Source of the DNA: a virus
DNA: 45,551 bases
Virus record (IMG/VR): IMGVR_UViG_3300037235_000080
Span: 1 to 45,551 of that record
Direction: 5' to 3' (one strand)
The position numbers were made by a program, and so were the translations under genes. Of this stretch, positions 1-45,551 are shown piece after piece. Position 1 is the stretch's first letter. Every line of letters starts with the position of its first letter. The notes beneath the pieces were generated by a model. The model was given only the letters and a program-made list of their open reading frames with translations, was not told the origin of the DNA and made no database searches.

Positions 1-1
1 A

Positions 2-229
2 AAGAATTTTGAGGTTCGTTTTGACGGTGATCGAGGGTTCATTGTCGGCGACCTGCTGCGGCTACGCGAGTGGCAAGGCGATATTGGGCTGCCGGAAGGC
101 CAGAAATGGACGACCGAACACGGTTACACTGGGCGAGAAGTAACGCGGCGTGTGACTTACATCTTGTCTGGCGAGAGATGGGGCTTGCTCCACGATTATG
201 TCGTTATGGCGCTGGAGTCCGCGCCATGA
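2..229 (+). CDS. DUF3850 / ASCH-like protein, 5' end missing
   Basis: The frame is open from the window edge and reads 75 residues to a TGA. The visible part matches my memory of DUF3850, a small ASCH-superfamily (PUA-like, RNA-binding) phage domain: a GDLLRLREW strand, then YTGREVTRRVTYIL, then an ending of the type YVVMALE. The N-terminus lies outside the window. The stop overlaps the next ATG (ATGA at 226-229), so the two genes are probably translationally coupled. ASCH-like domains are thought to bind RNA or modified nucleotides; the actual role here is not known. Confidence 0.75.
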   Translation, partial: KNFEVRFDGDRGFIVGDLLRLREWQGDIGLPEGQKWTTEHGYTGREVTRRVTYILSGERWGLLHDYVVMALESAP

Positions 230-720
230 CCCCGCGCCCTCCGAGCGAGGTATCCGACGCGCGCTTGCGCGAAATCCGCACGCTCGAAGAAGCCTATTCA
301 GCCGTTGAGCGCCTCACCAGAGAACGGGATGAGGCCACAGCACGCGTGAACCAATTCCAACGGGCCGACCAGATTTCGCATGAGCGCGCCGAGAAAGCCG
401 AGCGCGAGCTTTCCGAGGCGCGCCTCGCCCTCATCGTGCTGCGCGACGCCATCCCTTACGTCGAGAGCATCGGCACACCAGAAGCAGCGAGGATGGCCGT
501 CGACATGCGCGCGGCTCTTTCTCCTCCGTGCGACGGTAGAGCGGAGGCGGAGCGCGAGGCAGAGCGGGCCGTGGTGCGGGCGGCGCGTCGATGGGTAGAC
601 TCGTTGCAAGCTGCGGGAAAACGCTATGGAGTCCATTATACAGGGTCGCCAGAGTACCAGTACGTTGCGGATGCGCTCGCGGCCCTCCCCGCCTCTCCGT
701 CAGACAAGGAGGACACATGA
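226..720 (+). CDS. Hypothetical phage protein with central coiled coil
   Basis: 164 aa. The ATG at 226 was chosen because it overlaps the preceding stop (ATGA); the frame is open further upstream but that part overlaps the DUF3850-like gene. Residues about 10-75 are rich in Glu, Arg, Ala and Leu with heptad-like spacing (TLEEAYSAVERLTRERDEAT and on), predicting a coiled coil. No catalytic motif is seen. The 3' end overlaps the next gene by four bases. Function unknown. Confidence 0.6.
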   Translation: MTPRPPSEVSDARLREIRTLEEAYSAVERLTRERDEATARVNQFQRADQISHERAEKAERELSEARLALIVLRDAIPYVESIGTPEAARMAVDMRAALSPPCDGRAEAEREAERAVVRAARRWVDSLQAAGKRYGVHYTGSPEYQYVADALAALPASPSDKEDT

Positions 721-1091
721 CGCCCGAATGCCCAGGCGGCCGAGCCGGCGATCGCCAGATCATGCCGCCGAGCGGGCACCACGACTTCGGCCGTGCTGTG
801 GAGCGCGCCGGGCAGCGCACGCTCGTCTGCAGCTTCTGCGGCCTGCACGCGCCCGTGCCGGCGGGCGAGGCCAAGCGCGAACCCCAGGTCGGCTCGTCTG
901 GTCTCAAGCCTCTGGTCAAGCTCCCGGGCTACACGCCGGCGCCGCCGAACCTGCTGCGCACCGCGCTCACGCTCCGGGAGAAGCAGGCGCAGCTCGCCGG
1001 CCTGCGCCAGCGCCTGCTGACCCGCGACGAGGCGGTCAAGGCCGGGTTCCCCCAGCACGAGATCGATCTGGCGTGGCCGCCCAATGCTTAG
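717..1091 (+). CDS. Small zinc-ribbon-like hypothetical protein
   Basis: 124 aa, starting at an ATG that overlaps the previous stop, with a GGAGG-type site just upstream (AAGGAGGACAC). One CSFC pair (TLVCSFCGLHAPVP) could bind a metal with other ligands, but only one clear CxxC is present. The C-terminal half is basic and helical and contains an LTRDEAVKAGFPQHEI segment. It overlaps the next gene by 8 bp. Function unknown. Confidence 0.55.
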   Translation: MTPECPGGRAGDRQIMPPSGHHDFGRAVERAGQRTLVCSFCGLHAPVPAGEAKREPQVGSSGLKPLVKLPGYTPAPPNLLRTALTLREKQAQLAGLRQRLLTRDEAVKAGFPQHEIDLAWPPNA

Positions 1092-1890
1092 GGTCATATC
1101 GCTGGGCGCCGGCGTCCAGTCGACCACCATGGCGCTAATGGCCGCCGCCGACGAGATCGGGCCGATGCCTGACTGCGCGATCTTCGCCGACACGCAGAGC
1201 GAGCCGCAGAGCGTGTACCGCCATCTCGACTGGCTCGAGCGTCAACTGCCGTTCCCGGTTCACCGGGTTACGGCCGGCAGTCTACGGGCTCAGATCATCG
1301 GCTCCATGAACGGCACCGCGAAGACGAACGGGCGCCCGCCCTTCTTCACGCTCGACGGCGGCATGCTCAATCGCCAGTGCACCCAAGACTTCAAGATCAT
1401 CCCCATCGAACGCAAGGTCCGCGAGCTCGTGGGTCTGCGCCCGCGGCAGCGCAACCCGAAAACCATCCTAGTCGATCAGTGGATCGGCATCTCGACCGAC
1501 GAGGCGTGGCGCGTCAAGCCGTCGTGGCTCCCCTTCGTGAAGCACCGGTGGCCGTTGATCGAAGCCGGCATGGCGAGGCGGCATTGCATCGATTGGTGCG
1601 AGGCTCACGGCTTCCCCACGCCACCCAAGAGCGCATGCACCTTCTGCCCGTATCACGATGCCAAGCAATGGCGCGACATGAAGCTCAATGATCCTGACGC
1701 CTTCGCCGACGCGATCGTGGTCGACGAGGCGATCCGCCCCGGTATGCCAGGACCACGCCGACCGGCGGGCGAGCGGTGGTTCGTCCACGCAAGCCGGACG
1801 CCGCTCGCCGATGTCGATTTCTCGACCGCCGAGGACCGCGGCCAGCTCAACCTCTTCACCAACGAGTGCGACGGCGTCTGCGGTGTCTAG
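1084..1890 (+). CDS. PAPS-reductase-like ATP pyrophosphatase (adenine nucleotide alpha hydrolase fold)
   Basis: 268 aa. The N-terminal SLGAGVQSTT (residues 6-15) is the pyrophosphate-binding P-loop of N-type ATP pyrophosphatases, a family that adenylates substrates in thiolation and related reactions. It is followed by DCAIFADTQSEP (30-41), typical of the PAPS-reductase-like branch found in phages. Cysteines at about 99, 168, 172, 185 and 188 (the last two as CTFCPYH) could hold a metal or Fe-S cluster. It overlaps the radical SAM gene by 8 bp, so the two products are likely made together. Substrate unknown: sulfur metabolism is only the family name, and a role in base or tRNA modification is an inference. 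Confidence 0.8.
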   Translation: MLRVISLGAGVQSTTMALMAAADEIGPMPDCAIFADTQSEPQSVYRHLDWLERQLPFPVHRVTAGSLRAQIIGSMNGTAKTNGRPPFFTLDGGMLNRQCTQDFKIIPIERKVRELVGLRPRQRNPKTILVDQWIGISTDEAWRVKPSWLPFVKHRWPLIEAGMARRHCIDWCEAHGFPTPPKSACTFCPYHDAKQWRDMKLNDPDAFADAIVVDEAIRPGMPGPRRPAGERWFVHASRTPLADVDFSTAEDRGQLNLFTNECDGVCGV

Positions 1891-2734
1891 GCTGATCCGC
1901 GTCTTCCCGCGCCGCACCCGCGCGACGCCCGACGACCCGCTGGCCTGGGTCGGACCGCCCGATCTCACCGTCTATGCCGACGAGGTCAGGATCTCGGTCA
2001 CGTTCAGCCAGGACATGGCGGAGGCGGAACGCTTGGCGGAGCAATGGCGCTGGGTCGCGCCGGTCAAACTCGGCGGCCCGGCCTACGAGAAAGACAGCTA
2101 CGAGCTCGCGTTCACGCCAGGGCTCTACATCAAGCCCGGCTACACCTTCACCTCGCGCGGCTGTCCGCGGCGCTGCTGGTTCTGCGGCGTCTGGAAGCGG
2201 CTCGGCGCCGCCACGCCGATCCCGGACTTCCCCGACGGGCACAACATCCTCGACGACAATCTGCTGGCCTGCCCCAGGCCGCACGTCGAAGCCGTCTTCG
2301 CCATGCTGCGCCGGCAACCCGGGCGCGTCCAGTTCACCGGCGGGCTCGAGGCGCTGGCGCTCCAGGATTATCAGGTCGACCTGCTCGCGGGCCTGACGCC
2401 CAGGCCAAATTGCTTCTTCGCCTACGATCCCCAGGACGCCTTCGAGACGCTGGAGAGCGCCGCCAGCCGCTTGCTGGCTGCTGGCTTCACGCGCGAATCC
2501 CACCGGCTGCGCGCCTACGTGATGATCGGCTACCCGAAGGACACGTTCGAGCTTGCCGAGAAGCGTCTGAGGGACATGGTCGGGATCGGCTTCACGCCGA
2601 TGGCGATGCTCTGGCGCCCGGACACGCCGTCACAGGAACGGCATGCACCCGGGCCAGAGTGGCGAGCCTTTCAGCGGCAGTGGGCCCGCCCGAAGATCAT
2701 CCACGCAAAATCACAGCGACCACCAACGCCATAG
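1883..2734 (+). CDS. Radical SAM protein
   Basis: 283 aa from a GTG at 1883, chosen because it overlaps the end of the upstream enzyme; the frame is open further upstream but only as an overlap with that gene. Residues 94-101 are CPRRCWFC, the CxxxCxxC motif that holds the [4Fe-4S] cluster and SAM in radical SAM enzymes. Later strands such as AYVMIGYPKDTFE fit the radical SAM TIM barrel. No auxiliary-cluster or substrate domain was recognised. Its 3' end overlaps the convergent small gene on the other strand by 24 bp. Partnership with the PAPS-reductase-like enzyme is inferred from the overlap. Confidence 0.82.
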   Translation: MSRLIRVFPRRTRATPDDPLAWVGPPDLTVYADEVRISVTFSQDMAEAERLAEQWRWVAPVKLGGPAYEKDSYELAFTPGLYIKPGYTFTSRGCPRRCWFCGVWKRLGAATPIPDFPDGHNILDDNLLACPRPHVEAVFAMLRRQPGRVQFTGGLEALALQDYQVDLLAGLTPRPNCFFAYDPQDAFETLESAASRLLAAGFTRESHRLRAYVMIGYPKDTFELAEKRLRDMVGIGFTPMAMLWRPDTPSQERHAPGPEWRAFQRQWARPKIIHAKSQRPPTP

Positions 2735-2914
2735 CTGCCACCCCACGTACCACGCCGCGAGCCCGCCGGCCGCGAGCGCGGGAGCCCGGATGCGCTCGAC
2801 CCGGCGCTCCGCGATCTCCCACCCGAGCTCGCCCAGCGTGACCGCGTGGCGCCGTCGACGGCGCCGCACCGCGACCGAGACGGGGCGCCGTTGGCGGAGA
2901 AAGTACGGTCTCAT
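2711..2914 (-). CDS. Small single-pass membrane protein
   Basis: 67 aa. The ATG at 2914 overlaps the methyltransferase stop (ATGA). The N-terminus is strongly basic (six Arg in a row), the middle is helical (TLGELGWEIAERRVERI) and the C-terminus is a hydrophobic Trp-rich segment (APALAAGGLAAWYVGWQLW) that could span the membrane. It is the last gene of the leftward operon. No family recognised. Confidence 0.55.
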   Translation of the reverse strand: MRPYFLRQRRPVSVAVRRRRRRHAVTLGELGWEIAERRVERIRAPALAAGGLAAWYVGWQLWRWWSL

Positions 2915-4032
2915 GGTTGGCACTCGATGAAAGCGGTCACGAACTTGGCGGCAACCTGCGGGACGACCGCGTTGCCGGCGGCGCGCAGCTTTCCCACTCG
3001 AGCGGGAACCCCATGAGCCAGAGGCTGAAGGCCGGATTTAACTGGCCGGCGCTTGCCGTCGCGGCAGTCGATCCACTCGGCATCTGCCCATGGTGAACGA
3101 CCTGATTGTTGAGTTGCTCGCCCTTGGTCGAGCCGCCGCGCTCCTGCGCTGGCGTTGCCCATGCCGCCACTTGCAGCGACAGGCTCGTCAGCGACATGCC
3201 GAGGCTCGCACCGTTCTCTATCGCCTTCTCTTTGCGGGCCAGGAATTGCTCCGGCGTTCCGCCAGCTTCCTGAGCTGCTGGTGTCGCCCATCCCGCGAGC
3301 GTCACATAGTCGTCGAGGTTCCTGCGTCGCCCGCCCGTCCGCTCGATCTGGCCGCTCCGGCTGTGCGCCCCGTCCCTCGACTGCGGGCTCGGCCAGCCGA
3401 CTTGCTGCGCTTCCTCGTTTAGATTCCGGTATCCCGCCGTTCCACCGTTCTTGCGCTTTTTTGCGCGCGCCTTCGATGCCTCTACCTGTTCCGGCGTCTT
3501 CGGCGTCGCCGCGTCGTGCTGCTGCGGCGTCGGCCACCCAATAGAGCCGCTGCCGGATGTGGAACGCCCCGACGCCCGCAGCGCACAGATCGGCAGCCCC
3601 GACGGCATATCCATCGCCTTCCAGGTCAGCGCGAACACCGGCGAGCCATTCACGTCCAAGCGCGCCCGCAACCTGCTCTCCAAAGACCGTTGCAGGCCGG
3701 CACTCGGCGATGAGCGCGTGAAAAGCGGGCCAGAGGTGTCGTTCGTCGGCATGGCCTTTCCGCTGTCCCGCGCTCGAAAGCGGCTGACATGGACAGGAGC
3801 CGGTCCAGACGGGTCTATCGTCGGGCCATCCAGCGAGGCGGAGCGCGTAGGACCATCCGCCAATGCCGGCGAAGAAGTGGCATTGTCCATACCCGGCAAG
3901 GTCGGATGCGCTGATATCGACGATGCTACGCTCGTCGACGTCCCCTGGGGCGATGTGACAGGCGGCGATGAGGTTGCGGAGCCATTGCGCGGCATAGGGG
4001 TCGATCTCGTTGTAATAGGCTGATCGTATCAT
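2911..4032 (-). CDS. DNA (cytosine-5) methyltransferase
   Basis: 373 aa. C5-methyltransferase motifs appear in order: FFAGIGGW (53-60, SAM binding, motif I), GSCPCQP (78-84) with the catalytic Cys82 of motif IV, GEQV (118-121; motif VI is usually ENV, here EQV), IRQRLYWVA (159-167, motif VIII), and near the C-terminus LRAAGNAVVPQVA (motif X). The stretch between motifs VIII and X (about 168-320) is low-complexity, rich in Gly, Arg, Asp and Ala, and would hold the target-recognition region. No restriction partner is seen, so it probably protects phage DNA. It starts at an ATGA overlap with the XRE regulator. A long second frame lies inside it. Confidence 0.92.
   Translation of the reverse strand: MIRSAYYNEIDPYAAQWLRNLIAACHIAPGDVDERSIVDISASDLAGYGQCHFFAGIGGWSYALRLAGWPDDRPVWTGSCPCQPLSSAGQRKGHADERHLWPAFHALIAECRPATVFGEQVAGALGREWLAGVRADLEGDGYAVGAADLCAAGVGAFHIRQRLYWVADAAAARRGDAEDAGTGRGIEGARKKAQERWNGGIPESKRGSAASRLAEPAVEGRGAQPERPDRADGRATQEPRRLCDARGMGDTSSSGSWRNAGAIPGPQREGDRERCEPRHVADEPVAASGGMGNASAGARRLDQGRATQQSGRSPWADAEWIDCRDGKRRPVKSGLQPLAHGVPARVGKLRAAGNAVVPQVAAKFVTAFIECQP
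2937..3995 (-). CDS. Nested open frame inside the methyltransferase gene (WPTP-repeat protein family)
   Basis: 352 codons, same strand, shifted one base relative to the methyltransferase and fully inside it. The product contains recurring (W/S)xTP blocks (IGWPTPQQHD, VGWPSPQSRD, AGWATPAAQE, AAWATPAQER) and ends in LNPAFSLWLMGFPLEWESC followed by a basic tail. From memory, proteins with this same ending and these repeats are annotated in many phages next to or overlapping Dcm genes. GC-rich DNA gives long shadow frames, and the first half mirrors methyltransferase motifs in another frame (SGPAPVHVS opposite SCPCQPLSS), so translation is uncertain. Confidence 0.45.
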   Translation of the reverse strand: MPRNGSATSSPPVTSPQGTSTSVASSISAHPTLPGMDNATSSPALADGPTRSASLDGPTIDPSGPAPVHVSRFRARDSGKAMPTNDTSGPLFTRSSPSAGLQRSLESRLRARLDVNGSPVFALTWKAMDMPSGLPICALRASGRSTSGSGSIGWPTPQQHDAATPKTPEQVEASKARAKKRKNGGTAGYRNLNEEAQQVGWPSPQSRDGAHSRSGQIERTGGRRRNLDDYVTLAGWATPAAQEAGGTPEQFLARKEKAIENGASLGMSLTSLSLQVAAWATPAQERGGSTKGEQLNNQVVHHGQMPSGSTAATASAGQLNPAFSLWLMGFPLEWESCAPPATRSSRRLPPSS

Positions 4033-4445
4033 GACGCAGCCTTCGCCGCGCGCGCCATCGCCTTCACCAGCGAGAACACGCTCCGCTGCAGGTCCGGCTC
4101 GAGCGTGGCGAAGTGCCGGGCGAGCTCCAGGATGACGCGCTCGCTGGCATAGGACCCGCCCCCGCCCGTGATCGGGGGCGAGGCGCGGTCACCCAGCCCC
4201 TCGAAGAAGTACCCGGGCGTGACATCGAGCACGTCCGAGACCAGCCACAGCATGCTCGACGACACCCGGTTCCGGCCCTTCTCGTACTTCTGGACCTGCT
4301 GGAACGTGATCCCGAGTTTCGCCGCGAAAGCCTCCTGGCTCAAGCCCAGGATCAGCCGCCGCTCCCGGAGTTTGGCTCCGATGTGCTCGTCGACGTGGTG
4401 GAGGTCCCGGCCGCGCTTGCGCTCCACCGCCGTCACCTCTCGCAC
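4029..4445 (-). CDS. XRE-family transcriptional regulator (repressor-like)
   Basis: 138 aa. Residues about 20-80 form a classic Cro/C1-type helix-turn-helix: IGAKLRERRLILGLSQEAFA, then LGITFQQVQKYEKGRNRVSS and LVSDVLDVTPGYFF. This is the style common in alphaproteobacterial chromosomes and phages. The C-terminal 50 residues have no protease signature, so it is not a LexA-like repressor. The start is taken as the GTG at 4445 (13-bp overlap with the upstream gene); the GTG at 4427 is also possible. It lies in the operon fired from 6320-6404 and may control that region. Confidence 0.85.
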   Translation of the reverse strand: MREVTAVERKRGRDLHHVDEHIGAKLRERRLILGLSQEAFAAKLGITFQQVQKYEKGRNRVSSSMLWLVSDVLDVTPGYFFEGLGDRASPPITGGGGSYASERVILELARHFATLEPDLQRSVFSLVKAMARAAKAAS

Positions 4446-4603
4446 CTGACGGCGAACTCATGCGATGTCTCGCCGTGCGAAGCCGCCAGGGCGGTGCAGT
4501 AGCGCTCGTACCCGGGTGCTTGGCTCTGGCGCATGGCCACGATCCCCAGGGCCAGCCCCAGGATGACGACGCATATAACGATTTTGGTCGAACGTGCTCT
4601 CAT
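4433..4603 (-). CDS. Small membrane or exported protein
   Basis: 56 aa. The start at 4603 has a strong GAGAGGG site upstream. The N-terminus is MRARSTK followed by a hydrophobic helix (IVICVVILGLALGIVAM), then a short soluble tail with two Cys (YCTALA and VRCER) that could form a disulfide outside the cytoplasm. Its leader carries the GGTGC/GCACC hairpin also found before the next upstream gene. Function unknown. Confidence 0.55.
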   Translation of the reverse strand: MRARSTKIVICVVILGLALGIVAMRQSQAPGYERYCTALAASHGETSHEFAVRCER

Positions 4604-4622
4604 GGTGTTCCCTCTCGGTCCC

Positions 4623-4637
4623 GGTGCTTGGCGCACC
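4623..4637 (-). repeat. Leader hairpin repeat, copy 1
   Basis: On the minus strand GGTGCGCCAAGCACC: a perfect 5-bp stem (GGTGC/GCACC) with loop GCCAA, 20 nt before the start at 4603. An identical 15-mer lies before the next upstream gene at 5068-5082. There is no T-run, so it does not look like a terminator. It could be a regulatory RNA element or protein-binding site. Confidence 0.6.
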
Positions 4638-4682
4638 CGCAAGGGGCAGGGCTCGCGCTTCCCGGCCCCTGACGGCTAAGCC

Positions 4683-5051
4683 CTATGCGAAATCCGCGTC
4701 GTGCACGAGCGCGACATCGCCAACGATCTGGTGCGTAGTTCCAGGCTGGCAGACTGCGTGGTAGAGTGCTGTGGCCTTCGCGTTGAACGGCTTGGTCGCC
4801 CTGACTGGCTTCATTTCGAGGCGCCCATTACCGTGATCGACCAACTCCGTCTCATAGCCACTGTCATCGACGGCCATCATGAGATCCGATCGACTGGCCC
4901 TGCCGACCGCTACGAAATCGAGGGTATGGGCGCCGATCGCCTTGAGAAGGTGAGTGATACTTGGTTTTTTGCGCACGATCTCTTCCGCGCCATCGGTGCG
5001 CAGCACCAGAAACGTCCCTACATCTACAGTCGGTAGTAGATATTTGCTCAT
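4683..5051 (-). CDS. Conserved phage hypothetical protein
   Basis: 122 aa. The ATG at 5051 was chosen because GAAAGGGG lies upstream; the frame is open to 5114 but without a ribosome site. Segments such as MKPVRATKPFNAKATALYHA and GTTHQIVGDVALVHDADF look like a conserved small phage protein, with a faint likeness to DUF3846-type proteins (low certainty). No Cys pair, membrane helix or catalytic motif is evident. It shares the leader hairpin with the gene downstream. Confidence 0.6.
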   Translation of the reverse strand: MSKYLLPTVDVGTFLVLRTDGAEEIVRKKPSITHLLKAIGAHTLDFVAVGRASRSDLMMAVDDSGYETELVDHGNGRLEMKPVRATKPFNAKATALYHAVCQPGTTHQIVGDVALVHDADFA

Positions 5052-5067
5052 CGACTTGGCCCCTTTC

Positions 5068-5082
5068 GGTGCTTGGCGCACC
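5068..5082 (-). repeat. Leader hairpin repeat, copy 2
   Basis: Identical to copy 1 at 4623-4637: GGTGCGCCAAGCACC on the minus strand, 16 nt before the start codon at 5051. Identity of the 15-mer in two leaders whose flanking bases differ suggests a selected element. Confidence 0.6.
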
Positions 5083-5121
5083 CCTGGTCCCCGCGCTCTG
5101 ACAGCGGGGCTCAAGGCTGCG

Positions 5122-5553
5122 TCAGCGCTTGCGTGATCTCATGATCTCGCGCCACCTCACCAAACGGGGGTGCGGTCGGCGTTTCGCTGGCGTGGTCGGT
5201 TTCGCCAGAAACCCAGGTTCCACGAGACCGCCCTCGACCGGCTCCATGTCGCACCGCCGCTCGGCGAGCGCCCGCCGCCCTTCGGGGGTGAGGATGATCG
5301 GCACAGCATAGCGGTCCTCGGACCAGCGGCCGACGATGAACCATCTGCGGTGCTGCTTGATCCACCCGAGGATTTCCATGCCGGAGATCAGGCCGTCGCG
5401 CCATTCGTCGATCTTCTCAGGCAGTCCTCGCTTGTTCCAGACGCAGAACCAGAGCGGACGCCCACTGGCGCGCTCCATGAGCCGCCATTGTCGGTCGCGA
5501 CCCCATCTCGCAGACCGCCTCTCGTCCATACCCTTCAGATGGCGCGGTCTCAC
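5122..5553 (-). CDS. Conserved phage hypothetical, winged-helix-like
   Basis: 143 aa from a GTG at 5553 that overlaps the upstream stop (GTGA) and has AAGGGCGG before it; an ATG at 5529 is the alternative. The middle reads WRDGLISGMEILGWIKQHRR, then PIILTPEGRRALAERR, the kind of recognition-helix and wing ending seen in small winged-helix proteins. It is followed by MEPVEGGLVEPGFLAKPT, which I recall from phage proteins. DNA binding is an inference. Confidence 0.6.
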   Translation of the reverse strand: MRPRHLKGMDERRSARWGRDRQWRLMERASGRPLWFCVWNKRGLPEKIDEWRDGLISGMEILGWIKQHRRWFIVGRWSEDRYAVPIILTPEGRRALAERRCDMEPVEGGLVEPGFLAKPTTPAKRRPHPRLVRWREIMRSRKR

Positions 5554-5978
5554 CTGACCGCCCTTGATACTGGCGTGGTCGGAAACATCGTGATGTGCCC
5601 AGCCGTCTCGGCAGGCACATTCAGCGCGCAGAACCCGCCCGGGTACGCAATCAGCGTATCGGCGCAGGCGATGTCGATGGTCGGGTGCGGCATCTCCATG
5701 GCGCGCCGGCCCAAGTCCGCTGGGCTGCACGCCGAGAGCGCGGCCAAGCCCATGAGTGCGATCAAGGCCGCGCCCGCGACCCGGTCGGCGCCGCCCTGCG
5801 CGAGCCGCGTCCACGCCACGATATCCCGGGCCTCGTATCCGCGCTCCTTGCACTCGTCGCAGAAGCCCGAGACGAACCCGGTCGACGCCGTGCCCCGCCA
5901 CGTCGCGGGCTTGCCGCACTCGTGCCCGAACGTGCCCGGCTCCGCGTTGTGGCACTTGCCGTCGATGGCGTAGCTCAT
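5550..5978 (-). CDS. Zinc-ribbon-like protein fused to a hydrophobic, lipobox-like segment
   Basis: 142 aa. The N-terminal part has CHNAEPGTFGHECGKPATW and GFCDECKERGYEARDI: four Cys plus a His, a likely zinc site. At residues about 65-85 a hydrophobic stretch (AGAALIALMGLAALSAC) ends in LSAC, which resembles a lipoprotein box but sits internally. The remainder (IDIACADTLIAYPGGFCALN) contains two more Cys. Either this is one protein with an internal membrane helix, or a second start gives a small lipoprotein. ATGA overlap with the gene above. Confidence 0.6.
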   Translation of the reverse strand: MSYAIDGKCHNAEPGTFGHECGKPATWRGTASTGFVSGFCDECKERGYEARDIVAWTRLAQGGADRVAGAALIALMGLAALSACSPADLGRRAMEMPHPTIDIACADTLIAYPGGFCALNVPAETAGHITMFPTTPVSRAVR

Positions 5979-6319
5979 GACCGGCCCTCCGCGAGCGCTC
6001 GTGCGGCGGCTCCATCTCGTGCGGCCGAAAGAAGCGCCTGCCTGTCCGCGTAGGACAGCGGCTCGCGCGGGTCGCACGCCGAGATATTGGCCACGGCAAC
6101 AAAGATGGTCCGGAGCGCCGCCAGCATGGCGTCGTGCGCGTTCAGCGCCCGCACCACCACGGCGGCGATGTCATCGATCTCCCGCTCGCTCCGGTCATGG
6201 TCCACATTCTTCCCCCGCGCATCCAGCATCTCGCCCCCGGGCTCATACGTGAGCGGCAATGCCAGGAGATCGCCTACGCGCGGCTGTGCAGTCTGGGAAA
6301 CGTCAGGTCTCGTCGCCAT
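5975..6319 (-). CDS. Conserved small phage protein, first gene of the leftward operon
   Basis: 114 aa. The ATG at 6319 is preceded by AGGAG at good spacing, which decides against the ATG five codons upstream. Conserved-looking blocks are GGEMLDARGKNVDHDRSERE and IDDIAAVVVRALNAHDAMLA, then LREP-type and LSYADRQALLSAAR segments; the second part is helical and typical of a small phage accessory protein. It is the promoter-proximal gene of the leftward run and overlaps the next gene by ATGA. Function unknown. Confidence 0.65.
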   Translation of the reverse strand: MATRPDVSQTAQPRVGDLLALPLTYEPGGEMLDARGKNVDHDRSEREIDDIAAVVVRALNAHDAMLAALRTIFVAVANISACDPREPLSYADRQALLSAARDGAAARALAEGRS

Positions 6320-6404
6320 CTCGGTACTCCTCATGCTGATCCCGAGACGCTACACCCTGGAGTTTCATGTTGTCAACCGGGAGTTGGTGGTATAGCGTGC
6401 GCCC
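6320..6404. promoter_or_regulatory. Divergent promoter region between the leftward operon and dpdA
   Basis: 85 bp between two divergent starts. Leftward: a perfect TTGACA on the minus strand at 6376-6371, with a weak -10 (TAGCGT) after an 18-nt spacer. Rightward: TGG-TATAGC (6388-6396), an extended -10 ending 8 nt before the ATG at 6405; TTGTCA at 6370-6375 is a possible but closely spaced -35. Both -35 candidates share the odd palindrome GTTGTCAAC (6369-6377), a plausible operator for the XRE regulator. No Shine-Dalgarno precedes the rightward gene. Confidence 0.5.
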
Positions 6405-7196
6405 ATGATCGTCCGCCTCGGCATCCCGGCCTGCTTTAACCGATTCTCCGGCGTCGCCAAGTCGCTCGGCTCGCCCATCCTGGTCAGCGCCAACGCGTTC
6501 CGCCGCGACGGCAAGTTCTGGCGCCCGTCGGCCGATCTGTTCCACGGCGCCGACGTCGCGCTCGACAGCGCCGGCTTTGTCGCCATGTTCCGATATCGCG
6601 GCTACCCCTGGACCCAGGCCGAGTATGTCGCGCTCGCGGCTTCGCACCCATGGACGTGGTGGGCCGCGATGGACTTCTGCTGCGAGCCCCAGATCGCCCG
6701 TGACCGCGACGAGGTCGCCCGGCGCGTCCTCGAGACCGCCATGATGCTCGAGCGCAACCGCGACGAGGCCGAGATCCAGGGCGTCAAGCCTCCGATGCCC
6801 GTCCTCCAGGGATGGCTACCCGAGGACTACCTCGTGTGCGCCGAGATGATGGGCGACCTCCCGGCCCTCGTCGGCGTCGGCTCAGTCTGCCGCCGTCCAC
6901 TCAGGGGCGACGACGGCGTGCTCGCGGTCATTGCCGCGCTCGACCGCCATCTCCCGAAGTCCGTGGGCCTCCACCTCTTCGGCGTCAAGGGCAGCGCCAT
7001 CGGTGTGCTCGCGGGCCATCCTCGCATCACATCCATGGACAGTCAGGCATGGGACCGCGCCGCACGCTGGGAAGCCAGCAAGGGCCGCTTCTCCTGCTCC
7101 GTCGCCCACCGCGAGAACCACATGCGCCGCTGGCATCAAGAGCAGATCGGCCAACTCGGGCTGTTCGCGTCCAGTCGGCAGGGCGTCCTGATCTGA
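6405..7196 (+). CDS. dpdA: DpdA-like 7-deazaguanine DNA transglycosylase
   Basis: 263 aa. The motif order recalls the tRNA-guanine-transglycosylase fold used by phage DpdA proteins, which swap guanine in DNA for a 7-deazaguanine base: LDSAGF (53-58, candidate catalytic Asp54), MDFCCEP (89-95), GWLPEDY (136-142), VGVGSVCRR (156-164), LHLFGVKG (189-196) and SMDSQAW (210-216, candidate Asp212). Length fits the short phage DpdA type. No preQ0-synthesis gene (folE, queD, queE, queC) is in the window, so the modified base would come from the host or from genes outside. A -10-like hexamer lies 8 nt before the ATG with no ribosome site. Confidence 0.75.
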   Translation: MIVRLGIPACFNRFSGVAKSLGSPILVSANAFRRDGKFWRPSADLFHGADVALDSAGFVAMFRYRGYPWTQAEYVALAASHPWTWWAAMDFCCEPQIARDRDEVARRVLETAMMLERNRDEAEIQGVKPPMPVLQGWLPEDYLVCAEMMGDLPALVGVGSVCRRPLRGDDGVLAVIAALDRHLPKSVGLHLFGVKGSAIGVLAGHPRITSMDSQAWDRAARWEASKGRFSCSVAHRENHMRRWHQEQIGQLGLFASSRQGVLI

Positions 7197-7217
7197 CCCT
7201 ACCGGCTGCCATGCACG

Positions 7218-7246
7218 TTGCGCCGTTTTGGGCGCGCGGGTATCGT
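7218..7246 (+). promoter_or_regulatory. Candidate promoter for terminase small subunit
   Basis: TTGCGC (7218-7223), a 17-nt spacer and TATCGT (7241-7246). The hexamer ends 8 nt before the ATG at 7255, and no Shine-Dalgarno is present, suggesting a leaderless transcript. The -35 match is weak (3 of 6). Confidence 0.35.
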
Positions 7247-7254
7247 GGCGCTCG

Positions 7255-8034
7255 ATGGTTGATCGATCTGGCCTCGCCGAAACGTTGAGCAACGGGCACA
7301 TTGACGCCGGGGTGCTGGCGACGCTGTGCCGGCAGCGCGGGCTGACGGAGCGGCAGACGGCGTTCACGGTGAACTTCCTGGCCGTGGAGCGGAACGCCTC
7401 GAAGGCCTATCGCGAGTCCTACGACGTCAAGGTCAAGACGGCGACGCGCTGGGTGATGATCGAGGCGCTGAAGCTGCTACGGCATCCCAAGATCGCGCCG
7501 TTGATCCAGGAATACCGCGATAAGGTGGAGCCGGCGATCGCCCAGGCAGTGGTCGACATTTCGGCCGTGAACCGTGCGTCGATCCTCAACCAACTGCGGA
7601 AGATCGGCTTCGCCAATCTGAGCCGCTATGGGCGCATCGACGAGGAGGGACAATTCATCGTCGACCTCAGTGCCTGCAGCGAGGACGATATGGCGGCGAT
7701 CCAGGAGATCAAGGTCGAGGAGACGACGGACGCAGTCGGCAAGGTGATGCGCAGGACGTGGATCAAGCTGTCGCCGCCGCGCCAGGCGCTGGAGCTGATG
7801 GGGCGGGAGATCGGGATGTTCCCGCTGCAGCACAAGGTCGAGGTCGAGGACACGACGCCGCCCGAGGTCCGGGAGGAGCGGGCGAAGCAGCGGCGGCAGA
7901 CGATCGAGTGGCTGCGCGAGATGGAGCGCGGGCGGCACCTGCCGGCGCCTGCGCCCGGCGGCCCGATCATCGACCAGGAGCCCGAGGCCGCGCCAGCGAA
8001 GCCGAACGGGAAGGGAAATGGCCATGACCGGTAG
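7255..8034 (+). CDS. terS: Terminase small subunit
   Basis: 259 aa. The N-terminus has LTERQTAFTVNFLAVERNAS, matching the Terminase_2 pattern (LTxkQxxFvxxYL...N), then a helix-turn-helix segment ending with LLRHPKIAPLIQEYRDK. This part binds the packaging site on phage DNA. The middle includes IQEIKVEETTDAVGKVMRR and LELMGREIGMFPLQHK, as in many small terminases. The C-terminus is charged and Pro-rich. Unusually, the large subunit lies about 10.5 kb downstream. The ATG at 7255 was preferred to upstream in-frame codons because of the promoter spacing. Confidence 0.85.
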   Translation: MVDRSGLAETLSNGHIDAGVLATLCRQRGLTERQTAFTVNFLAVERNASKAYRESYDVKVKTATRWVMIEALKLLRHPKIAPLIQEYRDKVEPAIAQAVVDISAVNRASILNQLRKIGFANLSRYGRIDEEGQFIVDLSACSEDDMAAIQEIKVEETTDAVGKVMRRTWIKLSPPRQALELMGREIGMFPLQHKVEVEDTTPPEVREERAKQRRQTIEWLREMERGRHLPAPAPGGPIIDQEPEAAPAKPNGKGNGHDR

Positions 8035-8236
8035 GACGCGAGAGGCGGCCATCCAGGAGGTCACGCGCATCGGCGTGCGTCCAGGCGAGCCAGAGTTCGA
8101 GAAGATGCTCGACGCCTCGATGCGCGGCTGGCCAGCGTGGCGGATCGCGCAAGCCTATGACCTGTCGCCCTCGCTGATCTATCGCCTGGGCGGTCCAGTT
8201 CCGGAATATCAGCGAGCGGTCAAGAGGCCGTCATAG
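8024..8236 (+). CDS. Small HTH-like protein
   Basis: 70 aa from the ATG at 8024, which has AAGGGA at proper distance; an in-frame ATG at 8018 is too close to it. It overlaps the terminase gene end. The segment GWPAWRIAQAYDLSPSLIYR resembles a helix-turn-helix as in small transposase-like or excision-type proteins. Too short for a firm family call. Confidence 0.55.
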   Translation: MTGRTREAAIQEVTRIGVRPGEPEFEKMLDASMRGWPAWRIAQAYDLSPSLIYRLGGPVPEYQRAVKRPS

Positions 8237-8241
8237 CGCGC

Positions 8242-8550
8242 ATGCCATTGGTCCGGTGCACCAACTGCGGCGGCGAAGGCCACTGGGCCGGCAACTGCCA
8301 CCTGCCCAAGAAGGCAAGCGCCAAACCACGGAGAAAGGCTAATGGCAATCACAGTGTCGCTCGTACTGCTGTCGCTGATCAGCTTGCTCTCGACGCGGCG
8401 CATGAACAGGATCGAGCGGCGCCTCAGCCGCCTAGAGACCGCGTTAAGCTTACCGCCCCTCCAGGGGAGTGCGCCTACTGCGACAACCGCCGCGCCTACC
8501 TCGCCAAAGCCATGAGGAAGAGCCGGAAGAAGGCCAAGGACCCCGCGTGA
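8242..8550 (+). CDS. CCHC zinc-knuckle protein
   Basis: 102 aa. Residues 6-19 read CTNCGGEGHWAGNC, an exact CX2CX4HX4C zinc knuckle of the kind that binds single-stranded nucleic acid. The C-terminus has a second pair, GECAYCDNRRAYLAKAMRKS, followed by a basic tail. Both metal sites sit in this frame, supporting it, yet the middle third also encodes a membrane peptide in another frame (8342-8515). Its stop overlaps the acetyltransferase ATG (TGATG). Confidence 0.65.
   Translation: MPLVRCTNCGGEGHWAGNCHLPKKASAKPRRKANGNHSVARTAVADQLALDAAHEQDRAAPQPPRDRVKLTAPPGECAYCDNRRAYLAKAMRKSRKKAKDPA
8342..8515 (+). CDS. Nested small membrane protein in the +1 frame
   Basis: 57 aa, fully inside the zinc-knuckle gene. 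GGAGAAAGGCT lies directly before its ATG, one of the better ribosome sites in the area. The product begins MAITVSLVLLSLISLLS, a membrane helix, then a basic amphipathic segment (RRMNRIERRLSRLETAL) and a Pro/Ala/Thr-rich end. A membrane anchor followed by a basic helix is typical of small phage membrane peptides. No homology is claimed; expression is inferred from the ribosome site. Confidence 0.45.
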   Translation: MAITVSLVLLSLISLLSTRRMNRIERRLSRLETALSLPPLQGSAPTATTAAPTSPKP

Positions 8551-8957
8551 TGCTGACCGTCGAGTCGACGCCGCTCGTCGCCGATGTCCGGTTCCTGCAC
8601 GAGGGGCTGCTGGAGTTCAACCGCGAGGCCACGGGTGGCGGCGAGGAGCTCGGGGTCTTCGAGCGGCTGCATGGCGAGTTCATGGGCGGCGCCTACGGCT
8701 GGACCTGGGGCGGGACCTGCTACCTCCGCTACGTGTTCGTCCCCGAGGTGCTGCGCCGGCTCGGCCTCGGCCGGAAGATCATGCGTGCGGTCGAGTCCGA
8801 GGCGCGCCGCCGCGGCTGCCACCAGATCATGCTCGAGACGCACAGCTTCCAGGCGCCGGGGTTCTACCGTAAGCTGGGGTTCGAGGTCACGTGCGAGATC
8901 GCGGACTATCCCCGCGGCCACCGGCACATGACGATGGTCAAGCGGCTGGGAGAGTGA
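8550..8957 (+). CDS. GNAT-family N-acetyltransferase
   Basis: 135 aa. Motif A of the Gcn5-related fold is clear: YVFVPEVLRRLGLGRKIMRA, with RxxGxG for acetyl-CoA pyrophosphate binding (about residues 70-78). It is followed by AVESEARRRGCHQIMLETHS and FQAPGFYRKLGFEV, the motif B strand-loop with the YxKLGF signature. Acceptor substrate unknown; phage GNAT proteins can modify host proteins or small molecules. It starts at a TGATG overlap with the zinc-knuckle gene. Confidence 0.85.
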   Translation: MLTVESTPLVADVRFLHEGLLEFNREATGGGEELGVFERLHGEFMGGAYGWTWGGTCYLRYVFVPEVLRRLGLGRKIMRAVESEARRRGCHQIMLETHSFQAPGFYRKLGFEVTCEIADYPRGHRHMTMVKRLGE

Positions 8958-8959
8958 CG

Positions 8960-9286
8960 ATGGATGAGAACGACGGTCTCGACATCCCGCCCCGGCCGAC
9001 GAGCGCCAGGGACGCTTCCCGCGAGGCGACACGCGAGTGGCTGAAGGCGAAGATGGCGCAGCCGCCCTGGCATGAAGAGCCGCGCCCGGCGAGAGAGGCA
9101 CGGCTCTGGATTGCCGTCGGGAGCGCCGTCGTCGCGATCCTGGCCGCCCTCGGTTACCTGGAGCTACGTGCGGTCGAGGATCACGTCATGGCCTGCGGCG
9201 GCGAGATGTGGCTCGACGCCAACGGCGAGGCCACGCGCTACGTGCTCGACTGCAGCAAGAGCGAAATGGTCGTGCACCGGCCCTGA
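8960..9286 (+). CDS. Single-pass membrane protein
   Basis: 108 aa. The ATG at 8960 has GGGAGAG upstream. A charged N-terminal half (about 45 residues, likely cytoplasmic) is followed by one membrane helix (LWIAVGSAVVAILAALGYL) and a 40-residue tail with two Cys (VMACGGEMWL, VLDCSKSE) that could form a disulfide in the periplasm. This N-in topology with a short C-terminal domain would fit a lysis-accessory or surface protein, but no family is recognised. Confidence 0.6.
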   Translation: MDENDGLDIPPRPTSARDASREATREWLKAKMAQPPWHEEPRPAREARLWIAVGSAVVAILAALGYLELRAVEDHVMACGGEMWLDANGEATRYVLDCSKSEMVVHRP

Positions 9287-9353
9287 AGATCGCGGTTGCG
9301 GCGCGCGGCGGTTGAGGAGTAGAAGTCAAGACCGCCCGAGAGGTACCCCACCC

Positions 9354-9641
9354 ATGCCACGCGTCGCTTCCGCCATGCCCCGCCTCTCGCCGACGCTGGA
9401 GGACTGCGACATCATCGGCCGCCGGCTGATCCGCGTCGTGCGGGAGTGGCGCCGCCATCACCCTCACCGCGAGCGCCGCTTCGGCAAGGCCACGGAGGTC
9501 GCCGCCATGGTCCAAGTCATCAAGCGCGCGACCGAGGACTACATGGAGTTTGGCCCGTCGCCGAGCGCCGTCGGCTTCGCGATCGCCACCTTCGATCAGG
9601 ACGAAGCTATCCAAGAGTTCATCAGGAGGAGCTTGCCATGA
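9354..9641 (+). CDS. Small hypothetical protein
   Basis: 95 aa. AGAGG precedes the ATG at 9354. Basic helical N-terminal half (IIGRRLIRVVREWRRHHPHR), then a helical part rich in charged residues (AAMVQVIKRATEDYMEFGPS and DQDEAIQEFIRRSL). The 68-bp gap before it shows no convincing promoter. It overlaps the next gene by ATGA. Function unknown. Confidence 0.55.
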   Translation: MPRVASAMPRLSPTLEDCDIIGRRLIRVVREWRRHHPHRERRFGKATEVAAMVQVIKRATEDYMEFGPSPSAVGFAIATFDQDEAIQEFIRRSLP

Positions 9642-9934
9642 GTGTCCCGAGCGTGAACGAGGTCCGGGGTCTGGTGCAGCGGCACACCGAGAACCTCTAC
9701 AACGAGGCCGTGACGGTGTTCGGCTATCACGGCCACCCGGACGGCCCCGCCATGACCGACGATGACGTGAAGCGTCTGACCGAGGCGCAGGCGACCCTGA
9801 CCCAGGCCCTGATGGAGCGCTACCAGCGCAAGGGCGAGGTGCTGGCGAAGCGCCAGGCCGAAGCGGATGAGGCCAAGCGTGCGCTGGAGCGGCAGAACCG
9901 CGCCGCGGCCGAACTCACGAAGAGACCGCGCTGA
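9638..9934 (+). CDS. Small coiled-coil protein
   Basis: 98 aa, ATGA overlap with the gene before. The C-terminal half is a long uninterrupted charged helix (EVLAKRQAEADEAKRALERQ) that predicts a coiled coil. The N-terminal part contains RHTENLYNEAVTVFGYHGHP. No family is recognised. Confidence 0.55.
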   Translation: MSVPSVNEVRGLVQRHTENLYNEAVTVFGYHGHPDGPAMTDDDVKRLTEAQATLTQALMERYQRKGEVLAKRQAEADEAKRALERQNRAAAELTKRPR

Positions 9935-10104
9935 TGAGTCTCGGTCGCGTTCCGACAGAAATCGGTCTTTTGGTCAGGGCCGCGCGCGAGTGGCGCGATG
10001 CGCGGCGACTGGCGGTGGCCGAGCCGAGCAAGCCAGGCGCTATGGATCGGCTGGCGAGGGCAGAACATGTCCTCGCCGCCTGTGTCGGCGACCTGGACAC
10101 ATGA
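9934..10104 (+). CDS. Very small hypothetical protein
   Basis: 56 aa, starting at a TGATG junction with the gene before and ending in an ATGA overlap with the gene after. It encodes a helical, charged peptide (LLVRAAREWRDARRLAVAEP, then MDRLARAEHVLAACVGDLDT). The double overlap and unbroken spacing support it as real although no family is recognised. Confidence 0.5.
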   Translation: MSLGRVPTEIGLLVRAAREWRDARRLAVAEPSKPGAMDRLARAEHVLAACVGDLDT

Positions 10105-10367
10105 CCGAGCCCGCGGCCCTGACCGCCGCCAAGGTCTCCGAGGTCTTCGACCACGAGCACGAGGAGTGCTTCCACGACCTCTTCAAGGGTTCGTGGGCGC
10201 TCCGCCCGCGGTGCCGCTTCTCGGACGCGCGCTGGCGCTACGTGCCGCTGCGGTTCGACCCGCGCCGGCCGGCCTGGGGCATCTTCGACCGCCTGGAGCG
10301 GCGCTACGTCGACGACGAGATCCATCAGATCTCGCTGGAGCAGCTGAGGTCGAGGATACTGGACTGA
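10101..10367 (+). CDS. Small hypothetical protein
   Basis: 88 aa, ATGA overlap at the start. Aromatic and Arg-rich: HEECFHDLFKGSWALRPRCR, FSDARWRYVPLRFDPRRPAW, GIFDRLERRYVDDEI. It looks like a compact folded domain, but no family is recognised. It ends in a TGATG overlap with the next small gene. Confidence 0.55.
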   Translation: MTEPAALTAAKVSEVFDHEHEECFHDLFKGSWALRPRCRFSDARWRYVPLRFDPRRPAWGIFDRLERRYVDDEIHQISLEQLRSRILD

Positions 10368-10510
10368 TGGAACATTGGGCGGAGCGGAAAGGACGAACGC
10401 GGGACACTGGCCAACCCGCCGCTCTTCATCACCGGACGCCAGCCCTTCAAGTGCGGATCAGCTCGCGAGGCGCCGCCATGCCTAGGGATAGGGTGACGCC
10501 CAATGTCTGA
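10367..10510 (+). CDS. Possible very small basic protein
   Basis: 47 aa. It starts at a TGATG junction and its stop overlaps the next start by 8 bp, which fits the gene packing here. The peptide is basic and low in hydrophobic residues (MEHWAERKGRTRDTGQPAAL), with no motif. Supported only by position and frame. Confidence 0.35.
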   Translation: MEHWAERKGRTRDTGQPAALHHRTPALQVRISSRGAAMPRDRVTPNV

Positions 10511-10694
10511 GACGCCGCTACCGATTCGCTTCGTGATCTTCGTCGGCGAGACCCCGATCGAGATCGACCTCAAGCAGATGTCGCCGACGATGCGGCTGGG
10601 GTTCCGTGATCTGGCCGCGGAGGCTCGGCTGCTGGTCAGCGCACTCCCGCCGTCGTGCTCTGGCTCGGTCCCGATGCTGCCGCAGAGAACCTGA
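10503..10694 (+). CDS. Small hypothetical protein
   Basis: 63 aa. AGGGTGA lies upstream of the ATG. The N-terminus has a beta-like segment (IRFVIFVGETPIEIDLKQMS), then a helix (MRLGFRDLAAEARLLVSAL). No motif or family is recognised. Confidence 0.45.
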   Translation: MSETPLPIRFVIFVGETPIEIDLKQMSPTMRLGFRDLAAEARLLVSALPPSCSGSVPMLPQRT

Positions 10695-10705
10695 AGGAGG
10701 TGGAC

Positions 10706-10990
10706 ATGCTCAAGCTCATCATGGGCGGCCCGAAGCCGGGCCGGAACGCCAACCGGACCTGGCAGGAGGTCGAGGATCTGCTGGAGACGCTCGCGCCACT
10801 GGCGCGCAAGTTCTTCGAGCGGCGCGAGATCTCGATCTGGGCCAACCCAGACGATGGCGTGCAGATCATCCTGAAGGCCGACGGCGCCGAGTACACGGGC
10901 AAAGGGCGCGACCCCTGGGAGGCGGCGCAGGACCTGGGCAAGAAGGCAGCGGCGGTCGCCGAGGCACTGGCTAAGACGATTCCTCAATGA
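10706..10990 (+). CDS. Small hypothetical protein
   Basis: 94 aa. GGAGGTGGAC stands right before the ATG at 10706, fixing the start over an upstream in-frame ATG. The sequence shows a helix (TWQEVEDLLETLAPLARKFF), a short beta region (EISIWANPDDGVQIILKADG) and a C-terminal Ala-rich helix. This may be a small alpha/beta domain; no family is recognised. Confidence 0.6.
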   Translation: MLKLIMGGPKPGRNANRTWQEVEDLLETLAPLARKFFERREISIWANPDDGVQIILKADGAEYTGKGRDPWEAAQDLGKKAAAVAEALAKTIPQ

Positions 10991-11142
10991 TGCCGTGCCA
11001 GCGCTGCGGACGCGAGCACGGTCCGCATCCGATCTGCAACTACGGCGTCCATCCGTTCGACTTCGTCACGAGCCCGATCTTCTACATGCCGGCTATTGTG
11101 GGCGCCGTGCTCGGGATCATCTCCGCCGTCCTGGGCTTGTAA
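10987..11142 (+). CDS. Tiny zinc-site plus membrane-helix protein
   Basis: 51 aa, ATGA overlap at the start and TAATG overlap at the end. The N-terminus carries CQRCGREHGPHPIC, a plausible zinc site (three Cys and two His), followed by a hydrophobic C-terminal helix (YMPAIVGAVLGIISAVLGL). Small phage membrane proteins of this build exist, but the function cannot be told from sequence. Confidence 0.5.
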   Translation: MMPCQRCGREHGPHPICNYGVHPFDFVTSPIFYMPAIVGAVLGIISAVLGL

Positions 11143-11492
11143 TGTCGCTCCGCGATGCCTTGGTCACGCTCACGACCTATCGCCCCGGCGAGCGCTGGGC
11201 GGTGTGGGCCGACAGCCAGAACCAAGTTCAGATGTGCCGCCTCGACAGTCACCTGGGCGCCGGTACGTGGGCGACGCCGATCGGCCACATGACCGAGGGC
11301 GAGATGGCGAAGCGCGGCTGGGTCAAGATCCCGGGACCGGAAAGCGCCGCGGAACGCTACCGTGTGGCGCTCGAGACGGTCGAGGCGGGACGCCCAGCGG
11401 GCTCGCCGGAAAGCACCCTGGCGAGCGACGGTAGCTGGCGCGAATTCGCGCGTGATCTACAGCGCGTCGCCCGAATGGCGCTGCGGCCATGA
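11142..11492 (+). CDS. Hypothetical protein
   Basis: 116 aa, TAATG overlap at the start. N-terminal part of beta character (ERWAVWADSQNQVQMCRLDS), middle GHMTEGEMAKRGWVKIPG, then a helical end (FARDLQRVARMALRP). It sits directly before the HigA-like gene, the place where a HigB toxin would be expected, but it has none of the RelE/HigB-type basic residues or pattern, so it is not called a toxin. Confidence 0.55.
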   Translation: MSLRDALVTLTTYRPGERWAVWADSQNQVQMCRLDSHLGAGTWATPIGHMTEGEMAKRGWVKIPGPESAAERYRVALETVEAGRPAGSPESTLASDGSWREFARDLQRVARMALRP

Positions 11493-11725
11493 GAAAGCCG
11501 TCGCACCCCGGCGCGCTGATGCGCGAGCAGCTGAAGATCCCGATCGCCTCCGCGGGCCGACGGATGGGAGTGAGCCGCGCGGCGCTGTCGGCGACGCTGG
11601 CCGGCAAGAGTTCGCTGACGGCCGATATGGCGTTGCGCTTCGGGCGCCTCGTCGGCGCCGCGCCGGAGCTCTACCTGAACATGCAGGCGAAGCTCGACCT
11701 CTGGAAAGCTCGCCGAAGCCGATGA
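11489..11725 (+). CDS. HigA-family antitoxin-like XRE protein (solo)
   Basis: 78 aa. It matches the HigA antidote pattern closely: HPGALMREQL, then IASAGRRMGVSRAALSATLA with GKSSLTADMALRFGRLVGAA, ending PELYLNMQAKLDLWKA (compare family ending PEFWLNLQxxYDL). HigA proteins neutralise the HigB ribosome-dependent mRNase and repress their operon. No higB-like gene lies on either side, so this is an orphan antitoxin, perhaps acting on a host toxin, or a small regulator. ATGA overlaps both neighbours. Confidence 0.8.
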   Translation: MRKPSHPGALMREQLKIPIASAGRRMGVSRAALSATLAGKSSLTADMALRFGRLVGAAPELYLNMQAKLDLWKARRSR

Positions 11726-12192
11726 AGTCCCGGACCAAGATCACCCGGCACATCAAGATGCTGTTCCAGGCGCAGGACGGGCTCTGCTTCCTGTGCGACC
11801 AAGCGATGCTGCTCGAGCGTGGCGAGCAGGATCCGCACGGCCTCGTCGTGAGCAAGGAGCACGTCTACCCGATCGGGCACCCGATGCGTCGGACGCACGA
11901 CGGCCACGGCGTGGTGCTGTCGCACGCCGACTGCAACAGCGAGCGCGGGCCGCGGTGGCCGACGGAAGCCGAGGTCGAGAAGGCGAAGCAGATCCACGCG
12001 CGCCTCGGCGAGATCCCGCCCGAGGGAACGACGCAGCGGCGCCTGCGCAAGCGGGTCGAGACCGTAAAATCCGCACTCGACGGCAAGGGCCGGCTTCCAA
12101 CGCCGCTGGCGGTGCAGCAGGCGGAATGGAACCAGCTTCCGTTCAACCCGGCATTGCCTGGGCTCGCGGAAAGGCGTACCAAGGACGCATGA
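11722..12192 (+). CDS. HNH endonuclease
   Basis: 156 aa. It has the beta-beta-alpha-metal layout: a CFLCDQ zinc pair near the N-terminus, SKEHVYPIGHPMRRTHDGHG with the first catalytic His, then LSHADCNSERGPRWPT, the second half of the HNH core. The C-terminal half is basic. Possible jobs are homing-type cleavage or assisting packaging (phage HNH proteins often lie near terminases), but position in the accessory block argues for a free-standing nuclease. Confidence 0.8.
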   Translation: MKSRTKITRHIKMLFQAQDGLCFLCDQAMLLERGEQDPHGLVVSKEHVYPIGHPMRRTHDGHGVVLSHADCNSERGPRWPTEAEVEKAKQIHARLGEIPPEGTTQRRLRKRVETVKSALDGKGRLPTPLAVQQAEWNQLPFNPALPGLAERRTKDA

Positions 12193-12443
12193 CCTGTCGC
12201 TCGATGGAATTGCCCGGTGGCGGATACGCGATCGTCTGCGGGCCGAAGCCGCGTGGTGGCCGCTGCTGGGCGTGCAAGCGGCCAGGGACGCGGCTCTGCG
12301 ACTGGAAGATGGGCGAGGGCAAGACCTGCGACCGTCCGATCTGCTCCGACCACGCTGAGACCGTGGCGCCCAACAAGGACCTGTGTCCCGAGCACCAGGA
12401 AGCCTATCGGGTGTGGCTGGCCAAGCGGCAGGCCGCGTCGTGA
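12189..12443 (+). CDS. Cysteine-rich zinc-binding small protein
   Basis: 84 aa, ATGA overlap. It has CWACKRPGTRLCDW, then CDRPICSDHAETVAP and LCPEHQEAY: about seven Cys and two His arranged like a treble zinc-ribbon, a pattern I recall from small proteins in phages of proteobacteria. Likely a protein- or nucleic-acid-binding module. Target unknown. Confidence 0.65.
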   Translation: MTCRSMELPGGGYAIVCGPKPRGGRCWACKRPGTRLCDWKMGEGKTCDRPICSDHAETVAPNKDLCPEHQEAYRVWLAKRQAAS

Positions 12444-12592
12444 AGCTCCGCCGCACGCCCCACGCGATCGCGGTCACGGTGGCCCTCGTGGCCCTGGCCG
12501 TCGTCGCCCCGGCGGTGTTCGAGGCCCTGATGCTGGCCGTGGGCTCGGTCACGACGGCGGTCGCGGTGGTCATCTACTGGCACTTCGCATGA
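12440..12592 (+). CDS. Small two-helix membrane protein (holin-like size)
   Basis: 50 aa from a GTG that overlaps the previous stop (GTGA). After a short basic N-terminus (KLRRTPH) come two hydrophobic segments: AIAVTVALVALAVVAPAVF and ALMLAVGSVTTAVAVVIYW. Size and topology would suit a small holin or membrane-perturbing peptide, but no endolysin is nearby, so this stays a guess. Confidence 0.5.
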   Translation: MKLRRTPHAIAVTVALVALAVVAPAVFEALMLAVGSVTTAVAVVIYWHFA

Positions 12593-12807
12593 TCTGGGTC
12601 CTCGTCGTCGTTTGCCTGCAGTCGCCCGACAACTGGGTGAACCACTGCAAGCCGCCCATGGAGGCGGTCACGATCCAGGTGTTTGCGTCGAAGCAGCTAT
12701 GCGAGGCCTACCAGCCGATTGTCTCGCCCGGTCACTCGTTCGCCTTCACATGCATAGAGATGGAGGGGCGCATCGATGACGCCGATGCCCCTACGCAGGT
12801 GCGGTGA
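12589..12807 (+). CDS. Small exported protein candidate
   Basis: 72 aa, ATGA overlap at the start and TGATG overlap at the end. The N-terminus MIWVLVVVCLQS is hydrophobic and could be a short signal or anchor. The rest has three further Cys (NHCKPP, QLCEAY, FTCIEM) consistent with disulfides outside the cytoplasm. Function unknown. Confidence 0.45.
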   Translation: MIWVLVVVCLQSPDNWVNHCKPPMEAVTIQVFASKQLCEAYQPIVSPGHSFAFTCIEMEGRIDDADAPTQVR

Positions 12808-12950
12808 TGGAAGCGCCTAAATGCAAGACCTGCGGGGAGCGGCACTGGGGCGTGGCGCACGTCTTCGGCGCATCCAAGGCCGCGCCGGGCAAGGCGAAGC
12901 CCAAGGGCCTGCAGCGCAAGAAGCCGCTCCGGCGGAAGGGAACGAGATGA
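12807..12950 (+). CDS. Tiny basic protein with CxxC...H site
   Basis: 47 aa, starting at a TGATG overlap and ending in an ATGA overlap with the Acb2-like gene. It reads CKTCGERHWGVAH near the N-terminus, a possible zinc site, followed by a Lys/Arg-rich tail (QRKKPLRRKGTR). Possibly a nucleic-acid-binding peptide. Confidence 0.5.
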   Translation: MEAPKCKTCGERHWGVAHVFGASKAAPGKAKPKGLQRKKPLRRKGTR

Positions 12951-13282
12951 CGACCGATCGGCATGCGCACGTCTACGACTGCGGCGACCGAAGCAACCCC
13001 ATCCCGCCCGAGCGGCGCGTATGCTTGATCTGCCGAGAACCACAGGAGAGAACGATGGTCGACAACCAGCACAAGAAGATCAGCGGCTACCGCGACCTCA
13101 CCGAGGCCGAAATCGCGCTGATCAACGAGGTCAAGGATGAGGGCGAGCGGCTTCGGGCGCTTCTCCTCCGGGTGAAAGGCATTGCTGGCGTTGACCAGCG
13201 GGCCGTCGCGATCGCGCAGACGGAACTGCAGACCGCGATGATGTGGCTAGTCCGCGCCATCGCGCGCCCGGAGGGATTTTGA
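12947..13282 (+). CDS. Acb2/Tad1-like cyclic-nucleotide sponge, with N-terminal Cys-containing extension
   Basis: 111 aa from the ATGA start at 12947; a second in-frame ATG at 13055, behind a strong AGGAGAGAACG site, would give 75 aa. The short form reads NQHKKISGYRDLTEAEIALI, NEVKDEG, and ends in WLVRAIARPEGF. This matches my memory of the Acb2/Tad1 hairpin domain, which soaks up the cyclic oligonucleotide messengers of CBASS (and in some members the signal of Thoeris). Tyr12 and Lys27 of the short form sit close to the Tyr/Lys pair reported for Acb2 ligand binding. The extension carries YDCGDRSN and VCLICREP. Confidence 0.78.
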   Translation: MTTDRHAHVYDCGDRSNPIPPERRVCLICREPQERTMVDNQHKKISGYRDLTEAEIALINEVKDEGERLRALLLRVKGIAGVDQRAVAIAQTELQTAMMWLVRAIARPEGF

Positions 13283-13329
13283 ACATCATCGTCAACGGCG
13301 CGTTCGCCCAAGCGGGGGCGGAGGCGGAC

Positions 13330-13647
13330 ATGACCGAACGGATGCCGGGCTATCGACTTGGGATGCCGCTCGACCTGCGCCGGAGTGCGCGGGCGAGGCG
13401 TAGGCGCCACGCCTCGACGGCGCTCGGAATCGCGATCTTCCTGGCCGCCGGCCCTGCGGCGTGGTTCGGCTGCACCGGCGCGGCGACGCTGCTCTACGGC
13501 TCCGACGCTCCGGTCCCGCTGGACCGGAAGGTCCTGCTCACGCCCGACGGGCCCGTGATCCTCGGCCCCGGCGGCCCGATCGAGGCCCCGCCGACCGACG
13601 ACGATACCGACACCCTGCCCTGGCGCGGCGATCGCCGGAGCATCTGA
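13330..13647 (+). CDS. Small single-pass membrane protein
   Basis: 105 aa. A purine-rich site (GGAGGCGGAC) precedes the ATG. A basic N-terminus (RRSARARRRRHAS) leads into one hydrophobic segment (TALGIAIFLAAGPAAWFGCT) and then a Pro/Gly/Asp-rich extracytoplasmic tail. The architecture would suit a spanin-like or anchor protein, but no family is evident. TGATG overlap with the next gene. Confidence 0.5.
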   Translation: MTERMPGYRLGMPLDLRRSARARRRRHASTALGIAIFLAAGPAAWFGCTGAATLLYGSDAPVPLDRKVLLTPDGPVILGPGGPIEAPPTDDDTDTLPWRGDRRSI

Positions 13648-13817
13648 TGAAGATCGACGATCGCGCCCTTGCGGAGTTCATCGGGATGCCGACCAGCGCC
13701 CCGCCGGCGACCGCGACCGACGTCGTGAAGTGGCTCTACACACCAGTGGACAGCGCCGGCCGCGAGGCGCGACGCCGATTGCTTGGCGAATGGCTGGTCG
13801 AACAGATCGAGAAGTGA
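13647..13817 (+). CDS. Very small hypothetical protein
   Basis: 56 aa, TGATG overlap at the start. Helical and charged: DDRALAEFIGMPTSAPPATA, then DVVKWLYTPVDSAGREARRR and LLGEWLVEQIEK. It is the last gene before the terminator at 13823. Confidence 0.5.
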   Translation: MKIDDRALAEFIGMPTSAPPATATDVVKWLYTPVDSAGREARRRLLGEWLVEQIEK

Positions 13818-13822
13818 GAAGA

Positions 13823-13848
13823 GGCGCCGGCCATCGCTGACCGGCGCC
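13823..13848. terminator. Hairpin between convergent genes
   Basis: Perfect 8-bp stem GGCGCCGG / CCGGCGCC with a 10-nt loop, 6 bp after the stop of the rightward block and about 45 bp from the stop of the leftward gene. No T-run follows on the plus strand; on the minus strand the hairpin is followed by TCTTCTCACTTCTC. Position supports a bidirectional or factor-assisted terminator. Confidence 0.6.
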
Positions 13849-13893
13849 CCTGGGTGCTCCCCGTTCGGCCCGAGTGGGCCTAGCAACCGCAGA

Positions 13894-14379
13894 TTACGCC
13901 GTCGCGACGTTTCCGGCAACCGGTCCTTGGCCTTGCTGCTGCCGGGCCAGTTCGTCAGCCGTTGGCTGTCTCTGGCGATGCACCCTGACCATCTCGTAGG
14001 AGACGATGTCGGCGAGGATGCGCCGCCATATAGCCTCGGTCAGTGGCCCGTCGGCGAGATCACTACCACGCGTCCAATCCTCGCCCGCTCTCGGCTTGCG
14101 GCACGAAGCCGTGCAGCCGAGGTAGCCCTCGTTCATGAGTTCTTGATGCGGCACCTTGCTCCAGTCTACCGCCGCTGGAGAATCCGCCCCGAAAGGCACC
14201 AGCGGCACCTTGCGAAGCTTCGGGTCACTGGCCGAAATGGTATAGCGGTGGACGTCGGTATAGATACGGATGCGGAGTTCTGTTTCTCCGGTAGCCACGA
14301 CCTCGACATTGTCGCGGGTGTTGCCGAAGCGGGATAGGTCGCGGTCGACCCAACTGGCGAAGTCTACGATGGTAGCCAT
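13894..14379 (-). CDS. Conserved phage hypothetical protein
   Basis: 161 aa, the only leftward gene of this region. GGAGAG sits 5 nt before the ATG. Conserved-looking blocks: LRIRIYTDVHRYTISASD, then GYLGCTASCRKPRAGEDWTR, GSDLADGPLTEAIWRRILAD and IVSYEMVRVH. I recall proteins with the last three blocks from phages, without known function. A 184-codon rightward frame over the same DNA lacks any such blocks and is taken as a shadow. Confidence 0.75.
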   Translation of the reverse strand: MATIVDFASWVDRDLSRFGNTRDNVEVVATGETELRIRIYTDVHRYTISASDPKLRKVPLVPFGADSPAAVDWSKVPHQELMNEGYLGCTASCRKPRAGEDWTRGSDLADGPLTEAIWRRILADIVSYEMVRVHRQRQPTADELARQQQGQGPVAGNVATA

Positions 14380-14420
14380 AACGGCTCTCCTTGCTCAGGT
14401 TGCCGGGTAGCCATAACGGC
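14371..14420. repeat. 15-bp direct repeat spanning the start of the leftward gene
   Basis: GGTAGCCATAACGGC occurs at 14371-14385 and again at 14406-14420, 35 bp apart. The first copy holds the start codon of the leftward gene; the second copy has the same ATG in another frame and opens a 16-codon upstream reading frame that ends just inside the gene. The rest of the 14380-14534 gap shows no other clear element. Confidence 0.6.
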
Positions 14421-14534
14421 AGCCGGCGGCGTTTGGCGCCATCGCGAGCCTATCACGCCGCTTGCGCCGCATTCAACTTCGGGTGTACCAAGGGTCTCGC
14501 GACTGGGCAGGCCCCGGTCTGAGGAGCGCAAGCG

Positions 14535-14723
14535 ATGAAGGCGAAGCGAGGCCGCCCCTGTCTCGGCGCGCGGGCGATGACCAGCAGCGAACGCAGCAAC
14601 AAGCGACGTACGCGGCTATTGGCGATCGAGAAGGCGGCCAGAGCCGTAGTCAAAGCCGCTCAGGAGCCAAACCCGCCGTCGCTATCTCGTCGGCTGCTCG
14701 CCCTGCAGAGAGCGCTTGGATGA
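14535..14723 (+). CDS. Small basic DNA-binding-like phage protein
   Basis: 62 aa. GAGGAGCG precedes the ATG. It starts KAKRGRPCLGARAMTSSERS: RGRP resembles an AT-hook and the RAMTSSERS block recurs, in my memory, in small phage proteins of the form GRPPxGxxAMTxAER. The rest is a basic helix. ATGA overlap with the GP88-like gene. Confidence 0.6.
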   Translation: MKAKRGRPCLGARAMTSSERSNKRRTRLLAIEKAARAVVKAAQEPNPPSLSRRLLALQRALG

Positions 14724-15814
14724 TCGGCGCCCGAAGCACATTCCGGGTCGGCCGCTCGATGCGGGCCAGACCCACCCGAGGCCTCGCGGCCGGTGCCCGC
14801 GGCCAGAAGGCGCTCAGACGGTTTCATGCCCACGTGCCGCTCGAACCCAGCAAAGTCCACGCACTACGGGCCGACCACCCGGCTGTTGTCGAGGGTAGGA
14901 CCATGTTCCCGTCGCAGGTCCGGGCTTCGCGCGACGCGCCCGAGCTGCTGATCAGCGGCGTCAACGCGCGCAAGCTCGGCTCGCGCGTGACCAAGGGCGC
15001 CTGGGCCGGAATGCCGATCTTCTCCTTGACGCTCGAGGAGCGGGCGACGTGCCCGAGGTCTTGCGATCTCTGGCAAAAATGCTTTGGAAACGCCATGCAC
15101 TTGGCCAAGCGCGTCGCCGCCGACCGTGACCTGATCCCGCTGCTGGCGGACGAGTTGCGGCGGCTCCAGCGCCGCCACGCCCGCGGCTTCGTGGTCCGGC
15201 TTCACCAACTGGGCGATTTCTTCTCCGTCGCCTACGTGCGGCAGTGGGCCGCCTGGCTGACCGAGTTCCCGGCCTTGCGGATCTTCGGCTACACGCACTG
15301 GGGCGTCGAGACCCCGATCGGCGCCGAGGTCGCGCGGATCCGCGAGTTCTGGTGGGACCGCTTCGCGGTCAGGACATCGATAGAATCCGGCTCCCGGGGT
15401 ATTTCGCGGGCGCGCGGCCCGTCCGATGAAAACCCATCGTCGTCCCGCCCGGGAGCCGGCGCACTCATGCGTTCGGGAAACGACGAGAGGCCGCACCCAT
15501 ACCCTGCCGCGACGACGATCTGGCGCCTGCCCGAGGGGCCGCGGGTCGCCGAAGGCTTGGTCTGCCCGGCCCAGACGGAGAAGACGCAAGCGTGCGGTAC
15601 TTGCGGATTGTGCTGGGCCGAGGCGGCTCGTAACGAAACCATCGTCTTCGTCGGCCACGGCATGAAGGGCGGCCGGACGGCGAACTACGGGCGCTCGATC
15701 GTCGACGAGCTCATCCGGCGCGTGGGCGCTGGCGAGCGTCAAGCCGAGGTCGCGGCGGACCTGGGGCTGACGACAGGACAGGCCGCGGGCATCATGTACA
15801 GGAAGGCGCCATGA
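14720..15814 (+). CDS. GP88-family protein
   Basis: 364 aa from an ATGA overlap. The recognisable part begins near HPAVVEGRTMFPSQV and contains SGVNARKLGSRVTKGAWAGM, LEERATCPRSCDLWQKC, GFVVRLHQLGDFFSVAYVRQ, FGYTHWGVETPIG, and a C-terminal CPAQTEKTQACGTCGLCWAE. These are landmarks of the phage GP88 family (unknown function). The two cysteine groups, CPRSC...C and C...C..C..C, suggest Fe-S or zinc sites, and alternating strands and helices would fit a TIM-barrel; a radical SAM-like chemistry is an inference. The last 35 residues (LIRRVGAGERQAEVAADLGL) look like an HTH. Confidence 0.75.
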   Translation: MIGARSTFRVGRSMRARPTRGLAAGARGQKALRRFHAHVPLEPSKVHALRADHPAVVEGRTMFPSQVRASRDAPELLISGVNARKLGSRVTKGAWAGMPIFSLTLEERATCPRSCDLWQKCFGNAMHLAKRVAADRDLIPLLADELRRLQRRHARGFVVRLHQLGDFFSVAYVRQWAAWLTEFPALRIFGYTHWGVETPIGAEVARIREFWWDRFAVRTSIESGSRGISRARGPSDENPSSSRPGAGALMRSGNDERPHPYPAATTIWRLPEGPRVAEGLVCPAQTEKTQACGTCGLCWAEAARNETIVFVGHGMKGGRTANYGRSIVDELIRRVGAGERQAEVAADLGLTTGQAAGIMYRKAP

Positions 15815-16074
15815 GCAACATTCGAGGGCCAGCGGTCGGCGGGCGAGCGGTCGCAAGACGCGCCATGCGTCGCAAGGTGGACGTTATCGGCAGTGCCGCC
15901 GAGGTTCTGCTGGGCGCGTTCGGCGCCGTTGTGCTCGACAACCCCGACGGCAGCATGACGGGCCCGCGCCGTCGCGACCCGACCCGTGATCTGCTCGACG
16001 ACGCGGCGGCGCAGGCGAAGCGGGAGCGCCGCCGGCAGAAGCGGCTTCGCGGGAACGCGCGGGTTGGGATATGA
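15811..16074 (+). CDS. Small basic hypothetical protein
   Basis: 87 aa, ATGA overlap. Basic N-terminus (GGRAVARRAMRRKVDVIG), a short hydrophobic helix (SAAEVLLGAFGAVVL), and a strongly basic C-terminus (AQAKRERRRQKRLRGNA). Possibly nucleic-acid-binding. Its stop lies inside the -10-like hexamer of the following gene. Confidence 0.5.
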   Translation: MSNIRGPAVGGRAVARRAMRRKVDVIGSAAEVLLGAFGAVVLDNPDGSMTGPRRRDPTRDLLDDAAAQAKRERRRQKRLRGNARVGI

Positions 16075-16075
16075 T
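16070..16075 (+). promoter_or_regulatory. -10-like hexamer before the triple-HTH gene
   Basis: TATGAT ending 6 nt before the ATG at 16082. No good -35 and no Shine-Dalgarno are seen. The arrangement matches those before the genes at 6405 and 7255, suggesting a leaderless transcript. Confidence 0.35.
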
Positions 16076-16081
16076 CGCGCC

Positions 16082-17554
16082 ATGAGCGACTTCGATCTGA
16101 ACCGCATCAACCGACGCCACGCGCAGTTCGTCGCCCTGATGCCGCCGTTCCCGGGGTGGCAGTCGCCGCTCTACGAGGATTGGCTCGATCTATACCTCAA
16201 GCTCTGCAAGGTCGCGGTGTCGATCGACCGCTTCGAGCGGGAGGCCGCCAGAGAAGCCCAAGAGGTCAAGCCGGCGCCTGAGCGGCCGCCGGCCGAGGCG
16301 CCCCTGCCCTCGCCGCTTGTCGCCAAGGAGGTGATCGGACATTCGAGACGATCGGGAGAACCTGAGAGCGCTTCGCCAGATAACGCGACGCCGCCGGCAA
16401 CCTTGAGCGAGCCGGCGGCGGGTCGCGCCGAGGACGAGAGAGACATCGTGATCGCGCGCGAGCGGCTCGCCGAAGTCGCAGCTGGGCATGTCGTCGTCAT
16501 GCCCGCACCCAAGACCGAGTCCCTGCGCACCCGCGGCGTCGATGCCGTCACGGCCTACGCCAAGCGCGCCGCCGAGATCCTGAAGATCATGGGCGGTCGC
16601 CGCATGCGCTACGGCGAGATCGCCAAGGCCGTAAGCTTCCCGGTCGGGCACGTCGGCATCACGCTCGGGCGCATGGTCGAACTCGGCGAGGTCAAGCGGT
16701 TCGACGTCGGCATCTACGGGGCGCCCGATGCGCCTGCACCAGACCTACCGATGGTAGGCGGTACAAGACGGGTAGATGACGACGTCAACGTCAAGATCAC
16801 GGCCGCGCTACGAGAAGGCAAGTCAACCAGAGATGTCGCGGCCCTGACCGGCGCCGCCAAGAACACGGTACAGCTTAGGCGTGACGCCTTGGTGGCGGCA
16901 GGCGAGTTGAAGCCGCGAGAGGAGATGGATGGGCGTGACCTGTCTCCGCACCGTGCGCCCGTGCCTGTGCCGCTCAACGTCGGCGCAGAGGCGACCTTGA
17001 CCTCGACCGAGAAGAGCGTCCTCGCCATCATCACGGGCGATTACCGCCAGGGCCGCCAGCCGACCTGGACGGAACTCGCCAAGCGCGCGGAGGTGCGGCT
17101 CGGCGGTCTTGGCGCCATCCTGGCGGCGCTGGAACTCAAGCGCCTCATCGTCCGCGATCTCCACGGGACAAGGCCATATGGCGAGCCGCCGCTGCCGGGC
17201 CATTCAGCCGACAGGGTCATCGAGCACGAGGCCGCGCCAGCGCCGCCTAAGCCGACCGAGGCCGAGCTCGTCCAGGAGCACCTCCGCACCAAGGGCGTGA
17301 GCCGCGCCTCGGAGGAGTCGCCGTGCCTCGACGACATCATCGAAGAATTCAAGCGCCAGGGCACCAAGGTGAACCCGAAGCCAGATCACGGCGGCTACAT
17401 GGCGGGCGGCAAGAGGCTCATGCGGGACCAGCTTCTAGCGCAGGCGAACCGCTTCCGGATCATGCGGGGCGCTCCGGTGTGGGACAGCCGCCGGGTGCGC
17501 TGGCCGCGCGAGGACGGGACCACGCAACCGCTGCCGGCGCAGGCCGCGCAATGA
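16082..17554 (+). CDS. Large protein with three predicted helix-turn-helix segments
   Basis: 490 aa. After a helical N-terminus (PGWQSPLYEDWLDLYLKLCK) and a Pro/Glu-rich linker come: a winged-helix-like segment (AAEILKIMGGRRMRYGEIAK to GEVKRFDVGIYG, about residues 158-210), an HTH (KITAALREGKSTRDVAALTG to LVAAGELK, about 235-280), and another winged helix (LTSTEKSVLAIITGDYRQGR to ELKRLIVRDLHG, about 300-360). The C-terminal 100 residues include DIIEEFKRQGTKVNPKPDHG. This may be a regulator or a replication or packaging-site binding protein; no family recognised as a whole. Confidence 0.6.
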   Translation: MSDFDLNRINRRHAQFVALMPPFPGWQSPLYEDWLDLYLKLCKVAVSIDRFEREAAREAQEVKPAPERPPAEAPLPSPLVAKEVIGHSRRSGEPESASPDNATPPATLSEPAAGRAEDERDIVIARERLAEVAAGHVVVMPAPKTESLRTRGVDAVTAYAKRAAEILKIMGGRRMRYGEIAKAVSFPVGHVGITLGRMVELGEVKRFDVGIYGAPDAPAPDLPMVGGTRRVDDDVNVKITAALREGKSTRDVAALTGAAKNTVQLRRDALVAAGELKPREEMDGRDLSPHRAPVPVPLNVGAEATLTSTEKSVLAIITGDYRQGRQPTWTELAKRAEVRLGGLGAILAALELKRLIVRDLHGTRPYGEPPLPGHSADRVIEHEAAPAPPKPTEAELVQEHLRTKGVSRASEESPCLDDIIEEFKRQGTKVNPKPDHGGYMAGGKRLMRDQLLAQANRFRIMRGAPVWDSRRVRWPREDGTTQPLPAQAAQ

Positions 17555-17919
17555 GCTGGGCCACGCGCGCGGTGCACTGGTGGCGCGAGAACTTCGGCGA
17601 CAGGGGCCTGCAGCCGATGGACTTCATGACGATCAAGAAGCCTAGCGAGTGCATTCCGGGAACGGCGGTGACGTTCAGTGACTTGCTGGCGATTATTGAG
17701 CCGATCGCCAACGAGGAGATCGATAGCATCGCGGACCAGCATGGAGACATCGGCATTAGGAGCCGCGGGCTGGCGCGGAGCCCCGATGGCGTGATGCTGA
17801 TGTTAGGCATCAATGTCCTGACCTCGGAAGAGCTCAAGGGCGACTTCAACAAGATGGCCAACACGCTGGTGGCCAACATCGGCGCCAAGCTCGCTATGCT
17901 GCGCAAGGAGAAGCCGTGA
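17551..17919 (+). CDS. Hypothetical protein
   Basis: 122 aa, ATGA overlap with the triple-HTH gene. It reads TRAVHWWRENFGDRGLQPMD near the start, then IIEPIANEEIDSIADQHGDI and a C-terminal helix (NTLVANIGAKLAMLRKE). No family recognised. The RyR-domain gene follows by GTGA overlap. Confidence 0.5.
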   Translation: MSWATRAVHWWRENFGDRGLQPMDFMTIKKPSECIPGTAVTFSDLLAIIEPIANEEIDSIADQHGDIGIRSRGLARSPDGVMLMLGINVLTSEELKGDFNKMANTLVANIGAKLAMLRKEKP

Positions 17920-18497
17920 CCGACACCGTGACGATCGCGCGGATCTGCTGGGAGGCGAACCGCGCGTATTGTGCTCATGTCGGTCATCCGGTTGATCCGC
18001 CGTGGGAGGCGGCGGCCGCCGCGCAGAGCGTCCAGGGCTACATCGATGGCGTCGCCTTCGCTATCGCGAACCCAGGCTCGACGCCCGAGGATCAGCACCA
18101 AGCCTGGATGAACGCCAAGATCCTGGACGGCTGGCGCCGTGGCGACGTCAAGGACGCGGCCGCGAAGACGCACCCGGCGCTGGTGCCCTACGTGGACCTG
18201 CCCGAGGTCCAGCGCGTCAAGGACAGGCTGTTCCTCGCGATCGTGCGCGCGTTGCAGCCCCAGCCCGAGGCGCGGCCGGCCGAGACCATTCACGTCGACG
18301 AGCGCTTTGCTGGATGGATGGCGGAAGTCGGGGCGCTGCTCGACCAGCACGTCGGCAAGCACCCGCACCGCGCCGTCGACTGGGGCTATTGGGCTGACGC
18401 CTACGAAGCCGGCAAGACGCCGGTCCAGGCGGTCGAGGACGACATGGCATCCCGCCGCATAGCCGTCGGTCCGGCGCCCGAAGAGGGCGAGCAGTGA
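17916..18497 (+). CDS. RyR-domain protein
   Basis: 193 aa from a GTG (GTGA overlap) with AAGGAG at ideal spacing. Residues about 7-108 follow the ryanodine-receptor Ryr repeat pattern: ICWEANRAYCAHVGHPVDPP, W, then TPEDQHQAWMNAKILDGWRR, GDVKD, KTHPALVPYVDLPEVQRVKD. RyR domains also occur in bacterial and phage proteins of unknown function. The C-terminal part has FAGWMAEVGALLDQHVGKHP and VDWGYWADAYEAGK. It sits just before the large terminase but probably is unrelated to packaging. Confidence 0.72.
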   Translation: MTDTVTIARICWEANRAYCAHVGHPVDPPWEAAAAAQSVQGYIDGVAFAIANPGSTPEDQHQAWMNAKILDGWRRGDVKDAAAKTHPALVPYVDLPEVQRVKDRLFLAIVRALQPQPEARPAETIHVDERFAGWMAEVGALLDQHVGKHPHRAVDWGYWADAYEAGKTPVQAVEDDMASRRIAVGPAPEEGEQ

Positions 18498-18509
18498 CGC
18501 AACCGCGGC

Positions 18510-20138
18510 ATGACGCTTGAGACCGGTCGCCCGGACGACTCCACCCTAACCAACGCCGACACCGGCTACTCTGACGCCGACCTGGCGGCCTTCGCGGCGC
18601 GCCGTCGCTGGCTCACCGACGCCTGGGATCGCAAGAGCAAGCCCGAGTACAACGGCAAGCAGATTCCGCCCGAGACCACGCCCCGCGGCTTGCCGTGGTC
18701 GATACTGCTGTGGCGCTGCGGCCGCGGTTTTGGCAAGACGAAAGCCATCTCGGAATGGCTGTGGTGGGAGCTTTGGCAGGTGCCCGAGCTGATTGGCCAC
18801 TACCTCGCCGCGACCTCGACCGACGTCGAGGGCACGATATTCGAAGGCGTGTCTGGGCTTCAGGCCGTGGTGCCGGCAGAATGCTTGCGCGGCGCCAGCT
18901 GGGCGAAGGCATACCGCGCCGGCAAGCGGCCACGGCTCTATCTAGCCAACGGCTCGATGATCAAAGGCTTCGCGACCTTCGAAGAGGGCGAGCGCATGCG
19001 CGGCCCGCAGTGCCACCGGCTCGGCGGGGACGAGTTCGCGGCCTGGGACCGGCCCGCCGGCAATGCCGAGAAGGCCTTTGACAACGCCATGTTCGGCGTT
19101 CGGCTGAAGAGCCCCGACGGCTCGCCGGCGCGCGCGGTGTTCGGGACCACGCCGAAGCCGAATCCTTTCCTCAAGAACTTGGAGAAGCGGCCGGACGTCA
19201 TCACGATCACGGGCTCGACATACGAGAACCTTCCAAACCTCGATCCCGCGTTCAGGAACACGATCCTGTCCAAGGAAGGGACACAGATCGGAAAGCAGGA
19301 GATCCACGGCGAATACCTCGACGACCAGTCGGGCGCGATCATCAAGCGCGGCTGGTTCCGCCTTTGGCCGTACCGCGGCCTCGACGGCAAGATCAAGAAA
19401 TTCCCCGAATTCTCCTATGTGCTGATCAGCCTCGACACGGCATCGGAGGAGGAGAACTACGACTGGGACGCCAAGAAGCGAGAGGTCAAGATCGACTACA
19501 CGGCCGCGACCGTGTGGGGAATCTTCAACACCAAGCAATGCTTCACGGCCGAGGAGTTGCGCCGGCTCCAGGTGCGCCATCCCTACGCCGCGGTGCTGCT
19601 CGACTGCTGGGCCATCCGGTACGGGTTCCCGGACCTGCTCGAGAAAGCCCGGGAGATGATGCGGACCAAGTACGGCGCCAACCCGGGCCGGAAGCCCGAC
19701 ATCATGCTGATCGAGAACAAGTCCTCGGGCATCCAGCTGCGGCAGATGATGGTCAACTACGGGGCGCCGACATGGCCCTACAACCCCGGCAATATGTCGA
19801 AGACCATGCGGCTCCACGCGGCCTCGCCCTACATCAAGCAGGGCGGGCTCTTCATCCCCGAGAGCACCGTGGCGGCGCGCCTCGGCCAGCCCCGGGACTG
19901 GGTCGAGCCATTCCTGGACCAGGTCACGGCGTTCCAGGGCGAGGGCTCGACCGAGTACGACGATTATGTCGACAGCCTGTCGCAGGCGGTGATATATCTC
20001 GGAGCGAAGAGCTTTCTCGCCATTTCGCCCCAGGAGTTGCCCGACCCCGACCCCGAGGAGAAGAAAGCGGAGGCCGAGGAGGCGGCGAAGCGGGAGCGGG
20101 AGCGCGAGAAGGCCAGAATTAACCCCTATGGCGTTTGA
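18510..20138 (+). CDS. terL: Terminase large subunit
   Basis: 542 aa DNA-packaging motor. ATPase: Walker A GRGFGKTK (71-78), Walker B region HRLGGDEFAAW (169-179, with Asp174-Glu175), coupling motif FGTTPKPN (211-218). Nuclease: SLDTASEE (Asp309), IENKSSG (401-407, Glu402) and YDDYVDSLSQA (483-493), a usual RNase H-like metal triad. The end is a Glu/Lys-rich tail. The walker B lacks the usual run of hydrophobic residues. Start at 18510 lacks a strong ribosome site. Confidence 0.95.
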   Translation: MTLETGRPDDSTLTNADTGYSDADLAAFAARRRWLTDAWDRKSKPEYNGKQIPPETTPRGLPWSILLWRCGRGFGKTKAISEWLWWELWQVPELIGHYLAATSTDVEGTIFEGVSGLQAVVPAECLRGASWAKAYRAGKRPRLYLANGSMIKGFATFEEGERMRGPQCHRLGGDEFAAWDRPAGNAEKAFDNAMFGVRLKSPDGSPARAVFGTTPKPNPFLKNLEKRPDVITITGSTYENLPNLDPAFRNTILSKEGTQIGKQEIHGEYLDDQSGAIIKRGWFRLWPYRGLDGKIKKFPEFSYVLISLDTASEEENYDWDAKKREVKIDYTAATVWGIFNTKQCFTAEELRRLQVRHPYAAVLLDCWAIRYGFPDLLEKAREMMRTKYGANPGRKPDIMLIENKSSGIQLRQMMVNYGAPTWPYNPGNMSKTMRLHAASPYIKQGGLFIPESTVAARLGQPRDWVEPFLDQVTAFQGEGSTEYDDYVDSLSQAVIYLGAKSFLAISPQELPDPDPEEKKAEAEEAAKREREREKARINPYGV

Positions 20139-20595
20139 CCGGAGCGTCGAGCACATCATGTCATACCGCGACACAGCATTGGAACTTGCCGTCAAAGCGA
20201 TGCCCGGGCGTGACCCGGCAGCGATCGCGGAGGCCGCCCGCATCTTCGAGCGATATCTGACAGGCGAGACCGCCGCAGACCAGCGCCCCGCCGGCGCGGC
20301 GAAGATCGGCGACGACGTCAGGATCCTCAAGATTAACGATACTCTAGCTAAGCTTGAAGGCTCAGTGATCGTGCTGGCGCGCGCCATCCACGCCACCCGC
20401 ATGATGAGCGCATTCGAGGGCGAGGTTATTCGAGAAGGCGTGGATCTCGTCGCGAATTGTCAACTAGTCACTCTAAACGACTTGATGGGGACAATTCGCC
20501 TGCGCGAGCAGAGCGCGGCACAGGTCAAGCTCTCGACGCCGATACCGCGCGGACGCCGGAGCCGCAGTCCTGCCCGCAAGAAGACGCGCGCATGA
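20128..20595 (+). CDS. Hypothetical protein with basic tail
   Basis: 155 aa, overlapping the terminase gene by 11 bp; an ATG at 20158 is an alternative start. Helical throughout (DTALELAVKAMPGRDPAAIA, then AEAARIFERYLTGE, LAKLEGSVIVLARAIHATRM) with a very basic C-terminus (PIPRGRRSRSPARKKTRA) that could bind DNA or membrane. Function unknown. Confidence 0.55.
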   Translation: MAFDRSVEHIMSYRDTALELAVKAMPGRDPAAIAEAARIFERYLTGETAADQRPAGAAKIGDDVRILKINDTLAKLEGSVIVLARAIHATRMMSAFEGEVIREGVDLVANCQLVTLNDLMGTIRLREQSAAQVKLSTPIPRGRRSRSPARKKTRA

Positions 20596-21029
20596 ACCGG
20601 CGGGACCTGCTGAAGTCGCTGCTGGCGGTCGCGGGCGCGAGCGTCGCCGCAACCACCATGATGACGCCAGAGGCCGTCGTGGCCGCGGTAGCCGGGAAAC
20701 CAGTCACGCTGCCGTGGCTACCGTGCGACGGGCGCGATGTGGACCAAGCGGCCTACCGTGAACTATTCCAAGTTTTGGCGGACATGCCTCCTGAGATCTA
20801 TCAGCGCGAGTCCCTCAGCGAGAGCGACTTCAGCATCCCGAATCTCGGCTCTCACGCGTTCAATATTCAGATTCACCACTTTCGCACGACGAGATCAGCC
20901 ACCCCCGCGCCGATCCAGTGCCGATACTGGATCAAGGCGACCAGCGATGGAGGCCCGATTCCGGTCGGCACGATCGTCCTGATCGCGGGCGAGCCAGGCA
21001 AGCCGATCGGCGCTGAGATCGCGGTATGA
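20592..21029 (+). CDS. Tat-signal protein with tail-collar-like domain
   Basis: 145 aa, ATGA overlap. The N-terminus MNRRDLLKSLLAVAGASVAA is a twin-arginine signal peptide: RRDLLK followed by a hydrophobic Ala-rich core and a possible cleavage after a VAAVAG-type sequence. The mature part has LPWLPCDGRDVDQAAYRELF, then SDFSIPNLGS, which matches the phage tail-collar fold signature (GWLPCDGRxVxxxxYxxLF ... FxLPDL). Tail-collar domains occur in fibre proteins. An exported tail-collar protein is unusual. The last part is beta-rich. Confidence 0.7.
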   Translation: MNRRDLLKSLLAVAGASVAATTMMTPEAVVAAVAGKPVTLPWLPCDGRDVDQAAYRELFQVLADMPPEIYQRESLSESDFSIPNLGSHAFNIQIHHFRTTRSATPAPIQCRYWIKATSDGGPIPVGTIVLIAGEPGKPIGAEIAV

Positions 21030-21280
21030 GCGGCGGCCCCTACGCGCTCCGCTTCGGCCCCGAGATCCTGAAGTCCGGCGTCTACCTCAGGCGCAAGAAG
21101 ATCGCGCCCCGGGTCGCGGTCAAACTCGCGGCCATGGCGATCCCGGTGGCCGAGATGGAGAAGGCGGCGGGCGAAGCCCTGGTGCTGCTCGAGGGCCTGC
21201 AGCGCGACACCGCGGTGCGTCTGCCGTATGCGAACTTCGATCAGGTTCTGGCGGACCTGAGAAAGGCGGTCGGTACGTGA
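21026..21280 (+). CDS. Small hypothetical protein
   Basis: 84 aa, ATGA overlap at the start, GTGA overlap at the end. Basic N-terminal half (GPEILKSGVYLRRKKIAPRV), helical C-terminal half (MEKAAGEALVLLEGLQRDTA). No family recognised. Confidence 0.5.
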   Translation: MSGGPYALRFGPEILKSGVYLRRKKIAPRVAVKLAAMAIPVAEMEKAAGEALVLLEGLQRDTAVRLPYANFDQVLADLRKAVGT

Positions 21281-21492
21281 CCGACCCAGACGAAGAACCG
21301 AGAGTGATCAGCATTCGGCTGCAGATGCCATGGTGGCTAAGCCGCTTTGCGCTAAAGCACTTCTTGCGCGGTGCGAAACAGCGGGCCGAGGTCACGGGAA
21401 AATCAAGTTCCTCTCGCAAGCTACTGGGCGGTAAGTTGGAGATCCTTACCGTGGTCGAGGGTGTCCATGACGCCGCGCCGCCGAAGGCGTGA
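21277..21492 (+). CDS. Small hypothetical protein
   Basis: 71 aa from a GTG (GTGA overlap). Basic amphipathic segment PWWLSRFALKHFLRGAKQRA in the middle could contact membrane or nucleic acid. It overlaps the next gene by 26 bp. No family recognised. Confidence 0.4.
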   Translation: MTDPDEEPRVISIRLQMPWWLSRFALKHFLRGAKQRAEVTGKSSSSRKLLGGKLEILTVVEGVHDAAPPKA

Positions 21493-21868
21493 CCGCGGCA
21501 TCGAGCCCGTGATCGACGCCGAGACATCGCGGCGCCTGGGCGAGCGCGCCAGCCAGATCGGTGATGTCCGCGTGCTCCGCGCGCAGCAGGCAGCGATTGA
21601 CGACGAGGCCACGCGCAAGCAGCGGCTCTCCCGCGACCTCGCCCACCTCTACCTCCGCGACATCTACGTCGACGACAAGCTGGACGTGCCGGCGAAGCTC
21701 CTGGAGATGACGGGCGAGCACGAGGGCGTGTGGCGCCGGGTGCGCGACGGCATGCTGCCGCCACGCCGAGACATCCTCGACCAGAAGAGCTTCCGCGAGG
21801 TCAGGGTTCGGTCGACCACGGCCGAGGCGCTGCTGCGCCGCGACCGGCCGGTATCGTCAAGTGCATAA
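21467..21868 (+). CDS. Hypothetical basic protein
   Basis: 133 aa. GAGGG precedes the ATG at 21467. The N-terminus is very basic (TPRRRRRDRG); the rest is helical and charged (RLSRDLAHLYLRDIYVDDKL, DGMLPPRRDILDQKSFREVR). Ends just before the inverted-repeat cassette. No family recognised. Confidence 0.5.
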   Translation: MTPRRRRRDRGIEPVIDAETSRRLGERASQIGDVRVLRAQQAAIDDEATRKQRLSRDLAHLYLRDIYVDDKLDVPAKLLEMTGEHEGVWRRVRDGMLPPRRDILDQKSFREVRVRSTTAEALLRRDRPVSSSA

Positions 21869-21891
21869 CCCAGAATCGGTCACGGAACGTT

Positions 21892-22275
21892 CGCGGAACC
21901 ATGCTTATCCGGTTGTTACCCATGAACTAGGAGCGCGGGATGAATAGCTTCCACTGGGTCACGATGGTCGTTCTGGCGATGTGGACACTTGCGAAGATAG
22001 CTCATCGCTACAAAAGCCCCGCCGAACGAAAATCTATCGCAGATGATCGTCGACGGTGCGACGAACACAATGAAAAGATGAACCAGCACTATAGGCGCAT
22101 GAACACGTTCTATGGGCGTTCATATGAAAAGATCGATGAGGGCTGGTGGTCAGAAGATGTAACACTTTTATCTAAATATGCCGGCCTTGTTGCCAGATGG
22201 AAGCCCGGCGGAGACCTTTTCAGGAATGAAATCGGAACCACTGGGTGATAACCGGATAAGCACGCGCGGAACCAT
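21892..22275. mobile_element. Single-gene cassette with 20-bp inverted repeats and flanking direct repeats
   Basis: Left inverted repeat 21903-21922 (GCTTATCCGGTTGTTACCCA); right repeat 22242-22261, whose reverse complement differs at two of 20 positions. Outside them an 11-bp direct repeat, CGCGGAACCAT, lies at 21892-21902 (touching the left repeat) and 22265-22275 (3 nt from the right repeat). The DNA between is clearly AT-richer than the surroundings and holds one gene. This resembles a small inserted element with target duplication, or a regulatory stem enclosing one mRNA. No transposase. Confidence 0.6.
21940..22248 (+). CDS. AT-rich orphan membrane protein inside the inverted-repeat cassette
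   Basis: 102 aa. TAGGAGCG precedes the ATG. The N-terminus has one hydrophobic segment (WVTMVVLAMWTLAKIAH), followed by a charged helical domain (DRRRCDEHNEKMNQHYRRMN) with many Tyr, Lys, Asn and Asp codons ending in A or T, unlike the GC-ending codons of all neighbours. The end is WKPGGDLFRNEIGTTG, and the last codons lie in the right inverted repeat. No family recognised. Codon usage points to recent acquisition (a moron). Confidence 0.65.
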   Translation: MNSFHWVTMVVLAMWTLAKIAHRYKSPAERKSIADDRRRCDEHNEKMNQHYRRMNTFYGRSYEKIDEGWWSEDVTLLSKYAGLVARWKPGGDLFRNEIGTTG

Positions 22276-22295
22276 ACCAAAGTAGGAGAGACGCC

Positions 22296-22535
22296 ATGAT
22301 GGTGCTGCCGCCCATGCACCCGGTGCAGAGTTCGAACCTGGAAGCCGTGGGCCACGACGGCCACCACCTGTACGTCCGGTTCCACCCGAGCACGAAGACC
22401 GGCGTACAGGTGATCGGGCGCTACCTCAACGTGCCGGCGGAGCACTTCGACCACATCCGGGATGGCCGCAGCCCCGGCCAGTACCTCGACAGCGCGATCA
22501 AGAAGGGCGGCTTCACCTGGGAGAAATTGCAATGA
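22296..22535 (+). CDS. KTSC-domain protein
   Basis: 79 aa. TAGGAGAG precedes the ATG. It follows the small KTSC domain: VQSSNLEAVGHDGHHLYVRF, then YLNVPAEHFDHIRDGRSPGQ and YLDSAIKKGGF (family: SSxIxxIGYD...L.V.F..G..Y.Y..VP...Y..L..A.S.G.YFN..I). KTSC domains occur alone or fused to lysyl-tRNA synthetase-like or structural proteins; role unknown. ATGA overlap with the next gene. Confidence 0.75.
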   Translation: MMVLPPMHPVQSSNLEAVGHDGHHLYVRFHPSTKTGVQVIGRYLNVPAEHFDHIRDGRSPGQYLDSAIKKGGFTWEKLQ

Positions 22536-22807
22536 GAGTGACGTGCGCCGATTGCGGCGCCACCTACCTCGACGAAGACCGGCTCACCTACTGCCCCCAT
22601 GAGCCGATCATGGCAGCCGATGACCTTGAGCAGAAAAAGACTGCGCTGGCGCTGCTGGAGCACGACATCTGCTTCCTTCATCAGCCGGACGGCCCGACTC
22701 ACCGCGTTCAGTCTGTCGGCTGGAACGGCATGGTCACGCTTAACGACATGGTTGGCGAGTTCGCTCCCCATCTCTTCGCCATCGCCCAGGACCGCCGCCG
22801 TGGCTAA
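22532..22807 (+). CDS. Small zinc-ribbon-like hypothetical protein
   Basis: 91 aa, ATGA overlap. The N-terminus has CADCGATYLDEDRLTYCPHE, a plausible zinc site (CxxC plus CPH). The rest is alpha/beta (TALALLEHDICFLHQPDG, SVGWNGMVTLNDMVGEF). No family recognised. It overlaps the next gene by 8 bp. Confidence 0.55.
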   Translation: MRVTCADCGATYLDEDRLTYCPHEPIMAADDLEQKKTALALLEHDICFLHQPDGPTHRVQSVGWNGMVTLNDMVGEFAPHLFAIAQDRRRG

Positions 22808-23003
22808 CGCCGGCCTGAAGGCGCTAGACGAGCGCTGGCGCTATTGGCAGGAATCCGTCAGAGCCGCCGTTGCCGCCTGGGAAGATGACCACGAGCGCCG
22901 CATGGCGGCCGACCCACAATACCGCCGCCAGCAAGAGGCGCTGGCCGCCGAGTATGAGCGGATTTTCAACAACAGCCGCCAAATGGTAGAAGGGGATCTA
23001 TGA
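22800..23003 (+). CDS. Small helical protein
   Basis: 67 aa from a GTG. Entirely helical and charged: LDERWRYWQESVRAAVAAWE, then DPQYRRQQEALAAEYERIFN. Predicts a coiled coil. It overlaps both neighbours (8 bp and 4 bp). No family recognised. Confidence 0.5.
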   Translation: MANAGLKALDERWRYWQESVRAAVAAWEDDHERRMAADPQYRRQQEALAAEYERIFNNSRQMVEGDL

Positions 23004-23239
23004 GCGACATCGCGCAGGCCGACGCGCCCAAGCCCCGCTTCATCACCGAGGTCTTGGTCAACCCGAAGTGGGAGGTCACGACCTTCATGTACGACGGGCG
23101 CCACATCGCCGTGCTCGGGATACCGCACCCGCGGCATGGCCAGATCGACCTCGCGATGCCGTGGGTCAGCCTGCGCGAGCTCGGCACCGCGATGATCCGC
23201 ATGGCGGAGCAGCACGAGGAACAGGCGAAGGCGAAATAA
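23000..23239 (+). CDS. Small hypothetical protein
   Basis: 79 aa, ATGA overlap. A beta-rich centre (WEVTTFMYDGRHIAVLGIPH) precedes a C-terminal helix (LRELGTAMIRMAEQHEEQA). No family recognised. It ends 77 bp before the portal gene. Confidence 0.5.
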   Translation: MSDIAQADAPKPRFITEVLVNPKWEVTTFMYDGRHIAVLGIPHPRHGQIDLAMPWVSLRELGTAMIRMAEQHEEQAKAK

Positions 23240-23251
23240 CCAGGAGTCGTG

Positions 23252-23257
23252 TATAGT
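23252..23257 (+). promoter_or_regulatory. -10-like hexamer before the portal gene
   Basis: TATAGT in the 77-bp gap before the portal start at 23317. No matching -35 is seen at 16-18 nt, so this is a weak call. The gap has no hairpin that I can see. Confidence 0.3.
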
Positions 23258-23316
23258 GGCGCGCATACGCCCCGGCGAGGCTCGGGAGACCCGCACCCCG
23301 TCCACGAGGACGATGA

Positions 23317-25890
23317 ATGCCCGAGACCCAGCAGACCGAACTCCCGCCCGACCGTAGAGGTCCTGGTTCAGGACCACCCGGGGACACCGGCGACACCGTC
23401 GCGGAATACCTGGACCCGGGCGATGACGACCAAGACAACGACGACTACACGGTAACGATCGACGGCGAAGACCTCGTCGTCACCATCGGTGAGCCCTACG
23501 AGCCACCCAGGAACCAAGACCAGATCGAGTTCTACGCCAACTTGGCCGCCTATCTCGAGGACCGGCTCAAGCAGTCGCTGGCCACCGACACGCTGCAGAA
23601 GATCGAGCAGGACAAGGAAGCGCGGAAGAAGGGCCAGGAGGACTACGAGGAGGGCATCCGCCGCACCGGCCTGGGCAAGGACGCGCCGGGCGGTGCCGAG
23701 TTCGAGGGTGCATCGCGCGCGGTCCACCCCGGTCTCACGGACGCGTGCATCGACTACGAGGCCAGGGTTATCAAGGAGCTGATGCCGCCCGCGGGCCCGG
23801 TCAAGCAGAAGATCGTCGGCGTCGCCACACGGGCCAAGACCGAGCGCGCCAAGCGCAAGGTCGAGCACATGAACTGGCAGATCACGACGCAGATCAAAGA
23901 GGGCTTCAGCGTCTTGGAGACCATGTTCACCCAGGTCCCGCTCGCGGGTGCCCAGTATGTCGACCAGACTTGGGATCACCGGCTCGGCCGGCCGCGCTGG
24001 GAGTATATCCCGAAGGACCGGTGCCACTATCCCTTCGGCGCCGCGAACTGGCACTCCGCCAACCGCCGGACAGTCGAGCGCCCGATGTCGGCCGTCGACT
24101 ATAAGCACAAGGTCAAATACGGCGTCTACATCGACCTCGACTTCGGCGAGACCGCGACCCGGCCGGAGCAGACCCCGGCCGAGAAGGCCAGCGACCGCGT
24201 GCAGGGCAAGGACGAGCCGGCGCTCAACATCGACGGCGACCGCACGATCTTCGAGACCACGGAGCTGATCGAGATCGATGCCGACCTAGCCCAGGCGCTA
24301 CAAGATCTGGGCGGGGACGAGCAGGAGGGCGACATCCGGCCCTTCATGATCTCGATCGACGAGCAGACGCGCGAGATGTGCGCGATGTACCGCTGCTGGG
24401 AGGAGGACGACGACACCTACGAGCCGATCGAGCACACGTTCGAGTTCCCGTTCATCTATTGGCGCGGCGGCAACGTCGGGCTCCCGCACATCATCGGGAC
24501 CCTATCGGGAGCGGCCACGGGGTCGCTCCGCGCGCTCCTGGACAGTGCCCACATCGCCAACGCGGCCACGGGCGTGATGCTCAAGGGCTCGGGCACCCGC
24601 GGCCAGACCGTGCGGCCGAACATCGGCGAACTGACCGAAATCGACCGCGGCCTCGAGGTCGACGACATCCGGAAGCTCGTGATGGAGTTTCCGGGCAAGG
24701 GCCCGAGCCCGGTCCTGTTCCAACTCCTGGGCTTCCTGACCGACGCGCTCAAGAACACCGTCCGGACCTCGCTCGACGAGGTCGCGTCAGACCAGTCGCC
24801 GAACACCCCCGTCGGGACCACGATGGCGCGGCTCGAGGAGGGCATGACGGTCTTCTCGGCGATCCACCGCCGCGTCCACGCGAGCTTCAACCGCTTGCTC
24901 ATGGGCCTGCACCGGCTCAACCGCCTCTACCTGCCCGACCGCCTCGCGGTCGATGACAACGGACGCGAGATCCTGGTCTATCGCCGGGATTACGAGGGCC
25001 CGTGCAACATCGAGCCCACGAGTGACCCGACGATCTACTCGGACCAGCAGCGCTTCGCCCAGGTGACGGCGGTCCAGCAGCGCGCGCAGGTGCTACCGCA
25101 GGTCTACAAGATCCGCGAAGTCGAGATGTGGTTCCTGAAGTGGCTCAAGATCCCGGACCCGGAGCAATTCCTTCAGGACATCCCGCAGCCGCACGAGCTC
25201 AACGCCGTCAACGAGAACCTGTCGCTCCTGATGGGGAAACCCGTGGTCGCGTTCCCGGACCAGGATCATGCCGCGCACCTCGAAGTCCTGATGGACTTCA
25301 TGCAGGCCGTGGCGTTAAATCCAGGTTCGCCACCCATGATTGCGCAGAAGTTCCTGCCGGGCGCCATGCAGCACGCGGTCGAGCACATCGGATACCTCTA
25401 CGTCGGCCAGACCACGGATCTGATCCAACAGGCTGCCGGCCGTGACGTCGTCGACCTGATGTCGTCCGACGACAAGGTCAAGCAGCGGTTCGACCAACTC
25501 TTGGCCGTGGCGTCCAAGCGGGTGATCCCGCAGTACATGCAGATGATCGCCAGGGCGATGCCGCTGCTTCAGAAGGCACAGCAGTTGCTGTCGTCGATGC
25601 AGCCGCAGGCGCCGATGGATCCGGCCGCGATGGCGGCGCAGGCGGCCGCGATGGCGGAGACGAAGCGCAAGACGACGGCGGATCAGGCGAGCGCCCAGAA
25701 CGATCAGCAGCGCAACGCGCTCCTGGCCGAGCAGAACGAGATCCGGCGCGAGCAGATCCAGGTCGAGAGCGCGACCAAGATCGCGACAACCAGCGCCGAC
25801 AACCAGACCGCCGAAGATATTTCGACTCAGCGGCTGAACCGCGGGCAGGCCCCGGGCTTCACGACAGGCGAATCCATGGTAGGAGCATGA
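23317..25890 (+). CDS. Portal (head-tail connector) protein
   Basis: 857 aa, at the large end of portal sizes and as in podovirus-type phages. Portal landmarks: TDACIDYEARVIKELMPPAG near residue 150, FVPKDR-type strand YIPKDRCHYPFGAANW, MSAVDYKHKV, then FIYWRGGNVGLPHIIGTLSG, NAATGVMLKG, and the wing-to-stem region TSLDEVASDQSPNTPVGTTM plus ARLEEGMTVFSAIHRRVHAS. The C-terminal 150 residues are Gln-, Ala- and Met-rich helix (QKAQQLLSSMQPQAPMDPAA). It forms the dodecameric ring through which DNA is packaged. The function follows from its length, these blocks and its place between terminase and scaffold. Confidence 0.85.
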   Translation: MPETQQTELPPDRRGPGSGPPGDTGDTVAEYLDPGDDDQDNDDYTVTIDGEDLVVTIGEPYEPPRNQDQIEFYANLAAYLEDRLKQSLATDTLQKIEQDKEARKKGQEDYEEGIRRTGLGKDAPGGAEFEGASRAVHPGLTDACIDYEARVIKELMPPAGPVKQKIVGVATRAKTERAKRKVEHMNWQITTQIKEGFSVLETMFTQVPLAGAQYVDQTWDHRLGRPRWEYIPKDRCHYPFGAANWHSANRRTVERPMSAVDYKHKVKYGVYIDLDFGETATRPEQTPAEKASDRVQGKDEPALNIDGDRTIFETTELIEIDADLAQALQDLGGDEQEGDIRPFMISIDEQTREMCAMYRCWEEDDDTYEPIEHTFEFPFIYWRGGNVGLPHIIGTLSGAATGSLRALLDSAHIANAATGVMLKGSGTRGQTVRPNIGELTEIDRGLEVDDIRKLVMEFPGKGPSPVLFQLLGFLTDALKNTVRTSLDEVASDQSPNTPVGTTMARLEEGMTVFSAIHRRVHASFNRLLMGLHRLNRLYLPDRLAVDDNGREILVYRRDYEGPCNIEPTSDPTIYSDQQRFAQVTAVQQRAQVLPQVYKIREVEMWFLKWLKIPDPEQFLQDIPQPHELNAVNENLSLLMGKPVVAFPDQDHAAHLEVLMDFMQAVALNPGSPPMIAQKFLPGAMQHAVEHIGYLYVGQTTDLIQQAAGRDVVDLMSSDDKVKQRFDQLLAVASKRVIPQYMQMIARAMPLLQKAQQLLSSMQPQAPMDPAAMAAQAAAMAETKRKTTADQASAQNDQQRNALLAEQNEIRREQIQVESATKIATTSADNQTAEDISTQRLNRGQAPGFTTGESMVGA

Positions 25891-25892
25891 CG

Positions 25893-26696
25893 ATGACAGC
25901 AAAGCACACCACGACGATGAACGACCTATGGGGAAAGATCAGCGACTACTTCCAGCCGCAGATCACGGAGCTTTCGCTGTTCGCCATTTGGGAAGTCGAG
26001 ACTGGCCACTACGTGCTGCACTTTCCGCGAGAACCGACCGGCCCCGATGGAAAATGCCGAGGCGTCTGGCTTTTCGACTGCATCGATATCCAGGACAACA
26101 TGCACCTCTTCGACCCTTTCGTGGTCGCGATGGTGGCGACCGCGCTGTCGACGGCTGACAAGCGCTGGGATGCGGCCGCGATTGAGGAGGCAGTACACGA
26201 GGCCGCGCGCACGTATTGCTCCAGGATCTATAGGCGGGTCCCACAAGATCCGGAGCACAACCATCTGACCAACCGCGAGGCGCGGGAGCGCTACATCGCC
26301 TCCGCGCTCGCGCGCGTGTACCCGATGTTCTTCGTGAGCAAAGACGGCGCGGCGCAGAAGCGCGACAATCCGGCGTTGCCGGCTCCGGGCGTCAAGGCGC
26401 TGTCAGGGGTCAGCAATCTCGATTTCCAGATGAAGCACATGTGCGACGACGAAACCATGTCGGCGATGATCCAAAGCGCCGGCAACATCGCGCGCATGCT
26501 TGCCGCCATCACCAAGAACCCTAAGTTCATCCGTCGGGCCGAGCCCGGCGATACCACGATCGCGGCTCAAGTCGCGGTGCTGCGCACGATCGAGCGGCAA
26601 CTCCTCGATGTCTATGTATCGTCCGAACGCGACAAGGGCGCGCCGGTGGTCGAGCCCGCCCGGCCCGACCGGAAGCCGGCGGGGAGCCGCTGGTGA
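25893..26696 (+). CDS. Hypothetical protein
   Basis: 267 aa. The ATG at 25893 has AGGAG at seven bases; an ATG at 25887 is too near. Three parts: a globular N-terminal part (ISDYFQPQITELSLFAIWEV to CRGVWLFDCIDIQDNMHLFD), a helical middle (DKRWDAAAIEEAVHEAARTY), and a C-terminal part (KHMCDDETMSAMIQSAGNIA) with a long helix (VAVLRTIERQLLDVYVSSER). No family recognised. Its place after the portal suggests a virion or assembly role. Confidence 0.6.
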   Translation: MTAKHTTTMNDLWGKISDYFQPQITELSLFAIWEVETGHYVLHFPREPTGPDGKCRGVWLFDCIDIQDNMHLFDPFVVAMVATALSTADKRWDAAAIEEAVHEAARTYCSRIYRRVPQDPEHNHLTNREARERYIASALARVYPMFFVSKDGAAQKRDNPALPAPGVKALSGVSNLDFQMKHMCDDETMSAMIQSAGNIARMLAAITKNPKFIRRAEPGDTTIAAQVAVLRTIERQLLDVYVSSERDKGAPVVEPARPDRKPAGSRW

Positions 26697-26935
26697 TGAC
26701 GGGGCCATTCTCAAACCAGCCTGATGCCGGAGCGGGCCTGACCGAGAAGTCGCTTGAGGAAGCGCTCGATGCTATGCGCGCCCAGATGCGGGCGCCGCTC
26801 ACGGCGCACCCAACGCATTTCATCGTGTCGCCCGAAGTCTGGGAAGCCTATGGTGGCGATGCGGACGCGATCCGGCGAGATTTCGAGCGCGCGATGGCAG
26901 GCGTCTACCTGTCCGAGATGGTGAGGAAACCGTGA
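26696..26935 (+). CDS. Small hypothetical protein
   Basis: 79 aa from the ATG at 26696 (TGATG); a GTG one codon upstream is equally possible. It has LEEALDAMRAQMRAPLTAHP, a Pro break and FIVSPEVWEAYGGDADAIRR, FERAMAGVYLSEMVRK. GTGA overlap with the next gene. No family recognised. Confidence 0.5.
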   Translation: MTGPFSNQPDAGAGLTEKSLEEALDAMRAQMRAPLTAHPTHFIVSPEVWEAYGGDADAIRRDFERAMAGVYLSEMVRKP

Positions 26936-27141
26936 AATCGATCGAGGACAACGTCGTAAAAGGCCCAGGACACGACCGCGGGGATGTCTTGAGCGGCCTA
27001 TCCTTGGCACAGGCCATGGCGGTGATGCTTGTCGGCGGTGCGGAGCAGGAGGGTATTCGTGATCTCGCCGGCCTACAGAAGATTGTCGATGACGTCAGAG
27101 AGTTCCTGCCGCAAGCGATTCAACTCTGCGCTGCGCCATGA
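26932..27141 (+). CDS. Small hypothetical protein
   Basis: 69 aa from a GTG (GTGA overlap). Helical: LAQAMAVMLVGGAEQEGIRD, LAGLQKIVDDVREFLPQAIQ. No family recognised. ATGA overlap with the next gene. Confidence 0.5.
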   Translation: MKSIEDNVVKGPGHDRGDVLSGLSLAQAMAVMLVGGAEQEGIRDLAGLQKIVDDVREFLPQAIQLCAAP

Positions 27142-27632
27142 AGACGATCGAGGACTTGGTCGCGGCGATCGAGGCCCGCTACCCGTGCGTCGACGGGATC
27201 TACCACGCCCGCTGCCAGACGGGCGACGAGTACGTGATCATCGGCGACCCAAAACACGATCCCAAGGTGGAAGCGCCGCTCTACGTCGACAAGAACCCAC
27301 CGCCGGGCACGTGCCCGTATGGCGCCCAGGAACTGTCGCCCGACCTCGAGACCGCGCTCTGGCGCGCGTTGGCGTGCTTCAACCTCTACGCCGACTGGTG
27401 GCACCGCGAGCACCCGGGCGAGAACCCGAAGCTCTACTGGCGCTACGCCGGCACGCGCGCATTCCTGCAGGAGCGGACCAAGAAGGGCCGGCGCGGTGCC
27501 GTGACCTATCGCTGCTACATCCGCATGCGGCTGGCGCTCTCGGCGAAGCCGGTGCTAGCCGAGCAGCCGGAGATCGCGGGCGCGTTCCCGCCAGTGCCCG
27601 ACGCCGAGATGTGGGACGACCAGAAGCTATGA
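27138..27632 (+). CDS. Hypothetical protein
   Basis: 164 aa, ATGA overlap. N-terminal part of beta character (GIYHARCQTGDEYVIIGDPK), then helical Trp/Tyr-rich DLETALWRALACFNLYADWW and PKLYWRYAGTRAFLQERTKK, and a final TYRCYIRMRLALSAK strand. Scattered Cys (CVDG, ARCQ, GTCPYG). No family recognised. Confidence 0.55.
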   Translation: MKTIEDLVAAIEARYPCVDGIYHARCQTGDEYVIIGDPKHDPKVEAPLYVDKNPPPGTCPYGAQELSPDLETALWRALACFNLYADWWHREHPGENPKLYWRYAGTRAFLQERTKKGRRGAVTYRCYIRMRLALSAKPVLAEQPEIAGAFPPVPDAEMWDDQKL

Positions 27633-27859
27633 AGACCGGGCCTCGATCAATGCACTTGCTCGGTAGGGCTTTGGTCGACGGACACGTCGCGGCCGAGCCT
27701 TCATGGTGGGCTACCAAGTATCTGACTCGCGCCAGCTATCTGGTGAAGAAACGTGACGGGCGTTTCTACCCGACCACCATCGGCGCGCATGTATATCAGG
27801 AAGCGGTGAAGGCGGATCCGAGTTGTCGTTATGTGCCGGGGAGTGGAGAGAAGCCATGA
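27629..27859 (+). CDS. Small hypothetical protein
   Basis: 76 aa, ATGA overlap at both ends. Contains HLLGRALVDGHVAAEPSWWA, TKYLTRASYLVKKRDGRFYP. Reading resembles a small beta-rich domain; no family recognised. Confidence 0.5.
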   Translation: MKTGPRSMHLLGRALVDGHVAAEPSWWATKYLTRASYLVKKRDGRFYPTTIGAHVYQEAVKADPSCRYVPGSGEKP

Positions 27860-28224
27860 CGCCGCAGCAGATCCGCGACCAGCTCTCGGGCTTCATCCAG
27901 AAGTCCGGTATCCCGCGTTCGCACTGCGAGACCGGCGAGCCCTACGTCTTCTTCAAGGTCTTCAACGCGCTCTCGGCCGACGATGCCATGAAGGCGCTGT
28001 GCTCAAAGCTCATGGACTATGCCGCGACGCGGGACGGGATCCTCTACTGGCGTCGGCTGCCAAGCAGCGAGCCCGACCACGCCAACCCAGGCCGCTGGCG
28101 CGCAGATGCCCGCATGGTCATATCCAGCAAGCCGGAGCTCGACGCCGAGGCGCTCCGGTCTAGCCGAGCCTTCGGCGACTCGCTGATACCGCGTAACCTC
28201 GAAAGGGAAAACCAAGATGGCTAA
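27856..28224 (+). CDS. Hypothetical protein
   Basis: 122 aa, ATGA overlap. N-terminus PQQIRDQLSGFIQKSGIPRS, then YVFFKVFNALSADDAMKALC and a C-terminal part with RWRADARMVISSKPELDAEA. No family recognised. It overlaps the next gene by 8 bp. Confidence 0.5.
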   Translation: MTPQQIRDQLSGFIQKSGIPRSHCETGEPYVFFKVFNALSADDAMKALCSKLMDYAATRDGILYWRRLPSSEPDHANPGRWRADARMVISSKPELDAEALRSSRAFGDSLIPRNLERENQDG

Positions 28225-28390
28225 GGGTTCGGACTATAACGACAGCCACCTGTCGCAGGGTGGCGCAGAGAAGCCGAAGGGGCCAATCAGCCAGCATAAG
28301 CGCTTGGCTCTTGGGGAGAAGGTCGATGGCAAGACCAACCCGAACGGCGCGAAGCCGGACACGTCGAAGAAGGTCAATTGCAGCTATTGA
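28217..28390 (+). CDS. Very small conserved-looking phage protein
   Basis: 57 aa. AAAGGG lies upstream of the ATG. Lys/Gly-rich and mostly disordered: SDYNDSHLSQGGAEKPKGPI, QHKRLALGEKVDGKTNPNGA, ending KKVNCSY. It ends 57 bp before the terminator stem. No family recognised. Confidence 0.45.
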   Translation: MAKGSDYNDSHLSQGGAEKPKGPISQHKRLALGEKVDGKTNPNGAKPDTSKKVNCSY

Positions 28391-28447
28391 CCTGAGACCG
28401 GGATGGCCGCATAGTCGGCTGGTCATAACCCCGCCCGCAGACGAAGC

Positions 28448-28478
28448 ACGGCGGAGGCTCCTCAAGGGCCTCCGCCGT
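28448..28478. terminator. Strong hairpin terminator between convergent genes
   Basis: Perfect 11-bp stem ACGGCGGAGGC / GCCTCCGCCGT with a 9-nt loop (TCCTCAAGG). It stands between the stop of the rightward block (28390) and the stop of the leftward cold-shock gene (28486). A short TTTC follows four nt after the stem on the plus strand. Probably ends both transcripts. Confidence 0.75.
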
Positions 28479-28485
28479 TGCCGTT

Positions 28486-28701
28486 TCAGACGACCTTGAG
28501 CTTGTGGGCCTCTGACTTCCCCTCACGCCCTGGCTTGATCTCGAATTGGACGCGCTGGCCCTCGCGCAGCTCCGCGATGCCGGATTCCTCGACCTGCCGA
28601 GCGTGGACGAAGACGTCCTTCTTGCCGGCGCCGATTTCGATGAAGCCGTAGCCCTTGTCCTGATTGAACCATTTGACGGTCCCGGTCGAGAGAGTCGACA
28701 T
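28486..28701 (-). CDS. Cold-shock-domain protein (CspA family)
   Basis: 71 aa, single cold-shock domain: GTVKWFNQDKGYGFIEIG, with RNP1 KGYGFI, then DVFVHARQVEESGI with RNP2-like VFVH, and a basic end. Such proteins bind single-stranded RNA or DNA and melt RNA structure. AGGAGATAGG precedes the ATG on the minus strand. It is encoded opposite to the structural genes, 6 bp from the AlpA-like gene, so the two form a small leftward unit. Confidence 0.92.
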   Translation of the reverse strand: MSTLSTGTVKWFNQDKGYGFIEIGAGKKDVFVHARQVEESGIAELREGQRVQFEIKPGREGKSEAHKLKVV

Positions 28702-28707
28702 GTAACC

Positions 28708-28986
28708 CTATCTCCTGCTGATCGGCGCCAACGCGCCGATGGTTGGTGGTGAAGGTGGTTGGCGCTTCGGCGGCGGTTGAAGCCGCTGCTGCGCCCAAGT
28801 GTCGAGGTCGGCTTTGCTGTAGAGCGCGCGGCCACCGCTGGGCTCCGTGACGACATAGGTCGGACCTTTGTCAGCCGACGCCATGTCGGCCAGTGTCCTA
28901 TGGGAAATCCGGAACCACCGCGAGGTCAGGTAGGCGGCGGCTTCCTTGCGCTCGAGCAGACGTGTGTCGGTCGCGGCTTCGGCCAT
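28708..28986 (-). CDS. AlpA/excisionase-like helix-turn-helix protein
   Basis: 92 aa. Pattern of a MerR/AlpA-type DNA-binding domain: LLERKEAAAYLTSRWFRIS, then RTLADMASADKGPTYVVTEP and GGRALYSKADLDTWAQQRL, in which the YLT...F.IS...L..M turn is followed by the wing and YxxxDLDxW ending. The tail is Pro-rich. Proteins of this class act as excision directionality factors or regulators. It is first in the leftward pair with the cold-shock gene. Confidence 0.8.
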   Translation of the reverse strand: MAEAATDTRLLERKEAAAYLTSRWFRISHRTLADMASADKGPTYVVTEPSGGRALYSKADLDTWAQQRLQPPPKRQPPSPPTIGALAPISRR

Positions 28987-29181
28987 GGTTCTCGCTCTCG
29001 GCTTCGACGGCGACGCCCGGGGAATTCTTCCGGTGGACGGCGGTGCACGCCCTCCCTAACGCGTCAGTTTCGTTTTACCCCCGTCGGGAGCGCCGTGCAA
29101 GCAATCGGTAGCGCTCGCCCACAATCGTGAGCGCCAGATATGGCTTGCACTAAAGGGTCGCGACCCGCAACCCTTGCGCGG
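28987..29181. other. Divergent intergenic region
   Basis: About 195 bp between the leftward AlpA-like gene and the rightward small gene starting near 29182. It contains an inverted repeat GCGCTC ... GAGCGC (29112-29135 area) that could be an operator. No clear -35/-10 pair was found on either strand. An alternative start for the next gene at 29140 would shorten the gap. Confidence 0.3.
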
Positions 29182-29361
29182 ATGAAGACATTCTTCGAGA
29201 TCGAGTGCGACAAGGAGATCGCCAAGTGTAAAGACGCGGCTATCGTCGGCGACGTCGATCCTGTCAGGATTGCGAAGCTCCAGGCCCGCGCCAAGGCGTT
29301 CGAAGACGCGAAGGAAGTCATGAAGAGAGCGACACGCCAGGACATTGAGGAAGCGGCATGA
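29182..29361 (+). CDS. Small helical protein
   Basis: 59 aa from the ATG at 29182; an ATG at 29140 would add 14 residues, and neither has a strong ribosome site. Helical and charged: FFEIECDKEIAKCKDAAIVG, DPVRIAKLQARAKAFEDAKE, VMKRATRQDIEEA. ATGA overlap with the GroES-like gene. No family recognised. Confidence 0.5.
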   Translation: MKTFFEIECDKEIAKCKDAAIVGDVDPVRIAKLQARAKAFEDAKEVMKRATRQDIEEAA

Positions 29362-29879
29362 GCGGTGCGCTGCTGAAGGCGACGGAGCGCGAGGTCGCGG
29401 AGTTGGCGCCAGCCAAGCATACCCCATCGGGCGCGACCCCGACCCTGGCCAGCGGCAACGCGATCGAGTTCCGCTATGCCTCGATCGCCGAAGCTTTCCC
29501 GGAGGTCGACCCCGGCGTCCGGCCGTTCGGCCAGCTCGTGCTGGTCCAGATCCGTCAGCCGAAGCGCAAGACCCGTGGTGGCATCATCCTGACCGCCGAC
29601 GATCGGACCACCGAGCACTATGCCACTCAGGTCGCGAAGGTCGTGGCGATCGGTGACGGGTGCTTCCGTGACCGCAAGACCGGCGAGACATGGTTCGAGG
29701 GCGCGTGGTGCCGGGTCGGAGATTTCGTCCGCGTGCCCAAGTACCAGGGGGACCGGATCCCGGTCCCGTATACCAACGACGCCGGCGAGAAGGACGAGGT
29801 CGTTTTCGTCCTGTTCAAGGACTTGGCGCTTCTGGGCGAGTACACCGGCGATCCGTGCGCCGTGAAAGCTTTTAATTAG
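29358..29879 (+). CDS. GroES-like co-chaperonin domain protein
   Basis: 173 aa, larger than GroES (about 97) but with the GroES-like fold in its centre and C-terminal half: RPFGQLVLVQIRQPKRKTRG, GIILTADDRTTEHYATQVAK, VVAIGDGCFRD, then VGDFVRVPKYQGDRIPV. Compare GroES RPLxDRVxV...KTxGGIxLP and GxxVLF. The N-terminal 45 residues are unrelated. It directly precedes scaffold and capsid genes, the place where a phage co-chaperonin for capsid folding by host GroEL would be expected (as for T4 gp31). Interaction with GroEL is an inference: the mobile loop would be QPKRKTRGGIILT. Confidence 0.8.
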   Translation: MSGALLKATEREVAELAPAKHTPSGATPTLASGNAIEFRYASIAEAFPEVDPGVRPFGQLVLVQIRQPKRKTRGGIILTADDRTTEHYATQVAKVVAIGDGCFRDRKTGETWFEGAWCRVGDFVRVPKYQGDRIPVPYTNDAGEKDEVVFVLFKDLALLGEYTGDPCAVKAFN

Positions 29880-29881
29880 CC

Positions 29882-31222
29882 ATGGCTGGCGAGCAAGTCC
29901 TCACCGAGCACGATGACGACCGCGCAGGCGGTACGGTCATCGACGCCACGATCCCGCCCGGTATCGCGGGCAACCGCGACGGCGCCCCGCGCCAGCCCCA
30001 GGCACGCCAGCCCGAGGAAGAGTTCGAAGTCATCCTCGACGACGGCGAAGGCGGTGGTGGTGAAGGCGGCGGCGAGGGCCGCGTCACGACCGAGGAAGTC
30101 GGCGCCCGGCCGGTGCTCGAGCAGCAGCAGCGCCGCGCCGAAGGCGGCAAGGTCTACTCGCGCGAAGAGATCGAGCAGATGTCGCCCGAGCAGCGCCGCC
30201 GCGCTTGGCGAGACATGCCGCGCGAGGAGCAGCGGCTCAACCGCCCGCTCGACCGCGCACGCCGCAAGGATAACGCGCTCCTGGGCAAGCGCGAGAACGA
30301 CGAGCTCAAGGGAATCGTCTCGCGCCAGCAGGAGACGATCGAGCAGCTGACGGCGCGCGTCAACGGCTTCGCGCCGAAGTTCGGCGAGTTCGAGAAGAGC
30401 CAAGTCCAGTCCCGGCTCCAAAACGTCAACGGCCAACTGGCCGATGTCGAGCGCTCACTTGCCGACGGCCGGCGTCGCATGGCCGCGGCCATGGGCGAGC
30501 AGGACCACGAGGCGGTCTCGAGGATCATCGAAGAGCAGGGCACGGCGTTCATCAAACGCGCCCAGCTCCAGAATGCCAAGCAGCAGTTCGAGCAGCAGCT
30601 CAACGCCGCACCGGCCGCCGGTGGCGACCAAGCGGGTGCGCGCCGCGACGCCGGCGGCGGTGACCAACAGCAGCAGCGCCGCCAGGAGCAGCAGCAGCCG
30701 CGCCAGAAGAGCCGCGAGGAGCTTGAGTTCAAGCGCGACTTCCAAGAGGAGTTCCCGCAGTTCAACAACGAGGACCCGGACGACGAGGACTCGCAGCTCG
30801 TGATCCACCTCGATGGCCAAGTGGCCAGGAGGTTCAATCCCGCGACGCCGGAGTATTGGGAAGAACTCCGCGACCGGATCGAGGAACACCTGCCGCATTG
30901 GTTCGATCGGCAGTCGCGCGGGCGCCAGGGCGGCAACGGACGGCAGCAGGCCCAGGGGCGGCAGCAGACCTCGGGTCAGCGCCAACAGACGAATGGCCAG
31001 CAGATGCGCCGCGGACCCGCCACGGGCGCCGGCGGCGAAGCCACGCCGGGCCCAGGCCAGAAGACCCAAGTCAAACTCAGCAAGGAACGACGCGACGCGA
31101 TGGTTTTGGCGAACGTGCTCGATCGCGACGGCACCACGGTGATCGACAAGCCAAAGTTCAGACGCATGATCGCGAAGTACCAGGAATTCGATCGCGAGCA
31201 GTCGGGACGGTTGACCGCATGA
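29882..31222 (+). CDS. Scaffolding protein (predicted)
   Basis: 446 aa, three bp after the GroES-like gene. Highly charged, Gln- and Arg-rich, with long coiled-coil stretches: REEIEQMSPEQRRRAWRDMP, LKGIVSRQQETIEQLTARVN, then NVNGQLADVERSLADGRRRM, QQFEQQLNAAP, and a low-complexity Gln region (QQQQRRQEQQQPRQK). It has low hydrophobicity and Asp/Glu-rich patches. These traits and its place just before the capsid genes match internal scaffold proteins that guide head assembly. No sequence family is claimed. Confidence 0.75.
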   Translation: MAGEQVLTEHDDDRAGGTVIDATIPPGIAGNRDGAPRQPQARQPEEEFEVILDDGEGGGGEGGGEGRVTTEEVGARPVLEQQQRRAEGGKVYSREEIEQMSPEQRRRAWRDMPREEQRLNRPLDRARRKDNALLGKRENDELKGIVSRQQETIEQLTARVNGFAPKFGEFEKSQVQSRLQNVNGQLADVERSLADGRRRMAAAMGEQDHEAVSRIIEEQGTAFIKRAQLQNAKQQFEQQLNAAPAAGGDQAGARRDAGGGDQQQQRRQEQQQPRQKSREELEFKRDFQEEFPQFNNEDPDDEDSQLVIHLDGQVARRFNPATPEYWEELRDRIEEHLPHWFDRQSRGRQGGNGRQQAQGRQQTSGQRQQTNGQQMRRGPATGAGGEATPGPGQKTQVKLSKERRDAMVLANVLDRDGTTVIDKPKFRRMIAKYQEFDREQSGRLTA

Positions 31223-31854
31223 CGCATCCGGACGCGGAATCGAGCGAGCCACGCGGAGTGGCGGACCAGGGGCAAGAGCGGGCCGGGAGCCCGCGTGCCG
31301 CACGGACCGCCTCACGCCGGGCCGCCGAAGACACGCGTGGAAACCGGGAAGAGCGTCACGCCGATGACCGCGAAGCCCAGGATCGCGAGACCGCCGAGGA
31401 CCGGGAGATGAACGAGGCCGAGCGCCTCGAATTCTTCAAGACGTCCTTGATGCAGGAACTGCTACCGTCGTTGCCCAAGATTCCGGGCTACCACGTCTGT
31501 TGGATCACGACCACGCACAAGACCGACACCGTCGCCTTCCGGATCCGCTGCGGATATTCGCTCATCCACGCATCGGAATTCCCTGGCTTTGACGGCTCGT
31601 ACTTGAAGGCCGGCGATTACGCCGGCGTCGTGTCGTGCAACGAGATGTTGGCGGCCAAGATCCCGCTCTCGCTCTTCAACAAGTATATGGCCCACGTCCA
31701 CCACACCCTGCCGAACGAGCAGGCGGACAAGATCCGGGTCAACATCGAGTTGATGAAGCAGAAGGCCAAGGCCATGGGCGCGGATCTGATCGAGGGCGAC
31801 GGCACCGAAGAGCTCAGAGCAAGAGCACGGTCGATGCCGCCGTTGACCGAATAG
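31219..31854 (+). CDS. Hypothetical head-region protein with charged N-terminus
   Basis: 211 aa, ATGA overlap with scaffold. The first 65 residues are very charged and disordered (SRRAAEDTRGNREERHADDR). The rest is a folded domain: FFKTSLMQELLPSLPKIPGY, HVCWITTTHKTDTVAFRIRC, GYSLIHASEFPGFDGSYLKA, GDYAGVVSCNEMLAAKIPLS and KYMAHVHHTLPNEQADKIRV. I associate such proteins with the slot between scaffold and capsid in other phages, but function unknown. Confidence 0.6.
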   Translation: MTHPDAESSEPRGVADQGQERAGSPRAARTASRRAAEDTRGNREERHADDREAQDRETAEDREMNEAERLEFFKTSLMQELLPSLPKIPGYHVCWITTTHKTDTVAFRIRCGYSLIHASEFPGFDGSYLKAGDYAGVVSCNEMLAAKIPLSLFNKYMAHVHHTLPNEQADKIRVNIELMKQKAKAMGADLIEGDGTEELRARARSMPPLTE

Positions 31855-31902
31855 GTCGCGCGCTGACTTCGCCGTGCTTCCGGGAACCCAGGAGGCACGA
31901 TC

Positions 31903-32550
31903 ATGGCATTGCTTTCGTCACCCTACGGCTTCAAGCCGATCAGCGACCAGAGCGGCTTTGCCCCGCGGCCGGTTCGACTCCCGTACAATCCCGGCGTCTC
32001 CGGCGGTATCGCGAGCGGTCAGGTCGGCAACATCTTCAAGTACCAACCTGTGGCGATCAATACCGCGACGGGCACGATCGTCCCGGTCACGAACCCCGGC
32101 GGCGTGCCGCAGAAGATCTACGGCATCTTCTCCGGCGTCGAGTACACACCGCTCGGCGGTCGCCCCGCGGTCTCGCCCTACTGGCCCTCGGGCACGGTCT
32201 ATGACCCGACGCTCGACATGCTGGTCTACATCTGGCCGTTCTGGCTCCCCAGCTTGCGCTTCAAGGTCCAGGCCGACGGCTCCGTGCCGCAGGCCCTCCT
32301 GGGCTCGCAGTTCAACATCACGAATCCGGTCGCGGGCGTCATCAACGGCGGTGTCGGCCTAAGCCAGGCCACGGTCGGGGCCGCGGGTGTCGGCGCCGGC
32401 GCGCAGGGCCAGTTCGCCTTGACCGAGTTCGCCACCGATGTCGCGGTCGCGGGCCAGGGCTCGAGCCTGCCCGGCGACGCCTTCACCGATCTCATCATGA
32501 CCATCGCGCTGCCGCAGGTCGGCCTCGGCATCCAGGCCTCGGCCGGCTGA
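31903..32550 (+). CDS. Putative capsid decoration or head-stabilising protein
   Basis: 215 aa. AGGAGGCACG precedes the ATG. Beta-rich and Gly/Ala-rich: LSSPYGFKPISDQSGFAPRP, RLPYNPGVSGGIASGQVGNI, VAINTATGTIVPVTNPGGVP, QKIYGIFSGVEYTPLGGRPA, followed by a long beta-rich part with QVGLGIQASAG end. Position immediately before the major capsid gene and lack of charged helices suggest a head decoration protein or vertex protein. Confidence 0.55.
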   Translation: MALLSSPYGFKPISDQSGFAPRPVRLPYNPGVSGGIASGQVGNIFKYQPVAINTATGTIVPVTNPGGVPQKIYGIFSGVEYTPLGGRPAVSPYWPSGTVYDPTLDMLVYIWPFWLPSLRFKVQADGSVPQALLGSQFNITNPVAGVINGGVGLSQATVGAAGVGAGAQGQFALTEFATDVAVAGQGSSLPGDAFTDLIMTIALPQVGLGIQASAG

Positions 32551-32584
32551 TCCCGCGCGTAACTAGGAGAACAGGAGAGAACCT

Positions 32585-33505
32585 ATGGCAGCCCCGATGC
32601 GCTCCACAGATTTCCGCGCCATCGTTGAGCCGATCCTCAACGAGGAATTCGACGGCGTCTACGAACAACGCGTGGACGAGTGGCGCGGGCCGTTCCGCGA
32701 GCAGACCGGCATCGCGCGCAACTACCACGAAGAGCCGGTGCTCTTCGGTTTCGGCGCCGCGCCCGAGCTCCCGGACGGTTCGCCGATCACCTACGATGCC
32801 GGTGGCGTGCTGTTCATGAAGCGCTACCAGTACCGGGTCTGGGGCTTGGCCTTCGCCTTGACCCAGGTCCTGGTCGAGGACGGCGATCACATCCGCATCG
32901 GCCAGATCTACGCCCGCCACCTGGGCCAGTCCCTGGTGGAGACGACCGAGACCCTGACGGCCAACATCCTGAACCGCGCCTTCAACGCCAACTTCACCGG
33001 TGGCGACGGTGTGAGCTTGGTCTCGACCGCGCACCCGATCGCGCCTCCGGCCGGCAGCTTCTCGAACCAGCTCGCCACCGCGGCCGCGATGTCCCAGACC
33101 TCGGTCGAGCAAATGCTCGTCCAGGTCCGCGGCGCGGTCGACAACAACGGCAAGAAAATCCGCCTCATGCCCAAGGCGCTGACGTGCGCGCCGGCGAATA
33201 TCTTTCAGGCCGAGGTCATCCTCAAGTCCGCGCTCCGCACCGGCACGAACAACAACGACGTCAACCCGGTCATCACCATGTCCCTCCTCAAGGAGGGCCA
33301 GTACAACATGAGCCGCCTCACCTCCGCCACCGCATGGTGGATCAATACAGACGCGCCGGAAGGTCTCAAGCTCATGGTCCGCCGTGGGCTGAAGCGGAGC
33401 ATGGAAGGGGACTTTGAAACTGACACTATGCGTTATAAGGCGACAAAACGCGAGATACCGGGCTGGACCGACCCCCGCGCTGTCTTTGGCACTCCGGGTC
33501 TCTAG
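32585..33505 (+). CDS. Major capsid protein
   Basis: 306 aa. A purine-rich AGGAGAGAAC precedes the ATG. Shows the features of an HK97-fold capsid: N-terminal helix MRSTDFRAIVEPILNEEF, FGFGAAPELPDGSPITYDAG, a long spine-helix region RIGQIYARHLGQSLVETTET, NFTGGDGVSLVSTAHPI, and a P-domain-like end (LKLMVRRGLKRSMEGDFETD, MRYKATKREIPGWTDPRAVF). Size and place downstream of scaffold are as expected. HK97 fold is inferred from these blocks and context rather than from a direct match. Confidence 0.88.
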   Translation: MAAPMRSTDFRAIVEPILNEEFDGVYEQRVDEWRGPFREQTGIARNYHEEPVLFGFGAAPELPDGSPITYDAGGVLFMKRYQYRVWGLAFALTQVLVEDGDHIRIGQIYARHLGQSLVETTETLTANILNRAFNANFTGGDGVSLVSTAHPIAPPAGSFSNQLATAAAMSQTSVEQMLVQVRGAVDNNGKKIRLMPKALTCAPANIFQAEVILKSALRTGTNNNDVNPVITMSLLKEGQYNMSRLTSATAWWINTDAPEGLKLMVRRGLKRSMEGDFETDTMRYKATKREIPGWTDPRAVFGTPGL

Positions 33506-33542
33506 CGGCTGATTTCCTCTAGTTTTTCTCCCTCCATCCCGG

Positions 33543-33548
33543 TATAAG
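33543..33548 (+). promoter_or_regulatory. -10-like hexamer before the endonuclease VII-like gene
   Basis: TATAAG, 34 nt before the start at 33577, in a locally AT-rich gap (33506-33576). The -35 position is weak. CCGGT ... ACCGG (33540-33560 area) forms a small inverted repeat across it. May allow separate expression of the inserted nuclease. Confidence 0.3.
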
Positions 33549-33576
33549 GATACACCGGTGAGCGAGGGAGAACATA

Positions 33577-34188
33577 ATGAGGCGAGAGCACGAGCAATGC
33601 ACGGTCGACGGATGCACGAGACCGCACAAGTCCAGGGGATACTGCCAGACGCACTATGCTCAGTGGAGGCGCGGGGCGTTGATAACGCCCGAGATCAGAG
33701 CGCGCGATCGGAGCAAGCCAACAGCCTGCTCGGAACCGGATTGCGGATATCCAGTAAAGTCCAAGGGCCTGTGCCAGATGCACTACGCTCGGCGGTTGCG
33801 GCATGGGCACACCAAGAGACCGACACGGATAAAGGCGAATCGCGCTCGCTGCAGCGTGGCTGGATGCGACAACTGGCATTATGCTACTGGCCTTTGCAAT
33901 CGGCACTATCTGCGTTTCCACAAAGCGGCTCAGTTCGGTCTGACCCTGGATCAGGTCGCGGCCATGCTTGTTGCCCAGGAAGGGCGCTGCGCAATCTGCG
34001 GCGGCGAAGAGAGCAGTCGCGACGGGTCTTCGGGCAAGCTGCGCGAACTCAACATGGATCATTGCCACGCGAGCGGAAGATCGCGGGCGCTCCTGTGCAA
34101 TCGCTGCAACCGCGGGCTCGGCTATTTCATGGACGACCCGACCCGATTGCGCGCCGCCATAGCGTACCTGGAGAAGCACGCGCCGTGA
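33577..34188 (+). CDS. HNH/endonuclease VII-type homing endonuclease with three Zn-finger repeats
   Basis: 203 aa. GGGAG precedes the ATG. N-terminal half: three related zinc modules, CTVDGCTRPHKSRGYCQTHY, CSEPDCGYPVKSKGLCQMHY and CSVAGCDNWHYATGLCNRHY, each CX4CX8CX2H. C-terminal half is the endonuclease VII core: CAICGGEES and LNMDHCHASGRSRALLCNRC, NRGLGYFMDDP. Endonuclease VII proteins resolve branched DNA; free-standing copies between structural genes behave as homing endonucleases. It splits the capsid gene from the next structural gene, and the codon pattern has more A/T than the neighbours. Confidence 0.85.
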   Translation: MRREHEQCTVDGCTRPHKSRGYCQTHYAQWRRGALITPEIRARDRSKPTACSEPDCGYPVKSKGLCQMHYARRLRHGHTKRPTRIKANRARCSVAGCDNWHYATGLCNRHYLRFHKAAQFGLTLDQVAAMLVAQEGRCAICGGEESSRDGSSGKLRELNMDHCHASGRSRALLCNRCNRGLGYFMDDPTRLRAAIAYLEKHAP

Positions 34189-34222
34189 TGGCGCGGCCTC
34201 TCCTGACCGAAGGAGAGGTCTA

Positions 34223-35011
34223 GTGCACATCCAGGACAACGTCTGCGTGGGGCCGCCGAGCCTGAGCCTGCGGGGGAGCAACCAGGCGTCGCCATATGGG
34301 CTGACGGGCGGGGACGACCCGACGCAGCAGCTTGGCGTCGGGCCGATGGCGACGTGCTACACCTGGACGATCACGCCGGCGACGAAGGCGGTGGCGAACT
34401 TGGCGGCGCTGCAGGCGCAGGCGGCGGGTGCCGGGCTGGCGCTTGCCGCAGGCGCGGGCGTGACCCTGGATGCCGGGCTGGCGCCGGATGGTTCGGGCCG
34501 GACCGTCTACCGCTTCGACGTCCCGCGGTGTGTGTCGTTGACCACGGGCGGCGGCAACAACCTGTCGGGCAGCAATTTCACCATCACGGGCTTCGACCAG
34601 TACGCGAAGCTGCAGACGCAGAAGATCGCGGGGCCGAACAACACGACGGTCAATACGAAGAAGGCCTTCCTGTCCGTGCTGTCGATCACCTCGGACACGA
34701 CCAGTGCCTTGACGGTGTCGGCCGGAACCGCGGACATCTTCGGGCTTCCGCTCCGGTGTCCGGATGCGAGCTATATCGTCTCTGTCAAGGGCAACAACGC
34801 CCTGGCGCAGGACGCCGGGACGCTCGTGGCCGCCGATGCCACGACGCCGGCTACGAATGCGACCGGTGACCCGCGCGGCACCTACGCGCCGTCGTTCGCG
34901 AGCTCAGGCGCGGCCAAGCTGACGATCTCGCAGTTCCTCGATCCAACCCAAATCGGGCCGATCCAGTCCGCGAGCACTTTGGTCAACGTGCTCGGCGTCA
35001 CGCCGGTCTGA
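34223..35011 (+). CDS. Putative structural protein
   Basis: 262 aa from a GTG with AGGAGAGG upstream. Beta-rich and Ala/Gly/Thr-rich: TCYTWTITPATKAVANLAAL, GVTLDAGLAPDGSGRTVYRF, SNFTITGFDQYAKLQTQKIA, AFLSVLSITSDTTSALTVSA. Looks like a jelly-roll or Ig-like particle surface protein, consistent with its place after the capsid gene. Nothing more specific is recognised. Confidence 0.6.
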   Translation: MHIQDNVCVGPPSLSLRGSNQASPYGLTGGDDPTQQLGVGPMATCYTWTITPATKAVANLAALQAQAAGAGLALAAGAGVTLDAGLAPDGSGRTVYRFDVPRCVSLTTGGGNNLSGSNFTITGFDQYAKLQTQKIAGPNNTTVNTKKAFLSVLSITSDTTSALTVSAGTADIFGLPLRCPDASYIVSVKGNNALAQDAGTLVAADATTPATNATGDPRGTYAPSFASSGAAKLTISQFLDPTQIGPIQSASTLVNVLGVTPV

Positions 35012-35034
35012 TCCTCACAGGGAGAGCACATCCG

Positions 35035-36261
35035 ATGAAAGCCTTGACGAAATTCCTGGGTCGGCTGGCGCTCCTGGCCCCGCTGGTCTTGGCGGCGGTC
35101 GATCCCGCGGCGGCGCAAGTCCAGACGCAGCAGAACGTCATCGAGCCGCTGTTCAAGAACCTGCTCGCCAATGGGCGGCTCGACATCTACCCGGTCGGGA
35201 CCACGAACGTCTTCACCTCGAGCACGGTGTCGGCGACGCTCACGGGTCTCAACACCACGCCGACCTATCTGGCCGCTCGGTGGGCCACGTGGGCGAATGC
35301 CGCCGGTGCCTCGGTCACGGTGGCGAACTCGACCACGACGGGTGTGCCGGCGGGGTTCCAGAACGCGGTCTCGATCACGCGGGCGTCGGGCAACACGAAC
35401 ACGACGCAGATCTGCCATGGCCAGGAACTGCGCAGCGCCGACGTGATCCAGCTTCAGGGTCAGACCCTGGGCTTCTCCGTGTGGGCGACCGCGGGTGCGA
35501 ACTTCTCGGCCGCGTCGAGCAACGTGACGCTCCAGGCCTTCACCGGCACCGCCACCGACCAGGGCTTGACCACGATGTTGTCGGGCTGGACCGGGCCGCA
35601 GACGCCGCTGACAAGCAACCAGGCGATCACGACCACGCCCACGCGTCTCGGCGCGACCTTCACCGTTCCCTTGACCGCGACTGAAATGACGGTTGCGACG
35701 TGCTGGACGCCCGTCGGCACCGCGGGCGCGGCCGACACGCTCTTCGTGACCGGACTGCAGCTCGAGCAGGGCGGCAACGTCACGTCGTTCAAGGCCTTGC
35801 CGCTGTCGGTCGAGCTCAACTCGAACGTCCTGCCGTACACCTACGCGTTCCAGGACGGCGCCGCGACGCGGCACTTTCCATGCTTCGGTCAAGTCGCCAC
35901 CGGCACCACGACCGCCATCTACACATGCAACACGCCTGTTCAGATGCGCGCGGTTCCGACCGTGACGGTGCAGACTGCGGCCAGCTTCGCGAGCGCGGTG
36001 GCGGCCGGAACGGCGGCGAATTGCACCACGCTTGCCGCGACGGCGACCTCGGCCACTGTCAACTCCATTAGTTTGACCTGCACGACATCCGGCCTGACCA
36101 CGGCCAGCGGGGTGCCGCTTCTTGGCCAGGCGACGACGGGATGGGTGCTGGCCTCGGCAGACTTCTGGCGCCGCTCGGAGCGCGACCCGCATCGCAAAGG
36201 CGGTTTTCGTCCGGTGCGCCCAGCGAACGTAAACCGTCGGCGCCACAGTCGCGCGGCCTGA
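35035..36261 (+). CDS. Fibre/carbohydrate-binding-like structural protein with Sec signal peptide
   Basis: 408 aa. The first 28 residues, MKALTKFLGRLALLAPLVLA followed by AVDPAAA, are a Sec signal peptide with an AxA-type cleavage site. The mature part has NLLANGRLDIYPVG, the opening of jelly-roll/carbohydrate-binding domains of phage fibres, then ITRASGNTNTTQICHGQELR, LQGQTLGFSVWATAGANF. The end is basic (RRSERDPHRKGGFRPV). A signal peptide is unexpected for a virion protein, which is normally made in the cytoplasm. An extended -10 promoter lies in the gap to the next gene. Confidence 0.7.
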   Translation: MKALTKFLGRLALLAPLVLAAVDPAAAQVQTQQNVIEPLFKNLLANGRLDIYPVGTTNVFTSSTVSATLTGLNTTPTYLAARWATWANAAGASVTVANSTTTGVPAGFQNAVSITRASGNTNTTQICHGQELRSADVIQLQGQTLGFSVWATAGANFSAASSNVTLQAFTGTATDQGLTTMLSGWTGPQTPLTSNQAITTTPTRLGATFTVPLTATEMTVATCWTPVGTAGAADTLFVTGLQLEQGGNVTSFKALPLSVELNSNVLPYTYAFQDGAATRHFPCFGQVATGTTTAIYTCNTPVQMRAVPTVTVQTAASFASAVAAGTAANCTTLAATATSATVNSISLTCTTSGLTTASGVPLLGQATTGWVLASADFWRRSERDPHRKGGFRPVRPANVNRRRHSRAA

Positions 36262-36265
36262 AACG

Positions 36266-36274
36266 TGCTATAAC
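36266..36274 (+). promoter_or_regulatory. Extended -10 promoter
   Basis: TGC-TATAAC, an extended -10 element with five of six consensus bases; no good -35. It is 44 nt before the ATG at 36319. The leader contains GCCGGC-acg-GCCGGC, a small hairpin. Confidence 0.5.
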
Positions 36275-36318
36275 GGTCGGCGCCGGCACGGCCGGCCCTG
36301 ACACAAGGGAGAGACAAG

Positions 36319-36999
36319 ATGGCCGATACCGAGCAGCCGATCACGCGCGAGCCGCCGCCCGCGGCACCTCCCGCCGCGCTGGCGCCAAGCGCAGCGCCCA
36401 CCGCGGCTGCGCCCGAGCCCGAGCCACCGATCCCTGCGGCGCTCTTGGCGGACGCCGAGCACGCGGCGGCACCGGCAGCGCCGATCGAGCCCGAGCCGGA
36501 ACCCGTGGACGAGGAGTTCGACGCATGGGTTGCGCGCGGCAAGGCCAGGATCGTGGCAGCGCTTCACGCCGGCAAGCGTATCGAGCCGACGTTCGACGAC
36601 GTCGCGGCGGCCTTCGTCGCCTTCATGGAACACGTCCGGTACGACGACCCTCACGGAGATCCCGACATGCGTCCAGTCCGCTATGTGGCGACGGCGGCCG
36701 ATGTCGCCGCCGGGTTCACGCCGCCGATCCCGGTCGACTATCTGCACGTCGACGGCCAGTACGGCTTGACCTACCAAGCGGCCGCTGGAACCGTCGGAGT
36801 TGGCGGCACGGTCCAGTTCACGATCGACAACCCGTTCTCGCCGCCTCCCGAGGGTCTGCTGTGGCAGCCGGCTGGCGGTATCGTACTGACGGCCGGTGCG
36901 GCGCAGTTCACCGGAGCCGTGATGGCGTTTCGGCTCACGGCGCCGGTGCTCGGCGATATCCTGAAGGTCACACCGCAGGGCGGCAGCCCGGGAGTGTAA
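36319..36999 (+). CDS. Structural-region protein with Pro/Ala-rich N-terminus
   Basis: 226 aa. AAGGGAGAG precedes the ATG. Residues 1-65 are almost entirely Pro, Ala and Glu (disordered). Then a helical stretch (DEEFDAWVARGKARIVAALH, FDDVAAAFVAFMEHVRYD) and a beta-rich C-terminal domain (VGVGGTVQFTIDNPFSPPPE, GGIVLTAGAAQFTGAVMAF). No family recognised. Confidence 0.55.
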   Translation: MADTEQPITREPPPAAPPAALAPSAAPTAAAPEPEPPIPAALLADAEHAAAPAAPIEPEPEPVDEEFDAWVARGKARIVAALHAGKRIEPTFDDVAAAFVAFMEHVRYDDPHGDPDMRPVRYVATAADVAAGFTPPIPVDYLHVDGQYGLTYQAAAGTVGVGGTVQFTIDNPFSPPPEGLLWQPAGGIVLTAGAAQFTGAVMAFRLTAPVLGDILKVTPQGGSPGV

Positions 37000-37002
37000 A
37001 TC

Positions 37003-37500
37003 GTGGGTGTCAGGTATTTGCGCGGCGATTTCCAGTTCCCGCCCTCGTTCGGGTTCTCTGGCAGTGCGCAGGGTCGCCACGACCCTAGGCCGCATCCGGT
37101 GCAGGGGAACGACGAGTACGGGCCGCAGGGCCTCGCCGACGGCGGCCAGCCCGACATTCCGGAGCCGAAGAAGCCGAAGGCTCCCAAGGAGCCCATGGTG
37201 CCGATGTCGACAGCGGTGCATGCGGCGCGGGGTGCCGCGATCCTGGGCGCGCGCGCGGCGCGGAGCCGCGGGGCGCTCCAGCCGCCGCCAGGACGTGCCG
37301 CAGGCGGCCAGCCGCCGCGTGCGGCGGCACCGCCCCCGCCGGCACCAGTGCCGCCCGGTCTACCGGGCCCGACGATGCGCGGGGCGCCGCCGACACAGCC
37401 CGGCGCCATGAGGCCGCCGGCACCGCTGGCGCCGAGCCAAGCGCCCGGCATGGGGTTGTCGAAGGGCGGCCGATCCAACCGACGTAGCAAGGGGAAATGA
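37003..37500 (+). CDS. Pro-rich protein sharing an N-terminal FxFPxxFGFxGS motif with its neighbour
   Basis: 165 aa from a GTG with GGGAG upstream. The N-terminus holds DFQFPPSFGFSGS; the rest is disordered, Pro-, Ala- and Gly-rich with two basic patches, ending in SKGGRSNRRSKGK. The following gene has DFEFPSDFGFTGS at its N-terminus, so the two likely arose by duplication and then diverged. No family recognised. ATGA overlap. Confidence 0.5.
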   Translation: MGVRYLRGDFQFPPSFGFSGSAQGRHDPRPHPVQGNDEYGPQGLADGGQPDIPEPKKPKAPKEPMVPMSTAVHAARGAAILGARAARSRGALQPPPGRAAGGQPPRAAAPPPPAPVPPGLPGPTMRGAPPTQPGAMRPPAPLAPSQAPGMGLSKGGRSNRRSKGK

Positions 37501-38246
37501 CAGTGGCCATTAAGCAGATCAAGGACGGGGCCGATTTCGAGTTCCCCAGCGACTTCGGGTTCACCGGTAGCAGCAGCGACGGACCGAAGACGAAGCCGAC
37601 TCGCCACCGCGCCGCGCCGCCGCCGCAGCACGACCCAATGCGCAGCGACGAACACCCAGACCACGGGCCGCCGGGCAACAAGAGCCACTTCGCCGAGGGC
37701 GGCTCGACCAACATCCACCCGCACGGGCACCGCGTCGTGCACGTGGAGCAGCACCAGGACGGGACCGTGATCCACCATCACGACCACGGCGGAATGTCGG
37801 TGCACCACGCCGACGGTCACGTCAGCCACCACGACGCCCATGGCGAGGTCGTGCACGCCCATGGCGGCCCGCCGGCGCCAAATGGCGACATGCAGGACTC
37901 GAGCACGCTCGTGGGCAAGATGCAGCGCGGGCACCAGGAGCCGGACGGCGATGAGGGTATGGCCAAGGGCGGCCATGCTGGCGCCGGCGGCAGCTCGCAC
38001 GAATACGCGATCGGCGGCCGGGCGCGCCTGCCCAGGGGGATGAGACCCCAGGCGGCACGGCCGCGCTCGCCCGTCGGTCACACCCCGCCCATGACCGCGG
38101 CCCGGATGCCGACGCCGCGGAACCCTGCGCCAGGCGGTGCCATGGGTATGGGTGTCGAGCCGAGCGCGGAGCCGGATGTTGCCGGGCCCGGCGCTCTGGG
38201 TGGCGCGCCGGGCGGCATGAACCGCGGCGGGCGCTTCGGGAAATGA
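37497..38246 (+). CDS. His-rich protein with an N-terminal FxFPxxFGFxGS motif
   Basis: 249 aa; a GTG at 37503 has better ribosome-site spacing than the ATG at 37497. After DFEFPSDFGFTGS comes a His/Gly/Asp-rich region (HPHGHRVVHVEQHQDGTVIH, HHDHGGMSVHHADGHVSHHD) with more than 20 His in about 60 residues, then a Pro/Gly/Arg-rich tail. The His region probably binds metal ions (zinc, copper or nickel). Role in the particle or in assembly unknown. Confidence 0.55.
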   Translation: MTVAIKQIKDGADFEFPSDFGFTGSSSDGPKTKPTRHRAAPPPQHDPMRSDEHPDHGPPGNKSHFAEGGSTNIHPHGHRVVHVEQHQDGTVIHHHDHGGMSVHHADGHVSHHDAHGEVVHAHGGPPAPNGDMQDSSTLVGKMQRGHQEPDGDEGMAKGGHAGAGGSSHEYAIGGRARLPRGMRPQAARPRSPVGHTPPMTAARMPTPRNPAPGGAMGMGVEPSAEPDVAGPGALGGAPGGMNRGGRFGK

Positions 38247-38479
38247 TCACGCCATCGGTGGCCAAGGCTCAGATCGAGTCGCTCGAGCAGGCGGCGCGGC
38301 TCTGGGAGATGAACCGTGACACTGCGGGATCCCAGGAGGTAGCGGACTTGATGCGGCGCGCGGCACGGCAGATCCAGCGCGTCCTGGATCCGCGGCACGC
38401 CGAGCCGGAGCCGGTGCACACGCCGATCCGCTCGCCGGAACCAAGGCTAGACGAAGCCGCTGACGAAACGCGCGGTTGA
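38243..38479 (+). CDS. Small helical protein
   Basis: 78 aa, ATGA overlap. N-terminal helix VAKAQIESLEQAARLWEMNR, then EVADLMRRAARQIQRVLDPR and an acidic tail. No family recognised. Confidence 0.5.
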   Translation: MITPSVAKAQIESLEQAARLWEMNRDTAGSQEVADLMRRAARQIQRVLDPRHAEPEPVHTPIRSPEPRLDEAADETRG

Positions 38480-38488
38480 TGGTACAGT
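38460..38488 (+). promoter_or_regulatory. Candidate extended -10 promoter
   Basis: CTGACG (38460-38465), 17-nt spacer, TGG-TACAGT (-10 at 38483-38488, extended). It sits at the end of the preceding gene and 58 nt before the next start. Confidence 0.5.
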
Positions 38489-38545
38489 CCTGACGCCGCG
38501 CCTGCGCCTTGCCGCTGGCGAGTTCCGTGTTCCAGGAGCCCGCCG

Positions 38546-38752
38546 ATGCCTCTTCGCAGCAAGGCACAAAGCGCCGCGATGCATAGCGCCGCCGAAGGGC
38601 GGTCGACGCTCGGAATTCCAAAGTCTGTAGGTCAGGAATTCGTCAACGCCAGCCACGGGCAGCGCGTCCGTGATCTACCGGAACGGGTGGCCAAGAAGGC
38701 CCAGGGCGGCGCTGTCAGGGACACGTCGTATCCGCCCAAATTCAGGTGGTAG
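38546..38752 (+). CDS. Small conserved-looking phage protein
   Basis: 68 aa. AGGAGCCC precedes the ATG. The opening PLRSKAQSAAMHSAAEGRS and the following GIPKSVGQEFVNASHGQRVR, DLPERVAKKAQGG recall the small phage proteins with xSKAQxxxMxAAA...GIPxxVxxEF pattern often found beside tail genes. Function unknown. Confidence 0.6.
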   Translation: MPLRSKAQSAAMHSAAEGRSTLGIPKSVGQEFVNASHGQRVRDLPERVAKKAQGGAVRDTSYPPKFRW

Positions 38753-39937
38753 ATGCCCGCCACCTCGGGGACGGTCCTAACTTACGTATACGACCAAAGA
38801 CGGGTGTTTGAGCACGCGGCGCGGCGCGCCGGGCGGACGCAGAGCGCGCTCGTCGGCGAAGACATCGCGATCCTGCAGGACCTGCTCTATACGACGCTGG
38901 CGGAATGGGTGAACGCCGGATTCCCGATCTGGACGCGTCAGTATCAGCTCCTGAGCGCCAACATCGGCGCGACCGATGTCCAGACCTTCGCCGGCACGGT
39001 CGATGTCTTCCACGCCTATTGGCGGCAATTCAATCCCTACCGCGGGCCGGCCTCGACGCTGACGGGCGCTGACGCCAGCATCCTGTTCGCGGGCGCGCCC
39101 AATGCCGACGTGGTGCTGCAGAACCCCGCAGGTGTGGTGGTGAATTTCGGGAGCGTGACCGAGGTCGACACCATCGGGGTGCTCCAGGGCGGCGCGGCCC
39201 CGCTCGCCAACGTGGCGCTCCAGGTCTTGACGTCACCCGACGGGGTCAACTTCACGCTGTCCCAGACGCTGCCCTCGACGACGCTGACGCCTGGGCAGTG
39301 GTATTACGCGGACCTCCAACCAGCGGTCTTCGCGCAATACGTCAAACTGGCGCTGCCGGGCCAGCAGGTCCTGGCCGAGACCGGGGTCGCGATCCTGGCC
39401 GAGACCGGACAGGCGGTGCTGTCCGAGACCACGGGGCCGTGGACGGTCAATCAGTTCATGTTCGGGCTCTCGAACCACACGACGATCGAGCTCGGCAAGC
39501 TCAACATGGACGATTACTGGAACCTGCCGAACCTCAACTTCCAGGGCGACCGGTCGGTATCGTGCTTCGTCGACAGACCGTTGGCGCAGCCGGTGATCAA
39601 GATCTGGCCGACTCTCAACCAGAACGGCTTCTACAACGGCACCATCGTCGCGCTGGCGCGGCGCTTCATCCAAGACCCCGGCGACATGACCAACGGCGTC
39701 GAGGTGCCGCCGCGCTTCCTGGAGGCGCTGCAGTGGAGGCTGGCGGCCAAGGCCATCTATGAGTTTTCCGACGAGGAGAAGAACGGGCAGCCCAGCTACT
39801 TCACCCTGATGGCGAAGCAGCAGCGGATCCAGAACGTCGAGCAGGCGGCGCAGAAGGCCGAAATGCTGGCCTGGGCCGAGGAACGCACCGGAGGGCCGCT
39901 GCGGATCGCGCCCTCGATCAGAGGATACACCGCCTGA
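38753..39937 (+). CDS. Tail accessory/adaptor-region protein with inserted discoidin-like domain
   Basis: 394 aa. N-terminal (residues 1-80) and C-terminal (about 235-394) parts frame a middle beta domain. N: VFEHAARRAGRTQSALVGED, LQDLLYTTLAEWVNAGFPIW. Middle: FNPYRGPASTLTGADASILF, LTSPDGVNFTLSQTLPSTTL, AQYVKLAL, matching the sandwich outline of F5/8-type (discoidin) carbohydrate-binding domains. C: MDDYWNLPNLNFQGDRSVSC, PRFLEALQWRLAAKAIYEFS. A triple repeat of (V/I)LAETG type lies between. Probably part of the neck or tail hub. Confidence 0.65.
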   Translation: MPATSGTVLTYVYDQRRVFEHAARRAGRTQSALVGEDIAILQDLLYTTLAEWVNAGFPIWTRQYQLLSANIGATDVQTFAGTVDVFHAYWRQFNPYRGPASTLTGADASILFAGAPNADVVLQNPAGVVVNFGSVTEVDTIGVLQGGAAPLANVALQVLTSPDGVNFTLSQTLPSTTLTPGQWYYADLQPAVFAQYVKLALPGQQVLAETGVAILAETGQAVLSETTGPWTVNQFMFGLSNHTTIELGKLNMDDYWNLPNLNFQGDRSVSCFVDRPLAQPVIKIWPTLNQNGFYNGTIVALARRFIQDPGDMTNGVEVPPRFLEALQWRLAAKAIYEFSDEEKNGQPSYFTLMAKQQRIQNVEQAAQKAEMLAWAEERTGGPLRIAPSIRGYTA

Positions 39938-40518
39938 TGCCGCTGTACCTCAACACCCGCGGGCGCACCAAGATCGCGATAGGAATCTGTGGGCGCTGCA
40001 AAATTAAGTACCCGTACGACGAGCTCGTCGAGGACGGCAACGAGCCTGGTCTATGGGTCTGCAAGGACAAGGGCTGCCGGGATCCGATCGACCCGTGGCG
40101 GCTGGCGCCGCGCGAGACCGAGGACATCTCGCTCGAACACGCGCGCCCGGACTTGAAGCTCGGGCTGCAGCAGGGCTCGACTCATGTCTACGCCAACGAG
40201 ATCCAGGCCGTGCTCGGGACCGGTGGTGGCGTGGCGGTTGGTGTGGGCGGCGGTGGTGGCGACATCGCGCTCGCGCCCCCGGTGGTAAAGCTTTTGCCCG
40301 AGATCCCGTGGCAGCCGAACACGACCTTCGCGATCGGGGCCGAGGTGACGCCGGGTGTTGCGACCGGCTTCAACGCCGCCGGGACCGAGATCTGGCGTTT
40401 CGTCTGCGTGCTGCCGGGCCAGAGCGGTGCCATGCCGCCGGTGTGGCCGACGAACCAGGGGGTGACGGTCGAGGACGGTACGATCCTGTGGCTCAACAAC
40501 GGGCTGTTCTTCCCATGA
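39937..40518 (+). CDS. Zinc-ribbon plus fibre-attachment-like structural protein
   Basis: 193 aa, TGATG overlap. N-terminal zinc ribbon (CGRCKIKYPYDELVEDG ... CKDKGCRD, four Cys). A Gly-rich hinge (TGGGVAVGVGGGGG) is followed by a C-terminal repeat-like beta domain: WQPNTTFAIGAEVTPGVATG, WRFVCVLPGQSGAMPPVWPT, VTVEDGTILWLNNG, the type of module found in phage tail-fibre attachment proteins. The zinc ribbon may anchor it to the particle. Confidence 0.6.
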   Translation: MPLYLNTRGRTKIAIGICGRCKIKYPYDELVEDGNEPGLWVCKDKGCRDPIDPWRLAPRETEDISLEHARPDLKLGLQQGSTHVYANEIQAVLGTGGGVAVGVGGGGGDIALAPPVVKLLPEIPWQPNTTFAIGAEVTPGVATGFNAAGTEIWRFVCVLPGQSGAMPPVWPTNQGVTVEDGTILWLNNGLFFP

Positions 40519-43500
40519 GGCGTCTCTTCGCCATCCTGGCGCTCCTGCTGTTGCCGCTCGCGGCCGCGGCGCAGAACGTGCCCGGCAATGCGCTGCCGCC
40601 GGCGTCGACGCTGAACGGGCAGGAGCCGGTCGTCGTCTTCCAGAACGGCCTCGCGCGGCAGACGACGACATCGGCGATCGCCGGGCTCTCGTCCGGCGGT
40701 CTGCAGAACATCCCGAGCAACACCGTGTTGTCGAACTTGTCCCTGATAACGGGGTTGCCGATCCCGAACCCGCTGTCGTCGATCATCGACGCCATGGCGT
40801 GCACGAACCAGGGCTCTGTGCTGGTCCGCGGCGCGACGACATGGCAATGCCTTCTGCCGGGACCGTCGGGCCAGATCCTGACCGCCAACGGCACCGGCCA
40901 GCTGCCGGCCTGGACCTCGTCCGGAACCGGCAGCGTCAACGGGCCAGGCTCGACGACCTCGGGCGACGTCGCGCTCTGGAACAGCAGCAACGGGACGGTG
41001 CTCAGCGATTCCGGTCTCTCGATCGCGAACTCGGGTGCGGCGCTGTGCCCGACGAATGCCGTCGGCTGCGTCTATTCCGGCAATCTGACGTCTCAGGGTG
41101 CTGTTGCGGTCGGGAGCCCGACCGGCGGCCTGCTGTCCGCGGGTACGGTCAATGCCCAGGCGGTGGACGTCAACAACGTGCCGGTCCTGACCGCAAACCA
41201 ACTGATCACGCTGTCGGGCGCCGTCACGGGCTCCGGCACGACCGCGATCACGACCACGATTGCCGGCAACAGCATTACGAAGGCGCAGATCGTCAATTCG
41301 GCCGCGAATTCTGTGCGCGGCAACAACACGGGGTCGCCGGCGAGCGAGATCGACCTGACGCCGTCCCAGGTCCTGGACATCATCGGCACAAGCCAGGGCG
41401 CGCTGCTGACGCGTGGGGCGTCTCTCTGGGCGCTTCTGCCGCCCGGCACCGCGGGGCTTCCGCTGTTGAGCGGCGGCGCCGGTGCGGCGCTCTCCTATGG
41501 CACGCTCGGCGTCGGCGCGGGCGGCACAGGATTGACCTCGGGAACGGCGGGCGGCGTCTTGGCCTTCACCGGCACCGGCATCTTGGCGTCATCGGCCGCG
41601 CTCACGGCAAACGCGCCGGTGATCGGCGGCGGTGCCGGGGCGCCGACCTCGGGCACGCGCTCGGGCAACACCACCACGTTCGTGACCACGACGGGCACCC
41701 AGACGTCGGGCCATTGCGTCTCGATCGACGCCAACGGAAACCACATCGATAACGGTGCCGCCTGCGCGGTCGCGGGTGGCTCGGGCACCGTCAACAGCGG
41801 CTCGACTGGCCAAGTAGGCTTCTATTCATCGAGCGGAACCGCGATCTCGGGCACGCCAAACCTCACGATCTCGAGCGGCGTCCTGACGGTTGGGCAGGCG
41901 AACTCGATCTTGGGCGAGGTTCTGCTCGAGGGTAGCGCCTCCGGCACCATCACGATCGCACCGCAGGCGACCGCCGGCACCTACAACTTCAATCTGCCGA
42001 CCGCAGCAGGGTCCAGCGGCCAGCCGCTGCTGAGCGGTGGTGGCGGTGCCGCCGCGATGTCGTTCGGCACGCTTGGCCCGACCGCCGGCGGCACGGGACT
42101 CGCGACAGGAACTTCAGGCGGGGTACTGGCATTCACGGGATCGACGACGATAGCGTCATCGACAGTTCTCTCGGCCAACAATCCCGTGATCGGCGGCGGC
42201 GCCGGGGTGGCGCCATCCAGCGGCGCGCGCTCGGGCAACACCACTACCTTCGCCACCACATCCGGAAGCCTGACGTCAGGCGACTGCGCGAAGATCGACC
42301 CAAACGGCAATATCGTCGACCAGGGCGCAGCCTGTGGCACCGGGTCGGGCACCGTCAACTCGGGCACTGCGGGGCAAATTGCCCGATACGGCACGAGCGG
42401 CACGACGCTGTCTGGCACCAACACCTCGGGCACCAGCGCGACCGTCGCTACGGCCGCCGGGGCACTGACGAACGGCCATTGTGCCCAGTTCGATGCCAGC
42501 GGCGACGTCATCGACGCCGGGCAGTCGTGCTCGGTCGGCGTCGGCAGCGGCGTCACGTCCGTCACGGCAGGCAATGGCCTCACGGTTTCGCCCGGCAGCA
42601 CCGGCGGCGCGATCACGACGACCGGGACCGTGACGGTCTCGAATCTCGTCAATGCGCAGACGGGCACGTCATACGCAGTCGCGAACAGCGACCAGGGCAA
42701 ACTGGTCACGTTCAGCAACGCATCAGCCGTCGGAGTGACGATCGCGCAAGCCGGGCAGAGCGGCAGCTTTCTTTCCGGGTGGAGCGCCGACTTCGAGAAC
42801 CTCGGCGCCGGTACGGTCACGGTCACGCCGACGACCAGCCGCATCGACGGCGGCACATCGATCGCGCTGACGACCAACCAGGGCGTCCGGATCTTCTCGG
42901 ATGGCTCGAACTACGAGACGCAGCGCGGGATCGGTGGCGCCAGTGGCCCATCGGCCACCAAGGTCACGCTCTTCAACAGCAGCGGCACGTACACACCTGC
43001 CACGGGCGCGGTCGCTACTTGCGTTCTGGTGGTCGGCGGCGGCGGGGGTGGTGGCGGTGGAGCGCAGACGACTTCCGGGACGGCAGCGAGCGGCGGCGCA
43101 GGCGGCGGCGGAGCCAGCCCCGTCTATTCATGTTTTCGTACCAGTGATCTAGGCGGAAGCGTCACGGTCACGGTCGGTGGGGCGGGCACGGCGGGGACGG
43201 GCGCCACAGCTACCAGCACTGGCGGCGCCAACGGCGGTCAGGGCGGTGTCTCGAAATTCGGAACATTTATTGGTGCTGGCGGCGGCGGCGGCGGTCAAGG
43301 CGGGCAAATCAGCGCGAGCGCGACCAGTGGTGGCGGCGGCGCACCAGGGTTCACAACACTCTCTTCCGGCTCCACAGCGGGTAACGGTGGCACAATCGGG
43401 GCAGGAAACCAGCTCACCGTTGGTTCCAACGGCAACCAAGGGAGCACGTTCTCTAATGCCACGCTCTACGGCGGCGGCAGCGCCGGTGGCGGTTGCAGTA

Positions 43501-43865
43501 CGTCGAATGGTGGTGGCGGCGGCGCCGCTATTTGGGGTGCGACTGGTGGTGGCAACGGCGGGTGGATTACGGCCACACCGGCCCAGGAGCCCGGGGGTAA
43601 CGGCGGCGTAAATCCATGGGGTACGGGTGGCGTAGGCGCGGCTGCAAACACGAGTGCAACGCCTCAGTCGAGCCAACCAACCGGCGGCGTAGGAAATGGC
43701 GGCGGCGGCGGCGGCTCCTCGATCACCACCACCGGCGGCGCTGGCGCGGCCGGGCAGTTCCCGGGTGGTGGCGGCGGCGGCGGCGGTTCGGCTCTCAACG
43801 GGAGTACCGGCGGTGGTGGCGCATTGGGCGGCGGCGGCCAGGTCGTGACGTGGGAGTATTTCTGA
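40515..43865 (+). CDS. Large tail-fibre-like protein with Sec signal peptide and Gly-rich C-terminus
   Basis: 1116 aa, ATGA overlap. Starts with MRRLFAILALLLLPLAAAAQ, a Sec signal peptide with AxA cleavage. The long middle is Thr/Ser/Gly/Ala-rich fibre sequence and contains a duplicated block of 121 residues (41454-41816 and 42018-42380), each with the motif AGGTGL, GNTTTF and a Cys-x-IDxNGN element. The C-terminal 300 residues are Gly-rich with many runs of 5-8 Gly, as in fibre tip adhesins that form polyglycine-II sandwiches (for example the Gp38-type). It probably binds the host receptor, with export or signal peptide unexplained. Confidence 0.8.
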   Translation: MRRLFAILALLLLPLAAAAQNVPGNALPPASTLNGQEPVVVFQNGLARQTTTSAIAGLSSGGLQNIPSNTVLSNLSLITGLPIPNPLSSIIDAMACTNQGSVLVRGATTWQCLLPGPSGQILTANGTGQLPAWTSSGTGSVNGPGSTTSGDVALWNSSNGTVLSDSGLSIANSGAALCPTNAVGCVYSGNLTSQGAVAVGSPTGGLLSAGTVNAQAVDVNNVPVLTANQLITLSGAVTGSGTTAITTTIAGNSITKAQIVNSAANSVRGNNTGSPASEIDLTPSQVLDIIGTSQGALLTRGASLWALLPPGTAGLPLLSGGAGAALSYGTLGVGAGGTGLTSGTAGGVLAFTGTGILASSAALTANAPVIGGGAGAPTSGTRSGNTTTFVTTTGTQTSGHCVSIDANGNHIDNGAACAVAGGSGTVNSGSTGQVGFYSSSGTAISGTPNLTISSGVLTVGQANSILGEVLLEGSASGTITIAPQATAGTYNFNLPTAAGSSGQPLLSGGGGAAAMSFGTLGPTAGGTGLATGTSGGVLAFTGSTTIASSTVLSANNPVIGGGAGVAPSSGARSGNTTTFATTSGSLTSGDCAKIDPNGNIVDQGAACGTGSGTVNSGTAGQIARYGTSGTTLSGTNTSGTSATVATAAGALTNGHCAQFDASGDVIDAGQSCSVGVGSGVTSVTAGNGLTVSPGSTGGAITTTGTVTVSNLVNAQTGTSYAVANSDQGKLVTFSNASAVGVTIAQAGQSGSFLSGWSADFENLGAGTVTVTPTTSRIDGGTSIALTTNQGVRIFSDGSNYETQRGIGGASGPSATKVTLFNSSGTYTPATGAVATCVLVVGGGGGGGGGAQTTSGTAASGGAGGGGASPVYSCFRTSDLGGSVTVTVGGAGTAGTGATATSTGGANGGQGGVSKFGTFIGAGGGGGGQGGQISASATSGGGGAPGFTTLSSGSTAGNGGTIGAGNQLTVGSNGNQGSTFSNATLYGGGSAGGGCSTSNGGGGGAAIWGATGGGNGGWITATPAQEPGGNGGVNPWGTGGVGAAANTSATPQSSQPTGGVGNGGGGGGSSITTTGGAGAAGQFPGGGGGGGGSALNGSTGGGGALGGGGQVVTWEYF
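41454..42380 (+). repeat. Internal duplication in the fibre gene
   Basis: Copy 1 41454-41816 and copy 2 42018-42380 are both 363 bp long. Protein copies share GTLG-AGGTGL, GVLAFTG, PVIGGGAG, RSGNTTTF, and SGTVNSG(S/T). A third partial block follows (NGHCAQFDASGDVIDAGQSC). The duplication gives a modular shaft that can lengthen or shorten by recombination. Confidence 0.75.
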
Positions 43866-44989
43866 TGAAGAGTCTTCTGTGCGCGATCTTGGCCCTGGCG
43901 CTGCTCACAGGCGCGGCCGAGGCCCAGGGCGTCAAGATCTCGGGATTTCCTCCCGCGGGCGCGCTCTCGGGCGGCGAGCTCGTGCTCGGCGACCAAGCCG
44001 GGGTCACGAGCACGTTCACGGCACTGCAGATCAAGGCCTTCACCAACACGATGGCCGCGATCGTCGGCGGCACGATGGACAATGTCGTGGTCGGCGGCAT
44101 CACGCCCGCGTCTGGGACCTTCAGCAGCCTGCGGAGCGCGGGCGCGATCCTGACCGGCGGCACGATCGACAACACCGTGATCGGCGGCTCGACGCCGGCG
44201 GCCGGGACCTTCACGACCTCGAGCTACACCGGTCTCAACATCCCGGGCTCCGGGGTCGGCTTCTATCAACCCGCCACCAGCACGCTCGGCTCGTTCACGA
44301 ACGGCGCCGAGGTATGGCACGCCGACAGCAGCCAGCATGTGATCTACGGATGTGCCGGCTGCACGAATACGACTCAGGACTTCATCGACCTCCGCAAGAG
44401 TGTCTCGGGCGGCACATCGGAGATCCGGGTATCCAACGCCAACACGGCGGCGAGCACCCAGGCTAGCCTCCAGCTCGCGACCGGAACCGCGAGCTCGACC
44501 GAGATCCTGTCGCTGGTCGACGGCGCGACACCGACGGCCAAGCTCGCGACCGGCGCGGGCGTCACGGGCGGGATCACGATCGACGCGAGCGCGGCGACGG
44601 GCGCGCCGCTCAACCTCAAGGCCAACACGGCGATCGTCGTCCAGTCGCCGGTCAATGTTTCTAACCTGCTTCTAAGCACGGCGGCGCCCACGATCTCGTC
44701 TGGCTTCGGCTCAACGCCGTCCGTGACCTTGAGCAACGGCACGGCGGCTTTCCGGGTCAATGTCGGGACCGGCGGCTCCGCGACCTCGGGCGTGATCGGC
44801 TTGCCGACGGCGGCGAATGGCTGGAACTGCTACGCGACCGACATCACCACGCAGTCGACGACGGTCTTCCTGACCAAGCAGACGGCGTCATCGGCTAGCT
44901 CGGCGACGATCGGTAATTTCAACACGGCGGGCGCCGCTGCGGCATGGGTCGCGAGCGACATCTTGGCCGTGAGCTGCTTCGCGCTCTGA
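43865..44989 (+). CDS. Tail-fibre-like protein with Sec signal peptide
   Basis: 374 aa, TGATG overlap. N-terminus MKSLLCAILALALLTGAAEA is a Sec signal peptide with an AxA-type end. The mature part opens with ISGFPPAGALSGGELVLGDQ, AGVTSTFTALQIKAFTN, then two near repeats with GG(S/I)TPA(A/S)GTF (VVVGGITPASGTFSSL and TVIGGSTPAAGTFTTS), the classic module of phage tail fibre and tail needle ends. The end is beta-rich and contains two Cys. Similar 5' leader to the neighbouring fibre gene. Confidence 0.75.
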   Translation: MKSLLCAILALALLTGAAEAQGVKISGFPPAGALSGGELVLGDQAGVTSTFTALQIKAFTNTMAAIVGGTMDNVVVGGITPASGTFSSLRSAGAILTGGTIDNTVIGGSTPAAGTFTTSSYTGLNIPGSGVGFYQPATSTLGSFTNGAEVWHADSSQHVIYGCAGCTNTTQDFIDLRKSVSGGTSEIRVSNANTAASTQASLQLATGTASSTEILSLVDGATPTAKLATGAGVTGGITIDASAATGAPLNLKANTAIVVQSPVNVSNLLLSTAAPTISSGFGSTPSVTLSNGTAAFRVNVGTGGSATSGVIGLPTAANGWNCYATDITTQSTTVFLTKQTASSASSATIGNFNTAGAAAAWVASDILAVSCFAL

Positions 44990-45551
44990 TGCCGACCTTT
45001 ATGACATACGGGTCGCTGATCGGCGACCTGCAGGCGTACCTGGAGCGCGGCGGCAGTGCGGCGACGGACCCGACCGTGTTCGCGCAATTGCCGCGGCTCG
45101 TGAACGCGACCGAGCGCAAGATCATCCAGTATCTGAAGCTCCAGGGCTTGCTCGAAGTCTTGACCGATCCCGGCGGCGGCCAAGTCGGGGGATCAATGCT
45201 CACCCAGGGCGTCGCCGTCTATACGAAGCCCGACCGGTGGCGTCAGACGGTATCGATGAACTACGGCTCTGGTGGCAACTTCAACCGCAGGACAGCGCTG
45301 TTCCCGCGCTCCTACGAGTACTGCCGCGGCTTCTGGCCCGACGACAGCGCCACGGATCCGACGAAGCCGCCGACCTTCTACGCCGACTATGACCTGACGC
45401 ATTGGCTCATCGTTCCGACACCGGCCGCGAACTTCCCGCTCGAAGCGCTCTGCTACATGCAGCCGCCGCTGCTCGACCCGAGCAACCAGACCAACTTCTT
45501 CACCCAATACACGCCCAACTGCCTGCTCTACGGCGCACTGCTGGAGGCCTC
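44989..45551 (+). CDS. Head-tail adaptor (SU10-adaptor-like), 3' end missing
   Basis: 187 codons to the window end, TGATG overlap. The start MPTFMTYGSLIGDLQAYLER, then VFAQLPRLVNATERKIIQYL resembles the head-tail adaptor of podoviruses such as the SU10-type adaptor family (LI..I..YL.R....D..F...(I/L)P..I..AE.RI.R.L). The rest has FYADYDLTHWLIVPTPAANF and FTQYTPNCLLYGALLEA. It would bridge the portal ring and the tail. The gene continues past the end of the window. Confidence 0.75.
   Translation, partial: MPTFMTYGSLIGDLQAYLERGGSAATDPTVFAQLPRLVNATERKIIQYLKLQGLLEVLTDPGGGQVGGSMLTQGVAVYTKPDRWRQTVSMNYGSGGNFNRRTALFPRSYEYCRGFWPDDSATDPTKPPTFYADYDLTHWLIVPTPAANFPLEALCYMQPPLLDPSNQTNFFTQYTPNCLLYGALLEA

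Follow-up and report, generated by a model that had tools for sequence, protein, structure and literature searches.

What is the short, repeat-bounded unit in a phage genome that follows an open reading frame ending at position 21868 and precedes a KTSC-domain gene (start at 22296), and how could it have arrived there? The window analysed here, an IMG/VR virus record, is 45,551 bases long. It encodes a large terminase subunit (18510–20138) and a portal-like protein (23317–25890), and therefore represents a tailed phage; Caulobacter phage RW and others are among the relatives of the portal (41%), and the presence of Caulobacter phages in that set hints at an alphaproteobacterial host. An earlier note, made from the sequence of the window, had read the unit as a tiny non-autonomous mobile element with a target duplication, or alternatively as a long-range stem closing one mRNA. 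We are confident that the first reading is correct, and we assign the unit to the ISAcr1-like group of the IS1595 family as a non-autonomous transposon, or mobile insertion cassette.

The 20-bp inverted repeat described earlier is real and lies where it had been placed: arms at 21902–21922 and 22242–22262 are 90% complementary, with none expected by chance in the window. The terminal inverted repeats of the element are in fact 23 bp long and imperfect, namely CATGCTTATCCGGTTGTTACCCA on the left (21900–21922, plus strand), backed by a 20-mer recurring exactly in other contigs and by the family consensus of ends, and CGTGCTTATCCGGTTATCACCCA, read inward, on the right (22242–22264, minus strand). 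They start with CATGCTTATCC and, again read inward, CGTGCTTATCC, respectively, taking in CAT on the left (21900–21902) and ACG on the right (22262–22264). The 11-bp direct repeat CGCGGAACCAT reported by the same note is indeed present on both sides, but only eight of its bases are a target duplication. Because comparison of many copies fixed the ends of the repeats, the duplication can be given as the 8-mer CGCGGAAC, directly abutting both ends (21892–21899 and 22265–22272); the additional CAT is the start of the terminal repeat on the left and target sequence after the right copy. The whole element, as delimited by family comparison, spans 365 bp (21900–22264, plus strand) and has a GC content of 0.50, compared with about 0.65 in the flanks, bearing out the lower GC that had been remarked on. 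As also noted before, a single gene (21940–22248, plus strand), coding for 102 amino acids, fills the space between the repeats. The right end lacks an inner motif, CTAGATGTTG, that is common to many other ends, and given this the window element may be decayed.

The ends are conserved well beyond the window. The left 20-mer was found exactly in 16 IMG/VR contigs, in most of them with an inverted partner roughly 300–700 bp away, and a degenerate end pattern retrieved at least 120 IMG/VR stretches. An exact 8-bp duplication flanked 57 of the 86 nearest convergent pairs, compared with a mean of 0.08 when right flanks were shuffled among pairs. With later loci included, 92 intervals could be delimited when one mismatch in the duplication was tolerated, and in 86 the duplication was exact; because this set includes one composite (L135) and one identical pair (L020 and L071), it corresponds to about 90 distinct elements, most of which lie in environmental phages. 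Across the family, the duplication was always exactly 8 bp, with a symmetric target consensus (NWWYRWWN), and the consensus of 124 ends was CATGCTTATCCGGTTNNNRCMCA. The ends were nearly always strand-balanced in 17 whole phage records, in which a reversed control pattern was never found. About 70 elements (median 530 bp) have no transposase, and most of them carry one gene. The composite (L135:2899-3806) consists of two tandem cassettes in which the 8-mer CGTTGATC appears three times (before, between and after them), an array-like arrangement that looks as if the duplication made by the first cassette had been the precise target of the second.

These recurrences bear on a competing reading, in which the unit is an ordinary moron that the phage gained through illegitimate or homologous recombination and its repeats are regulatory, serving as paired operators or as an mRNA-closing stem. 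The unit is, after all, a single AT-richer gene between phage genes, and computed RNA pairing of its ends indicates that a transcript would fold with the ends paired (z = −5). However, many phages have these ends around genes unrelated to one another, with 8-bp duplications that vary between sites, and the ends also enclose transposase genes, all of which contradicts this reading. A classical moron has a promoter and a terminator of its own on either side of the gene; no promoter- or terminator-like pattern was seen between 21600 and 22600 in a scan that covered consensus patterns only. Since what is conserved around unrelated genes is the DNA ends themselves, the RNA stem is best seen as a by-product, and the mRNA-closing stem raised as an alternative in the earlier note is not needed. 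We regard the moron explanation as very improbable.

The affiliation of the cassettes comes from their longer relatives. About 20 longer elements (1.4–2.6 kb) have these ends, are likewise flanked by 8-bp duplications and encode a transposase of approximately 340–348 amino acids, mostly 70–91% identical to the query copy, matching DDE_Tnp_IS1595 and its zinc ribbon (Pfam PF12762 and PF12760) as well as transpos_IS1595 (NCBIfam NF033547). The nearest named element is ISAcr1, whose transposase is about 67% identical to the phage copies, whose ends read CTTGCCTATCCGGTTGTTACCCA, and which also makes 8-bp duplications. In a phylogenetic tree, the phage transposases formed one supported clade (97/84) beside ISAcr1 and elements of sphingomonads; its only members from bacterial assemblies were L136, with a phage-like primase nearby, and L132, located on a 3-kb MAG contig. 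An 8-bp target duplication is stated for the IS1595 family (PMC8101967). The window element has such a duplication on both sides, and its ends are those of the approximately 20 transposase-encoding elements and, with few changes, of ISAcr1. Neither the element nor any other part of the window encodes an IS1595 transposase (a DDE_Tnp_IS1595 domain with an N-terminal zinc ribbon), and the unit is therefore an IS1595-family derivative rather than an insertion sequence itself.

The longer elements usually have the transposase at the end of a tightly packed run of small genes, with up to five ahead of it, or have it after a cytosine methyltransferase-like gene; autonomous copies therefore also carry cargo, unlike ISAcr1. 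Three of them (L127:8412-10676, L089:3979-5875 and L160:1990-4171) contain three to five packed small genes of unknown function with the transposase last, an operon-like layout that is unusual for an insertion sequence. Separately, divergent IS1595-like transposase genes, 27–32% identical to the ISAcr1-like ones, occur near cassettes at L027:10043-10972, L039:4585-5496, L059:5581-6519, L064:6806-7723 and L048:2333-3235. No ISAcr1-type end pair was found around these five genes, which could represent another element type or helpers acting in trans.

Signs of movement were found at several loci. The 365-bp cassettes of L022 and L057, which are unrelated phages, are 98% identical inside, with unrelated flanks and different duplications (CTATATTT and AATGGATA). 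Removal of the cassette and one duplication from L118 restores a frame of 1135 codons. This locus was the exception, and frame restoration did not emerge as a general signal (junction-spanning frames were no longer than those with shifted joins), as expected because the insertions are mostly intergenic. Just behind a helicase-like gene common to 18 phages (39–100% identity), a cassette is present in two and absent from 16. The two cassettes (L042:3599-4233 and L096:4211-4527), in phages related to each other, differ in cargo and in duplication, which marks this position as an insertion hot spot. At the DNA level, no empty sites were seen among the first loci examined, and an exact IMG/VR search for the predicted empty junction of the window phage found none. 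Searches for sister copies of the window cassette by a longer left end, and for relatives of the window phage by its terminase, both returned only one contig, which appears to be the same phage, and the portal relatives are too distant for a base-level comparison of empty sites.

Because the window encodes no IS1595 transposase, its cassette was presumably moved in trans. Some ten of the 25 records in which a transposase copy occurs also contain transposase-less pairs, so that a helper is often found in the same genome; from these records, together with the shared ends, we infer mobilisation by a related transposase. In the mechanism we propose, a transposase supplied by another copy in the same cell, on a co-infecting phage or a prophage, would bind the ends of the window element and insert the cassette between two genes of the phage, at an 8-bp staggered site. 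Transcription reading through the phage operon would then cover the cargo, whose translation would start from the ribosome-binding site in the left end, the insertion thereby adding one working accessory gene (a 'moron') and leaving the neighbours unbroken.

A further explanation treats the unit as a decayed deletion derivative of a longer element, a MITE-like remnant whose 102-amino-acid frame is not a functional gene. The incomplete right end and a protein without relatives speak for it: sequence and family searches with the cargo protein found none outside the contig that is apparently the same phage. However, the frame takes up 309 of the 365 bp, and its ATG lies 6 nt past AGGAG (21929–21933, plus strand), a ribosome-binding-site-like motif within the element that recurs in the same layout in other cassettes, while its TGA falls within the right repeat. 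This matches the plan of the family, in which cargo starts and stops lie at the ends, and other cassettes plainly contain intact known genes; we therefore consider a remnant unlikely, if less so than the moron above. Returning to the window element as a gene-bearing cassette, its cargo, for which a structure model had low confidence, is an orphan protein that belongs to no known family and is probably anchored in the membrane; a hydrophobic helix at the N-terminus precedes a charged helical region. Most likely it is a small accessory protein with a membrane anchor.

The same plan was apparent when cargo frames were picked by a codon-position-weighted choice that ignored position in the element (n = 69). 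In 55 of these frames the first ATG was no more than 65 nt from one end (in 17 of them exactly 43 nt), and in 54 the stop codon was no more than 41 nt from the opposite end. The ribosome-binding site and start are often supplied by the ends themselves (..CACAGGAGCTAGATGTTGATG.. or ..CCTACTAGATGTTGA..), as is the stop (for example, TGTGTGTCTAA-ACCGG, or GGGTGATAACCGG in the window). With start and stop codons at or near the ends, each cassette amounts to almost exactly one translatable gene. Pfam and PHROG matches among 61 cargoes included D12, C5, MT-A70 and N6/N4 DNA methyltransferases, Mom-like DNA modification proteins, Api92-like (DUF1281) proteins, a NADAR protein, an RNA ligase, a MazG-like protein, a DHH phosphoesterase and PAPS-reductase-like proteins; DNA methyltransferases, Mom-like and PAPS-reductase-like proteins were recurrent. 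By raw count, roughly eight or nine of the 61 are DNA-modification genes, and PADLOC matches were largely to methyltransferase models. One ISAcr1-type cassette (L049:1253-2408) has a TnpB/Cas12f-like gene as its cargo, the nuclease of one transposon family being carried between the ends of another.

Few matches were found outside IMG/VR. When 257 Gb of bacterial and archaeal genomes were scanned with a slightly stricter end pattern, only 20 stretches matched. Several of them are phage-like: two equal IMG/VR contigs in length, and others are neighboured by integrase, tail-fibre-like, primase or internal virion proteins. Among 298 genomes from the order of Bradyrhizobium, only one transposase passed E = 1e−60, at 43% identity. 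The 50,697 GenBank phage records contained no close transposase (best 27%) and no match that spanned the ends, and the ends and cargo of the window element had no match there. The few bacterial and archaeal stretches and the absence from GenBank phages make the family look typical of uncultivated environmental phages, as judged from raw counts rather than per-base density. We found no description of IS1595 cassettes in phages in the literature available to us, which proves no absence, and the family is apparently both large and undescribed. IS1595 and MIC-type elements are known; what appears to be new is the phage clade, the nearly coding-exact cassettes and the ends that supply translation signals.

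Phage genomes are mosaics of small accessory genes, and the question of how single genes come to lie, exactly bounded, between others is an old one. The signature described here (23-bp ends, an 8-bp duplication and a named transposase family) marks such arrivals base by base, so that acquisition, empty sites and cargo preference become countable in any virome. Methyltransferase, Mom-like, NADAR-domain and PAPS-reductase-like cargo suggests that the cassettes may be a route for sharing counter-defence genes, and a small phage gene of unknown function between such ends, as in the window, is a candidate accessory function. With slightly less than even confidence, we propose that unrelated environmental phages exchange genes through a common system, a phage-specialised lineage of IS1595 transposons. 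Its ends would have evolved to supply a ribosome-binding site, a start and a stop codon, making every cassette an accessory gene ready for translation, and DNA-modification genes that counter restriction would be prominent in the cargo.

Among known systems, the mycobacteriophage ultra-small mobile elements MPME1 and MPME2 are similar in size and setting; according to PMC3029335, they likewise reside in phage genomes and have inverted repeats and one open reading frame within a similar length (439 bp in MPME1). That the window unit is an MPME, or another phage element unlinked to insertion sequences, is nonetheless extremely improbable. In the same source, MPME insertions gain 6 bp on one side only, where the left repeat meets the target, and no transposase relative is named; MPME content is near-constant. 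The cassettes here, by contrast, have 8-bp duplications and varied cargo, same-ended copies encode IS1595 transposases, and GenBank phage records hold no match to the ends and cargo. Mobile insertion cassettes (MICs) have inverted repeats around a passenger gene, a target duplication and no transposase, and are mobilised in trans (PMC3913671). The window element shows these structural features, as do MIC231 and mic-qnrD. These are chromosomal or plasmid cassettes, MIC231 being moved by the IS231A transposase and mic-qnrD having 24-bp repeats and a 2-bp duplication, whereas the present cassettes belong to the IS1595 family, reside in phages and have ends that supply translation signals.

Integron gene cassettes are also compact single-gene units, with little beyond the coding sequence and a recognition site. 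They depend on attC and a tyrosine recombinase, in contrast to the two terminal inverted repeats and DDE-type transposase seen here. ISAcr1 itself remains the nearest named relative by transposase, with nearly the same ends and 8-bp duplications, but it is an element of approximately 1.08 kb from bacterial plasmids (Acidiphilium and relatives) that carries the transposase only, whereas the phage elements hold cargo genes and the window element has cargo in place of a transposase.
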